A stretch of DNA of 43,096 bases from an uncultured Gammaproteobacteria bacterium (GTDB lineage: Bacteria > Pseudomonadota > Gammaproteobacteria > SZUA-229), in NCBI GenBank assembly GCA_913065105.1, contig CAJXZZ010000016.1, positions 1 to 43,096 on the forward strand, given 5' to 3'. Shown here one piece after another: positions 1 to 43,096 of this stretch; the stretch's first letter is position 1, and every line of letters begins with the position of its first letter. Below the pieces are notes generated by a model. That model was not told where the DNA came from, searched no databases, and saw only the letters and a list, made by a program, of their open reading frames with translations. A program made the translations under genes and the position numbers.

Positions 1-236
1 ATTTCTGCAATACTGATTTCAGCAGCCGGCCTTGCCAGGCGATAGCCGCCGCCCGGACCACGAACGCCTTTTACCAGGCCACTCTTTCGTAATTTGGCAA
101 ATAACTGCTCTAGATAGGATAAAGAAATGCCCTGACACTGGGAAATATCGGCCAATGTTACTGGACCTGCTTTATCGTGAATAGCGAGATCTAGCATGGC
201 AGTTACACTGTAACGGCCTTTTGTTGATAAACGCAT
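1..236 (-). CDS. iscR: Rrf2-family regulator, IscR-like (N-terminal part; cut by window edge)
   Basis: The first 78 codons are present, starting at ATG 234-236 and running off the left edge. The N-terminus [18 protein letters not shown] and the later [15 protein letters not shown] and GPGGGYRLA are the winged-helix signature of Rrf2 regulators and closest to IscR, the [2Fe-2S]-sensing regulator of Fe-S cluster assembly. The three cluster-ligand cysteines expected near residues 90-105 lie outside the window, so IscR cannot be separated from other Rrf2 members by its ligands. A GAGG Shine-Dalgarno element lies about 7 nt before the ATG. A strong promoter with an IscR-type operator lies just upstream, which supports autoregulation. 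The isc operon would be expected to the left. Confidence 0.85.
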
Positions 237-274
237 GAGTAAACCTCATAATTCCTGACTGTTTTAGTAGGTTA

Positions 275-308
275 ATACTACTAATACCTAGTAAAATAGT
301 CAAGTATT
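275..308 (-). promoter_or_regulatory. iscR promoter with probable IscR type-1 site
   Basis: On the minus strand there is TTGACT (298-303), a 17-nt spacer and TAGTAT (275-280), about 40 nt before the iscR ATG. Overlapping the -35, positions 307-283 fit the left half of the type 1 IscR consensus (ATA, S, YY, GACT) exactly. The right half is degenerate. The arrangement matches an autorepressed iscR promoter. The hexamers are seen directly; the operator assignment is inferred from the known consensus. Confidence 0.65.
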
Positions 309-373
309 ACCTTTGGGGTTATAGCTTATAGATTCAAGGGATTGTTTTTTAAATGATTGACTGCGTAAGTTTT

Positions 374-401
374 CTCCATGAAAAAGTAACTTTTAATGGA
401 G
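374..401. terminator. Inverted repeat downstream of yejF, possible weak terminator
   Basis: CTCCAT (374-379) pairs with ATGGAG (396-401), and an inner AAAAGT/ACTTTT pairing extends the stem. It lies about 20 nt after the yejF stop and before iscR transcription starts. No real U-tract follows on either strand, so termination is only a guess. Confidence 0.35.
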
Positions 402-423
402 CATCTTTCTCTGCAACGGCGCC

Positions 424-2037
424 TCAGCGAGGCAAATGGTAAAGCGAAGCAGCGGCCAGTTCACGCGTATATTCATGCTGAGGATTATCAAAAACGTCAT
501 CAACAAATCCCTGTTCAACCATTTTCCCCTCTCGCATAACGATGACACGATGAGACATAGCTCGTACAACACGCAAATCATGGCTAATAAACAGGTAACT
601 TAAGCGATGTTTTTCCTGAAGCTGCGCTAACAATGCCAATACCTGCTTCTGTACCGACACATCCAGTGCACTGGTTGGTTCATCCAATAAAATAACATCA
701 GGCTCAAGCACTATGGTGCGCGCTATGGCGATGCGCTGGCGTTGGCCACCAGAAAATTCGTGCGGATAACGCCATAAAACATCTTCGTCTAAACCAACCT
801 CTTCTAATACATCAAATATTTTAGCCTGTCGTTGACTGGCATTTAAATCTGGAAAATGTAATTTCAATCCTTCTTCAATAATTTGTTGCACTGTCATTCT
901 TGGTGAAAGTGAAGAGAAAGGATCCTGGAAAACAATCTGGAAATGACGCCGTAGTGGCCGCATATACTTTTCACTAAACGCCGAAACATTTTTTTCCTTA
1001 AAATAAATTTCACCTTGTGATGATAACAGTCTAAACATTGCCAGGCCCAGTGTGGTTTTACCTGAACCAGACTCACCGACTATGCCCAGTGTTTCACCAG
1101 AATATAATGACAGGGTTATATCGTCGACTGCTTTAACCTCGTCGACCTTGCGTTTGAAAAAACCTTTATAGATCGGAAAATAACAACGAAGATTCTCTGC
1201 ACGAAGCACCAGGTTAGAACTTGCTTCTACAGTAGTGATTTTTTTATCAGGCTCACTATCGAGCAAGAATTTTGTGTATTCATTTTGTGGTTGCGCAAAT
1301 AATTTATCGGTTTCATTGCTTTCAACTATTTTCCCGTCTTGCATGACACAGACACGGTTAGCAAATCGTCTCACCAGGTTTAAATCATGAGTGATCAACA
1401 ATACTGACATGCCCGTTTCCTGCTGTATCTCATGAAGCAGGTCGAGTATTTGCTGCTGAATAGTCACATCCAGAGCGGTGGTCGGTTCATCTGCAATTAA
1501 CAATAACGGATCGCAGGCTAATGCCATCGCTATCATCACACGTTGTCGCTGACCACCTGAAAGCGCATGTGGAAAAACATCTACCTTTTGTTCAGGCTGT
1601 CGAATCCCAACTCTATCCAGTAACTCGATCACACGATTTTGCTTATCTTTTTTATTTAAATTTTGATGTAAGTTGAGTACTTCTTCTATTTGTTGGCCAA
1701 CGGTAAATACCGGATTCAATGATGTCATCGGCTCCTGAAAGATCATAGAAATATCTTTACCACGAACATCCTGAATCCCCGACTGGCTCAAAGTCAATAA
1801 ATTTTTCCCCTGAAAATCGACGCTACCGTCTGAATAGATGGTATTTGCTTCATCATGTAATCGCAATAAAGATAACGCTGTCACTGATTTGCCCGAGCCA
1901 GATTCACCAACGATAGCCAAATTTTCACCGGCAAAAATATCAAAACTTATATCATCAATAATGTTCACCAGACCATTTTGCGTATTGAATGATACGCTTA
2001 AGTCTTTTACAGATAATAATTTTTGTTTTGTGTTCAT
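424..2037 (-). CDS. yejF: Peptide/microcin C ABC transporter, fused double ATP-binding subunit
   Basis: A 537-residue protein with two complete ABC ATPase domains in tandem. Domain 1 has Walker A GESGSGKS at 44-51, LSGGQ at 159-163 and Walker B ending in DE near 184. Domain 2 has GESGSGKT at 321-328, FSGGQ at 428-432 and LLDE near 450-453. Each is followed by a switch histidine (THDL, SHDL). This duplicated form is typical of YejF, which powers uptake of oligopeptides, and in E. coli microcin C, through YejB/YejE. It is the last gene of a yejA-yejB-yejE-yejF series, 45 nt after yejE, and should be cytoplasmic at the inner membrane. All motifs are intact. OppDF-like dipeptide transporters are the alternative, but the fusion and gene order favour Yej. 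Confidence 0.93.
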
Positions 2038-2082
2038 GGTTTTATTGGTCGCTACGTATCGGTGTAAATAATTCTGGTGTTA

Positions 2083-3129
2083 TTAAACTTTTCGTGTGTC
2101 TAAGGCTTCTCGCAAAGCTTCACCGATAAAGATCAGTAACATCAAGGTGCCGACGAGAACAACAAAAGCACTTAGCGATAACCACCAGGCTTCGATATTT
2201 TCTTTTCCTTGCGCCAGTAATTCGCCCAGACTCGGTGTCGTTGGTGGCACACCTAAACCTAAAAAATCCAGACTCGTCAGAGCAAGGATTGCGCCACTAA
2301 TCCTGAAGGGTAAAAAGGTAATCACCGGTGTTAAGCTGTTAGGTAACAGATGTTTACTCATGATGGAAAAATTAGTTAAACCCATTGCTCTAGCTGAACG
2401 TACATAATCCAGGTTTCTACCACGGAGAAACTCAGCACGCACATAATCTGACAACCCCATCCAGCCAAACAACGATAACAATATAATCAATAACCAGATA
2501 CTCGGCTGAAATATCGATGCAAAAATAATCAGTAGATATAGCTCTGGCATCGATGACCAGACTTCGATCACACGCTGCATGATCAGATCTGTTTTACCAG
2601 AAAAATAGCCCTGCACTGCGCCAGCTGCAATACCGATGACAACACCGATCACCATAAGCGCTAACGCGAACCAGACAGATATTCGAAAGCCATAAATAAC
2701 ACGTGCCAATACATCACGTCCACGGTCATCTGTACCAAGATAATTCTGCCCCGATGGTGGTGCCGGGTTTGGCAGATCACTGACAAAATTAATGGTATTG
2801 TAACTGTAAGGAATGGGTGGCTCGATCATCCAGTTGCTATCACGTGTTAACTGGTCGCGAACAAAACCGTCGGTGTAATCTGCTTCAGTATCAAAATCAC
2901 CACCAAACGTTGTTTCAGGATAAATTTTGAAAACAGGAAAATAATATTCGTCGTCATAATTTATCACCAACGGTTTATCATTGGATAAAACTTCTGCAAA
3001 GAAACAGAGTACAAATAGAATACTGAATATCCATAAACTGACGTAGCCACGACGATTTGATCTAAATCGCAACCATGCACGCCGCCCCGGAGATAACCCT
3101 GTTATTTTATTATTGTTTACTTTATTCAT
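2083..3129 (-). CDS. yejE: Peptide ABC transporter permease YejE
   Basis: A 348-residue inner-membrane permease of the DppC/OppC (BPD_transp_1) class. An N-terminal membrane segment (about 29-48) is followed by a long periplasmic stretch (about 50-135), as in YejE, ending in YLGTDDRGRDVLARVIYG, the conserved entry to the permease core. Further transmembrane helices follow, with the EAA-type coupling loop near AMGLTNFSIMSKHLLPN that contacts the ATPase. It lies 27 nt after yejB and 45 nt before yejF, consistent with one operon. It should pair with YejB to form the translocation channel. Confidence 0.92.
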   Translation of the reverse strand: MNKVNNNKITGLSPGRRAWLRFRSNRRGYVSLWIFSILFVLCFFAEVLSNDKPLVINYDDEYYFPVFKIYPETTFGGDFDTEADYTDGFVRDQLTRDSNWMIEPPIPYSYNTINFVSDLPNPAPPSGQNYLGTDDRGRDVLARVIYGFRISVWFALALMVIGVVIGIAAGAVQGYFSGKTDLIMQRVIEVWSSMPELYLLIIFASIFQPSIWLLIILLSLFGWMGLSDYVRAEFLRGRNLDYVRSARAMGLTNFSIMSKHLLPNSLTPVITFLPFRISGAILALTSLDFLGLGVPPTTPSLGELLAQGKENIEAWWLSLSAFVVLVGTLMLLIFIGEALREALDTRKV

Positions 3130-3156
3130 AAGCAGTTTCTGAGTCCGGAAATATGA

Positions 3157-4209
3157 TTAGTTATCGACAGAGTCAAAATGAATACGTGGATCAATCAAGA
3201 CATAACTTAAATCAGCTAATAACTTGGCGATCAACCCCAGAATGGTAAATAAAAACAACGTCCCCAATACCACTGGATAATCACGTTTGAGTACAGATTC
3301 ATAAGAAAGCAGTCCTAAGCCATCGAGCGAAAAAATTGTCTCGATCAACAGGCTTCCAGTAAAAAACGCACCAATAAATGCTGCGGGGAATCCCGTTATC
3401 AAGGGAATAATGGCGTTTCTAAAAACATGACGATACAACACCGCGCTGTCTGAAAGCCCTTTTGCTTTTGCAGTTAACACATATTGTTTTCGAATCTCTT
3501 CGATAAAACTATTTTTGGTAAGCATGGTCATTACCGCAAAACTACCGATGACAGAAGCAGTAATTGGTAATACCATATGCCATAGATAATCGGTTATCTG
3601 TTTGTACCAGGGAAGACTGTCCCAGTTATCTGAAACCAGACCACGCAGTGGAAAGATATCAAAAAAGCTGCCGCCGCCAAAAAACACCAACAAGGTAATA
3701 CCAAGTACAAACCCGGGAATGGAATAACCTATCAAGATAAAACTACTCGTGACAACATCGAAAGTGCTGCCATCTCGTATTGCTTTGGTGATACCAAGTG
3801 GGATACAGGTTGAATAAACTATTATAAAACTCCACACGCCCAGGCTGATCGAAACCGGCAGTTTGGAAATAACGAGATCGACGACAGATTCATTATGAAA
3901 ATAACTATCACCGAAATCAAAACTTAAATAGTTTTTCATCATGATGACAAAACGTTCGTGAACGGGTTTATCAAATCCGTACAGAGCTCGAATCTCTTCG
4001 ATATACTCTTCATCTAGGCCAGTAGCGCCTCGGTATAAACCGCTGGTTCCACTGCTCGCCTCACCGACACCGTGTTTACCTTCCAGCTGACTGACGAGCT
4101 GTTCTACGGGGCCACCAGGGACAAACTGCGTAACCGCAAAAGTAATTAACATGACGCCAAACAGCGTAGGTATCATTAATAAAATTCGTTTTAATATATA
4201 AGAGAACAT
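3157..4209 (-). CDS. yejB: Peptide ABC transporter permease YejB
   Basis: A 350-residue DppB-class permease. The first helix starts at once (MFSYILKRILLMIPTLFGV), followed by FVPGGPVEQLVSQLEG, the N-terminal pattern of this family. A periplasmic insert at about 50-100 precedes five more hydrophobic segments. The EAA-like loop contains AKAKGLSDSAVLYRHVFRNA, the predicted ATPase contact. The last part (RDYPVVLGTLF, then DLSYVLIDPRI) is the usual ending of these permeases. The gene sits between yejA (90 nt upstream) and yejE (27 nt downstream). Confidence 0.92.
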   Translation of the reverse strand: MFSYILKRILLMIPTLFGVMLITFAVTQFVPGGPVEQLVSQLEGKHGVGEASSGTSGLYRGATGLDEEYIEEIRALYGFDKPVHERFVIMMKNYLSFDFGDSYFHNESVVDLVISKLPVSISLGVWSFIIVYSTCIPLGITKAIRDGSTFDVVTSSFILIGYSIPGFVLGITLLVFFGGGSFFDIFPLRGLVSDNWDSLPWYKQITDYLWHMVLPITASVIGSFAVMTMLTKNSFIEEIRKQYVLTAKAKGLSDSAVLYRHVFRNAIIPLITGFPAAFIGAFFTGSLLIETIFSLDGLGLLSYESVLKRDYPVVLGTLFLFTILGLIAKLLADLSYVLIDPRIHFDSVDN

Positions 4210-4299
4210 AGATTATCTATAGGATTTCCAGGATAAAAGTAACGAGTTAAAAACACTGGCAACGCCCTACGCCAGCCAGCATTCTTTTTCTATAATTTT

Positions 4300-6102
4300 T
4301 CATTGCTTTTTAATCCACCAGGCTTTTAGCAACCAGCTTGTCGGATCGTAATATAAAGGTTGTGTTTCTGGCACGCCAAATTTATCCCAGTAAGCAACAC
4401 GGTGAACATTGATATACCAGTTCGGCACTAGATATTCACCATATAAAAGTACACGATCCAGTGCGCGCGACGCTATTACTACTTCTTCACGATCTTTTGC
4501 CTGAATAATAGCTGATACCAAATCATCAACAACGGGACTAGATATTCCCGGCAGGTTATTGGAACCTTTTATATCAGCCGAACTAGAAGTAAACATATTC
4601 ATCAGTTCATTGCCAGGTGATACCGACGATGAAAAACTGGTAACCACCATATCAAAATCAAATGTATCTAACCTGCGTTTATACAGTGATGAATCAACTT
4701 TTCTGTAATTGGTTTCAATACCCAATTTTTTTAAATTATGCGCGTAAGGTGCAATAATTCTATCGAAGCCATTCTGTACCAGTAGAATATCCAGGTTGAA
4801 TGGTTCACCCTGCTGATTTTTGAGCACACCCTGCTGGATAGTCCAGCCTGCTTCTGCAAGTAGATCTCGCGCCTCGATCAAATTTTTTCGTAAACTGCTC
4901 GGCGCTATTGTTGTGGCAGGCTGCCATGGTTTGGTAAATATCTCTACGGGTAGTTGGTCGCGATATTTCTCCAACAGAGCCAGTTCCTTTCCTTTTGGTA
5001 ACCCTTCCGCGGCGAGCTCACTGTTACTAAAATAACTGCCCGCGCGAACATATTGATTGTAGAAAAGTTTGGCATTTGCCCATTCAAAATCGTAAGCCAG
5101 ACTTAATGCACGCCTGACACGGACATCTTTAAATTTATCTCTACGCGTATTGAAGGCAAAACCCTGCATACCGGCGTTGTTCTTATGCGTTAGTTCTGTC
5201 TTATTTATTTTTCCAGAGTCGTATTGCGGGCCATTATGTGATCGTGCCCAGCGCTTTGAATAGTTTTCAAAAAAGAAATCAAACTCACCAGCTTTAAATG
5301 CTTCAAGCGCGATAGTCGAATCCTTATAATATTTATAGGTTATACGCTGATAATTAAACATACCTTTACGAACCGGCAAAGTTTTTGCCCAATAGTCAGG
5401 GTTTTTAACATAGTTAATACTTTTACCTCGATCATATTCATCGACAAGATAAGGACCACTAGCGACAGGTTTCACATCACTAAGTTTGTCAAAGGTTAGA
5501 TCCTTTGCCCATTTTTTAGAAAAAATTGGGATCTCACCAACGATCATATGTAATTCACGATTTTTATTTTTGAAGTCAAAACGAACCGTTAATCGATCGA
5601 TCACCGTAGCAGATTCTACATCTGCATAATAAACACGATATTGAGGATGCGCTGCTTTGCTCATCAAAGTATCAAACGAATATTTAACATCTTCTGCAGT
5701 AATCGCATCACCATTAGAGAATCTTGCCAATGGATTAATATGAAATGTCACTGATAAGCCATCTTCCGCCAGATAAAAATCATCAGCAATCAAACCATAT
5801 TCAGTGAAGGGTTCATCCAGGCTTTTTTCCAACAAACTTTCAAATACTAGAAGACTCAGGCCGCCTGCAGAAATGCCTTTCAGTAAATACGGGTTCAGGC
5901 TATCGAAAGTACCTAGACCCATCATTATTAATTCTCCCTGTTTAGGCGCATCAGGGTTCACGTAGTCAAAATGGCCGTAATCAGCCGAATACTTTGGCTC
6001 ATACCCCATACCCATAGCAGGTACAGCCTGAGAATTTACGGGCAGAAAAAACACGAAAAAGAAGAATGTTTTGTATTTAATATCCAATATTCGACTTAAC
6101 AT
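4300..6102 (-). CDS. yejA: Periplasmic peptide-binding protein YejA
   Basis: A 600-residue extracellular solute-binding protein, family 5. A signal peptide covers about residues 1-26 (Lys/Arg start, FFFFVFFLPV core, SQA end). The mature part contains the SBP_bac_5 landmarks: LIADDFYLAEDGLSVTFHI, ARFSNGDAITAEDVKYSFD, and VRRALSLAYDFEW. It would bind peptides in the periplasm and hand them to YejBE. It is first in the operon. No clear Shine-Dalgarno site precedes the ATG, and I did not find a strong promoter in the 146 nt shared with divergent fabI. No lipobox cysteine is present, so it should be a soluble periplasmic protein. Confidence 0.9.
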   Translation of the reverse strand: MLSRILDIKYKTFFFFVFFLPVNSQAVPAMGMGYEPKYSADYGHFDYVNPDAPKQGELIMMGLGTFDSLNPYLLKGISAGGLSLLVFESLLEKSLDEPFTEYGLIADDFYLAEDGLSVTFHINPLARFSNGDAITAEDVKYSFDTLMSKAAHPQYRVYYADVESATVIDRLTVRFDFKNKNRELHMIVGEIPIFSKKWAKDLTFDKLSDVKPVASGPYLVDEYDRGKSINYVKNPDYWAKTLPVRKGMFNYQRITYKYYKDSTIALEAFKAGEFDFFFENYSKRWARSHNGPQYDSGKINKTELTHKNNAGMQGFAFNTRRDKFKDVRVRRALSLAYDFEWANAKLFYNQYVRAGSYFSNSELAAEGLPKGKELALLEKYRDQLPVEIFTKPWQPATTIAPSSLRKNLIEARDLLAEAGWTIQQGVLKNQQGEPFNLDILLVQNGFDRIIAPYAHNLKKLGIETNYRKVDSSLYKRRLDTFDFDMVVTSFSSSVSPGNELMNMFTSSSADIKGSNNLPGISSPVVDDLVSAIIQAKDREEVVIASRALDRVLLYGEYLVPNWYINVHRVAYWDKFGVPETQPLYYDPTSWLLKAWWIKKQ

Positions 6103-6248
6103 TACTTTATAGTTTTATTGTTGATGTATTTATTGGCTACATTTGTAGTTGCATTTACGGGCACAATCCGCCTAACATGTGCCATCTCAGTTTACAGCAC
6201 AGACAAACAACTGGCTAACAATAACAATATAAATATGGGGAGCGACCA

Positions 6249-7043
6249 ATGGGTTTTTTAACCGGCAAACGAGTATTAATTTTTGGAGTTGCGAGTAATC
6301 GCTCAATCGCCTGGGGCATTGCTAAAGCCATGCATCGCGAAGGTGCTGAACTTGCATTTGCCTATATGGGTGAACGCCTAAAAGAGCGCGTCGAAAAATT
6401 AGCCGGCGAATGTGATTCAGACATCGTTGTACCATGCGACGTAGAAGATGATGAACAGATCGAAGCGGTTTTCGAACATCTCGATGACTACTGGGATAGC
6501 CTCGACATCATCGTGCATTCAGTTGCATTTGCTCCAAAAGAAATGCTCGAAGGTGATTACCTGGACAATATCACTCGCAAAGGTTTCAATACTGCACACG
6601 ACATCAGCTCATACAGTCTTGCGGCAATTGCTAAAGCCGGTCGTCACATGATGCAAAATCGTGAAGATGCAGCCATTATCACCATGAGTTATCTCGGCGC
6701 AGTACGTGCATTCCCGGGTTATAACGTTATGGGTCTGGCAAAGGCCAGTCTTGAAGCCAATGTACGCTATCTGGCACATTCTTTAGGCCCTGAAGGTATT
6801 CGGGTTAATGCGATTTCTGCCGGTCCAATCAAAACGCTTGCAGCAAAAGGCATCTCAGGATTCAACAAGATTATCGAACATGTAGAACAAAGCGCTCCAC
6901 TACGCCGTAACATAACCATTGATGAAGTGGGTAATGCGTCTGCATTCCTTTGCTCACCTCTAGCAAGCGGGATTACTGGTGAGATAATGTATGTAGATGC
7001 GGGTTATCATACTGCTGGTCTGATGGGTGACATTTCAGAATAA
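6249..7043 (+). CDS. fabI: Enoyl-[acyl-carrier-protein] reductase [NADH]
   Basis: A 264-residue short-chain-dehydrogenase-fold enzyme catalysing the last reduction of fatty-acid elongation (trans-2-enoyl-ACP to acyl-ACP). The N-terminus has the FabI-type cofactor loop [13 protein letters not shown] (13-25). The catalytic Tyr-x6-Lys is Y158/K165 in GYNVMGLAK, with SYLG (147-150) supplying the second conserved Tyr, so all residues match E. coli FabI in spacing. The start is supported by a GGGGAG Shine-Dalgarno site ahead of ATG 6249. It is monocistronic: divergent from yejA and closed by a strong terminator at 7064-7113. Confidence 0.96.
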
Positions 7044-7063
7044 GACAGTTTTCCATTCTCGCT

Positions 7064-7113
7064 GATAAAAAAGGCCGGTTGATCGTCATGACGATCAACC
7101 GGCCTTTTTTATC
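7064..7113. terminator. Bidirectional terminator between fabI and the symporter gene
   Basis: A perfect 50-bp palindrome: each half holds an A/T run, the GC-rich stem AAGGCCGGTTGATCGT and a CATG centre. Six A's on the left and six T's on the right make a rho-independent terminator in both directions, placed exactly between convergent fabI and the gene at 7138-8406. Confidence 0.93.
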
Positions 7114-7137
7114 ATGGTTCAATCATGCTCGCGCCAT

Positions 7138-8406
7138 CTAAAGCAGTCGTGTTTGCTCTCCTTCAAGCCGCGCAATCGTTACCGCAGCACATGAGTCACT
7201 GAACACATTCACAGCAGTCCTACACATATCCAGGACACGATCGACAACGAGGATCAAACCTATTGCTTCCAGCGGCAATCCTATTGCGGCTAAAATGATA
7301 GTAATAGCAACGAGACTTGCTGAGGGTATGCCAGCAACACCTATAGACGTAAGCAAAGCAACCAAAACGATGGTGAACTGTGTCGTAATATCCAGAGATA
7401 GTCCATAAGCCTGCGCGATAAACATCGCCGCTACACACTCATATAATGCAGTACCATCCATGTTGATGGTTGCCCCCAGAGGTAAAGTAAAACCGGCGAC
7501 CTGATTTGATACGCCGGCACGTTTCTCAACGCAATCCATGGTAATAGGCAATGTGGCAGAGGAAGAACTTGTGGAGAATGCTGTTAATAAGGCGGGTAAC
7601 ATTGCTTTAAAATGTTTTGCTGGTGAAACATGCGCAAGATAACGCAACACAGCAGGCAAAAACAATAGCATGTGCACAGCTAAAGCCAATAATACCGTTA
7701 CAAAGAACAGCGCTAACGGCTCAAACGCTTCAATACCAGAGATCATTATTACTTTTGTTACCAGAGCATAAACACCTATTGGCGCAAACTTCATGATTAA
7801 GTCTGTCATCATCATCATGATGCCCAACAGACCCTGCCAGAAATCTTTATGCACACGTCCTGACGAACCATCGAGCTTAGAAACAAAAAAACCAAAAATC
7901 AAACTGAAAAAGATCAGCCCCAACATCTGCCCATTTGCAGCTGCAGTAATTATATTAGGAGGTACCATTCGAAGCAGTACTTCGGCGATATCCGCCGCAC
8001 CTTTATCACCGACTTTACTGATCACATCATCAGTTTCTGACGATAACCCGATTATATGACGCGCCGGTTCACCATCAACGATTCCTGGCTGTAATAAATT
8101 GACAAAAAACAGCCCGATTAAGATTGCAATTAAACTGGTTGTCGCATAATACAAAAGTGTCTTTGAGCCAAGACGGCCTAGAGTATCGCCGCTAAGGTTC
8201 ATCATGCCTGTGATAATTGAAGCCATGACAAGTGGCACAATTAACATTTTCAAAGCATTTAAAAATAGCGTGCCAAAAAAGATTAAAACAGAAAGAAAGG
8301 AAATACCAAAAAGGGAGAAGGTTTGATCGATGACAAGACCAGAAAAAATCGCAAGAGCAAGTGCAATCAGTATCTGCCAATGTAAAGCAATTTTTTTAGT
8401 TGCCAC
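7138..8406 (-). CDS. Dicarboxylate/amino acid:cation symporter (DAACS family, GltP/DctA-like)
   Basis: A 422-residue inner-membrane symporter of the glutamate/aspartate/C4-dicarboxylate family. About eight hydrophobic helices are visible. The re-entrant serine-rich hairpin STSSSSATLP spans about 279-288, and the cation-site motif GATINMDGTA is at 311-320. A second hairpin, GIPSASLVAI, precedes the last helix with DRVLDMCRTAVNVFSDS, which contains the Asp/Arg/Asn residues that bind substrate. The start is GTG at 8406, chosen because AGAGGAG lies immediately upstream. The conserved Arg (MCRT) favours acidic amino acids or dicarboxylates over neutral ones, but the substrate cannot be fixed from sequence. 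It is monocistronic. Confidence 0.9.
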   Translation of the reverse strand: MATKKIALHWQILIALALAIFSGLVIDQTFSLFGISFLSVLIFFGTLFLNALKMLIVPLVMASIITGMMNLSGDTLGRLGSKTLLYYATTSLIAILIGLFFVNLLQPGIVDGEPARHIIGLSSETDDVISKVGDKGAADIAEVLLRMVPPNIITAAANGQMLGLIFFSLIFGFFVSKLDGSSGRVHKDFWQGLLGIMMMMTDLIMKFAPIGVYALVTKVIMISGIEAFEPLALFFVTVLLALAVHMLLFLPAVLRYLAHVSPAKHFKAMLPALLTAFSTSSSSATLPITMDCVEKRAGVSNQVAGFTLPLGATINMDGTALYECVAAMFIAQAYGLSLDITTQFTIVLVALLTSIGVAGIPSASLVAITIILAAIGLPLEAIGLILVVDRVLDMCRTAVNVFSDSCAAVTIARLEGEQTRLL

Positions 8407-8561
8407 AATGCTCCTCTTGTTGCTTTATATACTGGCTATTGGTTTGCGCTTAACTCAGAGACTTAACTTTCACCACCACCCGAGGTGATACATCTAAAAT
8501 ATAGGACAGTATTTCTCTGTGTCTCTGCAGGTTTATTTTTTACGCTTTGCTATAAAAGTAT

Positions 8562-10460
8562 TTATCTATCTAACATACGCTTGTTCACTTGAATATCAGC
8601 GCTATCTTTTATAGCCAGTAAAGCGTTGGTAAAATCGCGGGTAGCGTTTTCTCTTAAAGCTTCACTCTTAACTGCTTCCAGTTTATCCTGAGCAATAACA
8701 TCTGGTGGGTTTACTTTGGTCAATACGACCAATGCAACATCTCCCGTCATAAGATCAACTTCTTTAACCGATGGTTTTCCATCCTGAGCTAATGTGATAT
8801 CAAATGCATTATATAAAATTGATGGTTCACTCACTTTTGCACTATCTCTACGACTCAACGATGTTATTACTTCGATGTTGATGCCATCACCTTTTAGCGT
8901 ATCGATAGATTCGCCCGCTTCAATTCTAGACTTTACGTCCAAAGCAGCAGCTTTCGTCTGTTTATGACCATTTTGAACTTTTACTATATTTTCTATTTTT
9001 GAACTTACGGCTTCTAACGGAACAGCTGTGGCAGGTACATGTTCGTTTAAACGTAAAACAACAACGTACTTTGGACTAATCTCAATAACATCACTATTGC
9101 TGCCCTGCTCTAACACCAGTGATGAAAAAGCAATATTTCGTACTTTTTCATTGTCGGCGATACCTTCGCCTTTAAAGCGAGTAAAATGATTTGTACTTAT
9201 CAGTTTAAGCCCAAGTTCCTCAACAGCTACATCGAGATTATCAGGATTTTCATAAGTAGTTGATGCAAGTCTTTCACTTAAATCGTAAAACATAGAAGCC
9301 ACAGCATCTGTCTTCAATTCATCTTCAAATTCGTAGCGTTTGATACTTAATAATTCGACAGGCTCACTTCGAACATCATCAAGTTTAATTAAATGGTAAC
9401 CAAACTGCGTTTCCACAACGTCGCTGGTTGAACCTTTTTTCATGTCAAACAACGTTTGTTCAAACGGTTTAACCATTTCACCTAACGCCACCCAGCCTAA
9501 ATCACCACCTTCAGTCGCCGAACCCTGGTCCTGAGAATGTTGTTTTGCCAGAGCAGAAAAATCAGCACCATTCTCAAGTTCTTGTTTAAGTGCTTCTATC
9601 TTAATTTTTGCCACTGCTTTATCTTCGGCACTGCCTCCAATAACTGTAGACAACAAAATATGCCTGGCTTTGCGTTCTTCTCGGCCGCTGATGCTCGCCA
9701 CATAGTCGTCATACATCTCCTGAATCTGAATTTCATCAACAGTAACATTAGCTGCTAACGAATCAGAAGTGATTTCAATATAATCGACTTTTATTTTTTC
9801 TGGCAGCATGAAGCGCTGTTTATTTTCTTCGTAATACTGTTTGATTTCTTCATCGTCAGGCTTTGATGCTGTAGAAAAATAATCGGACTTAAATGTAAGA
9901 ACGCTAATGTCACGTGTTTGCTCATTCAATGCTGCCAGATCATTCACTTCCTTTTTGGTTGCAAAAGACGAATTCGCAATAGCTGACTGCATCTGCTGCA
10001 ATCGTAGTTCGTTCCTCAAAGCATGTTCGTACACTGGTATGCTCATGCCGATAGAAGCCACGCTTGTCTCAAAACGCGCCCGGTCAAATATGCCATCGAT
10101 AGTATACAATTGTCTGATCCTTTCAGATAAAACCAAATCTGAAATTCTATAACCACTATCGTAAGTCACATCTTCGAGCAATCGTTGGTTGATTAGCTGC
10201 GTTAATGTACGTTCACGTAATATTTTTTCATCCACAGGAAGCTTGCCGCCATTTTGGCGCAAGATTGCCTGACGTTGCATAGAAACGCTACGCTCAAGTT
10301 CATTTGCCGATATTTCCATGTCATTAACTTTGGCAGCAAACATAGGACCGGTGTCATCCAGATAAGACTGGATACCCCAAAGGGCGAAAGGTAAACCAAT
10401 CAAAACAACAATAACAATACCTAACCAACCTTTAATTCGATCATTTATAGCTTGTAACAT
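8562..10460 (-). CDS. ppiD: Periplasmic folding chaperone / peptidyl-prolyl isomerase D
   Basis: A 632-residue protein with one N-terminal membrane anchor (about 13-30, after an N-terminal MLQAINDRIKGW). A SurA-like N-terminal chaperone region (about 35-230) is followed by a parvulin PPIC domain (about 260-360: RKARHILL, GADFSALAKQHSQD, GGDLGWV, FGYHLIKL) and a C-terminal region. PpiD sits at the Sec translocon and helps fold newly exported proteins. Its place after lon-hupB and two tRNAs matches the usual gammaproteobacterial order. A TATAAT at 10525-10530 (minus strand) is a candidate -10 for a private promoter, but I see no good -35. Confidence 0.93.
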   Translation of the reverse strand: MLQAINDRIKGWLGIVIVVLIGLPFALWGIQSYLDDTGPMFAAKVNDMEISANELERSVSMQRQAILRQNGGKLPVDEKILRERTLTQLINQRLLEDVTYDSGYRISDLVLSERIRQLYTIDGIFDRARFETSVASIGMSIPVYEHALRNELRLQQMQSAIANSSFATKKEVNDLAALNEQTRDISVLTFKSDYFSTASKPDDEEIKQYYEENKQRFMLPEKIKVDYIEITSDSLAANVTVDEIQIQEMYDDYVASISGREERKARHILLSTVIGGSAEDKAVAKIKIEALKQELENGADFSALAKQHSQDQGSATEGGDLGWVALGEMVKPFEQTLFDMKKGSTSDVVETQFGYHLIKLDDVRSEPVELLSIKRYEFEDELKTDAVASMFYDLSERLASTTYENPDNLDVAVEELGLKLISTNHFTRFKGEGIADNEKVRNIAFSSLVLEQGSNSDVIEISPKYVVVLRLNEHVPATAVPLEAVSSKIENIVKVQNGHKQTKAAALDVKSRIEAGESIDTLKGDGINIEVITSLSRRDSAKVSEPSILYNAFDITLAQDGKPSVKEVDLMTGDVALVVLTKVNPPDVIAQDKLEAVKSEALRENATRDFTNALLAIKDSADIQVNKRMLDR

Positions 10461-10668
10461 AGTTTTTCTACTGCCTTAAAAGTTAACGTGGGAAATTAAC
10501 ACGGAAAAATATAACCAGGGTGGGATTATACCTAAAACACTCAGCTTGTAAGGTATAGCATAAAAATAAATTCATATTTTTTATGAAGTAGACACAAACG
10601 ATTAGATATCTTGCTGATCAGCAAAGAGTAAGTCAGGGGATGAGAATCTGGGAATAAATAATGACAAA

Positions 10669-10710
10669 TGCCACACAAAACTAACGTTAAGTCGTTAGCC
10701 TTATGTGGCA
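10669..10710 (-). terminator. Probable terminator downstream of tRNA-Asp
   Basis: TGCCACA (10669-10675) pairs with TGTGGCA (10704-10710), and the inner CTAACG/CGTTAG (10681-10686/10693-10698) extends the stem. On the minus strand it follows tRNA-Asp by about 15 nt and is followed by a short T-rich stretch. The rest of the 264-nt gap to ppiD shows no gene. Confidence 0.55.
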
Positions 10711-10724
10711 CTGCACTATATATA

Positions 10725-10801
10725 TGGCGGACCGGACGGGATTCGAACCCGCGACCTCCGGCGTGACAGGCCGGCATTCTAACCAGCTGAACTACCGGTC
10801 C
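10725..10801 (-). tRNA. tRNA-Asp (GTC)
   Basis: A 77-nt cloverleaf with encoded CCA (10725-10727). The acceptor GGACCGG pairs with CCGGTCC, the T-arm has GGTTCGAATCC, and the anticodon loop is CTGTCAC, giving GTC. It follows tRNA-Val by 5 nt, so the two are probably processed from one transcript, perhaps continuous with hupB. Confidence 0.97.
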
Positions 10802-10806
10802 GTACT

Positions 10807-10882
10807 TGGTGGGTGCTGAGGGAGTCGAACCCCCGACATTCGCCTTGTAAGGGCGACGCTCTACCAGCTGAGCTAAGCACCC
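10807..10882 (-). tRNA. tRNA-Val (TAC)
   Basis: A 76-nt cloverleaf with encoded CCA. The acceptor GGGTGCT pairs with AGCACCC, the D-arm is AGCTCAGCTGGTAGAGC, and the anticodon loop gives TAC. It lies 15 nt after the hupB stop and before tRNA-Asp. Confidence 0.97.
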
Positions 10883-10897
10883 TGTCTGGAAGGCGCG

Positions 10898-11170
10898 CTA
10901 GTTTACTGCATCCTTTAAGGCTTTACCAGGCTTAAATGCTGGCACTGTTGCTGCAGCGATTTGAATCTCTGCGCCTGTTTGAGGATTGCGTCCTGTTCTT
11001 GCTGCTCTTTGACGTACAAGGAATGTACCAAAGCCAACAACACCAACTTGTTCGCCTTTGGCTAATGTGCCTGTAATTGTTGTGAGTACTGCATCAAGTG
11101 CACGAGCAGCATCAGCTTTAGTTATTCCCGCTGCTTCCGCAACAGCATCAGTAAGTTCTGTTTTATTCAT
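10898..11170 (-). CDS. hupB: DNA-binding protein HU, beta-type
   Basis: A 90-residue histone-like protein that bends DNA and compacts the nucleoid. It starts [20 protein letters not shown]. The DNA-gripping arm carries RTGRNPQTG (about 58-66), and [14 protein letters not shown] closes the protein, all exactly as in HU. It sits between lon and tRNA-Val/tRNA-Asp, the standard lon-hupB-ppiD neighbourhood. A consensus promoter (11298-11326) gives it a leader of roughly 120 nt. GGGAG lies before the ATG. Confidence 0.97.
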
Positions 11171-11297
11171 CGATTACTCCCATAATGTGGTGTTTTTAAA
11201 AGAAGACCTTAGTAGAAGTTATTATTTTAATTTTGATTCCCAGAAGAAAAATTCAGGAACCTCACAAAGGTAACTACCAAAGTTTTACTAAGCGAGA

Positions 11298-11326
11298 TTT
11301 ATACAGTGAGTTAATGAACGTGTCAA
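11298..11326 (-). promoter_or_regulatory. hupB promoter
   Basis: On the minus strand there is a perfect TTGACA (11321-11326), a 17-nt spacer and TATAAA (11298-11303). It is one of the best sigma-70 matches in the window and lies downstream of the lon terminator, so hupB has its own strong transcription. Confidence 0.88.
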
Positions 11327-11371
11327 CGCCAAACCAGCAAAAACACTGGCATTTCAAGCTTTTTTAGCAAT

Positions 11372-11407
11372 AAAAAAGCAAATGTATTCAATAAATACAT
11401 TTGCTTA
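11372..11407 (-). terminator. lon terminator
   Basis: An 11-bp perfect stem, GCAAATGTATT (11379-11389) with AATACATTTGC (11395-11405), and a 5-nt loop. On the minus strand it is followed by six T's (11373-11378). It lies about 45 nt after the lon stop. The rest of the 280-nt lon-hupB gap is the hupB promoter and leader. Confidence 0.88.
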
Positions 11408-11450
11408 ACAGAAAATTAATTCGTTAGAAAATTAATACATACTACTTTAT

Positions 11451-13904
11451 TTAATGATGCAAAGTAGTGCCTGCTTTTTTATTTTTTGATGTGCTCGCTG
11501 ATTTTTCATCGGATTTTTTTTCTCCTTCAGATCCATCATCTTTTAATGGTTTCGGCATTTCAGTAAGTGCCAGTTCCAGCACTTCATCAATCCAGCGCAC
11601 CGGTTTTACATCAAGTTTACTTAAAATGTTTTTCGGTATTTCTACCAGATCCTTTTCATTTTCATACGGAATCAATACCGTTTTAATTCCTGCACGATGC
11701 GCAGCAAGTAATTTTTCTTTTAAACCGCCTATCGGTAACACTTCACCGCGTAATGTAATCTCACCGGTCATAGCAACGTTTGCATTCACTGGTTTTTTTG
11801 TTATCGATGAAGCGAGTGCAGTGCACATACCTACGCCGGCACTTGGCCCATCCTTAGGTGTGGCGCCCTCAGGTACATGTACGTGAATATCTATCGCATC
11901 CTGAAAATCTGGTTTCAACCCTAACGTTGCCGCACGACTACGAATCACAGTCATTGCTGCCTGTATCGACTCCTGCATCACATCACCTAACTGACCAGTA
12001 TAAGAAAGTTTTCCTTTACCTGGCATCACAGCTGACTCGATGGTCAGAAGCTCACCACCGACCTCTGTCCAGGCAAGACCGTTGACCTGTCCAATTTGAT
12101 CGTTATCTTCAACAACGCCATAACGGAAACGTTTAACACCAAGATATTTTTCCAGTGTTTTTGGCGTTACTTTGGTTGTTTTTTCTGCCGATTTCTTGGC
12201 AAGCAGAACCTCTTTAACAACCTTACGGCAAATTTTTGCAATTTCACGCTCGATGCTGCGTACGCCTGCTTCACGGGTATAGTAGCGAACGATATCACGC
12301 AATGCTGCATCATTAACCTGCAACTCACCTTCTTTTAACCCATTGTTTTTCATCTGTTTAGGCAACAGGTAAGCTTTGCCAATCTCTACTTTTTCATCTT
12401 CGGTGTAACCGGGAAGACGAATGACTTCCATACGATCTAACAATGGACCGGGGATATTCATGCTATTAGCCGTAGCCACAAACATAACATCTGACAGGTC
12501 AAAATCTACTTCCAGGTAGTGATCTGCAAACGTATGATTTTGTTCTGGATCCAGAACTTCTAATAATGCTGAAGCTGGATCACCGCGGAAATCGGCGGCC
12601 ATTTTGTCAATTTCATCAAGCAGAAATAACGGGTTACGTGTGCCTACTTTGCTCAGGTTCTGAATGATTTTTCCTGGCAACGAACCGATGTAAGTACGGC
12701 GATGACCACGGATCTCAGATTCATCACGTACACCACCCAGTGCCATACGTGTATATTTACGATTTGTCGCTCTGGCGATTGAACGTCCTAATGAGGTTTT
12801 ACCCACACCTGGAGGGCCGACCAAACATAAAATCGGACCCTTTAATTTCTTCACGCGCGTTTGCACAGCCAGATATTCCAGGATACGTTCTTTAACTTTA
12901 TCCAGTCCATAATGATCTTCATTAAGCACTTTCTCAGCAGCTGCGAGACTATGACTAATTTTTGATTTTTTCTTCCAGGGGCAGTCGACCAGCCAGTCGA
13001 TGTAGTTGCGCACTACCGTTGCTTCAGCCGACATAGGAGACATCATTTTCAGTTTATTTAACTCACTGTCTGCTTTTTTTCTGGCCTCTTTACTCATGCC
13101 AGACTTTTCGATACGCTGCTCCAGTTCTTCAACTTCGTTAGGCGTATCTTCCATATCACCCAGTTCTTTCTGAATAGCTTTCATCTGCTCATTCAGATAA
13201 TACTCACGTTGGCTCTTTTCCATCTGCTGTTTAACACGGCCACGGATACGCTTCTCAATCTGAAGCATATCAATCTCACCGTCGATTAATTTCATAATGT
13301 ACTCTAAGCGTTGCTGTACATTAAAAATTTCAAGAATTTTCTGCTTTTCATCAAGCTTCAACGACATATGCGCTGCAATGGTATCGGAAAGACGCGACGG
13401 CTCATCAATACCGGCTAATGAGGTCAAAATCTCAGAAGGCACTTTTTTATTGAGTTTCACATATTGATCAAACACGCTCAGTGTTGAACGCGAGAGTATT
13501 TCGAGCTCCTGATCATCTTTGGCAACGTCATCATCCATCAGGCTATAACCGGCAACAAAAAAGTCACCGCTTTCTCTCATGCCTTCGATTTGCGCACGTT
13601 GAGCACCTTCAACCAGTACCTTGATGGTGCCGTCAGGTAGTTTTAGTAACTGAAGAATGGTAGCTAGTGTGCCAATTTCATGAACATCTTCGATATTTGG
13701 GTCGTCAATGTCAGCACTCTTTTGAGCAACAAGCAAAATCTGCTTGTTATCCTGCATGGCGGCATCTAATGCCTGAATGGATTTATCACGACCAACGAAT
13801 AGAGGAATGACCATGTGTGGATAAACCACCACATCACGCAAGGGTAAAACGGGAACTTCAGAAGATTGTGTTGCAGTCACTTCTGGAACTTTTTTGCTAG
13901 CCAT
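11451..13904 (-). CDS. lon: ATP-dependent protease Lon
   Basis: An 817-residue protein with an N-terminal substrate-binding LAN domain (about 17-210), a coiled region, AAA+ ATPase (Walker A GPPGVGKT at 363-370, Walker B FLLDEIDK near 427-434) and a C-terminal protease domain with the Ser-Lys dyad (S688 in [12 protein letters not shown]731 in [11 protein letters not shown]). It degrades misfolded and regulatory proteins in the cytoplasm. All catalytic residues are intact. The C-terminal tail after about residue 790 is charged and low-complexity. A CTTGAAA box (13957-13963, minus strand) about 55 nt upstream resembles a sigma-32 -35 element, but I see no matching -10, so heat-shock control is only suggested. 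Confidence 0.97.
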
Positions 13905-14077
13905 GGCTACCTCTAATTAATATTCGTTAAGATTAAGTGTAGTCAAACGCAAAGCTTTTCAAGTGCATTAGTAATAAAAAATTTGATTTTATTACAAGCT
14001 ATTGTTTTTAAGTTGTTTCTGATATTTTCTGGTTAATCGCCACCCAAATTAATCACCTATCTAACTAACCTGACTAA

Positions 14078-15364
14078 TTAATTATTTTCCTGGATCTGTT
14101 TTTTCTGCGGCTCGCCACCCTCGTACACCAGATAGGGCTGATTATTGCCGTCGACCACTGCCTCATCTATAACTACTTTAGACACGCCTTCTAATGAAGG
14201 TAATTCATACATGGTATCTAACAGTAAATTTTCCAGTATGGTACGTAATCCACGTGCGCCAGTTTTACGATCCATGGCTTTCTTCGCAATGGCGTGCAGT
14301 GCTTCTTCACGAATCTCAAGCTCACTACCTTCCATTTCTATCATTTTCCCATACTGCTTACTTAGCGCATTTTTTGGTTGCGTCAGGATAGTCACCAACG
14401 CATCTTCGTCCAGCTCTTCCAGGGTTGCGACTACGGGTAAACGACCAACAAATTCAGGAATTAGGCCATAGGTAATCAGATCATCAGCTTCTAGCTCATC
14501 GATAACTTCATGCGCCTTACGCTGCTCTTCTTTTGTTCTAACTTCTGCACCAAAACCGATACCGCCTTTTTCAGAACGGTTGAGGATGACCTTATCAAGT
14601 CCTGCGAATGCGCCACCGCAGATGAATAAAATATTTGCGGTATCAACCTGCAGGAACTCCTGCTGCGGATGTTTACGACCGCCTTGCGGAGGAACAGAAG
14701 CTACGGTACCTTCGATCAGCTTCAATAATGCTTGCTGCACACCTTCGCCTGAAACATCGCGCGTTATTGACGGGTTGTCAGATTTTCGTGAAATCTTATC
14801 TATTTCGTCGATATAGACGATACCTGTTTGCGCCTTATCGACATCATAATCACATTTTTGCAGTAATTTCTGAATGATGTTTTCTACATCTTCACCGACA
14901 TAACCTGCCTCTGTCAGCGTAGTCGCATCAGCGATAGTAAAAGGCACATCAAGCAATCTTGCCAGTGTCTCGGCAAGCAATGTCTTACCGCAACCCGTCG
15001 GTCCAATCATTAAGATGTTACTTTTGGATAACTCGATATCGTCTTTTTTATGTTTAACTTCCAGACGCTTGTAATGGTTGTATACCGCAACAGAAAGTAC
15101 CTTCTTTGCGCGTACCTGACCAATAACATAATCATCAAGTATCGCATTGATTTCGTGAGGTGTTGGTAACTTCTTGATTGCAGTAGTGGTTTCGTCTTCC
15201 AGTTCTTCCAGAATGATGTCGTTACATAACTCGACACATTCATCACAAACATAAACCGACGGACCTGCGATTAACTTTTTAACTTCATGCTGACTCTTGC
15301 CGCAGAAAGAACAATAAAGAAGTTTCTCTGAATCATTACCGGTGGTTTTTCTATCGTCACTCAT
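14078..15364 (-). CDS. clpX: ATP-dependent Clp protease ATP-binding subunit ClpX
   Basis: A 428-residue AAA+ unfoldase that feeds substrates to ClpP. The zinc-binding domain has C18, C21, C40 and C43. Walker A is GPTGCGKT (122-129). The pore loop GYVGE is at 154-158, the RKH loop is in QGGRKHPQQ, and the IGF-type ClpP-docking loop appears as GGIGFGAEV. Sensor and arginine-finger regions are intact (RKTGARGLR). It lies between clpP and lon in the classical order. The 256-nt gap to clpP contains an inverted repeat TTAGGCTTAAT/ATTAGCCTAA but no clear promoter. Confidence 0.97.
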
Positions 15365-15620
15365 AATCTTTCTCTCAACACATCTTAGATCTCAAATATA
15401 ACTACAACCTTGCCTATTCATGGACAATCTTTCAAGTATATTTGCAGGTAAATACTAAAAATATCGTCATTTACACTAGACCATAGCGCATAGCGATAAT
15501 TCATACTGGATTTAGGCTAATTTTCGGATAAAAATTAAGCAAAATTCCCTATTAAGCCTAATTTCAATAATGACAAAGCAATAAATGACCCGAAAGTGGT
15601 CAGATTGCAATTTTTGCGGA

Positions 15621-16247
15621 CTATTTACGTGTATTTAATACTTCGTCAATAATTCCGTATTCTAGTGCTTGTTGAGCACCCATGAAATTATCGCGTTCAG
15701 TGTCCTTGTCTATGGTCTCGAGAGTTTGACCACTGTGATTTGCTAGCAACTGGTTTAATTGCTCGCGAATTTTTAAAATTTCCTTGGTATGTATTTCAAT
15801 ATCTGAAGCCTGCCCCTGATAGCCACCTAAAGGCTGATGTATCATAACGCGAGAGTATGGCAGTGAATAACGCTTGCCTTTAGTGCCAGCAGCCAACAAC
15901 ACTGCTCCCATGCTGGCCGCCTGGCCGATACACAAGGTGCTGATATCAGGTTTTATAAATTGCATAGTGTCATATATAGCCAATCCTGCGGTAACCGAAC
16001 CACCAGGTGAGTTGATATATACTGAAATATCTTTATCCGGATTTTCTGATTCTAAAAAGAGCAGCTGAGCGACGATAAGATTTGCCATGTGGTCTTCAAC
16101 CTGACCGACGATAAAAATCACGCGTTCCTTAAGGAGACGAGAATAGATGTCATAAGAACGCTCTCCGCGAGGAGTTTGCTCTATAACCATAGGAACCAGG
16201 TTTAATGATGTCGCTACTGACGCGCTATTAGAATTATTATTTACCAT
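15621..16247 (-). CDS. clpP: ATP-dependent Clp protease proteolytic subunit
   Basis: A 208-residue serine peptidase that forms the barrel chamber served by ClpX. The triad is S112 ([14 protein letters not shown]), H137 ([10 protein letters not shown]) and D186 (DTERDNFM). The oxyanion-hole segment [11 protein letters not shown] is at 79-89. A short N-terminal propeptide of roughly 15-18 residues is likely, as in other gammaproteobacteria. It lies 72 nt downstream of tig and is probably co-transcribed with it. A weak hairpin near 15586-15602 follows the stop. Confidence 0.97.
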
Positions 16248-16319
16248 TACTTATACCCTTATTGATCCACTGACGCTGACATAAACCAGTAGTTTCTTTT
16301 AAAAACTAATTATTATGCG

Positions 16320-17606
16320 TTATTTACCTTCAGGATTCATTACTTCATCAAAACTACTGCTTTTAGAAGTAATAGTTGCCTGCTCTACAAGCCAGTCAAC
16401 AACCATATCTTCCATAACCAGTGTTTGAACACCGCCTAACAGTTCCTGATTTCCCATATAATAACTAACAAACTCATCAGGGTCATCATAGTCTTTTGCC
16501 ATGTCTTCGATGCGCGATTTAATCATATCAGCATCAATTTTTATGGCTGAAATTTTGGCAACTTCTGCCAGAAGCATGCCCAATTGAACACGGCGTTTTG
16601 CATCAACCATAAACAAATCCACGGGCAGATCACGGCCCGGCGCCTGCGCTTCAGTTTGTTTTTGTAGTGTTGCTGCTTCCTGATTCACAACTGCTGATGG
16701 TACATCTACTGGATTTGCACTAACCAGCGCGTCCATTACTTTACCTTTTAATGAGGAACTCAAACGTTTAGCTAACTCACGCTCCATGTTTGCTTTAATT
16801 TCCGTTTTCAGCTGGCCTGCATCGCCACTCTCTACACCAAATGCTTTAGCAAATTCTTCATCGATCTCAGGTAGTTTTGGCTCTTCTACTTTTTTAACGG
16901 TAACAGCAAACTCTGCTTCTTTACCCGCCAGTTCTTTTGCTGCATAGTCATCAGGAAACGGAACTTTAAATGTGGTTTCTTCAGAAGCTTTCAGACCAGT
17001 CAATTTTTCTTCAAATCCAGGAATCATCTGACCGCCACCAAGTACCATGGGCATATCATTAGCACTGCCACCATCAAATTTTTCACCGTCAATGCTACCT
17101 ATAAAATCAATACTTATGCGGTCTCCATCAGCAGCAGCACGACCAACTTCTGACCAGTCCATTTTTTGCTTACGCAACACATCAATCATGTTATCAACGT
17201 CAGAATCTTCTACACTGGCGTCAAGTTTTTCTATGGAAAGGTCTGCTACTGACGCTAATGCAACCTCGGGGTAAACTTCGAAGGTTGCTGTGTATTCCAT
17301 CACCTGCCCTAGCAGTAGGTCTTTTGCTTCTATTCTAGGGTCACCTGCTGGATTTAAATTTTCCTGTGTTATGGCTTCACGGAATGTGCGCTGCATTAAC
17401 TCACCAGCCACTTCCTGCAAGATCGTACCTGAATATTTTTGTTTGATAACCTTAAGAGGAACTTTACCGGGGCGAAAACCATCGACTCGGACAGTGTTCT
17501 TTAATGAGTTAAGTCGATTATTAACTTCCAACTCGACGGTTTCTGCAGGGACCTGAACGGTTAATTTACGTTCTAAACCTTCACCTGCTTCAACTGAAAC
17601 TTGCAT
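16320..17606 (-). CDS. tig: Trigger factor (ribosome-associated chaperone)
   Basis: A 428-residue protein with the ribosome-binding domain including GFRPGKVPLKVIKQKYS (about 44-60), the family signature that docks at L23. An FKBP-like prolyl isomerase domain follows (about 160-245: GDRISIDFIGSIDGEKFDGG, MIPGFEEKL), then a helical C-terminal chaperone domain. It holds nascent chains at the ribosome exit. It heads the tig-clpP-clpX-lon series and lies 64 nt after the end of tRNA-Leu. Confidence 0.96.
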   Translation of the reverse strand: MQVSVEAGEGLERKLTVQVPAETVELEVNNRLNSLKNTVRVDGFRPGKVPLKVIKQKYSGTILQEVAGELMQRTFREAITQENLNPAGDPRIEAKDLLLGQVMEYTATFEVYPEVALASVADLSIEKLDASVEDSDVDNMIDVLRKQKMDWSEVGRAAADGDRISIDFIGSIDGEKFDGGSANDMPMVLGGGQMIPGFEEKLTGLKASEETTFKVPFPDDYAAKELAGKEAEFAVTVKKVEEPKLPEIDEEFAKAFGVESGDAGQLKTEIKANMERELAKRLSSSLKGKVMDALVSANPVDVPSAVVNQEAATLQKQTEAQAPGRDLPVDLFMVDAKRRVQLGMLLAEVAKISAIKIDADMIKSRIEDMAKDYDDPDEFVSYYMGNQELLGGVQTLVMEDMVVDWLVEQATITSKSSSFDEVMNPEGK

Positions 17607-17670
17607 AATTACCTCGGTAAATAAAAACTTGATGAATGCCCCAAAAACAGGGTATCACTCATAGAATAAT

Positions 17671-17755
<85 letters not shown>

Positions 17756-17838
17756 ATTTTACGTTTCTGATAATAACAAAAAAATGCAGGCATTTCCTGC
17801 ACAGCCACGTTATCACCAGACTTTTGGTACTCACTTTA

Positions 17839-17914
17839 TGGTGGGTCGTGAGAGACTTGAACTCTCGACCAAGGGATTAAGAGTCCCCTGCTCTACCAAC
17901 TGAGCTAACAACCC
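17839..17914 (-). tRNA. tRNA-Lys (CTT)
   Basis: A 76-nt cloverleaf: acceptor GGGTTGT with ACGACCC, D-arm AGCTCAGTTGGTAGAGC, encoded CCA. The anticodon loop CTCTTAA gives CTT rather than the commoner TTT, so this tRNA reads AAG only. Confidence 0.95.
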
Positions 17915-17961
17915 AATAGCTGTATCACTCTCCATCAAAAACTTACATTCCCTTCATTGTA

Positions 17962-18038
17962 TGGGGTGGACGATGGGGCTCGAACCCACGACAACCGGAA
18001 TCACAATCCGGGACTCTACCAACTGAGCTACGCCCACC
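17962..18038 (-). tRNA. tRNA-His (GTG)
   Basis: A 77-nt tRNA including the extra G at position -1 (18038) opposite discriminator C73, the histidine identity element. The anticodon arm CCGGATTGTGATTCCGG gives GTG. CCA is encoded at 17962-17964. Confidence 0.96.
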
Positions 18039-18067
18039 ATAATTCTTTAATATGCTGGCGTATTGTT

Positions 18068-18144
18068 TGGTACGCCTGGCAGGATTCGAACCTGCTACCC
18101 TCGGCTTAGAAGGCCGATGCTCTATCCGAGTGAGCTACAGGCGC
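18068..18144 (-). tRNA. tRNA-Arg (TCT)
   Basis: A 77-nt cloverleaf: acceptor GCGCCTG with CAGGCGT, anticodon arm CGGCCTTCTAAGCCG giving TCT, and encoded CCA at 18068-18070. It reads AGA/AGG. Confidence 0.96.
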
Positions 18145-18224
18145 AGAATTTTTAAACCTGTTTAACATAAATTTATATGTTACTTCTTACTAATCACATT
18201 TCCATCGTAACCAGTTGTATTATT

Positions 18225-18301
18225 TGGTCGGGGTAGAGAGATTCGAACTCCCGACATCCTGCTCCCAAAGCAGGCGCGCTACCAGACTGCGCTATACCCC
18301 G
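18225..18301 (-). tRNA. tRNA-Pro (TGG)
   Basis: A 77-nt cloverleaf: acceptor CGGGGTA with TACCCCG, anticodon arm CCTGCTTTGGGAGCAGG giving TGG, and encoded CCA. It is first in the tRNA operon, about 35 nt after the promoter -10. Confidence 0.96.
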
Positions 18302-18335
18302 ACACCCTTTATTCTCGCGAATCAAGAGGCGGGGA

Positions 18336-18364
18336 ATATTACGCTGTGCTCAGGCGATGGTCAA
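18336..18364 (-). promoter_or_regulatory. Promoter of the Pro-Arg-His-Lys-Leu tRNA operon
   Basis: On the minus strand there is TTGACC (18359-18364), a 17-nt spacer and TAATAT (18336-18341), followed directly by a GC-rich discriminator (TCCCCGCC). GC-rich discriminators are typical of stable-RNA promoters under ppGpp control. It overlaps the region upstream of divergent folD. Confidence 0.8.
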
Positions 18365-18440
18365 GATACTATTTACACCTTGTGGTAACTGTATTTCACA
18401 TGCGAAAATTGCCCTCTTTCTGAAAAACAATAAAATTAAT

Positions 18441-19304
18441 ATGTCAGCACAGATCATAGATGGTAAAGCCATCGCCGCCGAGGTTAGGAATAAGGTTCGC
18501 CTGGCTATTGAGCAACGGATCAAAAACAAGCAACGCGCGCCCGGTCTGGCGGTTATCCTAGTCGGCCTTGACCCCGCCTCTCAGGTTTATGTCAGAAAAA
18601 AACGTGAAGCCTGTGATGAAGCTGGGTTAATCTCAAAATCGTTTGACCTGGACGAAAGTACAGATCAGCAGACATTATTAGACCTGATCGAAGACTTAAA
18701 TAATGACGCTAGCATCGACGGCATCCTGGTTCAGCTGCCGTTACCACCACACATCGATGACACTTTAGTGTTAGAAGCTATTCATCCAGATAAAGATGTA
18801 GATGGCTTTCACCCTTATAATATAGGCAGACTGGCACAACGCATGCCGACACTTCGCCCCTGCACACCGCATGGCATTATTCATATGCTGGAGAGTATTG
18901 GCGAGACCTTTAAAGGCCGCCACGCCGTAGTCGTTGGCGCTTCAAATATTGTCGGCCGCCCGATGAATCTGGAATTATTGCTATCTGGGGCAACGGTTAC
19001 CGTTACTCATCGATTCACCAAAGATCTGGCTTTACATGTAGCATCTGCCGATATACTTATTGTTGCCGTAGGTAAACCTGGCATAGTTAAAGGTGAATGG
19101 GTGAAACCCGGTGCCACTGTAATTGATGTCGGTATCAATCGACTACCAGATGGCAAACTCACCGGTGATGTGGATTTTGAAGCCGCGTCCAAACGCGCTG
19201 CGTGGATCACACCCGTACCTGGGGGAGTCGGTCCAATGACCGTTGCCATGTTAATACGCAATACTTTACAAGCCGCTGAGAAACACGACAAGCAGCTTAT
19301 GTAG
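18441..19304 (+). CDS. folD: Bifunctional methylenetetrahydrofolate dehydrogenase / cyclohydrolase
   Basis: A 287-residue enzyme that interconverts 5,10-methylene-, methenyl- and 10-formyl-tetrahydrofolate, supplying one-carbon units for purines and formyl-Met. Signatures are [14 protein letters not shown] (with the catalytic Lys), [25 protein letters not shown] and [12 protein letters not shown] (NADP site). The C-terminal [15 protein letters not shown] is diagnostic. I chose ATG 18441 ([12 protein letters not shown]) because family members begin here. An in-frame ATG at 18357 would add 28 residues unlike FolD and overlap the divergent tRNA promoter. The stop is 1 nt from the stop of the convergent CBS gene, so the transcripts probably overlap. 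Confidence 0.96.
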
Positions 19305-19305
19305 A

Positions 19306-19713
19306 TTAGAAATGCACCAGCCCTTTTAATACCAAATCAGCAAAGCTGACAATACCAATAACCTTTTTGTTTTCCACTACCGGCGCACGTGACAAACCAA
19401 AATTTTCAAGATAACGCGCGCAATAACGAATATCCATATCAGGATCAACTGAAAATATCGGTTTTGCCATAATCTCGTAAACATTTACACGATCTGGTGA
19501 CCTGTCTTTTGCCAGCACTTTTTTAGCAATATCTGAAATCAGGACCATCCCGTATTCATCATCATCATGTCGTTTATTGACCACCAGCGATTTAGTCTCA
19601 ACATGTTTCATGGTACGCAATGCGTCCATTACTGTAACGCGCCCATCAATCATGTCAAAATTATCTTTCATTACATCGCGTACGCGAATTATTTTTCTCT
19701 CTGAACTCATCAT
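19306..19713 (-). CDS. CBS-pair domain protein linked to the DUF1538 pair
   Basis: A 135-residue protein made almost wholly of two CBS motifs. The first is about 10-65 (IRVRDVMKDNFDMIDGRVTV ending near GMVLISDIAKKVL), the second about 80-133 (EIMAKPIFSVDPDMDIRYC, then VVENKKVIGIVSFADLVLKG). CBS pairs usually bind adenine nucleotides and regulate enzymes or transporters. Its start codon overlaps the stop of the PII-like gene (ATGA), so the two are translationally coupled. It is the last gene of the group headed by the two DUF1538 membrane proteins. A regulatory role for that transporter is inference from context. Confidence 0.85.
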   Translation of the reverse strand: MMSSERKIIRVRDVMKDNFDMIDGRVTVMDALRTMKHVETKSLVVNKRHDDDEYGMVLISDIAKKVLAKDRSPDRVNVYEIMAKPIFSVDPDMDIRYCARYLENFGLSRAPVVENKKVIGIVSFADLVLKGLVHF

Positions 19714-20063
19714 ATCTCTGTCTCCACTACATCAGCTAATTGTTCTATCTGGTGTGCCACGCCTACGGCATCCTCAACATCAATCTGAATAGCAATACCC
19801 GTACCCGGTCGTTCTTCAAACTCACCTATCTCTGCAATCTTTTCGAGTATATGCCGGCTTAAATGTTCTTCGACTAAAAACAAAACAACATCACGTTGTG
19901 TTTCCAGTGACAGACCAAAAAATGTTTTCTTTTTTTGCGCCAGACCTTCACCTCGCGCATTATTTATAACGGTAGCCCCTGTCGCGCCAGCTTCCCTTGC
20001 CGCATCCATTACCGCATCCGTTTTTGAATCTTCAACAAAGGCAATTATCAATTTAAAATGCAT
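19710..20063 (-). CDS. PII-like signalling protein
   Basis: A 117-residue protein with the PII (GlnB/GlnK-like) beta-alpha-beta fold signature. It has MHFKLIIAFVEDSKTDAVMDAAREAGATGATVI at the N-terminus (two pieces: residues 1-20 and 21-33), a short T-loop region around ARGEGLAQKKKTFFGLS, and a C-terminal ERPGTGIAIQIDVEDAVGV where classical PII proteins have their nucleotide-contact strand. The uridylylated T-loop Tyr context of GlnB is absent, so it is a PII-like sensor rather than GlnB/GlnK. It lies 45 nt after the second DUF1538 gene and overlaps the CBS gene. By analogy to GlnK-AmtB it may gate the neighbouring membrane protein. Confidence 0.8.
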   Translation of the reverse strand: MHFKLIIAFVEDSKTDAVMDAAREAGATGATVINNARGEGLAQKKKTFFGLSLETQRDVVLFLVEEHLSRHILEKIAEIGEFEERPGTGIAIQIDVEDAVGVAHQIEQLADVVETEI

Positions 20064-20108
20064 AACATGACCCCCTGAATAGTTTTGTGTACTGTATATT
20101 CATCTGCG

Positions 20109-20942
20109 TTAATCCTGTCTGTTTTTTTTACTGCGTGTTTCATTTAAATAAAAATCATCTTGTTTGACTTGTTGCTTTAAAGCACGAGCATCTTTAAATT
20201 CTGACAATTGGGCATAGGCCATGACAGAGATAATCGGGCATAAACTGGCAAATGCAATCAAACCAAAACCGTCAATCAACGGGCTACGCCCTGGAACCGT
20301 TTCAGCCAGGCCCAAGCCTAAGGCAGCTACCAGTGGCACCGTGACCGTTGACGTTGTCACCCCCCCAGAGTCATAAGCCAAAGGTATAATTAGTTTCGGT
20401 GAAAAAAAAGTCTGTATGACAACGATGACATAACCTGTAATGATAAAATAATGCATCGGTACACCAGTAACTATTCGGTAGGTACCCAATGCCAGACCAA
20501 ATGCGACACCGATCGCTACCGCTATACGTAAACCCCATACACCGATTACACCACCAGAAACATCATTAGCTTTCATGGCCACAGCAATTAACGCCGGTTC
20601 TGCGATGGTAGTACCCGCACCGATAGCAAATGCAAAAATATACACCCAGTAATAATCCTGCCACTGCAATTCACCAGTAGTAATACGCACGCTCTGTAAA
20701 AATTCCGGGTTGGTTAGCTGTTCCGCCATGCTACGCCCGATCGGAAACAGAGCGTGCTCAAGTCCCAGCAGAAAGAAGGTGATACCGATCAACACATAAA
20801 GCATACCGATTAAGACCTGCTTTAGATTTTTAACACGCTTCCTGATTACTAAAAATTGGAAACCGAAAAGGATGACTGCAATAGGCAAAATATCAAAAAA
20901 AGTTGCTAGCAATAAGGCAGGAAAATCATTTAGTAACTGCAT
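20109..20942 (-). CDS. DUF1538 membrane protein, second subunit (UmpB-like)
   Basis: A 277-residue integral membrane protein with about seven to eight hydrophobic segments. Motifs are shared with the preceding gene: LEHALFPIG (61-69), [13 protein letters not shown] (110-122), [11 protein letters not shown] (189-199) and [17 protein letters not shown] (218-234). The last roughly 30 residues are charged and cytoplasmic-looking (KQQVKQDDFYLNETRSKKN). Its ATG overlaps the stop of the first DUF1538 gene by one base (TAATG), which argues for a 1:1 complex. From memory, a two-gene DUF1538 pair from a halophile, named UmpAB, was reported to work as a Na+(Li+, K+)/H+ antiporter. I use that only as a lead. 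Confidence 0.82.
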   Translation of the reverse strand: MQLLNDFPALLLATFFDILPIAVILFGFQFLVIRKRVKNLKQVLIGMLYVLIGITFFLLGLEHALFPIGRSMAEQLTNPEFLQSVRITTGELQWQDYYWVYIFAFAIGAGTTIAEPALIAVAMKANDVSGGVIGVWGLRIAVAIGVAFGLALGTYRIVTGVPMHYFIITGYVIVVIQTFFSPKLIIPLAYDSGGVTTSTVTVPLVAALGLGLAETVPGRSPLIDGFGLIAFASLCPIISVMAYAQLSEFKDARALKQQVKQDDFYLNETRSKKNRQD

Positions 20943-21676
20943 TAAAATATCATCCCATAAGCGAGTACAAATATAATGGGGAATAGAGAAGCAAAGGCGA
21001 TCAGACCAAAACCATCGAGCATCGGGTTTCGTCCGCTGATTGAAGAGGCAAGACCGATACCCAGCGCAGTCACCAGTGGCACCGTTATTGTCGAGGTTGT
21101 TACCCCACCAGAATCATAGGCGATACCGATAATTTCATCGGGCGCAAAACCAGTCAACACAATCACCAGCACATAACCAATCATGATGATGTACTGAATT
21201 GACCAGTTCAATAAAATTCGCAACACACCAAGTGCAATGGCAAAACCAACAGATAACGCAACCGTAAGTCGCAGCCCATCCGCGTAACTCTCCATCGCAT
21301 ATTCATCGATGCCAATCAAACCTGCCTCTGCAGCAACTTCGGATGCCTCTTCTGCCACCGCAATCAATGCCGGCTCTGCAATCGTGGTACCAAAACCCAG
21401 GGCAAATGAAAAAGCTAATAACCAGAACACACTACCTTTACTGGCAAACGCATGCGCCATGGATTCGCCTATCGGGAACAAGCCCTGCTCCAGACCAAAG
21501 ATAAAAAATGTCAGCCCTAATACAACAAAGAACAGGCCAACTAGCGTTTGCAATAAACTATCTGGCGTCTGCTGTAAAACGATCACCTGAAAAAAAGCGA
21601 TGACCAGAACAATCGGCAGTAAATCACGCATACTGCCGAATAGAGCATTTATAAAAAGGCGAAGCGACTGTTTCAA
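20942..21676 (-). CDS. DUF1538 membrane protein, first subunit (UmpA-like)
   Basis: A 244-residue integral membrane protein, paralogous to its downstream neighbour and lacking that gene's charged tail. It has LEQGLFPIG (62-70), [13 protein letters not shown] (96-108), [11 protein letters not shown] (187-197) and [17 protein letters not shown] (215-231). Between the motifs are hydrophobic helices, and an acidic loop around 109-133 ([11 protein letters not shown]) is missing in the other subunit. The start is TTG at 21676 with GGAT upstream; an internal ATG at codon 16 is less likely because it would cut the first helix. It lies 27 nt after tatD on the same strand. Function is probably cation/proton exchange or another transport role. 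Confidence 0.8.
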
Positions 21677-21703
21677 ATCAGATCCAGATATAATGTTTAA
21701 GCA

Positions 21704-22510
21704 TTAACTCAAATTGAAGAAATCATAACTATTACTGTAAGCCGCAGCTATTAATTTTCCTTCGTCGATTTCCATATTTTTTGCCACCGCTCGTGCGATG
21801 TGAGGAAGAAAACAGGGTTCGTTGCGATTTTTTTCTGCCGGCTTTTCCGGCAAGTCTCGCGGCAATAAATAGGGCGCATCGGTTTCCAGCATTATCCTGT
21901 CCAGTGGGATGTGCTTTACTGCCTGCTGCAATGATAGACCTCGTCGCTCATCACATATCCAGCCCGTCACCCCAACATACATGTCTAATAAAACATAATC
22001 ATTTACTTCGTCAATGCTACCAGTGAAACAATGGGCAACCACTTGACTCAAATCATCGCGACAGCTTTTTATGATCGAGATAAAATCCTCATGGGCATCA
22101 CGCTGGTGCAAAAACACCGGTTTTTGCACCTCAATAGCAATTTCAAGCTGCGCCTCAAATGCTCTTATCTGCTCCTTACGTGTAGAAAAATTTCGATTAA
22201 AGTCCAGACCACACTCGCCAACGGCAACAACGTTTTTATGGTTTAACATATCACGTAGCTCACTGGCCAGATCATTAGAATAATCACTGGCATGATGCGG
22301 ATGCAAGCCAGCGGTTGAGTAACAGATAGATTCGTTTTGCTGCGTTAAAATTATTGCCTGCTCACTATGTTTTATATCTGTACCGGTAACAATCAGCTTT
22401 TCAACGCCAACCTGTTGTGCGCGTTCAATTACCTGCGGTATATCTTTTTTAAATGAACTACCGGTTAAATTTACACCGATATCAATATATTTATCCATAT
22501 CGGTTATCAT
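21704..22510 (-). CDS. tatD: TatD metal-dependent DNase
   Basis: A 268-residue TIM-barrel hydrolase. Landmarks are YIDIGVNLTGSSF (the TatD variant of the first metal site), STAGLHPHHASD, VVAVGECGLDFNRNFS, HQRDAHEDF, VVAHCFTGS, GWICDERRGL and ETDAPYLLPRDLP. Family members are 3'-5' exonucleases implicated in DNA repair and fragmentation. The match to enterobacterial TatD, rather than YcfH/YjjV, is clear throughout. Two in-frame ATGs (22510 and 22498) lie close together with no good Shine-Dalgarno site at either; the second begins MDKYIDIG and fits the family slightly better. It may head the operon containing the DUF1538 genes. Confidence 0.92.
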   Translation of the reverse strand: MITDMDKYIDIGVNLTGSSFKKDIPQVIERAQQVGVEKLIVTGTDIKHSEQAIILTQQNESICYSTAGLHPHHASDYSNDLASELRDMLNHKNVVAVGECGLDFNRNFSTRKEQIRAFEAQLEIAIEVQKPVFLHQRDAHEDFISIIKSCRDDLSQVVAHCFTGSIDEVNDYVLLDMYVGVTGWICDERRGLSLQQAVKHIPLDRIMLETDAPYLLPRDLPEKPAEKNRNEPCFLPHIARAVAKNMEIDEGKLIAAAYSNSYDFFNLS

Positions 22511-22584
22511 AACAGGTTAAAACAAACACTGAATAATTTCATAACAGGTAAAGAACAATTACTAACAAAGTCACAATAGCGACT

Positions 22585-23340
22585 GTGTATTTTTCAAAAT
22601 TACGCCACCAACAGGCGAAAGATTTTAGCCTGTTGAATAAATTTCCACTACTTAAAAAAAGAAACGACCAATATGATTTGCAACTATTATTTCATGCTGA
22701 TCTGATTGAATTATTCGACAGCCAGCTAAATACCACTATCTCTGTCGATTTCCTTAAAGGTTCACTGGCTCATCGACAACAGTTTGGCGGCGGACGTGGT
22801 CAGGCAATAGCAAAAGCCATGGGGTTAAAACCCGGTATTACACCAAGCATATTAGATACCACGGCGGGGCTTGCTGGCGATGCATTCGTTCTTGCCACAC
22901 TGGGCTGCCCTGTCACCCTGATTGAACGTTCCCCCATTCTATTTTCATTGATTGAAGATGCAGTAGAAAGAGCCTCGCTCAATGATAACTTCCAGACCAT
23001 CTTAAAACAGGGGTTTCATATTTTTAACTGTGATGCGAATGACTATATAACTAAGCAATTGACCACTTCAGCTGAAGCACCCGATGTGATTTACATTGAC
23101 CCCATGTATCCGGACAGAAAAAAATCGGCACTGGTCAAAAAAGACATGCAGATACTGCAGCGACTTCATGGGAATGATGACAATACATCCGAACTTTTAG
23201 ACAATGCACTCAAATATGCCAGAAAACGTGTGGTGGTAAAACGCCCGATACAGGCAGAAACCATCAGCAAGAAAGTGCCTAACACCTGCATAAAAAGCAA
23301 AAAAACACGGTATGATATTTACACGATTGAAAAGATGTAA
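22585..23340 (+). CDS. rsmJ: 16S rRNA (guanine-1516-N2)-methyltransferase
   Basis: A 251-residue SAM-dependent methyltransferase that modifies 16S rRNA G1516. Evidence: SVDFLKGSLAHRQQFGGGRG (the RsmJ signature), DTTAGLAGDAFVLATLGC (SAM motif I), and VIYIDPMYPDRKKSALVKKD, where DPMYP is the catalytic motif IV. The start given is GTG at 22585, the first standard start after an in-frame stop at 22549-22551. In the same frame just upstream the reading KVTIAT looks like the first beta strand of the N-terminal domain, so translation may begin earlier at a rare codon such as ATT 22558. It is convergent with yajQ. Confidence 0.93.
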   Translation: MYFSKLRHQQAKDFSLLNKFPLLKKRNDQYDLQLLFHADLIELFDSQLNTTISVDFLKGSLAHRQQFGGGRGQAIAKAMGLKPGITPSILDTTAGLAGDAFVLATLGCPVTLIERSPILFSLIEDAVERASLNDNFQTILKQGFHIFNCDANDYITKQLTTSAEAPDVIYIDPMYPDRKKSALVKKDMQILQRLHGNDDNTSELLDNALKYARKRVVVKRPIQAETISKKVPNTCIKSKKTRYDIYTIEKM

Positions 23341-23467
23341 CAGCTGCCCGAAAATTACTGCAAAACAATGAACGAACACCGCACACTGATTATGAAAGTT
23401 AGCTATCACTCGGGACTGGAGTCATTACCTCAGTCATCACTTTGAACATACTACAGTTCAGAAATAC

Positions 23468-23950
23468 CTAATCTCTGAAATTATTAAACTGCAAAGGTAA
23501 ATCAATATCTGAAGATTTCAAAAAAGCCATAACGGCCTGTAGGTCATCCCGTTTTTTACCAGTAACCCGTACCTGCTCTCCCTGTATCGCAGCCTGCACT
23601 TTAAACTTCTCGTTTTTGATCATCTTGGTAATTTTTTTAGCATCTTCTGTATCGATACCATTTTTTACTGTAATGGTTTGATAGGCACGCAACCCTCTTT
23701 CATCAACTTTGCCACGATCCAGACAACGATTATCAATACCGCGTTTTGATAATTTATTCACCATGATGTCACGCATCTGCTTTAGCTGGAAATCACTCGA
23801 CGCTTCAAAGTTCATCTCAAAATCTTTAAGGGTTATTTTTGCATCACTGCCTTTAAAATCAAACCGATTGGTCACTTCTTTATTCATCTGATCAACCGCA
23901 TTGGTTAATTCATGGCTGTCGACTTCGGCAACTATATCAAACGATGGCAT
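23468..23950 (-). CDS. yajQ: YajQ family nucleotide / cyclic di-GMP-binding protein
   Basis: A 160-residue protein of the UPF0234/YajQ family, recognisable from MPSFDIVAEVDSHELTNAVD, NRFDFKGSDA, KLSKRGID, the long KITKMIKNEKFKVQAAIQG, the RVTGKKRDDLQ segment and the C-terminal LPLQFNNFRD. It folds as two ferredoxin-like domains. Members bind nucleotides, and in Xanthomonas/Pseudomonas they bind c-di-GMP and affect transcription. Length and ends match the family exactly. The 5' leader lies in a hairpin-rich repeat (23976-24071). Confidence 0.95.
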   Translation of the reverse strand: MPSFDIVAEVDSHELTNAVDQMNKEVTNRFDFKGSDAKITLKDFEMNFEASSDFQLKQMRDIMVNKLSKRGIDNRCLDRGKVDERGLRAYQTITVKNGIDTEDAKKITKMIKNEKFKVQAAIQGEQVRVTGKKRDDLQAVMAFLKSSDIDLPLQFNNFRD

Positions 23951-23975
23951 GCAATTTCTCCGTTAGTCGCTCTTT

Positions 23976-24071
23976 GCCATCCATGGCACCGCGACATACC
24001 TTCCATCCATGGACATAACTGTTTAGAATAAATCGTCAGCAACGATTTATCACGTAAGCCCCAAAGGGGGC
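23976..24071. repeat. Intergenic hairpin-rich element with CATGGATGG motifs
   Basis: It contains two copies of CCATCCATGG (23977-23986, 24003-24012), then a perfect 8-bp hairpin ATAAATCG/CGATTTAT (24028-24035/24043-24050) and GCCCC/GGGGC (24058-24062/24067-24071). Positions 23976-24017 match, in inverted orientation, 37725-37763. It lies between yajQ (minus) and the DUF423 gene (plus), so it would form part of the yajQ leader on the minus strand. No coding sequence is seen. Confidence 0.6.
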
Positions 24072-24164
24072 GAGTATCAGGGATGATACAAATAATAAAA
24101 ACTCAGTTAGAGTATATTACTATTCAAGTTTACTGTTCAAGTTTACTATTTAAGGATTTTAAAA

Positions 24165-24554
24165 ATGTCTAAATCAAACACGGTTAATTTAATTATTGCT
24201 TTTGGCGCATTCAACGCATTTATTGCTGTGGCCGCAGGCGCATTCGCCGCCCATGCTCTAAAAGATCTTTTAAGTGTTGAATATCTCAATACGTTTAAAA
24301 CCGCGGCAGATTATCAGATGGTGCATGCTATTGGTTTAATACTTATTGGCTTATTAAATAAACAAAATACTAATCGCTGCAATGTCGCTGCCGCCGCCTT
24401 TATGTTCATCGGCATCATTTTATTTAGCGGCAGTTTATACGCACTCACGCTAACGGGCACCAAATGGCTGGGCATTATCACCCCCTTTGGCGGCGTATGC
24501 TTTTTAATCGCATGGTTAACACTTGGATTTAATTTTCTACTGAGCAAAGACTGA
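24165..24554 (+). CDS. DUF423 family small membrane protein (YgdD-like)
   Basis: A 129-residue inner-membrane protein with four hydrophobic segments. The family pattern GAFNAFIAVAAGAFAAHALKD occurs at the start (about 14-34, quoted here only by its ends GAFNAF and AAHALKD), followed by YQMVHAIGLILIGL, FSGSLYALTLTG and ITPFGGVCFLIAWL. The function of DUF423 proteins is unknown. It has TTAAGGA upstream of the ATG and stands alone between divergent yajQ and convergent trmJ. Confidence 0.88.
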   Translation: MSKSNTVNLIIAFGAFNAFIAVAAGAFAAHALKDLLSVEYLNTFKTAADYQMVHAIGLILIGLLNKQNTNRCNVAAAAFMFIGIILFSGSLYALTLTGTKWLGIITPFGGVCFLIAWLTLGFNFLLSKD

Positions 24555-24580
24555 TTTAACAACGGAACGGGTCGGCAGAA

Positions 24581-25339
24581 TTAGCGCGGACGCTTTTTAT
24601 CCTGTATTGCTGAACATATGCCACGCACGATGCTTACTTCGCGCTGCGTGACATCTGCACGATTAAACAGTCCTTTCAAGCGATGCATGACCACATCAGA
24701 ATTATTCGCACCAAAAAAACCTAGGTAATCTAACGCATCATGCAGATGGTCATACATGCCATCCATTTGATTAGATTGTGCCAATGCATCATAACGATGT
24801 TTGCTGCCTTTTTTCTTGGTGATTTTAATATTCATCAAGGCAAGACGGTATTCATAACAGACCACTTGCACCGCAGCAGCTAAATTTAACGAACTAAAAT
24901 CCGGATTGGTTGGGATATGCAAAAGTGCATTACATTTTTCCATTTCATCGTTGGTCAGGCCGCTATTTTCTCGCCCGAACACGATAGCAATATCACCCTG
25001 TTCTATTTTTTCAAGTGATGTCTGCACACATTCTCTGGGTTCTAAAATTGGCCATTCGATTGTTCGCAGGCGTGCGCTGGTTCCTGCCACCCAGACACAA
25101 CCTGAAACCGCCTCATTTAAATCTTTAACCACAACAGCATTATCCAGTACATCCACGGCGCCAACAGCACGGTATACCGCGTCCATAGACGGATAACTTT
25201 TCGGTTCAACCAGATATAACCGGGATAAACCCATATTTTTCATCGCTCTGGCGGCTGCACCAATATTGCCTGGGTGCGATGTATTCACCAATACGATGCG
25301 AATATTATTGAGTTGAGGTGGATTTGTTTGCTGTGTCAT
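24581..25339 (-). CDS. trmJ: tRNA (cytidine/uridine-2'-O-)-methyltransferase TrmJ
   Basis: A 252-residue SPOUT methyltransferase that 2'-O-methylates position 32 of several tRNAs. Motifs are VLVNTSHPGNIGAAARAMKN (N-terminal SPOUT motif), IVFGRENSGLTNDEMEKCN (SAM-binding knot) and IPTNPDFSSLNLAAAVQVVCYE (motif 3, residues split by DFSSLNLAAA). The C-terminal extension (about 165-252) is the TrmJ dimer-linked region. It is divergent from suhB across 76 nt. Confidence 0.94.
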   Translation of the reverse strand: MTQQTNPPQLNNIRIVLVNTSHPGNIGAAARAMKNMGLSRLYLVEPKSYPSMDAVYRAVGAVDVLDNAVVVKDLNEAVSGCVWVAGTSARLRTIEWPILEPRECVQTSLEKIEQGDIAIVFGRENSGLTNDEMEKCNALLHIPTNPDFSSLNLAAAVQVVCYEYRLALMNIKITKKKGSKHRYDALAQSNQMDGMYDHLHDALDYLGFFGANNSDVVMHRLKGLFNRADVTQREVSIVRGICSAIQDKKRPR

Positions 25340-25415
25340 GGCGCGTATTCTGCTATGCTACGCGACAAATTAATACCGTTAGTTTTATCTTTTTTAATCA
25401 ACGCTCTTTATAAAT

Positions 25416-26222
25416 ATGCAACCAATGCTAAATATAGCGGTGCGCGCTGCGCGCGCTGCCGGCGACATTATTGTCCGCAACATGGATCGACTCGATCGCA
25501 TCAAAGTCGTTACTAAACAAAATAATGATTTTGTCAGTGATGTCGATCACCTGGCAGAACAGACCATCATCGCCACCATAAAAGAGGCCTACCCTGAACA
25601 TGGCATACTCGCTGAAGAAAGCGGTACACAGGGCGAGAGTTCTGAATTTCAGTGGATCATTGATCCATTAGATGGCACGACCAATTTTCTGCATGGTTTT
25701 CCTCAATTTTCTGTTTCCATTGCGCTGAAGTATAAAGATCGCCTTGAAGTAGGTGTTATCTACGACCCTATCTCACAGGAACTGTTCACTGCATCACGCG
25801 GCAACGGTGCCATGCTTAATGATAAAAAAATTCGCGTGACCAACCACAAAGGCCTGGAAAATGCCTTGCTGGGCACCGGTTTCCCCTATTACGACCAGAG
25901 TTATCTTGATACCTATCTGGAGACCATGAAAGAACTCATGCAGAAAACCGCGGGCATCAGACGTCCAGGCTCAGCGGCTTTAGACCTGGCATGGTTGGCT
26001 GCAGGTCGCATCGATGGTTTCTGGGAATTCAATCTAAAAGCCTGGGATATCGCTGCTGGCGCTCTCATCGTGCGAGAAGCCGGTGGTATCGTTAGCGACT
26101 TTGAAAACAAGGGTGATTATTTAAAAAGCGGAGACATCATCGCCGCTGCGCCTAAAGTGTTCCCCGAAATGATGAAGATCATTCAGGAAAAAGTAAACGC
26201 TAGTAATTATCTGAAAAGATAA
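25416..26222 (+). CDS. suhB: Inositol-1-monophosphatase family protein SuhB
   Basis: A 268-residue Mg2+-dependent phosphatase of the IMPase fold. Metal-site motifs are EESGTQG (the first Glu, near 67-73), WIIDPLDGTTNFLHGFP (about 80-96) and the C-terminal KAWDIAAGALIVREAGG. The N-terminus MQPMLNIAVRAARAAGDII and length match SuhB, which in E. coli also binds RNA polymerase and supports rRNA antitermination. The nearby hairpin at 26231-26270 probably ends its transcript. Confidence 0.95.
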   Translation: MQPMLNIAVRAARAAGDIIVRNMDRLDRIKVVTKQNNDFVSDVDHLAEQTIIATIKEAYPEHGILAEESGTQGESSEFQWIIDPLDGTTNFLHGFPQFSVSIALKYKDRLEVGVIYDPISQELFTASRGNGAMLNDKKIRVTNHKGLENALLGTGFPYYDQSYLDTYLETMKELMQKTAGIRRPGSAALDLAWLAAGRIDGFWEFNLKAWDIAAGALIVREAGGIVSDFENKGDYLKSGDIIAAAPKVFPEMMKIIQEKVNASNYLKR

Positions 26223-26230
26223 TCACTAGC

Positions 26231-26270
26231 GTCATTGCGATGCCTGCATTTATGTAGGCATCGCAATGAC
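26231..26270. terminator. Long hairpin between convergent suhB and ibaG
   Basis: A 15-bp perfect stem, GTCATTGCGATGCCT (26231-26245) with AGGCATCGCAATGAC (26256-26270), extended by four further pairs (one G-T). It ends both transcripts in position, but U-tracts are poor. The GTCATT...AATGAC ends recur in the hairpin at 40226-40258, so it may be a dispersed palindromic element serving as terminator. Confidence 0.6.
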
Positions 26271-26277
26271 GAATCCT

Positions 26278-26520
26278 TTAACTATTCTGTTCAGCCCACT
26301 CGGCTTTTGTATAAGCCTTAATGGTTAACGCATGAATAACACCACTTAGAATATGCTCATTCACTAAGGCATAAACCATTTTTTGCTCTGCCACCATGGT
26401 TTTACCTTCAAACTCATCAGATACCACAATTGCGGTATACTTACTGCCATCAGCAGTCACCATAGCTTCACTACCATTGATGCCAGCTTCAATAATTTTT
26501 TGTACTTCTGTTGTTTCCAT
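26278..26520 (-). CDS. ibaG: BolA-family protein IbaG (YrbA-like)
   Basis: An 80-residue BolA-like protein. I start it at ATG 26518-26520 (METTEVQKIIEAGI), where family members begin; an upstream in-frame ATG would add 17 hydrophobic residues not seen in BolA proteins. The core has the BolA pattern MVAEQKMVYALVNEHILSG, and VIHALTIKAYTKAEW holds the conserved Fe-S-ligand histidine used with monothiol glutaredoxins. IbaG acts in Fe-S trafficking and acid stress. It lacks its usual mla/murA neighbours here. Confidence 0.88.
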   Translation of the reverse strand: METTEVQKIIEAGINGSEAMVTADGSKYTAIVVSDEFEGKTMVAEQKMVYALVNEHILSGVIHALTIKAYTKAEWAEQNS

Positions 26521-26636
26521 TGCTGCCTCGTAAAATACGAACTTATTTATAAGAATATCGATATGGTACAACGTCAGTGTACTTTTGACACCCTACTTTC
26601 TATGTTTCTATTTTTTATCGCGGATTAGAGCCAGTC

Positions 26637-27695
26637 ATGTTTAATCAAATCGTCCTCTTATGCCGACCGGGTTTCGAAAAAGAATGCGCTGGCGAAATCA
26701 TGGAACTGGCGAGTGAACACCAATTCCCAGCTTATATTCAGACCAAAGAAACATCCGGATACGTATTACTGATAAGCAGCAGCGAACTGGGTACAAACGA
26801 ATTAATTAGCAAGATAGATTTCAGGCAATTAATTTTTACCCGCCAGTGGTTTGCCTGCAATAAAGACATTCTCAGTTTGCCTGAGACCAACCGACTGCCT
26901 GACATTCTACATACCATTAAACTTTTTGCAGAAGACTTCTATGATGTAGAACTGGATTACCCGGACACCAACGAAGGAAAATCTCTGAGCAAGTTCTGTA
27001 AACAGTTCAGACCTCACCTTATTACTGCATTAAAGAAGAATAATCTATTATCGGCACATGCCCGGTGGCGGCTGCATCTTTTTTTCACAGACTCGCTTAA
27101 CGTCATGATTGGCATCGCACCAATAGATAACAGTGCTTCAGATGCTATGGGCATAATCCGATTAAAAATGCCCGGTAAGGCGCCCAGTCGTTCCACCTTA
27201 AAACTGGAAGAAGCTATTCACTGGTTTTTATCAACGCAGCAGCAAACAGAATTAATTAAAAACGGCATGAATGTTGTTGATCTGGGCGCCGCACCCGGTG
27301 GCTGGACATGGCAATTCGTACGGCGCGACTGCCTGGTCACCGCGATTGATAATGGCCCTATGGACGAAACCCTGATGAAAACCGGCATGGTCGAGCATTT
27401 AAGAACCGATGCATTTACCTACGCACCCAAGAAAAAAGTCGATTGGCTGGTGTGTGACATGGCAGAAAGACCTCTACATGTCAGCCGTTTAATCGCACGC
27501 TGGTTTAGCAGTCAACAATGCAGTAACGCCATTTTTAATTTAAAACTACCGATGAAAAAACGCCTAAGCAGTGTCCAGGAATGCATCGCACTATTAGAAT
27601 ATACGCTGACTCAGGCAAACATAAAACATAACATACAGGCGAAACATCTTTATCACGACCGTGAAGAAATAACCGTATGTATAGTGTGTCCATAA
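26637..27695 (+). CDS. rlmM: 23S rRNA (cytidine-2498-2'-O)-methyltransferase RlmM
   Basis: A 352-residue protein. The N-terminal THUMP-like region begins NQIVLLCRPGFEKECAGEI. The Rossmann methyltransferase domain has DLGAAPGGWTWQFVRR (SAM motif I, about 218-233), VDWLVCDMAERP (motif IV) and FNLKLPMKKR, supplying the catalytic K-D-K set of RrmJ-type 2'-O-methyltransferases. All are intact. It modifies C2498 in the peptidyl-transferase centre. It lies 73 nt upstream of cbbQ. Confidence 0.95.
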   Translation: MFNQIVLLCRPGFEKECAGEIMELASEHQFPAYIQTKETSGYVLLISSSELGTNELISKIDFRQLIFTRQWFACNKDILSLPETNRLPDILHTIKLFAEDFYDVELDYPDTNEGKSLSKFCKQFRPHLITALKKNNLLSAHARWRLHLFFTDSLNVMIGIAPIDNSASDAMGIIRLKMPGKAPSRSTLKLEEAIHWFLSTQQQTELIKNGMNVVDLGAAPGGWTWQFVRRDCLVTAIDNGPMDETLMKTGMVEHLRTDAFTYAPKKKVDWLVCDMAERPLHVSRLIARWFSSQQCSNAIFNLKLPMKKRLSSVQECIALLEYTLTQANIKHNIQAKHLYHDREEITVCIVCP

Positions 27696-27768
27696 GCATT
27701 CGACAACAGCGCGAATATTGTGATGAAATACAGACTTCTCTTTCAAGCTCCACGACCAAACCAATACT

Positions 27769-28581
27769 ATGCAAAGCAAAGCACTTAAACCTGAAGAATA
27801 TTTCATCAAAGACGAGCCTTATTATCAAACCGTCGGTGATGAGATCGCTATTTTTGAAGCAGCCTACAGACAGTCATTACCGATATTACTCAAAGGCCCA
27901 ACCGGTTGCGGTAAAACCCGTTTCATGGAGCACATGGCATGGCGACTCAAACGGCCGTTGATTACCGTCTCCTGCCACGATGATTTAACCGCCTCTGATC
28001 TAGTCGGACGTTTTTTGATCTCCGGCGGTGAAACCGTCTGGGTCGATGGTCCGCTGGCACGCTCTGTGCGTCACGGCGCTATCTGTTACCTCGATGAAAT
28101 CGTCGAAGCACGCAAAGACACCACCGTGGTCATCCACCCATTAGCCGATGATCGTCGCGTACTACCGATGGAAAAGGTCGGCGAAATACTCGAAGCAACG
28201 CCCGAATTTTGTTTAGCCATCTCATATAACCCGGGTTATCAAAGCGTAATGAAGGACTTGAAACAAAGTACCCGTCAACGTTTTGTAGCCCTCGAATTTG
28301 ATTACCCTGACGCCGCACTCGAAGCTGAAATCATCATCAAAGAGACCGGCATCGATACAGCCACAGCCAACCTGTTAGTCAAATTTGCACACATGACACG
28401 CGACCTTAAAGGCAGTGGCTTAGATGAAGGCGCTTCAACACGTTTGCTCGTACATGCCGCAAAACTTATTCACGAAGGTATCTCCCCTGTCGTCGCCTGC
28501 AAAACAGCAATCTCTCAGGCCATTACTGATGATGCTGACATGATGGTTGCCATGCACGAACTATCCTCTTCTTTATTTTAA
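27769..28581 (+). CDS. cbbQ: AAA+ ATPase of the Rubisco-activase pair, CbbQ type
   Basis: A 270-residue MoxR-class AAA+ ATPase. Walker A is GPTGCGKT (43-50) and Walker B is AICYLDE (104-110), with the family strings HMAWRLKRPLITVSCHDDL, ASDLVGRFL, VVIHPLADDRRVLP and SYNPGYQSVMKDLKQSTRQR. The N-terminus (KPEEYFIKDEPYYQ) and the C-terminal helix resemble CbbQ more than NorQ/NirQ, but these subfamilies are close. CbbQ hexamers with CbbO remove inhibitory sugar phosphates from Rubisco. It is followed 27 nt later by the CbbO-like gene. No Rubisco gene is in the window, so assignment rests on sequence style and the partner. Confidence 0.8.
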   Translation: MQSKALKPEEYFIKDEPYYQTVGDEIAIFEAAYRQSLPILLKGPTGCGKTRFMEHMAWRLKRPLITVSCHDDLTASDLVGRFLISGGETVWVDGPLARSVRHGAICYLDEIVEARKDTTVVIHPLADDRRVLPMEKVGEILEATPEFCLAISYNPGYQSVMKDLKQSTRQRFVALEFDYPDAALEAEIIIKETGIDTATANLLVKFAHMTRDLKGSGLDEGASTRLLVHAAKLIHEGISPVVACKTAISQAITDDADMMVAMHELSSSLF

Positions 28582-28608
28582 AACCATCAAAAATAAAATC
28601 CCCAGGAT

Positions 28609-30753
28609 ATGCCTCGTCCCACGCTTACCTTTGAAGAAATCATAGAACGACTAGATGTTTACTTCGACGCCGAATTTACCTTCATCAAAAGCGAAGACGC
28701 CGCTGAACTCATCATTAAGCAGCCTCGAAGTATCCAGGATTTTATTTTAAATTTATGTAAACGCATCTCTGCGACCAATGAAGAGTTAGCATTCCAATTC
28801 ACCATGAATTCCATTAGAGCACTGGAAGCCATGGATCAACACATGGTCGAAGCATGGGCCATGACGGCAACAGATAATTACGACCGTAAAGGATTAACCC
28901 CTGCCATGATCGTTATCCGCGATCTAGATAATTACGTTCACACTGCACACGTCAATGCTTGCGGTGCAGTATTGGACGAAGAGATCTCAATATTGCTGCC
29001 GTTTGTTCAAGGGCTTTCCGGAAGAAAATTAAAAATAGCTGAAGCTGAAGACAATCACGCATACACAGATACAGAAACAATTTTTCTACCGGCCATAACC
29101 GCTCTACTCGAAGAGTCTAAAGATAATTTTTTAATCTACAAAGCGACCGTCGCCTTTCACTGGGCGCAGATTCAATTTGGTACATTTCGCCTACCGTTTG
29201 ATGAGGTACTAGATTGCGATGACCCTGTAACTCAACTAAAAAAAATAACCGCACTGGAAACCATCAGACTGGAAGCATGCATCAAGCGTGAACTACCCGG
29301 CCTGTATCGTGACATGCAGATATTGAAACAGAAAACCACTGATAACAATGAACAAACACATTCAGACAACTGGCAAAATGTAGTAGACAAACTTTCTGCT
29401 ATCGACGCATGCGTGAACGATACCTTGCATTGTCTGGAATTGATCAGTGATAAACAGTTGCCGGACTCTTGCTGTTATCAAGGGGTATTAAAGCTTGATC
29501 AAGTCACCGACATCATGCAAAAACGCATCGAAAAAGAAAAAGCTTATTTTCGCATTGCCCTAAGTGAGCTCGCCAAAGAGTCACTGAAAAAAAACAAAGA
29601 GACCACAGAAGATACCGACGATAACGAAACCACAACATTCAACATAAAAACCCGGAATGACAAGCAACAGATCAGCAATAGCCTGGTCGAACTGGAGCTG
29701 GAAGGTGAACTGGTTGCAATACCTGATCACGTTAAAGAGTTAATGACTTCGATCATTGTTGATTTTGGTGAAATCCCACCTGAGCATCTTCACGCGGCAG
29801 GCCCCGGCGAATATGATTTAAAAAAATATGAAGATGAGATGCTTAACCCAGATGATGTCTGGCAAGGCACTTATCATGAAGAAGGCGCTGAGTTATATAA
29901 TGAATGGAATTTCAAACGACAGCATTATCATAAAAACTGGTGCGTACTGCGTGAACTTGAAATAGAACCTAAATATGATGACTTCGTAGAAGACACACTA
30001 GATAAACACAAAGGTTTATTGAAAAGCCTTCGTCATACATTTGAAATTTTGCGTGGTGAAGACAAATTACTTAAAAGGCAGGTATACGGTGACGACATCG
30101 ATATAGATGCCCTGGTCGAAGCCTATGCTGATGTAAAAAGCGGTATGGAAATGACCGATCGCCTGTTCACAAAAATGCACAAGGAAGAAAGAAACGTCGC
30201 CGTGATGTTTATGGTCGACATGAGTGGCTCGACCAAAGGCTGGATAAATGATGCAGAACGTGAATCATTAATTTTACTTTGTGAAGTAATACAGATACTG
30301 GGTGACCGTTTCGCTATCTATGGTTTCTCCGGCGTGACCCGCACACGCTGCGAGTTATACAAAATCAAAGCCTTTGATGAAGAATACAACGATGAAATTA
30401 AAGGCCGCATCTCTAATATACAGCCAAAAGATTACACCCGCATGGGCGTTTTCATTCGTCACATGACACGAATTTTTAACGGCGTCGACGCATCAACAAA
30501 ATTGCTCATCACCATCTCCGATGGTAAACCGGATGATTACGACACCTATCGAGGCGAATACGGTGTGGAAGATACACGGCAGGCGTTATATGAAGCCCAT
30601 CGCGATGGTATTCATCCATACTGCATAACCATCGATGAAGAAGCGCGTGATTATTTGCCACATATGTACGGCGCAGCCAATTATTCGGTAATTGATGATG
30701 TGACACAATTACCATTGAAAGTATCTGACATCTATAGAAAACTAACGACATAA
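28609..30753 (+). CDS. cbbO: von Willebrand factor A protein of the Rubisco-activase pair, CbbO type
   Basis: A 714-residue cytoplasmic protein. A long helical N-terminal region (1-330) and an acidic linker (about 330-345) precede a C-terminal vWA domain (about 525-712). The MIDAS motif DMSGS places Asp/Ser/Ser at 537, 539 and 541, with TRMG and SDGKPDD providing the remaining metal contacts. CbbO binds Rubisco through the vWA MIDAS and rides on the CbbQ hexamer. NorD proteins share the architecture but are usually somewhat shorter (family knowledge). It lies between cbbQ (27 nt) and sbcB (22 nt), so one transcript is likely. Confidence 0.78.
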   Translation: MPRPTLTFEEIIERLDVYFDAEFTFIKSEDAAELIIKQPRSIQDFILNLCKRISATNEELAFQFTMNSIRALEAMDQHMVEAWAMTATDNYDRKGLTPAMIVIRDLDNYVHTAHVNACGAVLDEEISILLPFVQGLSGRKLKIAEAEDNHAYTDTETIFLPAITALLEESKDNFLIYKATVAFHWAQIQFGTFRLPFDEVLDCDDPVTQLKKITALETIRLEACIKRELPGLYRDMQILKQKTTDNNEQTHSDNWQNVVDKLSAIDACVNDTLHCLELISDKQLPDSCCYQGVLKLDQVTDIMQKRIEKEKAYFRIALSELAKESLKKNKETTEDTDDNETTTFNIKTRNDKQQISNSLVELELEGELVAIPDHVKELMTSIIVDFGEIPPEHLHAAGPGEYDLKKYEDEMLNPDDVWQGTYHEEGAELYNEWNFKRQHYHKNWCVLRELEIEPKYDDFVEDTLDKHKGLLKSLRHTFEILRGEDKLLKRQVYGDDIDIDALVEAYADVKSGMEMTDRLFTKMHKEERNVAVMFMVDMSGSTKGWINDAERESLILLCEVIQILGDRFAIYGFSGVTRTRCELYKIKAFDEEYNDEIKGRISNIQPKDYTRMGVFIRHMTRIFNGVDASTKLLITISDGKPDDYDTYRGEYGVEDTRQALYEAHRDGIHPYCITIDEEARDYLPHMYGAANYSVIDDVTQLPLKVSDIYRKLTT

Positions 30754-30775
30754 ATAACTACTAAATTACCATCAC

Positions 30776-32206
30776 ATGACAAACACAATCTACTGGTACG
30801 ACTACGAAACCTTCGGCATAAATCCAAAATACGATCGTCTGTCACAGTTTGCCGGAATTCGCACCGATGAAGAGCTGAACATCATCAGTGACCCACTGAC
30901 TTTATACTGCAAACCAGCGGATGATTGCCTGCCAGACCCCTATGCCTGCATGATCACCGGTATCACTCCGCAAAAAGCGCTGGCTGATGGTATCGATGAA
31001 GTGGAATTTATTTCTGCCATTCACCATGAATTCTCTAAAGCCGGAACCTGTGTTGCCGGTTTCAATAACATCCGTTTCGATGATGAATTTACCCGTAATG
31101 CACTGTACCGTAATTTTTTCAATGCTTATGCTCATGAGTGGCAACACGGAAATTCTCGCTGGGACATTATCGATACGGTTCGTCTAACCCGGGCTTTACG
31201 CCCAGAAGGCATCAACTGGCCGGAACAGGACGGCCGCCCCAGTATTCGCCTCGAGCTACTCACCACCGCCAATAACATCAAACATGAAGCGGCGCATGAT
31301 GCTATGTCAGACGTTTACGCAACGATTGCAGTCGCTAAACTCATCAAAGAGAAACAACCTCGGCTTTATCACTATATATATAGTATGCGTAAAAAAACCG
31401 AGGTCAGTCAGCAGATTAACCTGCGCACGCGCGAAGCCATACTGCATGTATCGTCTCGTTATTCAGCAGATCGTGGCGCCATCGCTATGGTGATGCCTAT
31501 CTGCCAGCACCCGGTTAATAAAAATGGCTTTATCGTTTATGACCTTCAGGTTCACCCCGAAGAATTTTTTGCCGCTGATGCCGAAGAAATGGCTGCACGC
31601 TTATACACGCCGGCTGCAGATCTGCCGGAAGGCGTATCACGTATCCCTTTAAAACAGATACATATTAATAAGTGCCCTGTCATCGTGCCATTAAAAACTA
31701 TGGACAGCAGCGCAGCTGAAAGACTCAACATAGATACCGACCTCTGTATGCAGCACCGTGAGCTCATCCTGCAACATATCGATGAGTTTGCTGCAAAAAC
31801 TGCTGCAATTTTTCAGCAAAGTGATTTCCCCGAAATCAGCGACCCCGATGGCCAGTTGTATTCTGGTGGTTTTTTCAACCGTGATGATAGCCAGCGGATG
31901 GATACCATACGAGAAACGCCGGTAGATAAACTCGCGGCCCTGCACTTTAACTTTGATGATGCTCGCCTGGAAGAAATGCTATTTCGTTTCCGCGCCAGAA
32001 ACTACCCAGAAACACTGAATACAGAAGAAAATAAACAATGGGATAAGTATCGTCATGATAAATTCAGCAATCCGGGCACTTCACACCGCACCATGAACCA
32101 GTTTTTAGCAGAAATTGAGGCTATTCAACAGGCACCGGACACCGTTGGCAGCCAGTTGGTCGTGCTTGAAGATCTGCTCGAGTACGCAAATTCAATAAAA
32201 ATATAA
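30776..32206 (+). CDS. sbcB: Exodeoxyribonuclease I
   Basis: A 476-residue DnaQ-fold 3'-5' single-strand exonuclease. Exo I motif is YDYETFG (catalytic D9/E11), then GFNNIRFDDEFTRNALYRNF (Exo II) and HEAAHDAMSDVYATIAVAKL (Exo III). Later signatures of the SH3-like and C-terminal helical domains include NKCPVIVPL and FRARNYPETL. It acts in mismatch repair and recombination. The start follows cbbO by 22 nt. Grouping with cbbQO looks incidental. No terminator hairpin is seen in the 177 nt before the next gene. Confidence 0.95.
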   Translation: MTNTIYWYDYETFGINPKYDRLSQFAGIRTDEELNIISDPLTLYCKPADDCLPDPYACMITGITPQKALADGIDEVEFISAIHHEFSKAGTCVAGFNNIRFDDEFTRNALYRNFFNAYAHEWQHGNSRWDIIDTVRLTRALRPEGINWPEQDGRPSIRLELLTTANNIKHEAAHDAMSDVYATIAVAKLIKEKQPRLYHYIYSMRKKTEVSQQINLRTREAILHVSSRYSADRGAIAMVMPICQHPVNKNGFIVYDLQVHPEEFFAADAEEMAARLYTPAADLPEGVSRIPLKQIHINKCPVIVPLKTMDSSAAERLNIDTDLCMQHRELILQHIDEFAAKTAAIFQQSDFPEISDPDGQLYSGGFFNRDDSQRMDTIRETPVDKLAALHFNFDDARLEEMLFRFRARNYPETLNTEENKQWDKYRHDKFSNPGTSHRTMNQFLAEIEAIQQAPDTVGSQLVVLEDLLEYANSIKI

Positions 32207-32278
32207 TTACCATAAAATCCCAATGTAAATAAAAACAATAACTTAGACATAAGCCTCAATAAAATAAGATATTAACTA

Positions 32279-32307
32279 TTGCTTATATAAGTATTTTATA
32301 ATATACT
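32279..32307 (+). promoter_or_regulatory. Promoter of A1
   Basis: TTGCTT (32279-32284), a 17-nt AT-rich spacer and TATACT (32302-32307), about 77 nt before the A1 ATG. The region resembles the A2 promoter (shared TTATAT, TAATAT strings), as expected if the gene and its control region were duplicated together. Confidence 0.65.
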
Positions 32308-32315
32308 TTTCTTCA

Positions 32316-32383
32316 TTGGTCGTAGAGACCAAGAGCGCATGAATTTTTTAACTTTACTATCTAAACCTTTGAGGGTTTCATAA
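32316..32383 (+). promoter_or_regulatory. A1 leader: 5'-UTR hairpin plus 14-codon upstream ORF
   Basis: The hairpin TTGGTC-GTAGA-GACCAA (32316-32332) is followed 6 nt later by ATG 32339. This opens a 14-codon ORF (MNFLTLLSKPLRVS) whose TAA (32381-32383) directly abuts the A1 ATG. GAGGG inside the ORF is the A1 Shine-Dalgarno site. GAGCGCATGAA and TTTTTAAC are shared with the A2 leader. Confidence 0.5.
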
Positions 32384-32995
32384 ATGAAAACATTACAAGC
32401 TATTGCTGCTGCAACTATCTTAGCTACATCAACTGTTGTTTCTGCTGATTGGGATATGCCTTTCTTCGGCGATAACAACAACTCTAACTACAACGGCAAC
32501 AACAACATGAACAACAACGGTTCTGGTAACGGTGCTGCTGACGCTGACGGCGAATTCGACAGTTCTTTCTCTTTCGGTATGAAAGCATCTGGTAAAGGCA
32601 ATGGCCGTGGTAACGGTAATGGCAACTACGATGGCAGCAACAACTATAACGGTTCTAACGGCTACAATGGTTCTAACGGTTCGTACAACGGATCTAACGG
32701 TTCTTACAATGGTAACAACAACATGAACAACAGCAGCAACGGTAACGGTGCTGGCGATGTTGATGGTTCTGGTGATGTTGACGGTTCTTTCTCTTTCGGT
32801 ATGAAAGCATCTGGTAAAGGTAAAGGACGCGGTAACGGTAACAGCAACTGGGATAACAACGGTTACTACAATGGTTCTAACGGTTACTACAACGGTTATG
32901 CTCCACAAGGTTATGCTCCAGCTCCTCAGGCTGCACCAGCTCCTGCTGTAGCTCCTGCTCCTGCTGCTGCCGAAGTTAAAACTGAAGCTAAATAA
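32384..32995 (+). CDS. A1: exported Asn/Gly-rich repeat protein, sulfur-globule-protein-like
   Basis: A 203-residue protein. The signal peptide is 1-21 (MKTLQAIAAATILATSTVVS, cut after SA). The mature part starts DWDMPFF, then is built of Asn/Gly/Ser/Tyr repeats (NGSNG, YNGSNG). A motif SFSFGMKASGKG followed by a basic GRGNGN occurs twice (about 61-79 and 135-153), each preceded by acidic DADGEFD/DVDGSGD. The tail is Pro/Ala-rich (APAPAVAPAPA) and ends in a charged EVKTEAK. No cysteine. Composition, secretion and the DW-type mature start resemble sulfur-globule envelope proteins of sulfur oxidisers; that is inference. Codon use is strongly biased (AAC, GGT, TCT, GCT), suggesting very high expression. 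It is nearly identical to A2. Confidence 0.72.
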   Translation: MKTLQAIAAATILATSTVVSADWDMPFFGDNNNSNYNGNNNMNNNGSGNGAADADGEFDSSFSFGMKASGKGNGRGNGNGNYDGSNNYNGSNGYNGSNGSYNGSNGSYNGNNNMNNSSNGNGAGDVDGSGDVDGSFSFGMKASGKGKGRGNGNSNWDNNGYYNGSNGYYNGYAPQGYAPAPQAAPAPAVAPAPAAAEVKTEAK

Positions 32996-33021
32996 GCTGA
33001 AGTTAAAAGCATAATTGCTTG

Positions 33022-33062
33022 AAAAAAGCCCGACATCTGGTATCCAGAGGCCGGGCTTTTTT
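33022..33062 (+). terminator. Terminator between A1 and B1
   Basis: AAAAAAGCCCG (33022-33032) pairs with CGGGCTTTTTT (33052-33062), with an inner CTGG/CCAG pairing in the loop and a run of T's. It lies 26 nt after the A1 stop and 41 nt before the B1 start. With no separate promoter visible for B1, it probably lets a fraction of transcripts through. Confidence 0.85.
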
Positions 33063-33103
33063 TACTACAAACATTAAAAACCTATCCCAGGCAGAAAATA
33101 ATC

Positions 33104-33820
33104 ATGACTACTAAAAAAAAATCAGATCAAACTAAAGCCACAACTAAAGCCCCAGCAGTTAACGACAACAAAGCAGTATTTGGCCCTTTGGGTAAATACG
33201 CAGTTGTAGCTGTCATCATGGTAAGCATTATCGTGACAACAGCAATTATGCTAGATAAACAATTAAATACTGTTGATGAAAAAATTGCCGCTATCGAAAC
33301 TGAAGTGACAGAAATACATACTATCGATGCAATCACTGCAGAGACCGCAACTAGTAATGAAACAGTGGAAATAGTTGCAAGCACATCTGAGATCAATGCA
33401 ACAAAAGAAATAACTAGTGCAGAAGCAGCACCTGCTCCCGTTGCCATAGAAGCCGCACCTGCTGCAGACCTGAAGACTGAGCAAGCTATTACTATTGCAA
33501 CAGTTGAAACTGCAACGCCTGCTCAGACTAACCAGAAACAACCAGCGATGGATAATCAGGATCGTATCGAAGCACACAAACTTGAGCAAAAACAACGTAT
33601 GGCTGAAATGTTTGCTCGAATTAGATCACTTGAATCACAGCAGCTAGAACAATATAAAACTAACCAGGATGGACAGATAACTCGTTTACGTGATCATATT
33701 ACTTCGCAACAGCAGATGATTGACAAGCTTGCTTTACGTAACAAAGAATTATTTGAAATGCGTGCTGCTAATGTACAAAGAAATCAGACTAACCGCGAAC
33801 AGGTGCTTAACCGCATTTAA
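33104..33820 (+). CDS. B1: single-pass membrane protein with C-terminal coiled coil
   Basis: A 238-residue protein I do not recognise. It has a Lys/Thr-rich cytoplasmic start (1-30), one membrane helix (about 32-50, YAVVAVIMVSIIVTTAIML) and a long Thr/Glu/Ala/Ile-rich low-complexity linker (about 51-150). The C-terminal helical stretch is rich in Gln, Arg, Met and Glu with heptad-like spacing (about 152-237: KLEQKQRMAEMFARIRSLE, then QITRLRDHITSQQQMIDKLA). The expected topology puts the linker and coil in the periplasm. Its architecture matches B2 at 35927-36817. It lies between two A genes and may be a membrane tether or scaffold for the structures the A proteins form. Confidence 0.7.
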   Translation: MTTKKKSDQTKATTKAPAVNDNKAVFGPLGKYAVVAVIMVSIIVTTAIMLDKQLNTVDEKIAAIETEVTEIHTIDAITAETATSNETVEIVASTSEINATKEITSAEAAPAPVAIEAAPAADLKTEQAITIATVETATPAQTNQKQPAMDNQDRIEAHKLEQKQRMAEMFARIRSLESQQLEQYKTNQDGQITRLRDHITSQQQMIDKLALRNKELFEMRAANVQRNQTNREQVLNRI

Positions 33821-33914
33821 TACCACAGATTTTAGCGGCTATCGCAAATAGTCTGCAGTCTGTTTCAACCCTGTTTTACCGCTATAGCTAAAACATCAAC
33901 GAAACAAACTGAAC

Positions 33915-33954
33915 AAAAAAGAGGCTGGTACAGTACGTACCAGCCTCTTTTTTT
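33915..33954 (+). terminator. Terminator downstream of B1
   Basis: A perfect 11-bp stem, GAGGCTGGTAC (33921-33931) with GTACCAGCCTC (33937-33947), with a 5-nt loop, A's on the left and seven T's on the right. The rest of the 439-nt B1-A2 gap holds no gene; its right end is the A2 promoter and leader. Confidence 0.92.
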
Positions 33955-34132
33955 GTGCCATTTGACCCATAACATGACAAAAATTACAGGGTAGAAACAG
34001 CACTTATCACTACCTAAAAAGCTATACACATGAAGACTATTTGCTTTAATAAAGTATTTTAACTGACTGTAAAATAAAGATAAATGTAAAACCATCTCGT
34101 CTCGAAGTCACTTTAACATTAGTAATTCACTA

Positions 34133-34162
34133 TTGACTTATATTAAACAGTTCTAATATAAT
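34133..34162 (+). promoter_or_regulatory. Promoter of A2
   Basis: TTGACT (34133-34138), an 18-nt spacer and perfect TATAAT (34157-34162). The spacer end and -10 (TTCTAATATAAT) are identical to those of the B3 promoter at 36944-36972. Confidence 0.78.
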
Positions 34163-34171
34163 AATACTCAA

Positions 34172-34244
34172 CGACTCCAACGAATAAAACAAACAGTTCT
34201 GACGAGTCGAGCGCATGAACTTTTTAACAAGCTGTACTAAATGA
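34172..34244 (+). promoter_or_regulatory. A2 leader: 5'-UTR inverted repeat plus 9-codon upstream ORF
   Basis: CGACTC (34172-34177) can pair with GAGTCG (34204-34209). Five nt later ATG 34215 opens a 9-codon ORF (MNFLTSCTK, TGA at 34242-34244). It shares its first five codons with the A1 leader ORF and then diverges. The A2 Shine-Dalgarno site TGAGGA follows the ORF. Confidence 0.45.
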
Positions 34245-34259
34245 AATGAGGATAAAAAA

Positions 34260-34877
34260 ATGAAAACTTTACAAATTATTGCTGCTGCAACTATCTTAGC
34301 TACATCAACTGCTGTTTCTGCTGATTGGGATATGCCTTTCTTTGGCGACAACAACAACTCTAACTACAATGGCAACAATGACTGGAACAACAATGGTTCT
34401 GGTAACGGTGCTGCTGATGCAGACGGCGAGTTCGACGGTTCTTTCTCTTTCGGTATGAAAGCATCTGGTAAAGGCAATGGTCGTGGTAACGGTAACGGCA
34501 ACTACGATGGCAACAACTACTACAATGGTAACAACGGTTACAATGGTTCTAACGGTTCTTACAACGGATCTAACGGTTCTTACAATGGTAACAACAACAT
34601 GAACAACAGCAGCAACGGTAACGGTGCTGGCGATGTTGATGGTTCTGGTGATGTTGACGGTTCTTTCTCTTTCGGTATGAAAGCATCTGGTAAAGGTAAA
34701 GGACGCGGTAACGGTAACAGCAATTGGGATAACAACGGTTACTACAATGGTTCTAACGGTTACTACAATGGTTACAACGGTTATGCTCCACAAGGTTACG
34801 CTCCAGCGCCTCAGGCTGCACCAGCTCCTGCTGTAGCTCCTGCTCCAGCTGCCGAAGCTAAAACTGAAGCTAAATAA
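34260..34877 (+). CDS. A2: exported Asn/Gly-rich repeat protein, paralogue of A1
   Basis: A 205-residue protein with the same plan as A1: signal peptide 1-21, DWDMPFF at the mature start, two SFSFGMKASGKG modules, Tyr/Asn/Gly repeats and a Pro/Ala-rich tail ending in EAK. Compared with A1 it has small substitutions in the first half and a short NGY insertion before the tail. The stretch coding for the second module is almost identical at DNA level, including synonymous sites, pointing to recent duplication or gene conversion. Codon bias is as strong as in A1. It has its own promoter and terminator, so it is monocistronic. Function is inferred as a structural, sulfur-globule-like envelope protein. 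Confidence 0.72.
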   Translation: MKTLQIIAAATILATSTAVSADWDMPFFGDNNNSNYNGNNDWNNNGSGNGAADADGEFDGSFSFGMKASGKGNGRGNGNGNYDGNNYYNGNNGYNGSNGSYNGSNGSYNGNNNMNNSSNGNGAGDVDGSGDVDGSFSFGMKASGKGKGRGNGNSNWDNNGYYNGSNGYYNGYNGYAPQGYAPAPQAAPAPAVAPAPAAEAKTEAK

Positions 34878-34899
34878 GCTTTCGTTAAAAGCTACATAG

Positions 34900-34933
34900 A
34901 AGCCGTGTCATGAATAATGACACGGCTTTTTTA
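34900..34933 (+). terminator. A2 terminator
   Basis: AGCCGTGTCA (34901-34910) pairs with TGACACGGCT (34918-34927), with a 7-nt loop, followed by six T's. It lies 23 nt after the A2 stop. Confidence 0.92.
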
Positions 34934-34935
34934 AT

Positions 34936-35127
34936 GCCCACAGGAAAGCAAAGATTGCGGCAGACAGTCTCTCTGTATTTCCACCTTCCTGGGATCAACG
35001 TAAGAGACATGGGCGTAGATGATAGAGCAACGTATACCGCCTTGGATGGTGGGTAGCAGGTAATGCAGGAGCAATTACCAAGAAGCTATTGTCGAGCAAC
35101 CGTTATCGAGGAGCAGAAGCTTTGCCA
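34936..35127 (+). repeat. Dispersed GGA-hairpin element, copy 1
   Basis: Non-coding stretch filling most of the A2-A3 gap. Positions 34936-34985 align with the minus strand of 39952-39903 (40 of 50 identical by my count). Positions 35059-35127 (hairpin GGTAAT-GCAGGAGCA-ATTACC, later GAAGCTTTGCC) align with the other half of the same distant locus, in swapped order. Stem bases differ in a compensatory way while the loop is unchanged. No ORF of note is present. Confidence 0.65.
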
Positions 35128-35227
35128 ATTTTATTACAATACAAGATCATATAAATTCACAACAGAAAAGTTCCGGTTCTCGAATAGACTCAAAATAGTA
35201 TCAAACCGCTGTATACCACCTCTGAAA

Positions 35228-35256
35228 TATTGATTATATTGTCATTTTCTTATAAT
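35228..35256 (+). promoter_or_regulatory. Candidate promoter of A3
   Basis: A perfect TATAAT (35251-35256) with a weak -35 TATTGA (35228-35233) at 17 nt, or TTGATT (35230-35235) at 15 nt. It is placed just before the A3 leader hairpin. Confidence 0.55.
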
Positions 35257-35261
35257 TTTAA

Positions 35262-35288
35262 TGTGGTAAGTTCGTAGCAAATACCACA
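35262..35288 (+). promoter_or_regulatory. A3 leader hairpin with adjacent upstream ATG
   Basis: TGTGGTA (35262-35268) pairs with TACCACA (35282-35288). An in-frame ATG follows at 35290, 36 nt before the chosen A3 start. Hairpin followed at once by an upstream ATG is the same layout seen before A1 and A2. Confidence 0.5.
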
Positions 35289-35325
35289 CATGAAAAACTC
35301 TGCAAACAAAACTCAGGAGTTCAAA

Positions 35326-35796
35326 ATGAAAGCATTACAGATACTCGTTGTTGCTGCACTATTTATGACGTCAAGCAGTGCAATAGCATGGTGGAAACCA
35401 TTTGATAATAACAATGGCCATAATAACAACGGCTGGAACAATAACAATTGGGACAATAATAATTGGAACAATCGTTGGAACGATAATTCTTTTGGCAACA
35501 TGATGAACGACGTGATGGGAGATATGTCTGGCGACATGGACGTAGAGATCAAGTTCAAGATAAGAGGTAAAGGCAGAGGCAACGGCGGGGCTTATGGCAA
35601 TGCTGATAATTACTGGAACAATAACAACGGATACTATAATTACAATGGTTATAACCGCGGTTATGCGCCTTATGGTAATCAACCATACTATAGAAACGCA
35701 CCCGCTTACGGTGGTTCACCCTATTATAACAGTGCTCCTTATGATCAAACACCAGCACAAACTGCGCCTTCACAACAACAACCTACTAATAAATAA
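35326..35796 (+). CDS. A3: exported Asn/Tyr/Trp-rich protein, divergent relative of A1/A2
   Basis: A 156-residue protein. I start it at ATG 35326 because AGGAG (35315-35319) precedes it and it opens MKALQILVVAALF, parallel to MKTLQ in A1/A2. The upstream in-frame ATG 35290 would put a polar dodecamer before the signal peptide. Signal cleavage is likely after AIA-21. The mature start is WWKPF, followed by NNNW/NNGW repeats. A single module, MDVEIKFKIRGKGRGNGG (71-88), corresponds to the SFSFGMKASGKG motif of A1/A2. The Tyr/Pro-rich end has GYAPYGNQPYYR. No cysteine. The Trp/Asn/Gly/Tyr composition is the most sulfur-globule-protein-like of the three. Codon bias is weaker than in A1/A2. Confidence 0.7.
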   Translation: MKALQILVVAALFMTSSSAIAWWKPFDNNNGHNNNGWNNNNWDNNNWNNRWNDNSFGNMMNDVMGDMSGDMDVEIKFKIRGKGRGNGGAYGNADNYWNNNNGYYNYNGYNRGYAPYGNQPYYRNAPAYGGSPYYNSAPYDQTPAQTAPSQQQPTNK

Positions 35797-35926
35797 GTCC
35801 CATTGGCTTCAAAAGGCAACCCATATGGTTCAGCTTTTTTTACAGCGGCATTATTAATGTGAATATAGACTTTTAAATAAATATTTATCAAAAACGAATA
35901 CACACAAAGTAATTTGGGGAAAACTA

Positions 35927-36817
35927 ATGAGTGATACAAAAAACAAAACCGAAAATAACACAGAGTCGAAAACAGACGAAGTTGCACCATATATGAAACA
36001 AGACAAGCAGGACAAAGCACCTGCTGAATCATCAAAAAGCAATATGGTCATTCCACTGGTATTACTGCTAGTGTCAGCAATTGTAATTGTTGCAACCTTT
36101 TACGAAGACGAATATAACGATCTAGTCGCCGAAGCTAGTTCAGCAACCGAAACACAGACTGAAACATCAGCATCTGAAAAACCCGACAACAACACTGAAG
36201 CTGTTGCACAAGCTACTGAAAATAACAACGCTACAGCAGTTGAAATTCAAGCTGTTGCCGTTAATGCTGAGTCACCTGCTAATACTGAAATTCAAGCAGT
36301 ATCAACTGCTAAACAGGATACGATGATGCCACCTGCTGACCGCGTCACCGACACACAAACACGCGCGGCCAACCACCACGCGCGTATGCAAACAGCATAT
36401 GCCCCATATCAACGTACTCCTTATGCCGGTTACCCGGTAAATCAGCAGTCTTATGAGCAGGCGCGCAAAGAAGCGATAGCACGCGCACAGGAGCAGGCGA
36501 AAAAGCATGATGCAATAATGCAGCAACGCCGCCAGGCACATGAGAAAGAAATGCAGGCAAGACGCCAGCAATATGAAGCGGCGATGAAAGCACAGCAGGA
36601 AAAAAGAGCAAAAATTGCTGAGACCCAAAAAGCTGTATTTCAACGTGTAGAGCAAAATCGTATGGAAAATAATCAGAAAATGAAGGAAATGCATGATGAG
36701 ATTTCTAAAATGCATAATGAGATTCACCAAATTATGCGTGATTCACAACCTCAATACAGAAATAACAGTGCTCCACAAATACAACAACCAGCAACTGAGC
36801 AGTTACAAAGTATATAA
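35927..36817 (+). CDS. B2: single-pass membrane protein with long Gln/Arg/Met-rich helix
   Basis: A 296-residue protein of unknown family. It has a polar cytoplasmic start (1-38), one membrane helix (about 40-58, MVIPLVLLLVSAIVIVATF) and an acidic Thr/Glu/Ala/Asn linker (about 60-145). A Tyr/Pro patch follows (AYAPYQRTPYAGYPVNQQSY, about 157-176), then a continuous charged helix (about 178-270) with repeated RRQ/QQ/KAQQEKR patterns typical of coiled coils. The AYAPY/YAGYP patch echoes the YAPYG/YAPQGYAP strings in A1-A3, which could mean a shared interaction surface. GGGGA lies before the ATG. It lies 130 nt after A3 and ends at a strong terminator. Confidence 0.7.
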   Translation: MSDTKNKTENNTESKTDEVAPYMKQDKQDKAPAESSKSNMVIPLVLLLVSAIVIVATFYEDEYNDLVAEASSATETQTETSASEKPDNNTEAVAQATENNNATAVEIQAVAVNAESPANTEIQAVSTAKQDTMMPPADRVTDTQTRAANHHARMQTAYAPYQRTPYAGYPVNQQSYEQARKEAIARAQEQAKKHDAIMQQRRQAHEKEMQARRQQYEAAMKAQQEKRAKIAETQKAVFQRVEQNRMENNQKMKEMHDEISKMHNEIHQIMRDSQPQYRNNSAPQIQQPATEQLQSI

Positions 36818-36838
36818 CATCAAAATTTCGAGTTACTC

Positions 36839-36867
36839 AAAAAAGGGCGCATTAAGCGCCCTTTTTT
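36839..36867 (+). terminator. B2 terminator
   Basis: GGGCGC-ATTAA-GCGCCC stem-loop flanked by six A's (36839-36844) and six T's (36862-36867), 21 nt after the B2 stop. Confidence 0.93.
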
Positions 36868-36943
36868 GTTTCACTAAAAGCCCAGCGATACTCACTTAAA
36901 CAAGTTATGCCCCTTGACCACCTGCAATAATGGCAGGTATATC

Positions 36944-36972
36944 TTTACTATATTAATCATTTCTAATATAAT
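36944..36972 (+). promoter_or_regulatory. Promoter of B3
   Basis: TTTACT (36944-36949), a 17-nt spacer and TATAAT (36967-36972). The spacer contains ATATTAA and ends TTCTAA, matching the A2 promoter spacer base for base over the final 6 nt plus the -10. This implies common control of A2 and B3. Confidence 0.72.
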
Positions 36973-37041
36973 TACATTGTGATGTCACTACGCGACCTGT
37001 GACGCATATAAGTAGACTCGTGATGGAACAAGGTAAATGGA

Positions 37042-37536
37042 ATGACAAAATATAGATTGCAAATTCAATCGATCTCTCTGGTACTTGCGCTGTTTTTTTC
37101 GAATATAGCATTGGCTGCCCAATTCTCAAATGAGAATAAAGACTGCGGCGTTAACAATGTTGAGCCTGCTAACAGTGACATTAACTTTACTGTAAGTACC
37201 GAAGCAAACACATCGATTAGCCATCAACAGCAGTTTATTCGTCATGTACAAACCTTCCAGCAGATGGAAACACGTCACCATAAATTGCTAGAAGCTCAAC
37301 GAGAAGCTTACAAGCAGTACATACGAAGTAGAAATCAGCAGTATTCTAGAAATAACGGCCTATCAACCGATGCACAGGCGAGGCGTGAAGAATACATCAA
37401 ACATATGAATCAACGACAAGAACTCATGAATAAAATGATGAATGAGCGTCGTGAAGCAGCACAAGAAAGAAAACAAACAATGCTGCAAAAAATGCACCAA
37501 ACAGGTACTACGTCTGCTGCGGCAGGTGAAACTTAA
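37042..37536 (+). CDS. B3: exported helical protein rich in Gln, Arg, Met
   Basis: A 164-residue protein with no family I recognise. The signal peptide is 1-25 (SLVLALFFSNIALA, cut before AQF). There is a short polar segment with one cysteine (C34), then two charged helical stretches (about 60-105 and 110-153) rich in Gln, Arg, Met, Glu and His, e.g. RQELMNKMMNERREAAQERK. It resembles the C-terminal helices of B1 and B2 but lacks the membrane anchor, so it should be a free periplasmic partner. AAGG before the ATG supports the start. It has its own promoter, similar to that of A2, and closes the A/B cluster. Confidence 0.68.
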   Translation: MTKYRLQIQSISLVLALFFSNIALAAQFSNENKDCGVNNVEPANSDINFTVSTEANTSISHQQQFIRHVQTFQQMETRHHKLLEAQREAYKQYIRSRNQQYSRNNGLSTDAQARREEYIKHMNQRQELMNKMMNERREAAQERKQTMLQKMHQTGTTSAAAGET

Positions 37537-37561
37537 GCTAAATACTTAAGTATACAGTTAC

Positions 37562-37616
37562 GCGTGTTATCTGCTCACAGATAACCGCAATCAACAATTT
37601 AAATGTAGTTTGATTG
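37562..37616 (+). terminator. Two adjacent hairpins downstream of B3
   Basis: GTTATCTG (37566-37573) with CAGATAAC (37578-37585), then CAATCAA (37588-37594) with TTGATTG (37610-37616) followed by CTTTATTAT. The position suits B3 termination; the T-tract is modest. Confidence 0.5.
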
Positions 37617-37687
37617 CTTTATTATGCTATTTGCTCCGATTTACCGAGCAGACATCACAACGATTTAGCGGCAATCATGCGCTGCTA

Positions 37688-37715
37688 GGGCACATAGACT
37701 TCGGTTTATGTGCCC
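37688..37715. other. UUCG-capped 12-bp hairpin
   Basis: GGGCACATAGAC (37688-37699), loop TTCG (37700-37703), GTTTATGTGCCC (37704-37715), one G-T pair. C(UUCG)G is an exceptionally stable tetraloop in RNA on the plus strand. It lies in the B3-yggS intergenic space next to the CATGGATGG element; only a weak T-run follows, so it could be a terminator or a processed RNA structure. Confidence 0.6.
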
Positions 37716-37724
37716 GACTTTATT

Positions 37725-37763
37725 TATATCCATGGATGGATGGTATACCACAAGGAGCCATGG
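37725..37763 (+). repeat. CATGGATGG dispersed element, second copy
   Basis: CCATGGATGG (37730-37739), then a GGTATACC-type core and CCATGG at 37759-37764. The stretch aligns with the reverse strand of 23976-24017. Downstream, AATCC-ATTGGAC-GGATT forms another small hairpin. No coding sequence is seen in the 297-nt gap. Confidence 0.55.
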
Positions 37764-37833
37764 AGATGGTGTGGCGTAATCCATTGGACGGATTCCATAG
37801 CTAAAAGAGCCAGGGAAGGCATATGCTATGAAA

Positions 37834-38532
37834 CTACGTTCTCTGCCCAAAAATTGAAGTCCCTACTCTGACCAAAGTTGCCCCTTCTTCAATAGCCAGA
37901 CAATAATCACCACTCATTCCCATTGAAAGCTGATCAAAGTTCTGCAGGCCAAACTCCGCTTTACACCTTTCCTGTAGTATTCTTAATTCTGCAAAAGCAT
38001 TACGTGTTTGTTGTTCATCCCCTTTTACGCCTATTGTCATCAGGCCTCGCCATTGTAAACAAGGCAGTTCCAGTTTTAAAAGTTGCTGCAGAAAAGGATT
38101 TACCTCATCAGGCATCAGACCTGATTTTGTCGCTTCGCCACTCACGTTAACCTGTATCAGACAGTTGAGCACAGAGTTTTTTGTATGATGCATCATTGCT
38201 GAGGATAATTTCTCTGCGAGTTTGAGACTATCGACTGAATGAATCCATTGAAAATAACCGGGTAACTTACCTGCTTTTTTTGACTGTAAGTGACCGATAA
38301 AATGCCATTCCACGTCCTGCTGTAGATGAGGTATCTTGGTCATCGCGTCCTGTATGGTATTTTCGCCAAAATGTTTTTGCCCTAACGAAGCAACGGCTTT
38401 AACTTCATCGAGCGAACGCGTTTTTGAAACCGCAATAAGATGGATATCATTCACATCACGGCCGGATTTTTCCGCGCATTGCTGAATGTTTTGCTGAACG
38501 ATCGATAAATTATCAGCGAGGCTATTTGACAC
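37834..38532 (-). CDS. yggS: Pyridoxal-phosphate homeostasis protein (YggS/PLPBP)
   Basis: A 232-residue alanine-racemase-fold PLP-binding protein without catalytic activity. The PLP lysine is K37 in LIAVSKTRS. Further family strings are FGENTIQDAMTKI, WHFIGHLQSKKAG, LIQVNVSGEATKSG, RGLMTIG and LSMGMSGDYCLAIEEGATLVRVGTSIFG (given here by its pieces LSMGMSGDY and VRVGTSIFG). It controls PLP and amino-acid balance. It lies 5 nt downstream of alaA, so the two PLP-related genes are one operon, an unusual partner compared with its common pilT/proC neighbours. Confidence 0.95.
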   Translation of the reverse strand: MSNSLADNLSIVQQNIQQCAEKSGRDVNDIHLIAVSKTRSLDEVKAVASLGQKHFGENTIQDAMTKIPHLQQDVEWHFIGHLQSKKAGKLPGYFQWIHSVDSLKLAEKLSSAMMHHTKNSVLNCLIQVNVSGEATKSGLMPDEVNPFLQQLLKLELPCLQWRGLMTIGVKGDEQQTRNAFAELRILQERCKAEFGLQNFDQLSMGMSGDYCLAIEEGATLVRVGTSIFGQRT

Positions 38533-38537
38533 TTGTG

Positions 38538-39752
38538 CTACTGTTTATACGTTGATAAAAATTTTTCAAGGGCATTAATGGCTTTAGTTAATTGCTCCAC
38601 ATGCGGCAAAAAAACCACCCTGAAATGATCGGTGTCTGGCCAGTTAAAGGCTGAACCATGCACGATAAGAATTTTTTCCTGGGTTAAAAGATCCAGCACC
38701 ATTTTTTCGTCATCTTTAATCTTGTAGCGTTTCTTATCCATTTTTGGAAATAGATACATCGCCCCTTGAGGTTTAACACAGCTGATACCGGGTATAGAGG
38801 TTAACATCTCATACGCCAGATCACGTTGCTGGTATAACCGCCCACCAGGTAGTACCAATTCGTTAATACTTTGATACCCACCCAGAGCGGTCTGAATCGC
38901 GTGTTGACCGGGCACATTCGAACACAGGCGCATAGAAGCCAGTAACTCTATACCTTCTATGTAATCAGCTGCATGCGCCTTATCACCGCTGATGACCATC
39001 CAGCCCGCACGGAAACCGGCAACCCGGTAAGCTTTTGATAAACCGTTATAGGTAAGACAAAGCACATCATCTGATAGTGAGGCGGTTGAGATGTGCACTG
39101 CATCGTCGTAAACGATCTTGTCATAAATCTCATCAGAGAAGACGATCAGTTCATGCTCTCTGGCAATCTGTAGAATGCTTTCAAGTATCTCCTTCGGATA
39201 AACCGAACCGGTAGGATTATTGGGATTTATTAAAACGATACCGCGTGTTTTATCGCTTATTTTTGACCGGATATCTGCAATATCGGGATACCAGTCTGAG
39301 CCTTCGTCACAAAGATAGTGTACGGCATTGCCGCCAGATAGACAGACCGCAGCCGTCCACAGAGGATAATCCGGTGCCGGGATCAATACTTCATCACCAT
39401 TATTGATCAACGCCTGCATCGACATAACGATGAGCTCACTGGCACCATTGCCAAGATAGACGTCATCAATATCGACGTTAGCGATGCCTTTTTGCTGACA
39501 GTACTGCATGACTGCTTTGCGACCAGAAAACAAACCTCTGGAGTCGCTGTAACCCTGTGAGACAGGCACGTTATGTATCATGTCCTGAACGATTTCTTCA
39601 GGCGCATCAAATCCAAACGGTGCCGGATTACCAATATTTAATTTTAGAATCGTGTGGCCTTCTTCTTCCAGGCGCCGCGCTTCACGATGCACAGGACCAC
39701 GGATGTCGTAGCAGACGGCATCCAGCTTGTGGGATTTTTTTATTGTTCGCAT
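38538..39752 (-). CDS. alaA: PLP-dependent aminotransferase, AlaA-type (glutamate-pyruvate)
   Basis: A 404-residue class I/II aminotransferase. The PLP lysine is K240 in NGLSKAYRVAGFRAGW. Other fold markers are LNIGNPAPFGFD, YSDSRGLFSGRKA, YLGNGASELI, PAPDYPLW, INPNNPTGSVY and FSDEIYDKIVYD. The N-terminal segment and KLNIGNPAPFGF are characteristic of AlaA (YfbQ), which makes alanine from pyruvate and glutamate. It is co-directional with yggS. The upstream 550 nt contain no gene but do contain a repeat element and a terminator. Confidence 0.9.
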   Translation of the reverse strand: MRTIKKSHKLDAVCYDIRGPVHREARRLEEEGHTILKLNIGNPAPFGFDAPEEIVQDMIHNVPVSQGYSDSRGLFSGRKAVMQYCQQKGIANVDIDDVYLGNGASELIVMSMQALINNGDEVLIPAPDYPLWTAAVCLSGGNAVHYLCDEGSDWYPDIADIRSKISDKTRGIVLINPNNPTGSVYPKEILESILQIAREHELIVFSDEIYDKIVYDDAVHISTASLSDDVLCLTYNGLSKAYRVAGFRAGWMVISGDKAHAADYIEGIELLASMRLCSNVPGQHAIQTALGGYQSINELVLPGGRLYQQRDLAYEMLTSIPGISCVKPQGAMYLFPKMDKKRYKIKDDEKMVLDLLTQEKILIVHGSAFNWPDTDHFRVVFLPHVEQLTKAINALEKFLSTYKQ

Positions 39753-39902
39753 TCTTTTAACTTCAGGGACTTAACATAAATTGTTCAATTATCTTAAAGT
39801 ATATATGCTTATCACGCTGAAATCTTTGAATATAAACATAAATTCGAACAAAAAATGCGAACAAGATTGCTGTAACCGCCCCTCACCATGACCGACATGG
39901 AC

Positions 39903-40043
39903 GGTGAAAATGCAAATAGATTGTCTGGAACAATCTTTGCCTTCCTGTAGGCAAAGCTTCCGCTCCTGCTCTCGCCCCTCGGCGATTGCTCCTGCATCGC
40001 TCTACTACCGTACGTCCTGTATGTATTACCTACTTCCTGTAGG
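39903..40043 (-). repeat. Dispersed GGA-hairpin element, copy 2
   Basis: On the minus strand five CAGGA motifs occur within about 100 nt, three of them in clear hairpin loops: CCTAC/GTAGG (40029-40043), GCGAT/ATCGC (39982-40000) and CTTTGCCT/AGGCAAAG (39935-39956). A further stem AGATTGT/ACAATCT lies at 39918-39936. It aligns with 34936-35127. It is upstream of alaA on the same strand, about 150 nt from its ATG. The other parts of the 550-nt gap show only the terminator and hairpin listed separately. Confidence 0.65.
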
Positions 40044-40044
40044 C

Positions 40045-40074
40045 AAAAAAAAGCCGACCTTCAATGGTCAGCTT
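40045..40074 (-). terminator. Minus-strand terminator upstream of the alaA leader
   Basis: On the minus strand AAGCTGACC and GGTCGGCTT (40066-40074/40051-40059) form a 9-bp stem with one G-T pair and a 6-nt loop, followed by eight T's (40045-40052, overlapping the stem end). It would end transcription coming from apeB, about 230 nt upstream. Confidence 0.82.
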
Positions 40075-40225
40075 AAACGGGTTTTGCGCTATGAAGAAAA
40101 CAACTCACTGGCACTACTGTAACAACAATCCTGAAAAAAATGAATCCATATGCTTTTACTAAAAGGGAACCTACAACGATAAGCATTTAGAGATTAATGT
40201 CAAGATAATTACTACTCTCAAAGCG

Positions 40226-40258
40226 CGTCATTCCAGCATGGTTTTAGCCGGAATGACG
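40226..40258. repeat. GTCATT-type palindromic hairpin
   Basis: CGTCATTCC (40226-40234) pairs with GGAATGACG (40250-40258). On the plus strand TTTTAT follows. The ends resemble the hairpin after suhB (26231-26270), suggesting a dispersed palindrome class. It lies between apeB and its likely terminator. Confidence 0.55.
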
Positions 40259-40302
40259 TTTTATATTAGTATTCAACCACTAAACTGTAATGGATAATTC
40301 AA

Positions 40303-41613
40303 TTAATTAAAAAACTGTTTCAGTACGCGGTAAAGATAAAATGCGTCCCAGCGCCCCGCTAACTCTCGAATCGAGTGCATAGCAAAAGTTGGTACGCCAA
40401 CGTCCACCGTTTTCACCCCTATCTCACTTGCCGTTATCGGCCCGATGGTGCTGCCACAGGCCATATCTGAGCGCACCACAAAAGATTGCACGGGTACATC
40501 GGCTAACTCGCACAAATGTTTAAATAAAGCGCTGGTTTCACTATTACTGGCATAACGTTGATTCGCATTCATTTTTATCACCGGGCCATTATTGAGTATG
40601 GGGCCATGGTTTTCATCATGTTTGTCTGCATAGTTAGGGTGAATGCCGTGTGCGTTGTCGGCAGATATCATCAGACTATTCGCAATCATTCGAGAATAGC
40701 TCTCATCACCGTCAGACAATCTTTCCAACACAGATTTCAACAATGTTCCGCGTGCCCCCGCGGCAGATGCGCTACCGACTTCTTCATGATCATTACACAC
40801 CAACAAGGTGTTTTGCTTATCATCGCAATCTATCAATGCCATTAACCCGGTGTAACAGCTCAGCAAGTTATCCAGGCGGGCACTTGCTATAAAATCATCA
40901 TGCAAACCAATTACTGCTGGTGGCTGTACATCATAAAAACTCAATTCATAATCCAGCACTTTTTCGGCTCTGGCTCCAGTTTGATTCTCCGCAGTGGCAT
41001 TTATTATCTTTAATAAAAATGTTTTGAAATCAACTTCAGTTTCAACATCACTCTCAGGCAGTTTCATCAATATCGGAGGCAGGTGTGTCTGCTGGTTAAT
41101 CTCATGTGAAGTGTTAGCTTCTTTGTCTAAATGGATAGCCAGACTGGGAATAGTAGCAATCGCCTTCTCCAGGTTGATCAGCTGATGGTCTATCGCGCCA
41201 TCTTGATTTAAATAACTGACTCGCCCGGCTAACGACAGATCGCGGTCAAACCACGGATTGAGCAAGGCACCGCCATAAACTTCAACGCCTAATTGAAAAT
41301 AATTATTATTGATGATTTCTGGGTTTGGTTTAACTTTTAAACACGGACTGTCCGTGTGGGCGCCAAGCATGCGTATTCCCGTTTCAGCAAGTGACTGATT
41401 TAATTTAAAGGCGACAATAGATGAATCGTTTCTGGTGACATAGTAACGCTCACCTGACACTTGCTTACTCTGCAGCGACCACTGATCCGTTTCTTGCAAT
41501 TGCGTGTAACCATGCTGATCTAAAATATCAGCCATCGTCTCAACCGCATGAAACGGTGTTGGTGAGTTTTTGATGAAATCAATCAAACCATTTACAAAAT
41601 CTATGTCTTGCAT
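40303..41613 (-). CDS. apeB: M18-family aminopeptidase
   Basis: A 436-residue dinuclear-zinc aminopeptidase of the aspartyl-aminopeptidase family. Metal and catalytic motifs are [41 protein letters not shown] (two Glu), [20 protein letters not shown] (Asp and His) and the C-terminal [13 protein letters not shown] (last His ligand). It begins [20 protein letters not shown], the usual start. It should be cytoplasmic and remove N-terminal, often acidic, residues from peptides; that may link with the peptide importer at the other end of the window, but this is only thematic. It lies 88 nt downstream of the NAD-kinase-like gene, in a gap with CGCAGAG/CTCTGCG arms (41654-41660/41690-41696). Confidence 0.93.
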
Positions 41614-41701
41614 ATCTTTAACCTACTTTTATCGCCGTGAATAAACGCAAAAGCGCAGAGTAAAAACCATAAAAAATTTCCCCCAGCGTCTCTGCGGTAA
41701 A

Positions 41702-42832
41702 TTAACTCAGCTTATACAAAGTCTTCTGTTGATAACCCGTAACCACTGAATACAAACCTGCCAACTGCTCATCTAAATCACTATCACCCGTATCCGATAT
41801 CATCGGCCTTTTATTTAGTGATCGCAATTTTTCATTAGTCGCAACAATTACAATATTATCACGCCCTGCTTTCTGATTAACTACCTGATGGATCACTTTC
41901 GCACTTAACTGCTGATTCCCTCGACCGAAAACGTGGCCCTGGCCTCCGATGATGGTAACGACTATTTTTGCTGGATGGTTTTTAATTGTGTCTAATATTG
42001 TCTGTTCATCAACATCACTTGCAACCAGCTTCTGGTTAAAGATGATATCAACTCCAAGCAGCGTATTTGGCAGTGATAACTGATGCATGATTTCAGCCGT
42101 GGTGGAACCAGAACCGATTAAATAATAAACATCCTGCTCCATGGTTTCTATTATGTCTGCCGCAATTTCCTGAACTGTAATTTCCTTAGAATTTATTCCA
42201 CCCTGTTTAATCAATTGCATCCGGGTGTCATCAACGGGTACCGAGAGATAACCGTAACATTTTGCGTTGACCTGACCTGCACGAAAGGCCTGCTCATCTA
42301 AATCCATTACCTTAGCTTCATGCAATGACATAGGCTCACCTGCAAGGATCAAATTAATTAACTCACCCGCACGTGATGGCGTAACAGCATACACAGCTGA
42401 ATGCATTTTTACGCCAGCGGGTATACCAACCACAGGAATAGACGTATTTGATTTGGCAGTTAAAGCATCAAGCACATCACGGGCGGTACCATCTCCGCCA
42501 GCAAAAACAATAAAATCAACCTGCATGTCGACAAATAATTGAGTAATGTTTTTTGTATCAGTCGCTGATGATTGTTCAGCCGCTTCGTAAATAACTTCAA
42601 AAGGCAGATTAAGAGATTTTAGTGTGTTCTCTCCCATGGTATCTGCTGCAGTATAGATTGAAAATTTATGCTCTGTCGTTATCTGCTGCATAGCCAGTTT
42701 TGCACGAGTTTCAGCCTGTGGGCAGGCACCGCGTAACAATGCCTGCTCAACAATATCTTTACCATCACTGCCCTTTAGTGCAACAGCGCCACCAATACCG
42801 GCAAATGGGTTAACCATAAAACCTAATTTCAT
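41702..42832 (-). CDS. ATP-NAD kinase family protein (NAD-kinase-like fold)
   Basis: A 376-residue protein with the NAD-kinase/diacylglycerol-kinase GGDGT signature in VFAGGDGTARDVLDAL (about 114-129) and GIPAGVKMHSAVYA (about 146-159), which forms the substrate loop. The N-terminus KLGFMVNPFAGIGGAVALKG is typical of the larger ATP-NAD-kinase-like family, distinct from NadK itself. C-terminal VVTIIGGQGHVFGRGNQQLS is also a family block. Substrate and reaction are unknown; it should not be annotated as the essential NAD kinase. It is divergent from ispG across 112 nt. Confidence 0.85.
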   Translation of the reverse strand: MKLGFMVNPFAGIGGAVALKGSDGKDIVEQALLRGACPQAETRAKLAMQQITTEHKFSIYTAADTMGENTLKSLNLPFEVIYEAAEQSSATDTKNITQLFVDMQVDFIVFAGGDGTARDVLDALTAKSNTSIPVVGIPAGVKMHSAVYAVTPSRAGELINLILAGEPMSLHEAKVMDLDEQAFRAGQVNAKCYGYLSVPVDDTRMQLIKQGGINSKEITVQEIAADIIETMEQDVYYLIGSGSTTAEIMHQLSLPNTLLGVDIIFNQKLVASDVDEQTILDTIKNHPAKIVVTIIGGQGHVFGRGNQQLSAKVIHQVVNQKAGRDNIVIVATNEKLRSLNKRPMISDTGDSDLDEQLAGLYSVVTGYQQKTLYKLS

Positions 42833-42944
42833 CTATTTCGTTACTTTTGCAAAATGATGAGTTTATCAGTTTAAGTAGACCAACTGCGTGTCCAGGGTGG
42901 TAAAATCAGCGCTTTTAAAATCTACCCTAAGATTAATTTTTTGT

Positions 42945-43096
42945 ATGGAATTTACTGACTGTTATAAACCACGGCATCAAACCTGTTCTGTTAAGGTCGG
43001 CGATATTATCGTGGGTGGAAATGCGCCCATTGTAGTGCAATCTATGACCAATACTCACACTGCAGATGTGGCTGCGACCACACAGCAGATTATGCA
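42945..43096 (+). CDS. ispG: 4-hydroxy-3-methylbut-2-en-1-yl diphosphate synthase (5' part; cut by window edge)
   Basis: The first 50 codons of IspG (GcpE), an Fe-S enzyme of the non-mevalonate isoprenoid pathway. The N-terminus shows [16 protein letters not shown] and [16 protein letters not shown], the unmistakable family start, with VQSMTNT as core. The Fe-S cysteines lie beyond the window. The start is ATG 42945. No convincing promoter is seen in the 112-nt divergent spacer (a TTGCAA at 42847 has only a poor -10 partner). Confidence 0.94.

Follow-up and report, generated by a model that had tools for sequence, protein, structure and literature searches.

In Allochromatium vinosum, the exported coil protein SgpD has a mature part that begins with Trp, as well as predicted helices and regularly spaced prolines; it is bound to sulfur globules in vivo and is not essential (PMC10386293). 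SgpD is reportedly almost confined to the Chromatiaceae, and its gene, which forms its own transcription unit, adjoins genes for an exporter and a regulator; the sgp genes of A. vinosum lie far apart as judged by locus tag (Alvin_1905, 0358, 1325 and 2515) (PMC10386293). The published thickness of the globule coat is 2-14 nm, and some sulfur oxidizers store sulfur outside the cell (PMC10386293). In Beggiatoa leptomitoformis, thiosulfate induces the sulfur-globule protein (SGP) ALG67575.1, which is apparently needed for both globules and lithotrophy; when an SGP gene is disrupted there, the loss of both accompanies the disruption (PMC7356093).

Soluble coat proteins (SgpA-D) are the only sulfur-globule proteins described in the literature that we found. 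At the locus analyzed here, three SGP-type genes (A1-A3) are clustered with genes for membrane-anchored partners (B1 and B2), unlike the sgp genes of A. vinosum, and this linkage of a membrane-anchored B family to coat genes runs across one family of predicted sulfur oxidizers. The A proteins resemble the Beggiatoa protein, an SGP of a colorless sulfur bacterium, whereas the part of the Beggiatoa report drawn on here describes no membrane-anchored partner (PMC7356093). We found no membrane-anchored sulfur-globule partner in the literature searched, which mostly excludes subscription journals, and to the extent that we could check, neither the B family nor its linkage to SGP genes has been described before. 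The B family provides a concrete, testable candidate for what connects a storage inclusion of bacteria to its membrane.

Organization of the locus

The window is the whole stretch of DNA that was analyzed, 43,096 nucleotides in length. Within it, six genes on the + strand span positions 32384-37536 in the order A1, B1, A2, A3, B2, B3. The six open reading frames lie where the original prediction had placed them, with the start of A3 moved to 35326.

A1: 32384-32995, + strand, Asn/Gly-rich exported sulfur-globule protein, 203 aa, PF17228
B1: 33104-33820, + strand, coiled-coil protein anchored in the membrane, 238 aa, unassigned in Pfam and NCBIfam, 13 homologues, AlphaFold model
A2: 34260-34877, + strand, 205 aa, PF17228, duplicate of A1 (96% identical)
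A3: 35326-35796, + strand, third protein of SGP type, 156 aa when read from its likely start; the ORF opens at 35290
B2: 35927-36817, + strand, second membrane-anchored coiled-coil protein, 296 aa, no family
B3: 37042-37536, + strand, exported coil protein of 164 aa, a relative of the coil portion in SgpD-like SGP::coil fusions

The cluster is flanked upstream by an exonuclease I gene (30776-32206, PF08411) and downstream by a convergent gene for an alanine-racemase-fold protein (37834-38532), and no outer-membrane secretion gene was recognized beside it. We rejected the idea that the A and B genes are chance ORFs because their reading frames and order are conserved across many genomes, in which both gene order and strand are identical; at the protein level, conservation extends over 13 B1 and about 14 B2 relatives at 20-56% identity. 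The window's own genome contains dsrA (5e-190) with a dsrB-type neighbor, plus soxB (5e-209), and from this gene content the host is predicted to oxidize reduced sulfur. The best explanation of the cluster is that it comprises the sulfur-globule envelope genes of a Thiotrichaceae-type sulfur oxidizer.

The A proteins

On profile and alignment evidence, A1 and A2 are new members of a known family, PF17228 (sulphur globule protein; curated cut-off, 26.7 bits), and A3 is probably another. A1 (E 9.8e-10, 39.6 bits) and A2 (E 3e-9, 38.1 bits) score above the cut-off, and A3 is borderline: its whole-protein score of 23.9 bits falls slightly short of the cut-off, and its score of 28.0 bits in a frame search exceeds it; A3 aligns throughout with clear SGPs. 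The proposed likeness to sulfur-globule envelope proteins is thus well supported for A1 and A2, in a host with dsrA and soxB, and is marginal by score for A3. As in SgpA, SgpB and SgpC of A. vinosum, each of the three proteins has a Sec signal peptide and a mature part rich in Gly, Asn, aromatic residues and Pro, as read from sequence and composition, matches PF17228 (A3 at the border) and comes from a predicted sulfur oxidizer. The predicted absence of cysteine from the A proteins was likewise found; within the cluster, the sole cysteine is in B3, and A1, A2, A3, B1 and B2 have none.

The signal peptide of A1 is MKTLQAIAAATILATSTVVSA, followed by DW. The A3 start is most likely the internal ATG at 35326 and not the ORF opening at 35290: this ATG directly follows an AGGAG, yields a normal signal peptide (MKALQILVVAALFMTSSSAIA, followed by WW) and agrees with the start of A3 homologues. 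At 96% identity, A1 and A2 are taken to be a recent duplication. The strand-containing module that the original prediction had assigned to all three A proteins is present twice in A1 and twice in A2, a doubling that distinguishes them from the A. vinosum SGPs, but A3 bears a related, different version (VEIKFKIRGKGRGNG), and its AlphaFold model is mostly disordered (mean pLDDT 48) with no strand. Further SGP-like genes of the window's own genome sit on two other contigs, and a scan of the genome contigs with A3 as the query gave no match.

B3 and the SGP::coil proteins

B3 is the last gene of the cluster in many genomes, and the protein consists of an N-terminal hydrophobic segment and a remainder rich in Gln, Arg, Glu, Lys and Met. 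In other genera of the window's family we observed a shorter unit, A-B-A::coil (L150, L158, L160, L161, L163 and L164), the last gene of which fuses an SGP part to a C-terminal coil. The long cluster ends in such an SGP::coil fusion in G018 and G053, and in B3, without the SGP part, in the window's genus. The B3 profile matches the A::coil proteins of L091, L109/L088, L150, L158 and L160. B3 therefore looks like the coil half of an SGP::coil protein, and we infer that it groups with the SgpD-like coil proteins and not with the membrane B proteins. The three-plus-three alternation of the original prediction, although present here, is a local form of this wider module, and B3 falls outside its B set.

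B3 and the SGP::coil proteins resemble SgpD (Alvin_2515) in being exported, predicted to be helical and repetitive, a likeness drawn by description only. L109, L048 and L047 have a run of ~45 helix-like residues followed by regularly spaced prolines, an arrangement also published for SgpD, and Trp at or near the mature start; the proteins at L109:11776-12681 and L048:11287-12372 fit the published description of SgpD, by description and not by sequence, and membership is not claimed for them. Several related SGP::coil fusions have a mature start of W or WW. Unlike SgpD, the window's B3 has no Trp at its mature start, which reads AQFSN or QFSN, and it has no SGP part; the neighbors of the SgpD gene, moreover, are the exporter and regulator and not B genes. 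SGP::coil proteins without a B neighbor occur in many other families, and our results suggest a wider distribution of SgpD-like SGP::coil proteins than the literature indicates.

Architecture of B1 and B2

B1 has a disordered N-terminal tail, a transmembrane segment at about residues 32-50, an acidic linker and a C-terminal helix (residues 145-237) with the end -RI. In the AlphaFold model, run on 14 sequences, a disordered tail (1-22) is followed by a helix (23-82) that includes the membrane span, a disordered stretch (83-144) and a helix at pLDDT 92-98 (145-237; 93 residues, about 14 nm), in agreement with the originally predicted plan of a single span, an acidic linker and a long helix. The length of this helix is of the same order as the published coat thickness, as a matter of consistency only. 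Invariant or near-invariant elements of B1 include D21, a PLxKYA motif where the chain enters the membrane, IIxTTA within the span and -RI at the C terminus; among complete B1 proteins, the C-terminal residue is I in 16/16 and the last two are RI in 15/16. Almost every B member has the acidic linker, and in most of them the end of the coil is basic. The cytoplasmic tails of the window's B1 and B2 are short, with net charges of +5 and -1. Long Lys/Ala/Pro tails are present on the cytoplasmic side in some B2 proteins and orphan B paralogues (L034, L036, L038, L042 and L163).

Neither B1 nor B2 could be assigned to a described family: all matches to Pfam and NCBIfam fall below the curated cut-offs, and a profile search of B1 against PDB sequences returned only coil or transmembrane matches (E 0.05-1). 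TolA/TonB-type proteins also combine an N-terminal membrane helix, a periplasmic spacer and a long helix, and B1 and B2 share this general plan. However, B1 and B2 show no sequence match to those proteins and have no C-terminal globular domain, and the B genes are linked to SGP genes and not to exbBD/tolQR.

B2 homologues were found in 16 further relatives. B1 and B2 may be old paralogues because their coils match over a short stretch (35 columns at an hhalign probability of 95%) and some B1 proteins give weak matches to the B2 profile, although coil composition alone could give part of this signal. The B coil has a simple composition, and the weak matches of B2 beyond the genus depend on few positions. 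A regular-expression signature for the B coil, which matched 14/46 B proteins and 0/963 background ORFs, was dropped as too incomplete. The YAPY strings of B2 resemble the APYGYAP repeats of the A proteins. They vary across the B2 alignment, however, and several members lack them, so that their conservation is too low to rely on for the shared interface that had been suggested.

Linkage of B genes to SGP genes

B1 was found in 17 of 96 relatives, every one of them within the window's own family. Wider sampling gave matches in 3/369 genomes across the class (the window's genome itself, another member of the family and a match to the coil only) and in 1/398 across the phylum (again the window's genome), and therefore no convincing B1 outside the family in either set. 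The B1 match in G192 (E 5.6e-6) is coil-only and was taken as coil similarity. The named B1 records are uncultivated metagenome-assembled genomes, mostly labelled Gammaproteobacteria, and include one Thiotrichaceae and one Thiotrichales bacterium.

Comparison of match positions showed that B1 lies no more than about 1 kb from a PF17228 match in 17/17 B1 genomes, and A genes are present in 13/13 named B1 loci. In the gene maps, an A gene lies immediately upstream on the same strand for 38/44 B genes; of the remaining six, four are B2-like paralogues that stand as orphans. The B1 genomes contain dsrA (13/17), soxB (16/17) or at least one of the two (17/17), and the four genomes with no dsrA match (G002, G004, G029 and G037) all have soxB. 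A wide occurrence of A/B clusters in organisms that do not oxidize sulfur, which the original prediction had named as counterevidence, was not seen, given this confinement to one family and the presence of dsrA and/or soxB throughout.

We also carried out a survey without ASCERTAINMENT by B, in which SGP loci were picked by PF17228 or SGP similarity alone and ORFs were scored for the B plan (a single span close to the N terminus, a polar remainder poor in aliphatic residues, a charged tail of helix-like character and no more than one Cys). At the loci from the window's family, this architecture was found in 8/31 ORFs within 1.2 kb of an SGP gene and in 0/207 farther away (p 3.5e-8). The p value is indicative only, because the thresholds were fixed after B1 and B2 had been seen and were changed once, and loci of one genus are not fully independent. 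Two of the B-type proteins found in this way (L151 and L154) have no detectable B1 or B2 homology, indicating that the architecture is kept beyond sequence recognition. Among SGP bearers outside the window's family we saw no B genes, since closer reading showed the lone near hit there (L140:8126-9277) to encode a Sel1-repeat-like protein; some genera within the family also have no B. The absence of B from many SGP bearers means that globules as such do not require it.

Possible roles of the B proteins

We regard it as somewhat probable that the A proteins coat periplasmic sulfur globules, that B3 is SgpD-like and that B1 and B2 act on the globule at the inner membrane as tethers or spacers. 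Family membership supports the coat role in this organism, and a tether or spacer role for B1 and B2 would fit both their anatomy and their linkage. A1-A3 would be exported by Sec and would assemble as the protein coat of globules in periplasmic pockets, with B3, judging from its homology to the SGP::coil fusions, as a soluble coil protein at the globule surface. B1 and B2 would remain in the inner membrane with a short tail in the cytoplasm, extend into the periplasm by a flexible acidic linker of about 60-120 aa and present their long helix to the coat or to B3, and in this way could hold the coated globule to the membrane of the invagination in which it lies, or keep it spaced from that membrane. 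The recurrence of the A/B pairing in related bacteria is what makes B1 and B2 possible droplet-to-membrane fasteners. More tentatively, they may be the first recognized sulfur-globule-to-membrane tethers, lineage-specific and acting via hetero-coiled-coils with SgpD-like surface proteins.

Chaperones often have long charged periplasmic helices, and B1 and B2 might instead be membrane-bound periplasmic chaperones that catch disordered, sticky A proteins at the Sec exit and pass them to the growing globule. The position of B genes directly after A genes (the 38/44 noted above) and the predicted disorder of the A proteins (AlphaFold, A3), which would call for shielding, are consistent with such a role. 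SGP bearers outside the window's family nevertheless manage without B, including A. vinosum as judged from its published gene neighborhood (PMC10386293). We consider a chaperone unlikely and prefer a tether because SGPs work elsewhere without B and because the flexible linker and rigid helix, together with two different B copies per cluster, suit reach and spacing and not a holdase.

Sheaths and matrices contain Asn/Gly-rich disordered proteins, and the A proteins could form another extracytoplasmic matrix (a sheath, a holdfast or an extracellular sulfur-binding layer) that B anchors across the periplasm. The host is uncultivated and globules have not been seen in it, and extracellular sulfur is known in some sulfur oxidizers (PMC10386293). 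The PF17228 match above the cut-off, the restriction of the A/B cluster to genomes with sox and/or dsr and the lack of a recognizable secretion gene for the outer membrane at the locus all argue against this reading, which we judge to be improbable. Slightly more improbable still is that B connects the periplasmic pocket of the globule with the cytoplasm or nucleoid and positions or segregates globules at division. The long Lys/Ala/Pro tails of some B2 proteins and orphan B paralogues, which recall the DNA-binding tails of PhaF/histone-H1-type proteins, would be in keeping with such a role; these tails are not conserved, however, and those of the window's own B1 and B2 are short, with the net charges given above.

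Transcription signals

Four putative terminators lie between the genes of the cluster:

33028-33063, + strand, intrinsic terminator separating A1 from B1 (a hairpin followed by T7; sequence and scan)
33915-33953, no strand assigned, terminator hairpin after B1 (sequence and scan)
34901-34932, + strand, terminator after A2 (read from sequence)
36845-36867, + strand, terminator after B2 (read from sequence)

No terminator was seen in the A3-B2 interval. Promoter-like sites precede A2 and B3. The strong terminator between A1 and B1 leads us to expect more A than B transcript, and if B1 and B2 do act as tethers, this terminator and the promoter-like sites would be expected to supply coat in excess over anchors.

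Further SGP and coiled-coil genes

C-terminal coils occur on SGP-domain (sulfur globule protein, PF17228) proteins that resemble SgpD, the globule-bound exported coil protein of Allochromatium vinosum (L048:11287-12372, L118, L119, L120, L123, L124, L126, L146 and others). These SgpD-like proteins, likened to SgpD by description, are spread over many gammaproteobacterial families, a wider range than the near-restriction to Chromatiaceae published for SgpD (PMC10386293). Further SGP-type genes were also found:

L109:9310-9987; L048:8794-9489; L039:2743-3393, third SGP-like type, mature start WDMPWD, Pro/Arg-rich tail; 3' of B1, one genus
L043:8401-8859, additional lone SGP gene, own genome (C8), ~35 kb from dsrA on the same contig

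B2-like paralogues (B1 and B2 being the membrane-anchored coiled-coil proteins) lie distant from SGP genes:

L036:9783-10565, orphan, own genome (contig C69)
L038:4800-5564; L042:9731-10558, further orphans

All three orphans carry long, Lys/Ala/Pro-rich cytoplasmic tails, which resemble DNA-binding tails.

Features of the cluster and its upstream genes

The exported SGP-type proteins A1 and A2 are 96% identical and their genes flank B1 (32384-34877), an arrangement that is prone to recombination or gene conversion. B1 (33104-33820) and all of its complete homologues end in isoleucine, nearly always as -RI, and in many B2 proteins the last residue is likewise I or M; the free C-terminus of the B proteins may be a recognition target.

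Upstream of the exonuclease I gene lie:

27769-30753, + strand, CbbQ/NorQ-type AAA ATPase (PF08406), then a 714-aa protein

The ATPase's GvpN match falls far under the GvpN cut-off, and the 714-aa protein has a weak VWA match alone. In L109-L112, similar-sized ORFs lie ahead of the exonuclease I gene and of the A/B cluster.
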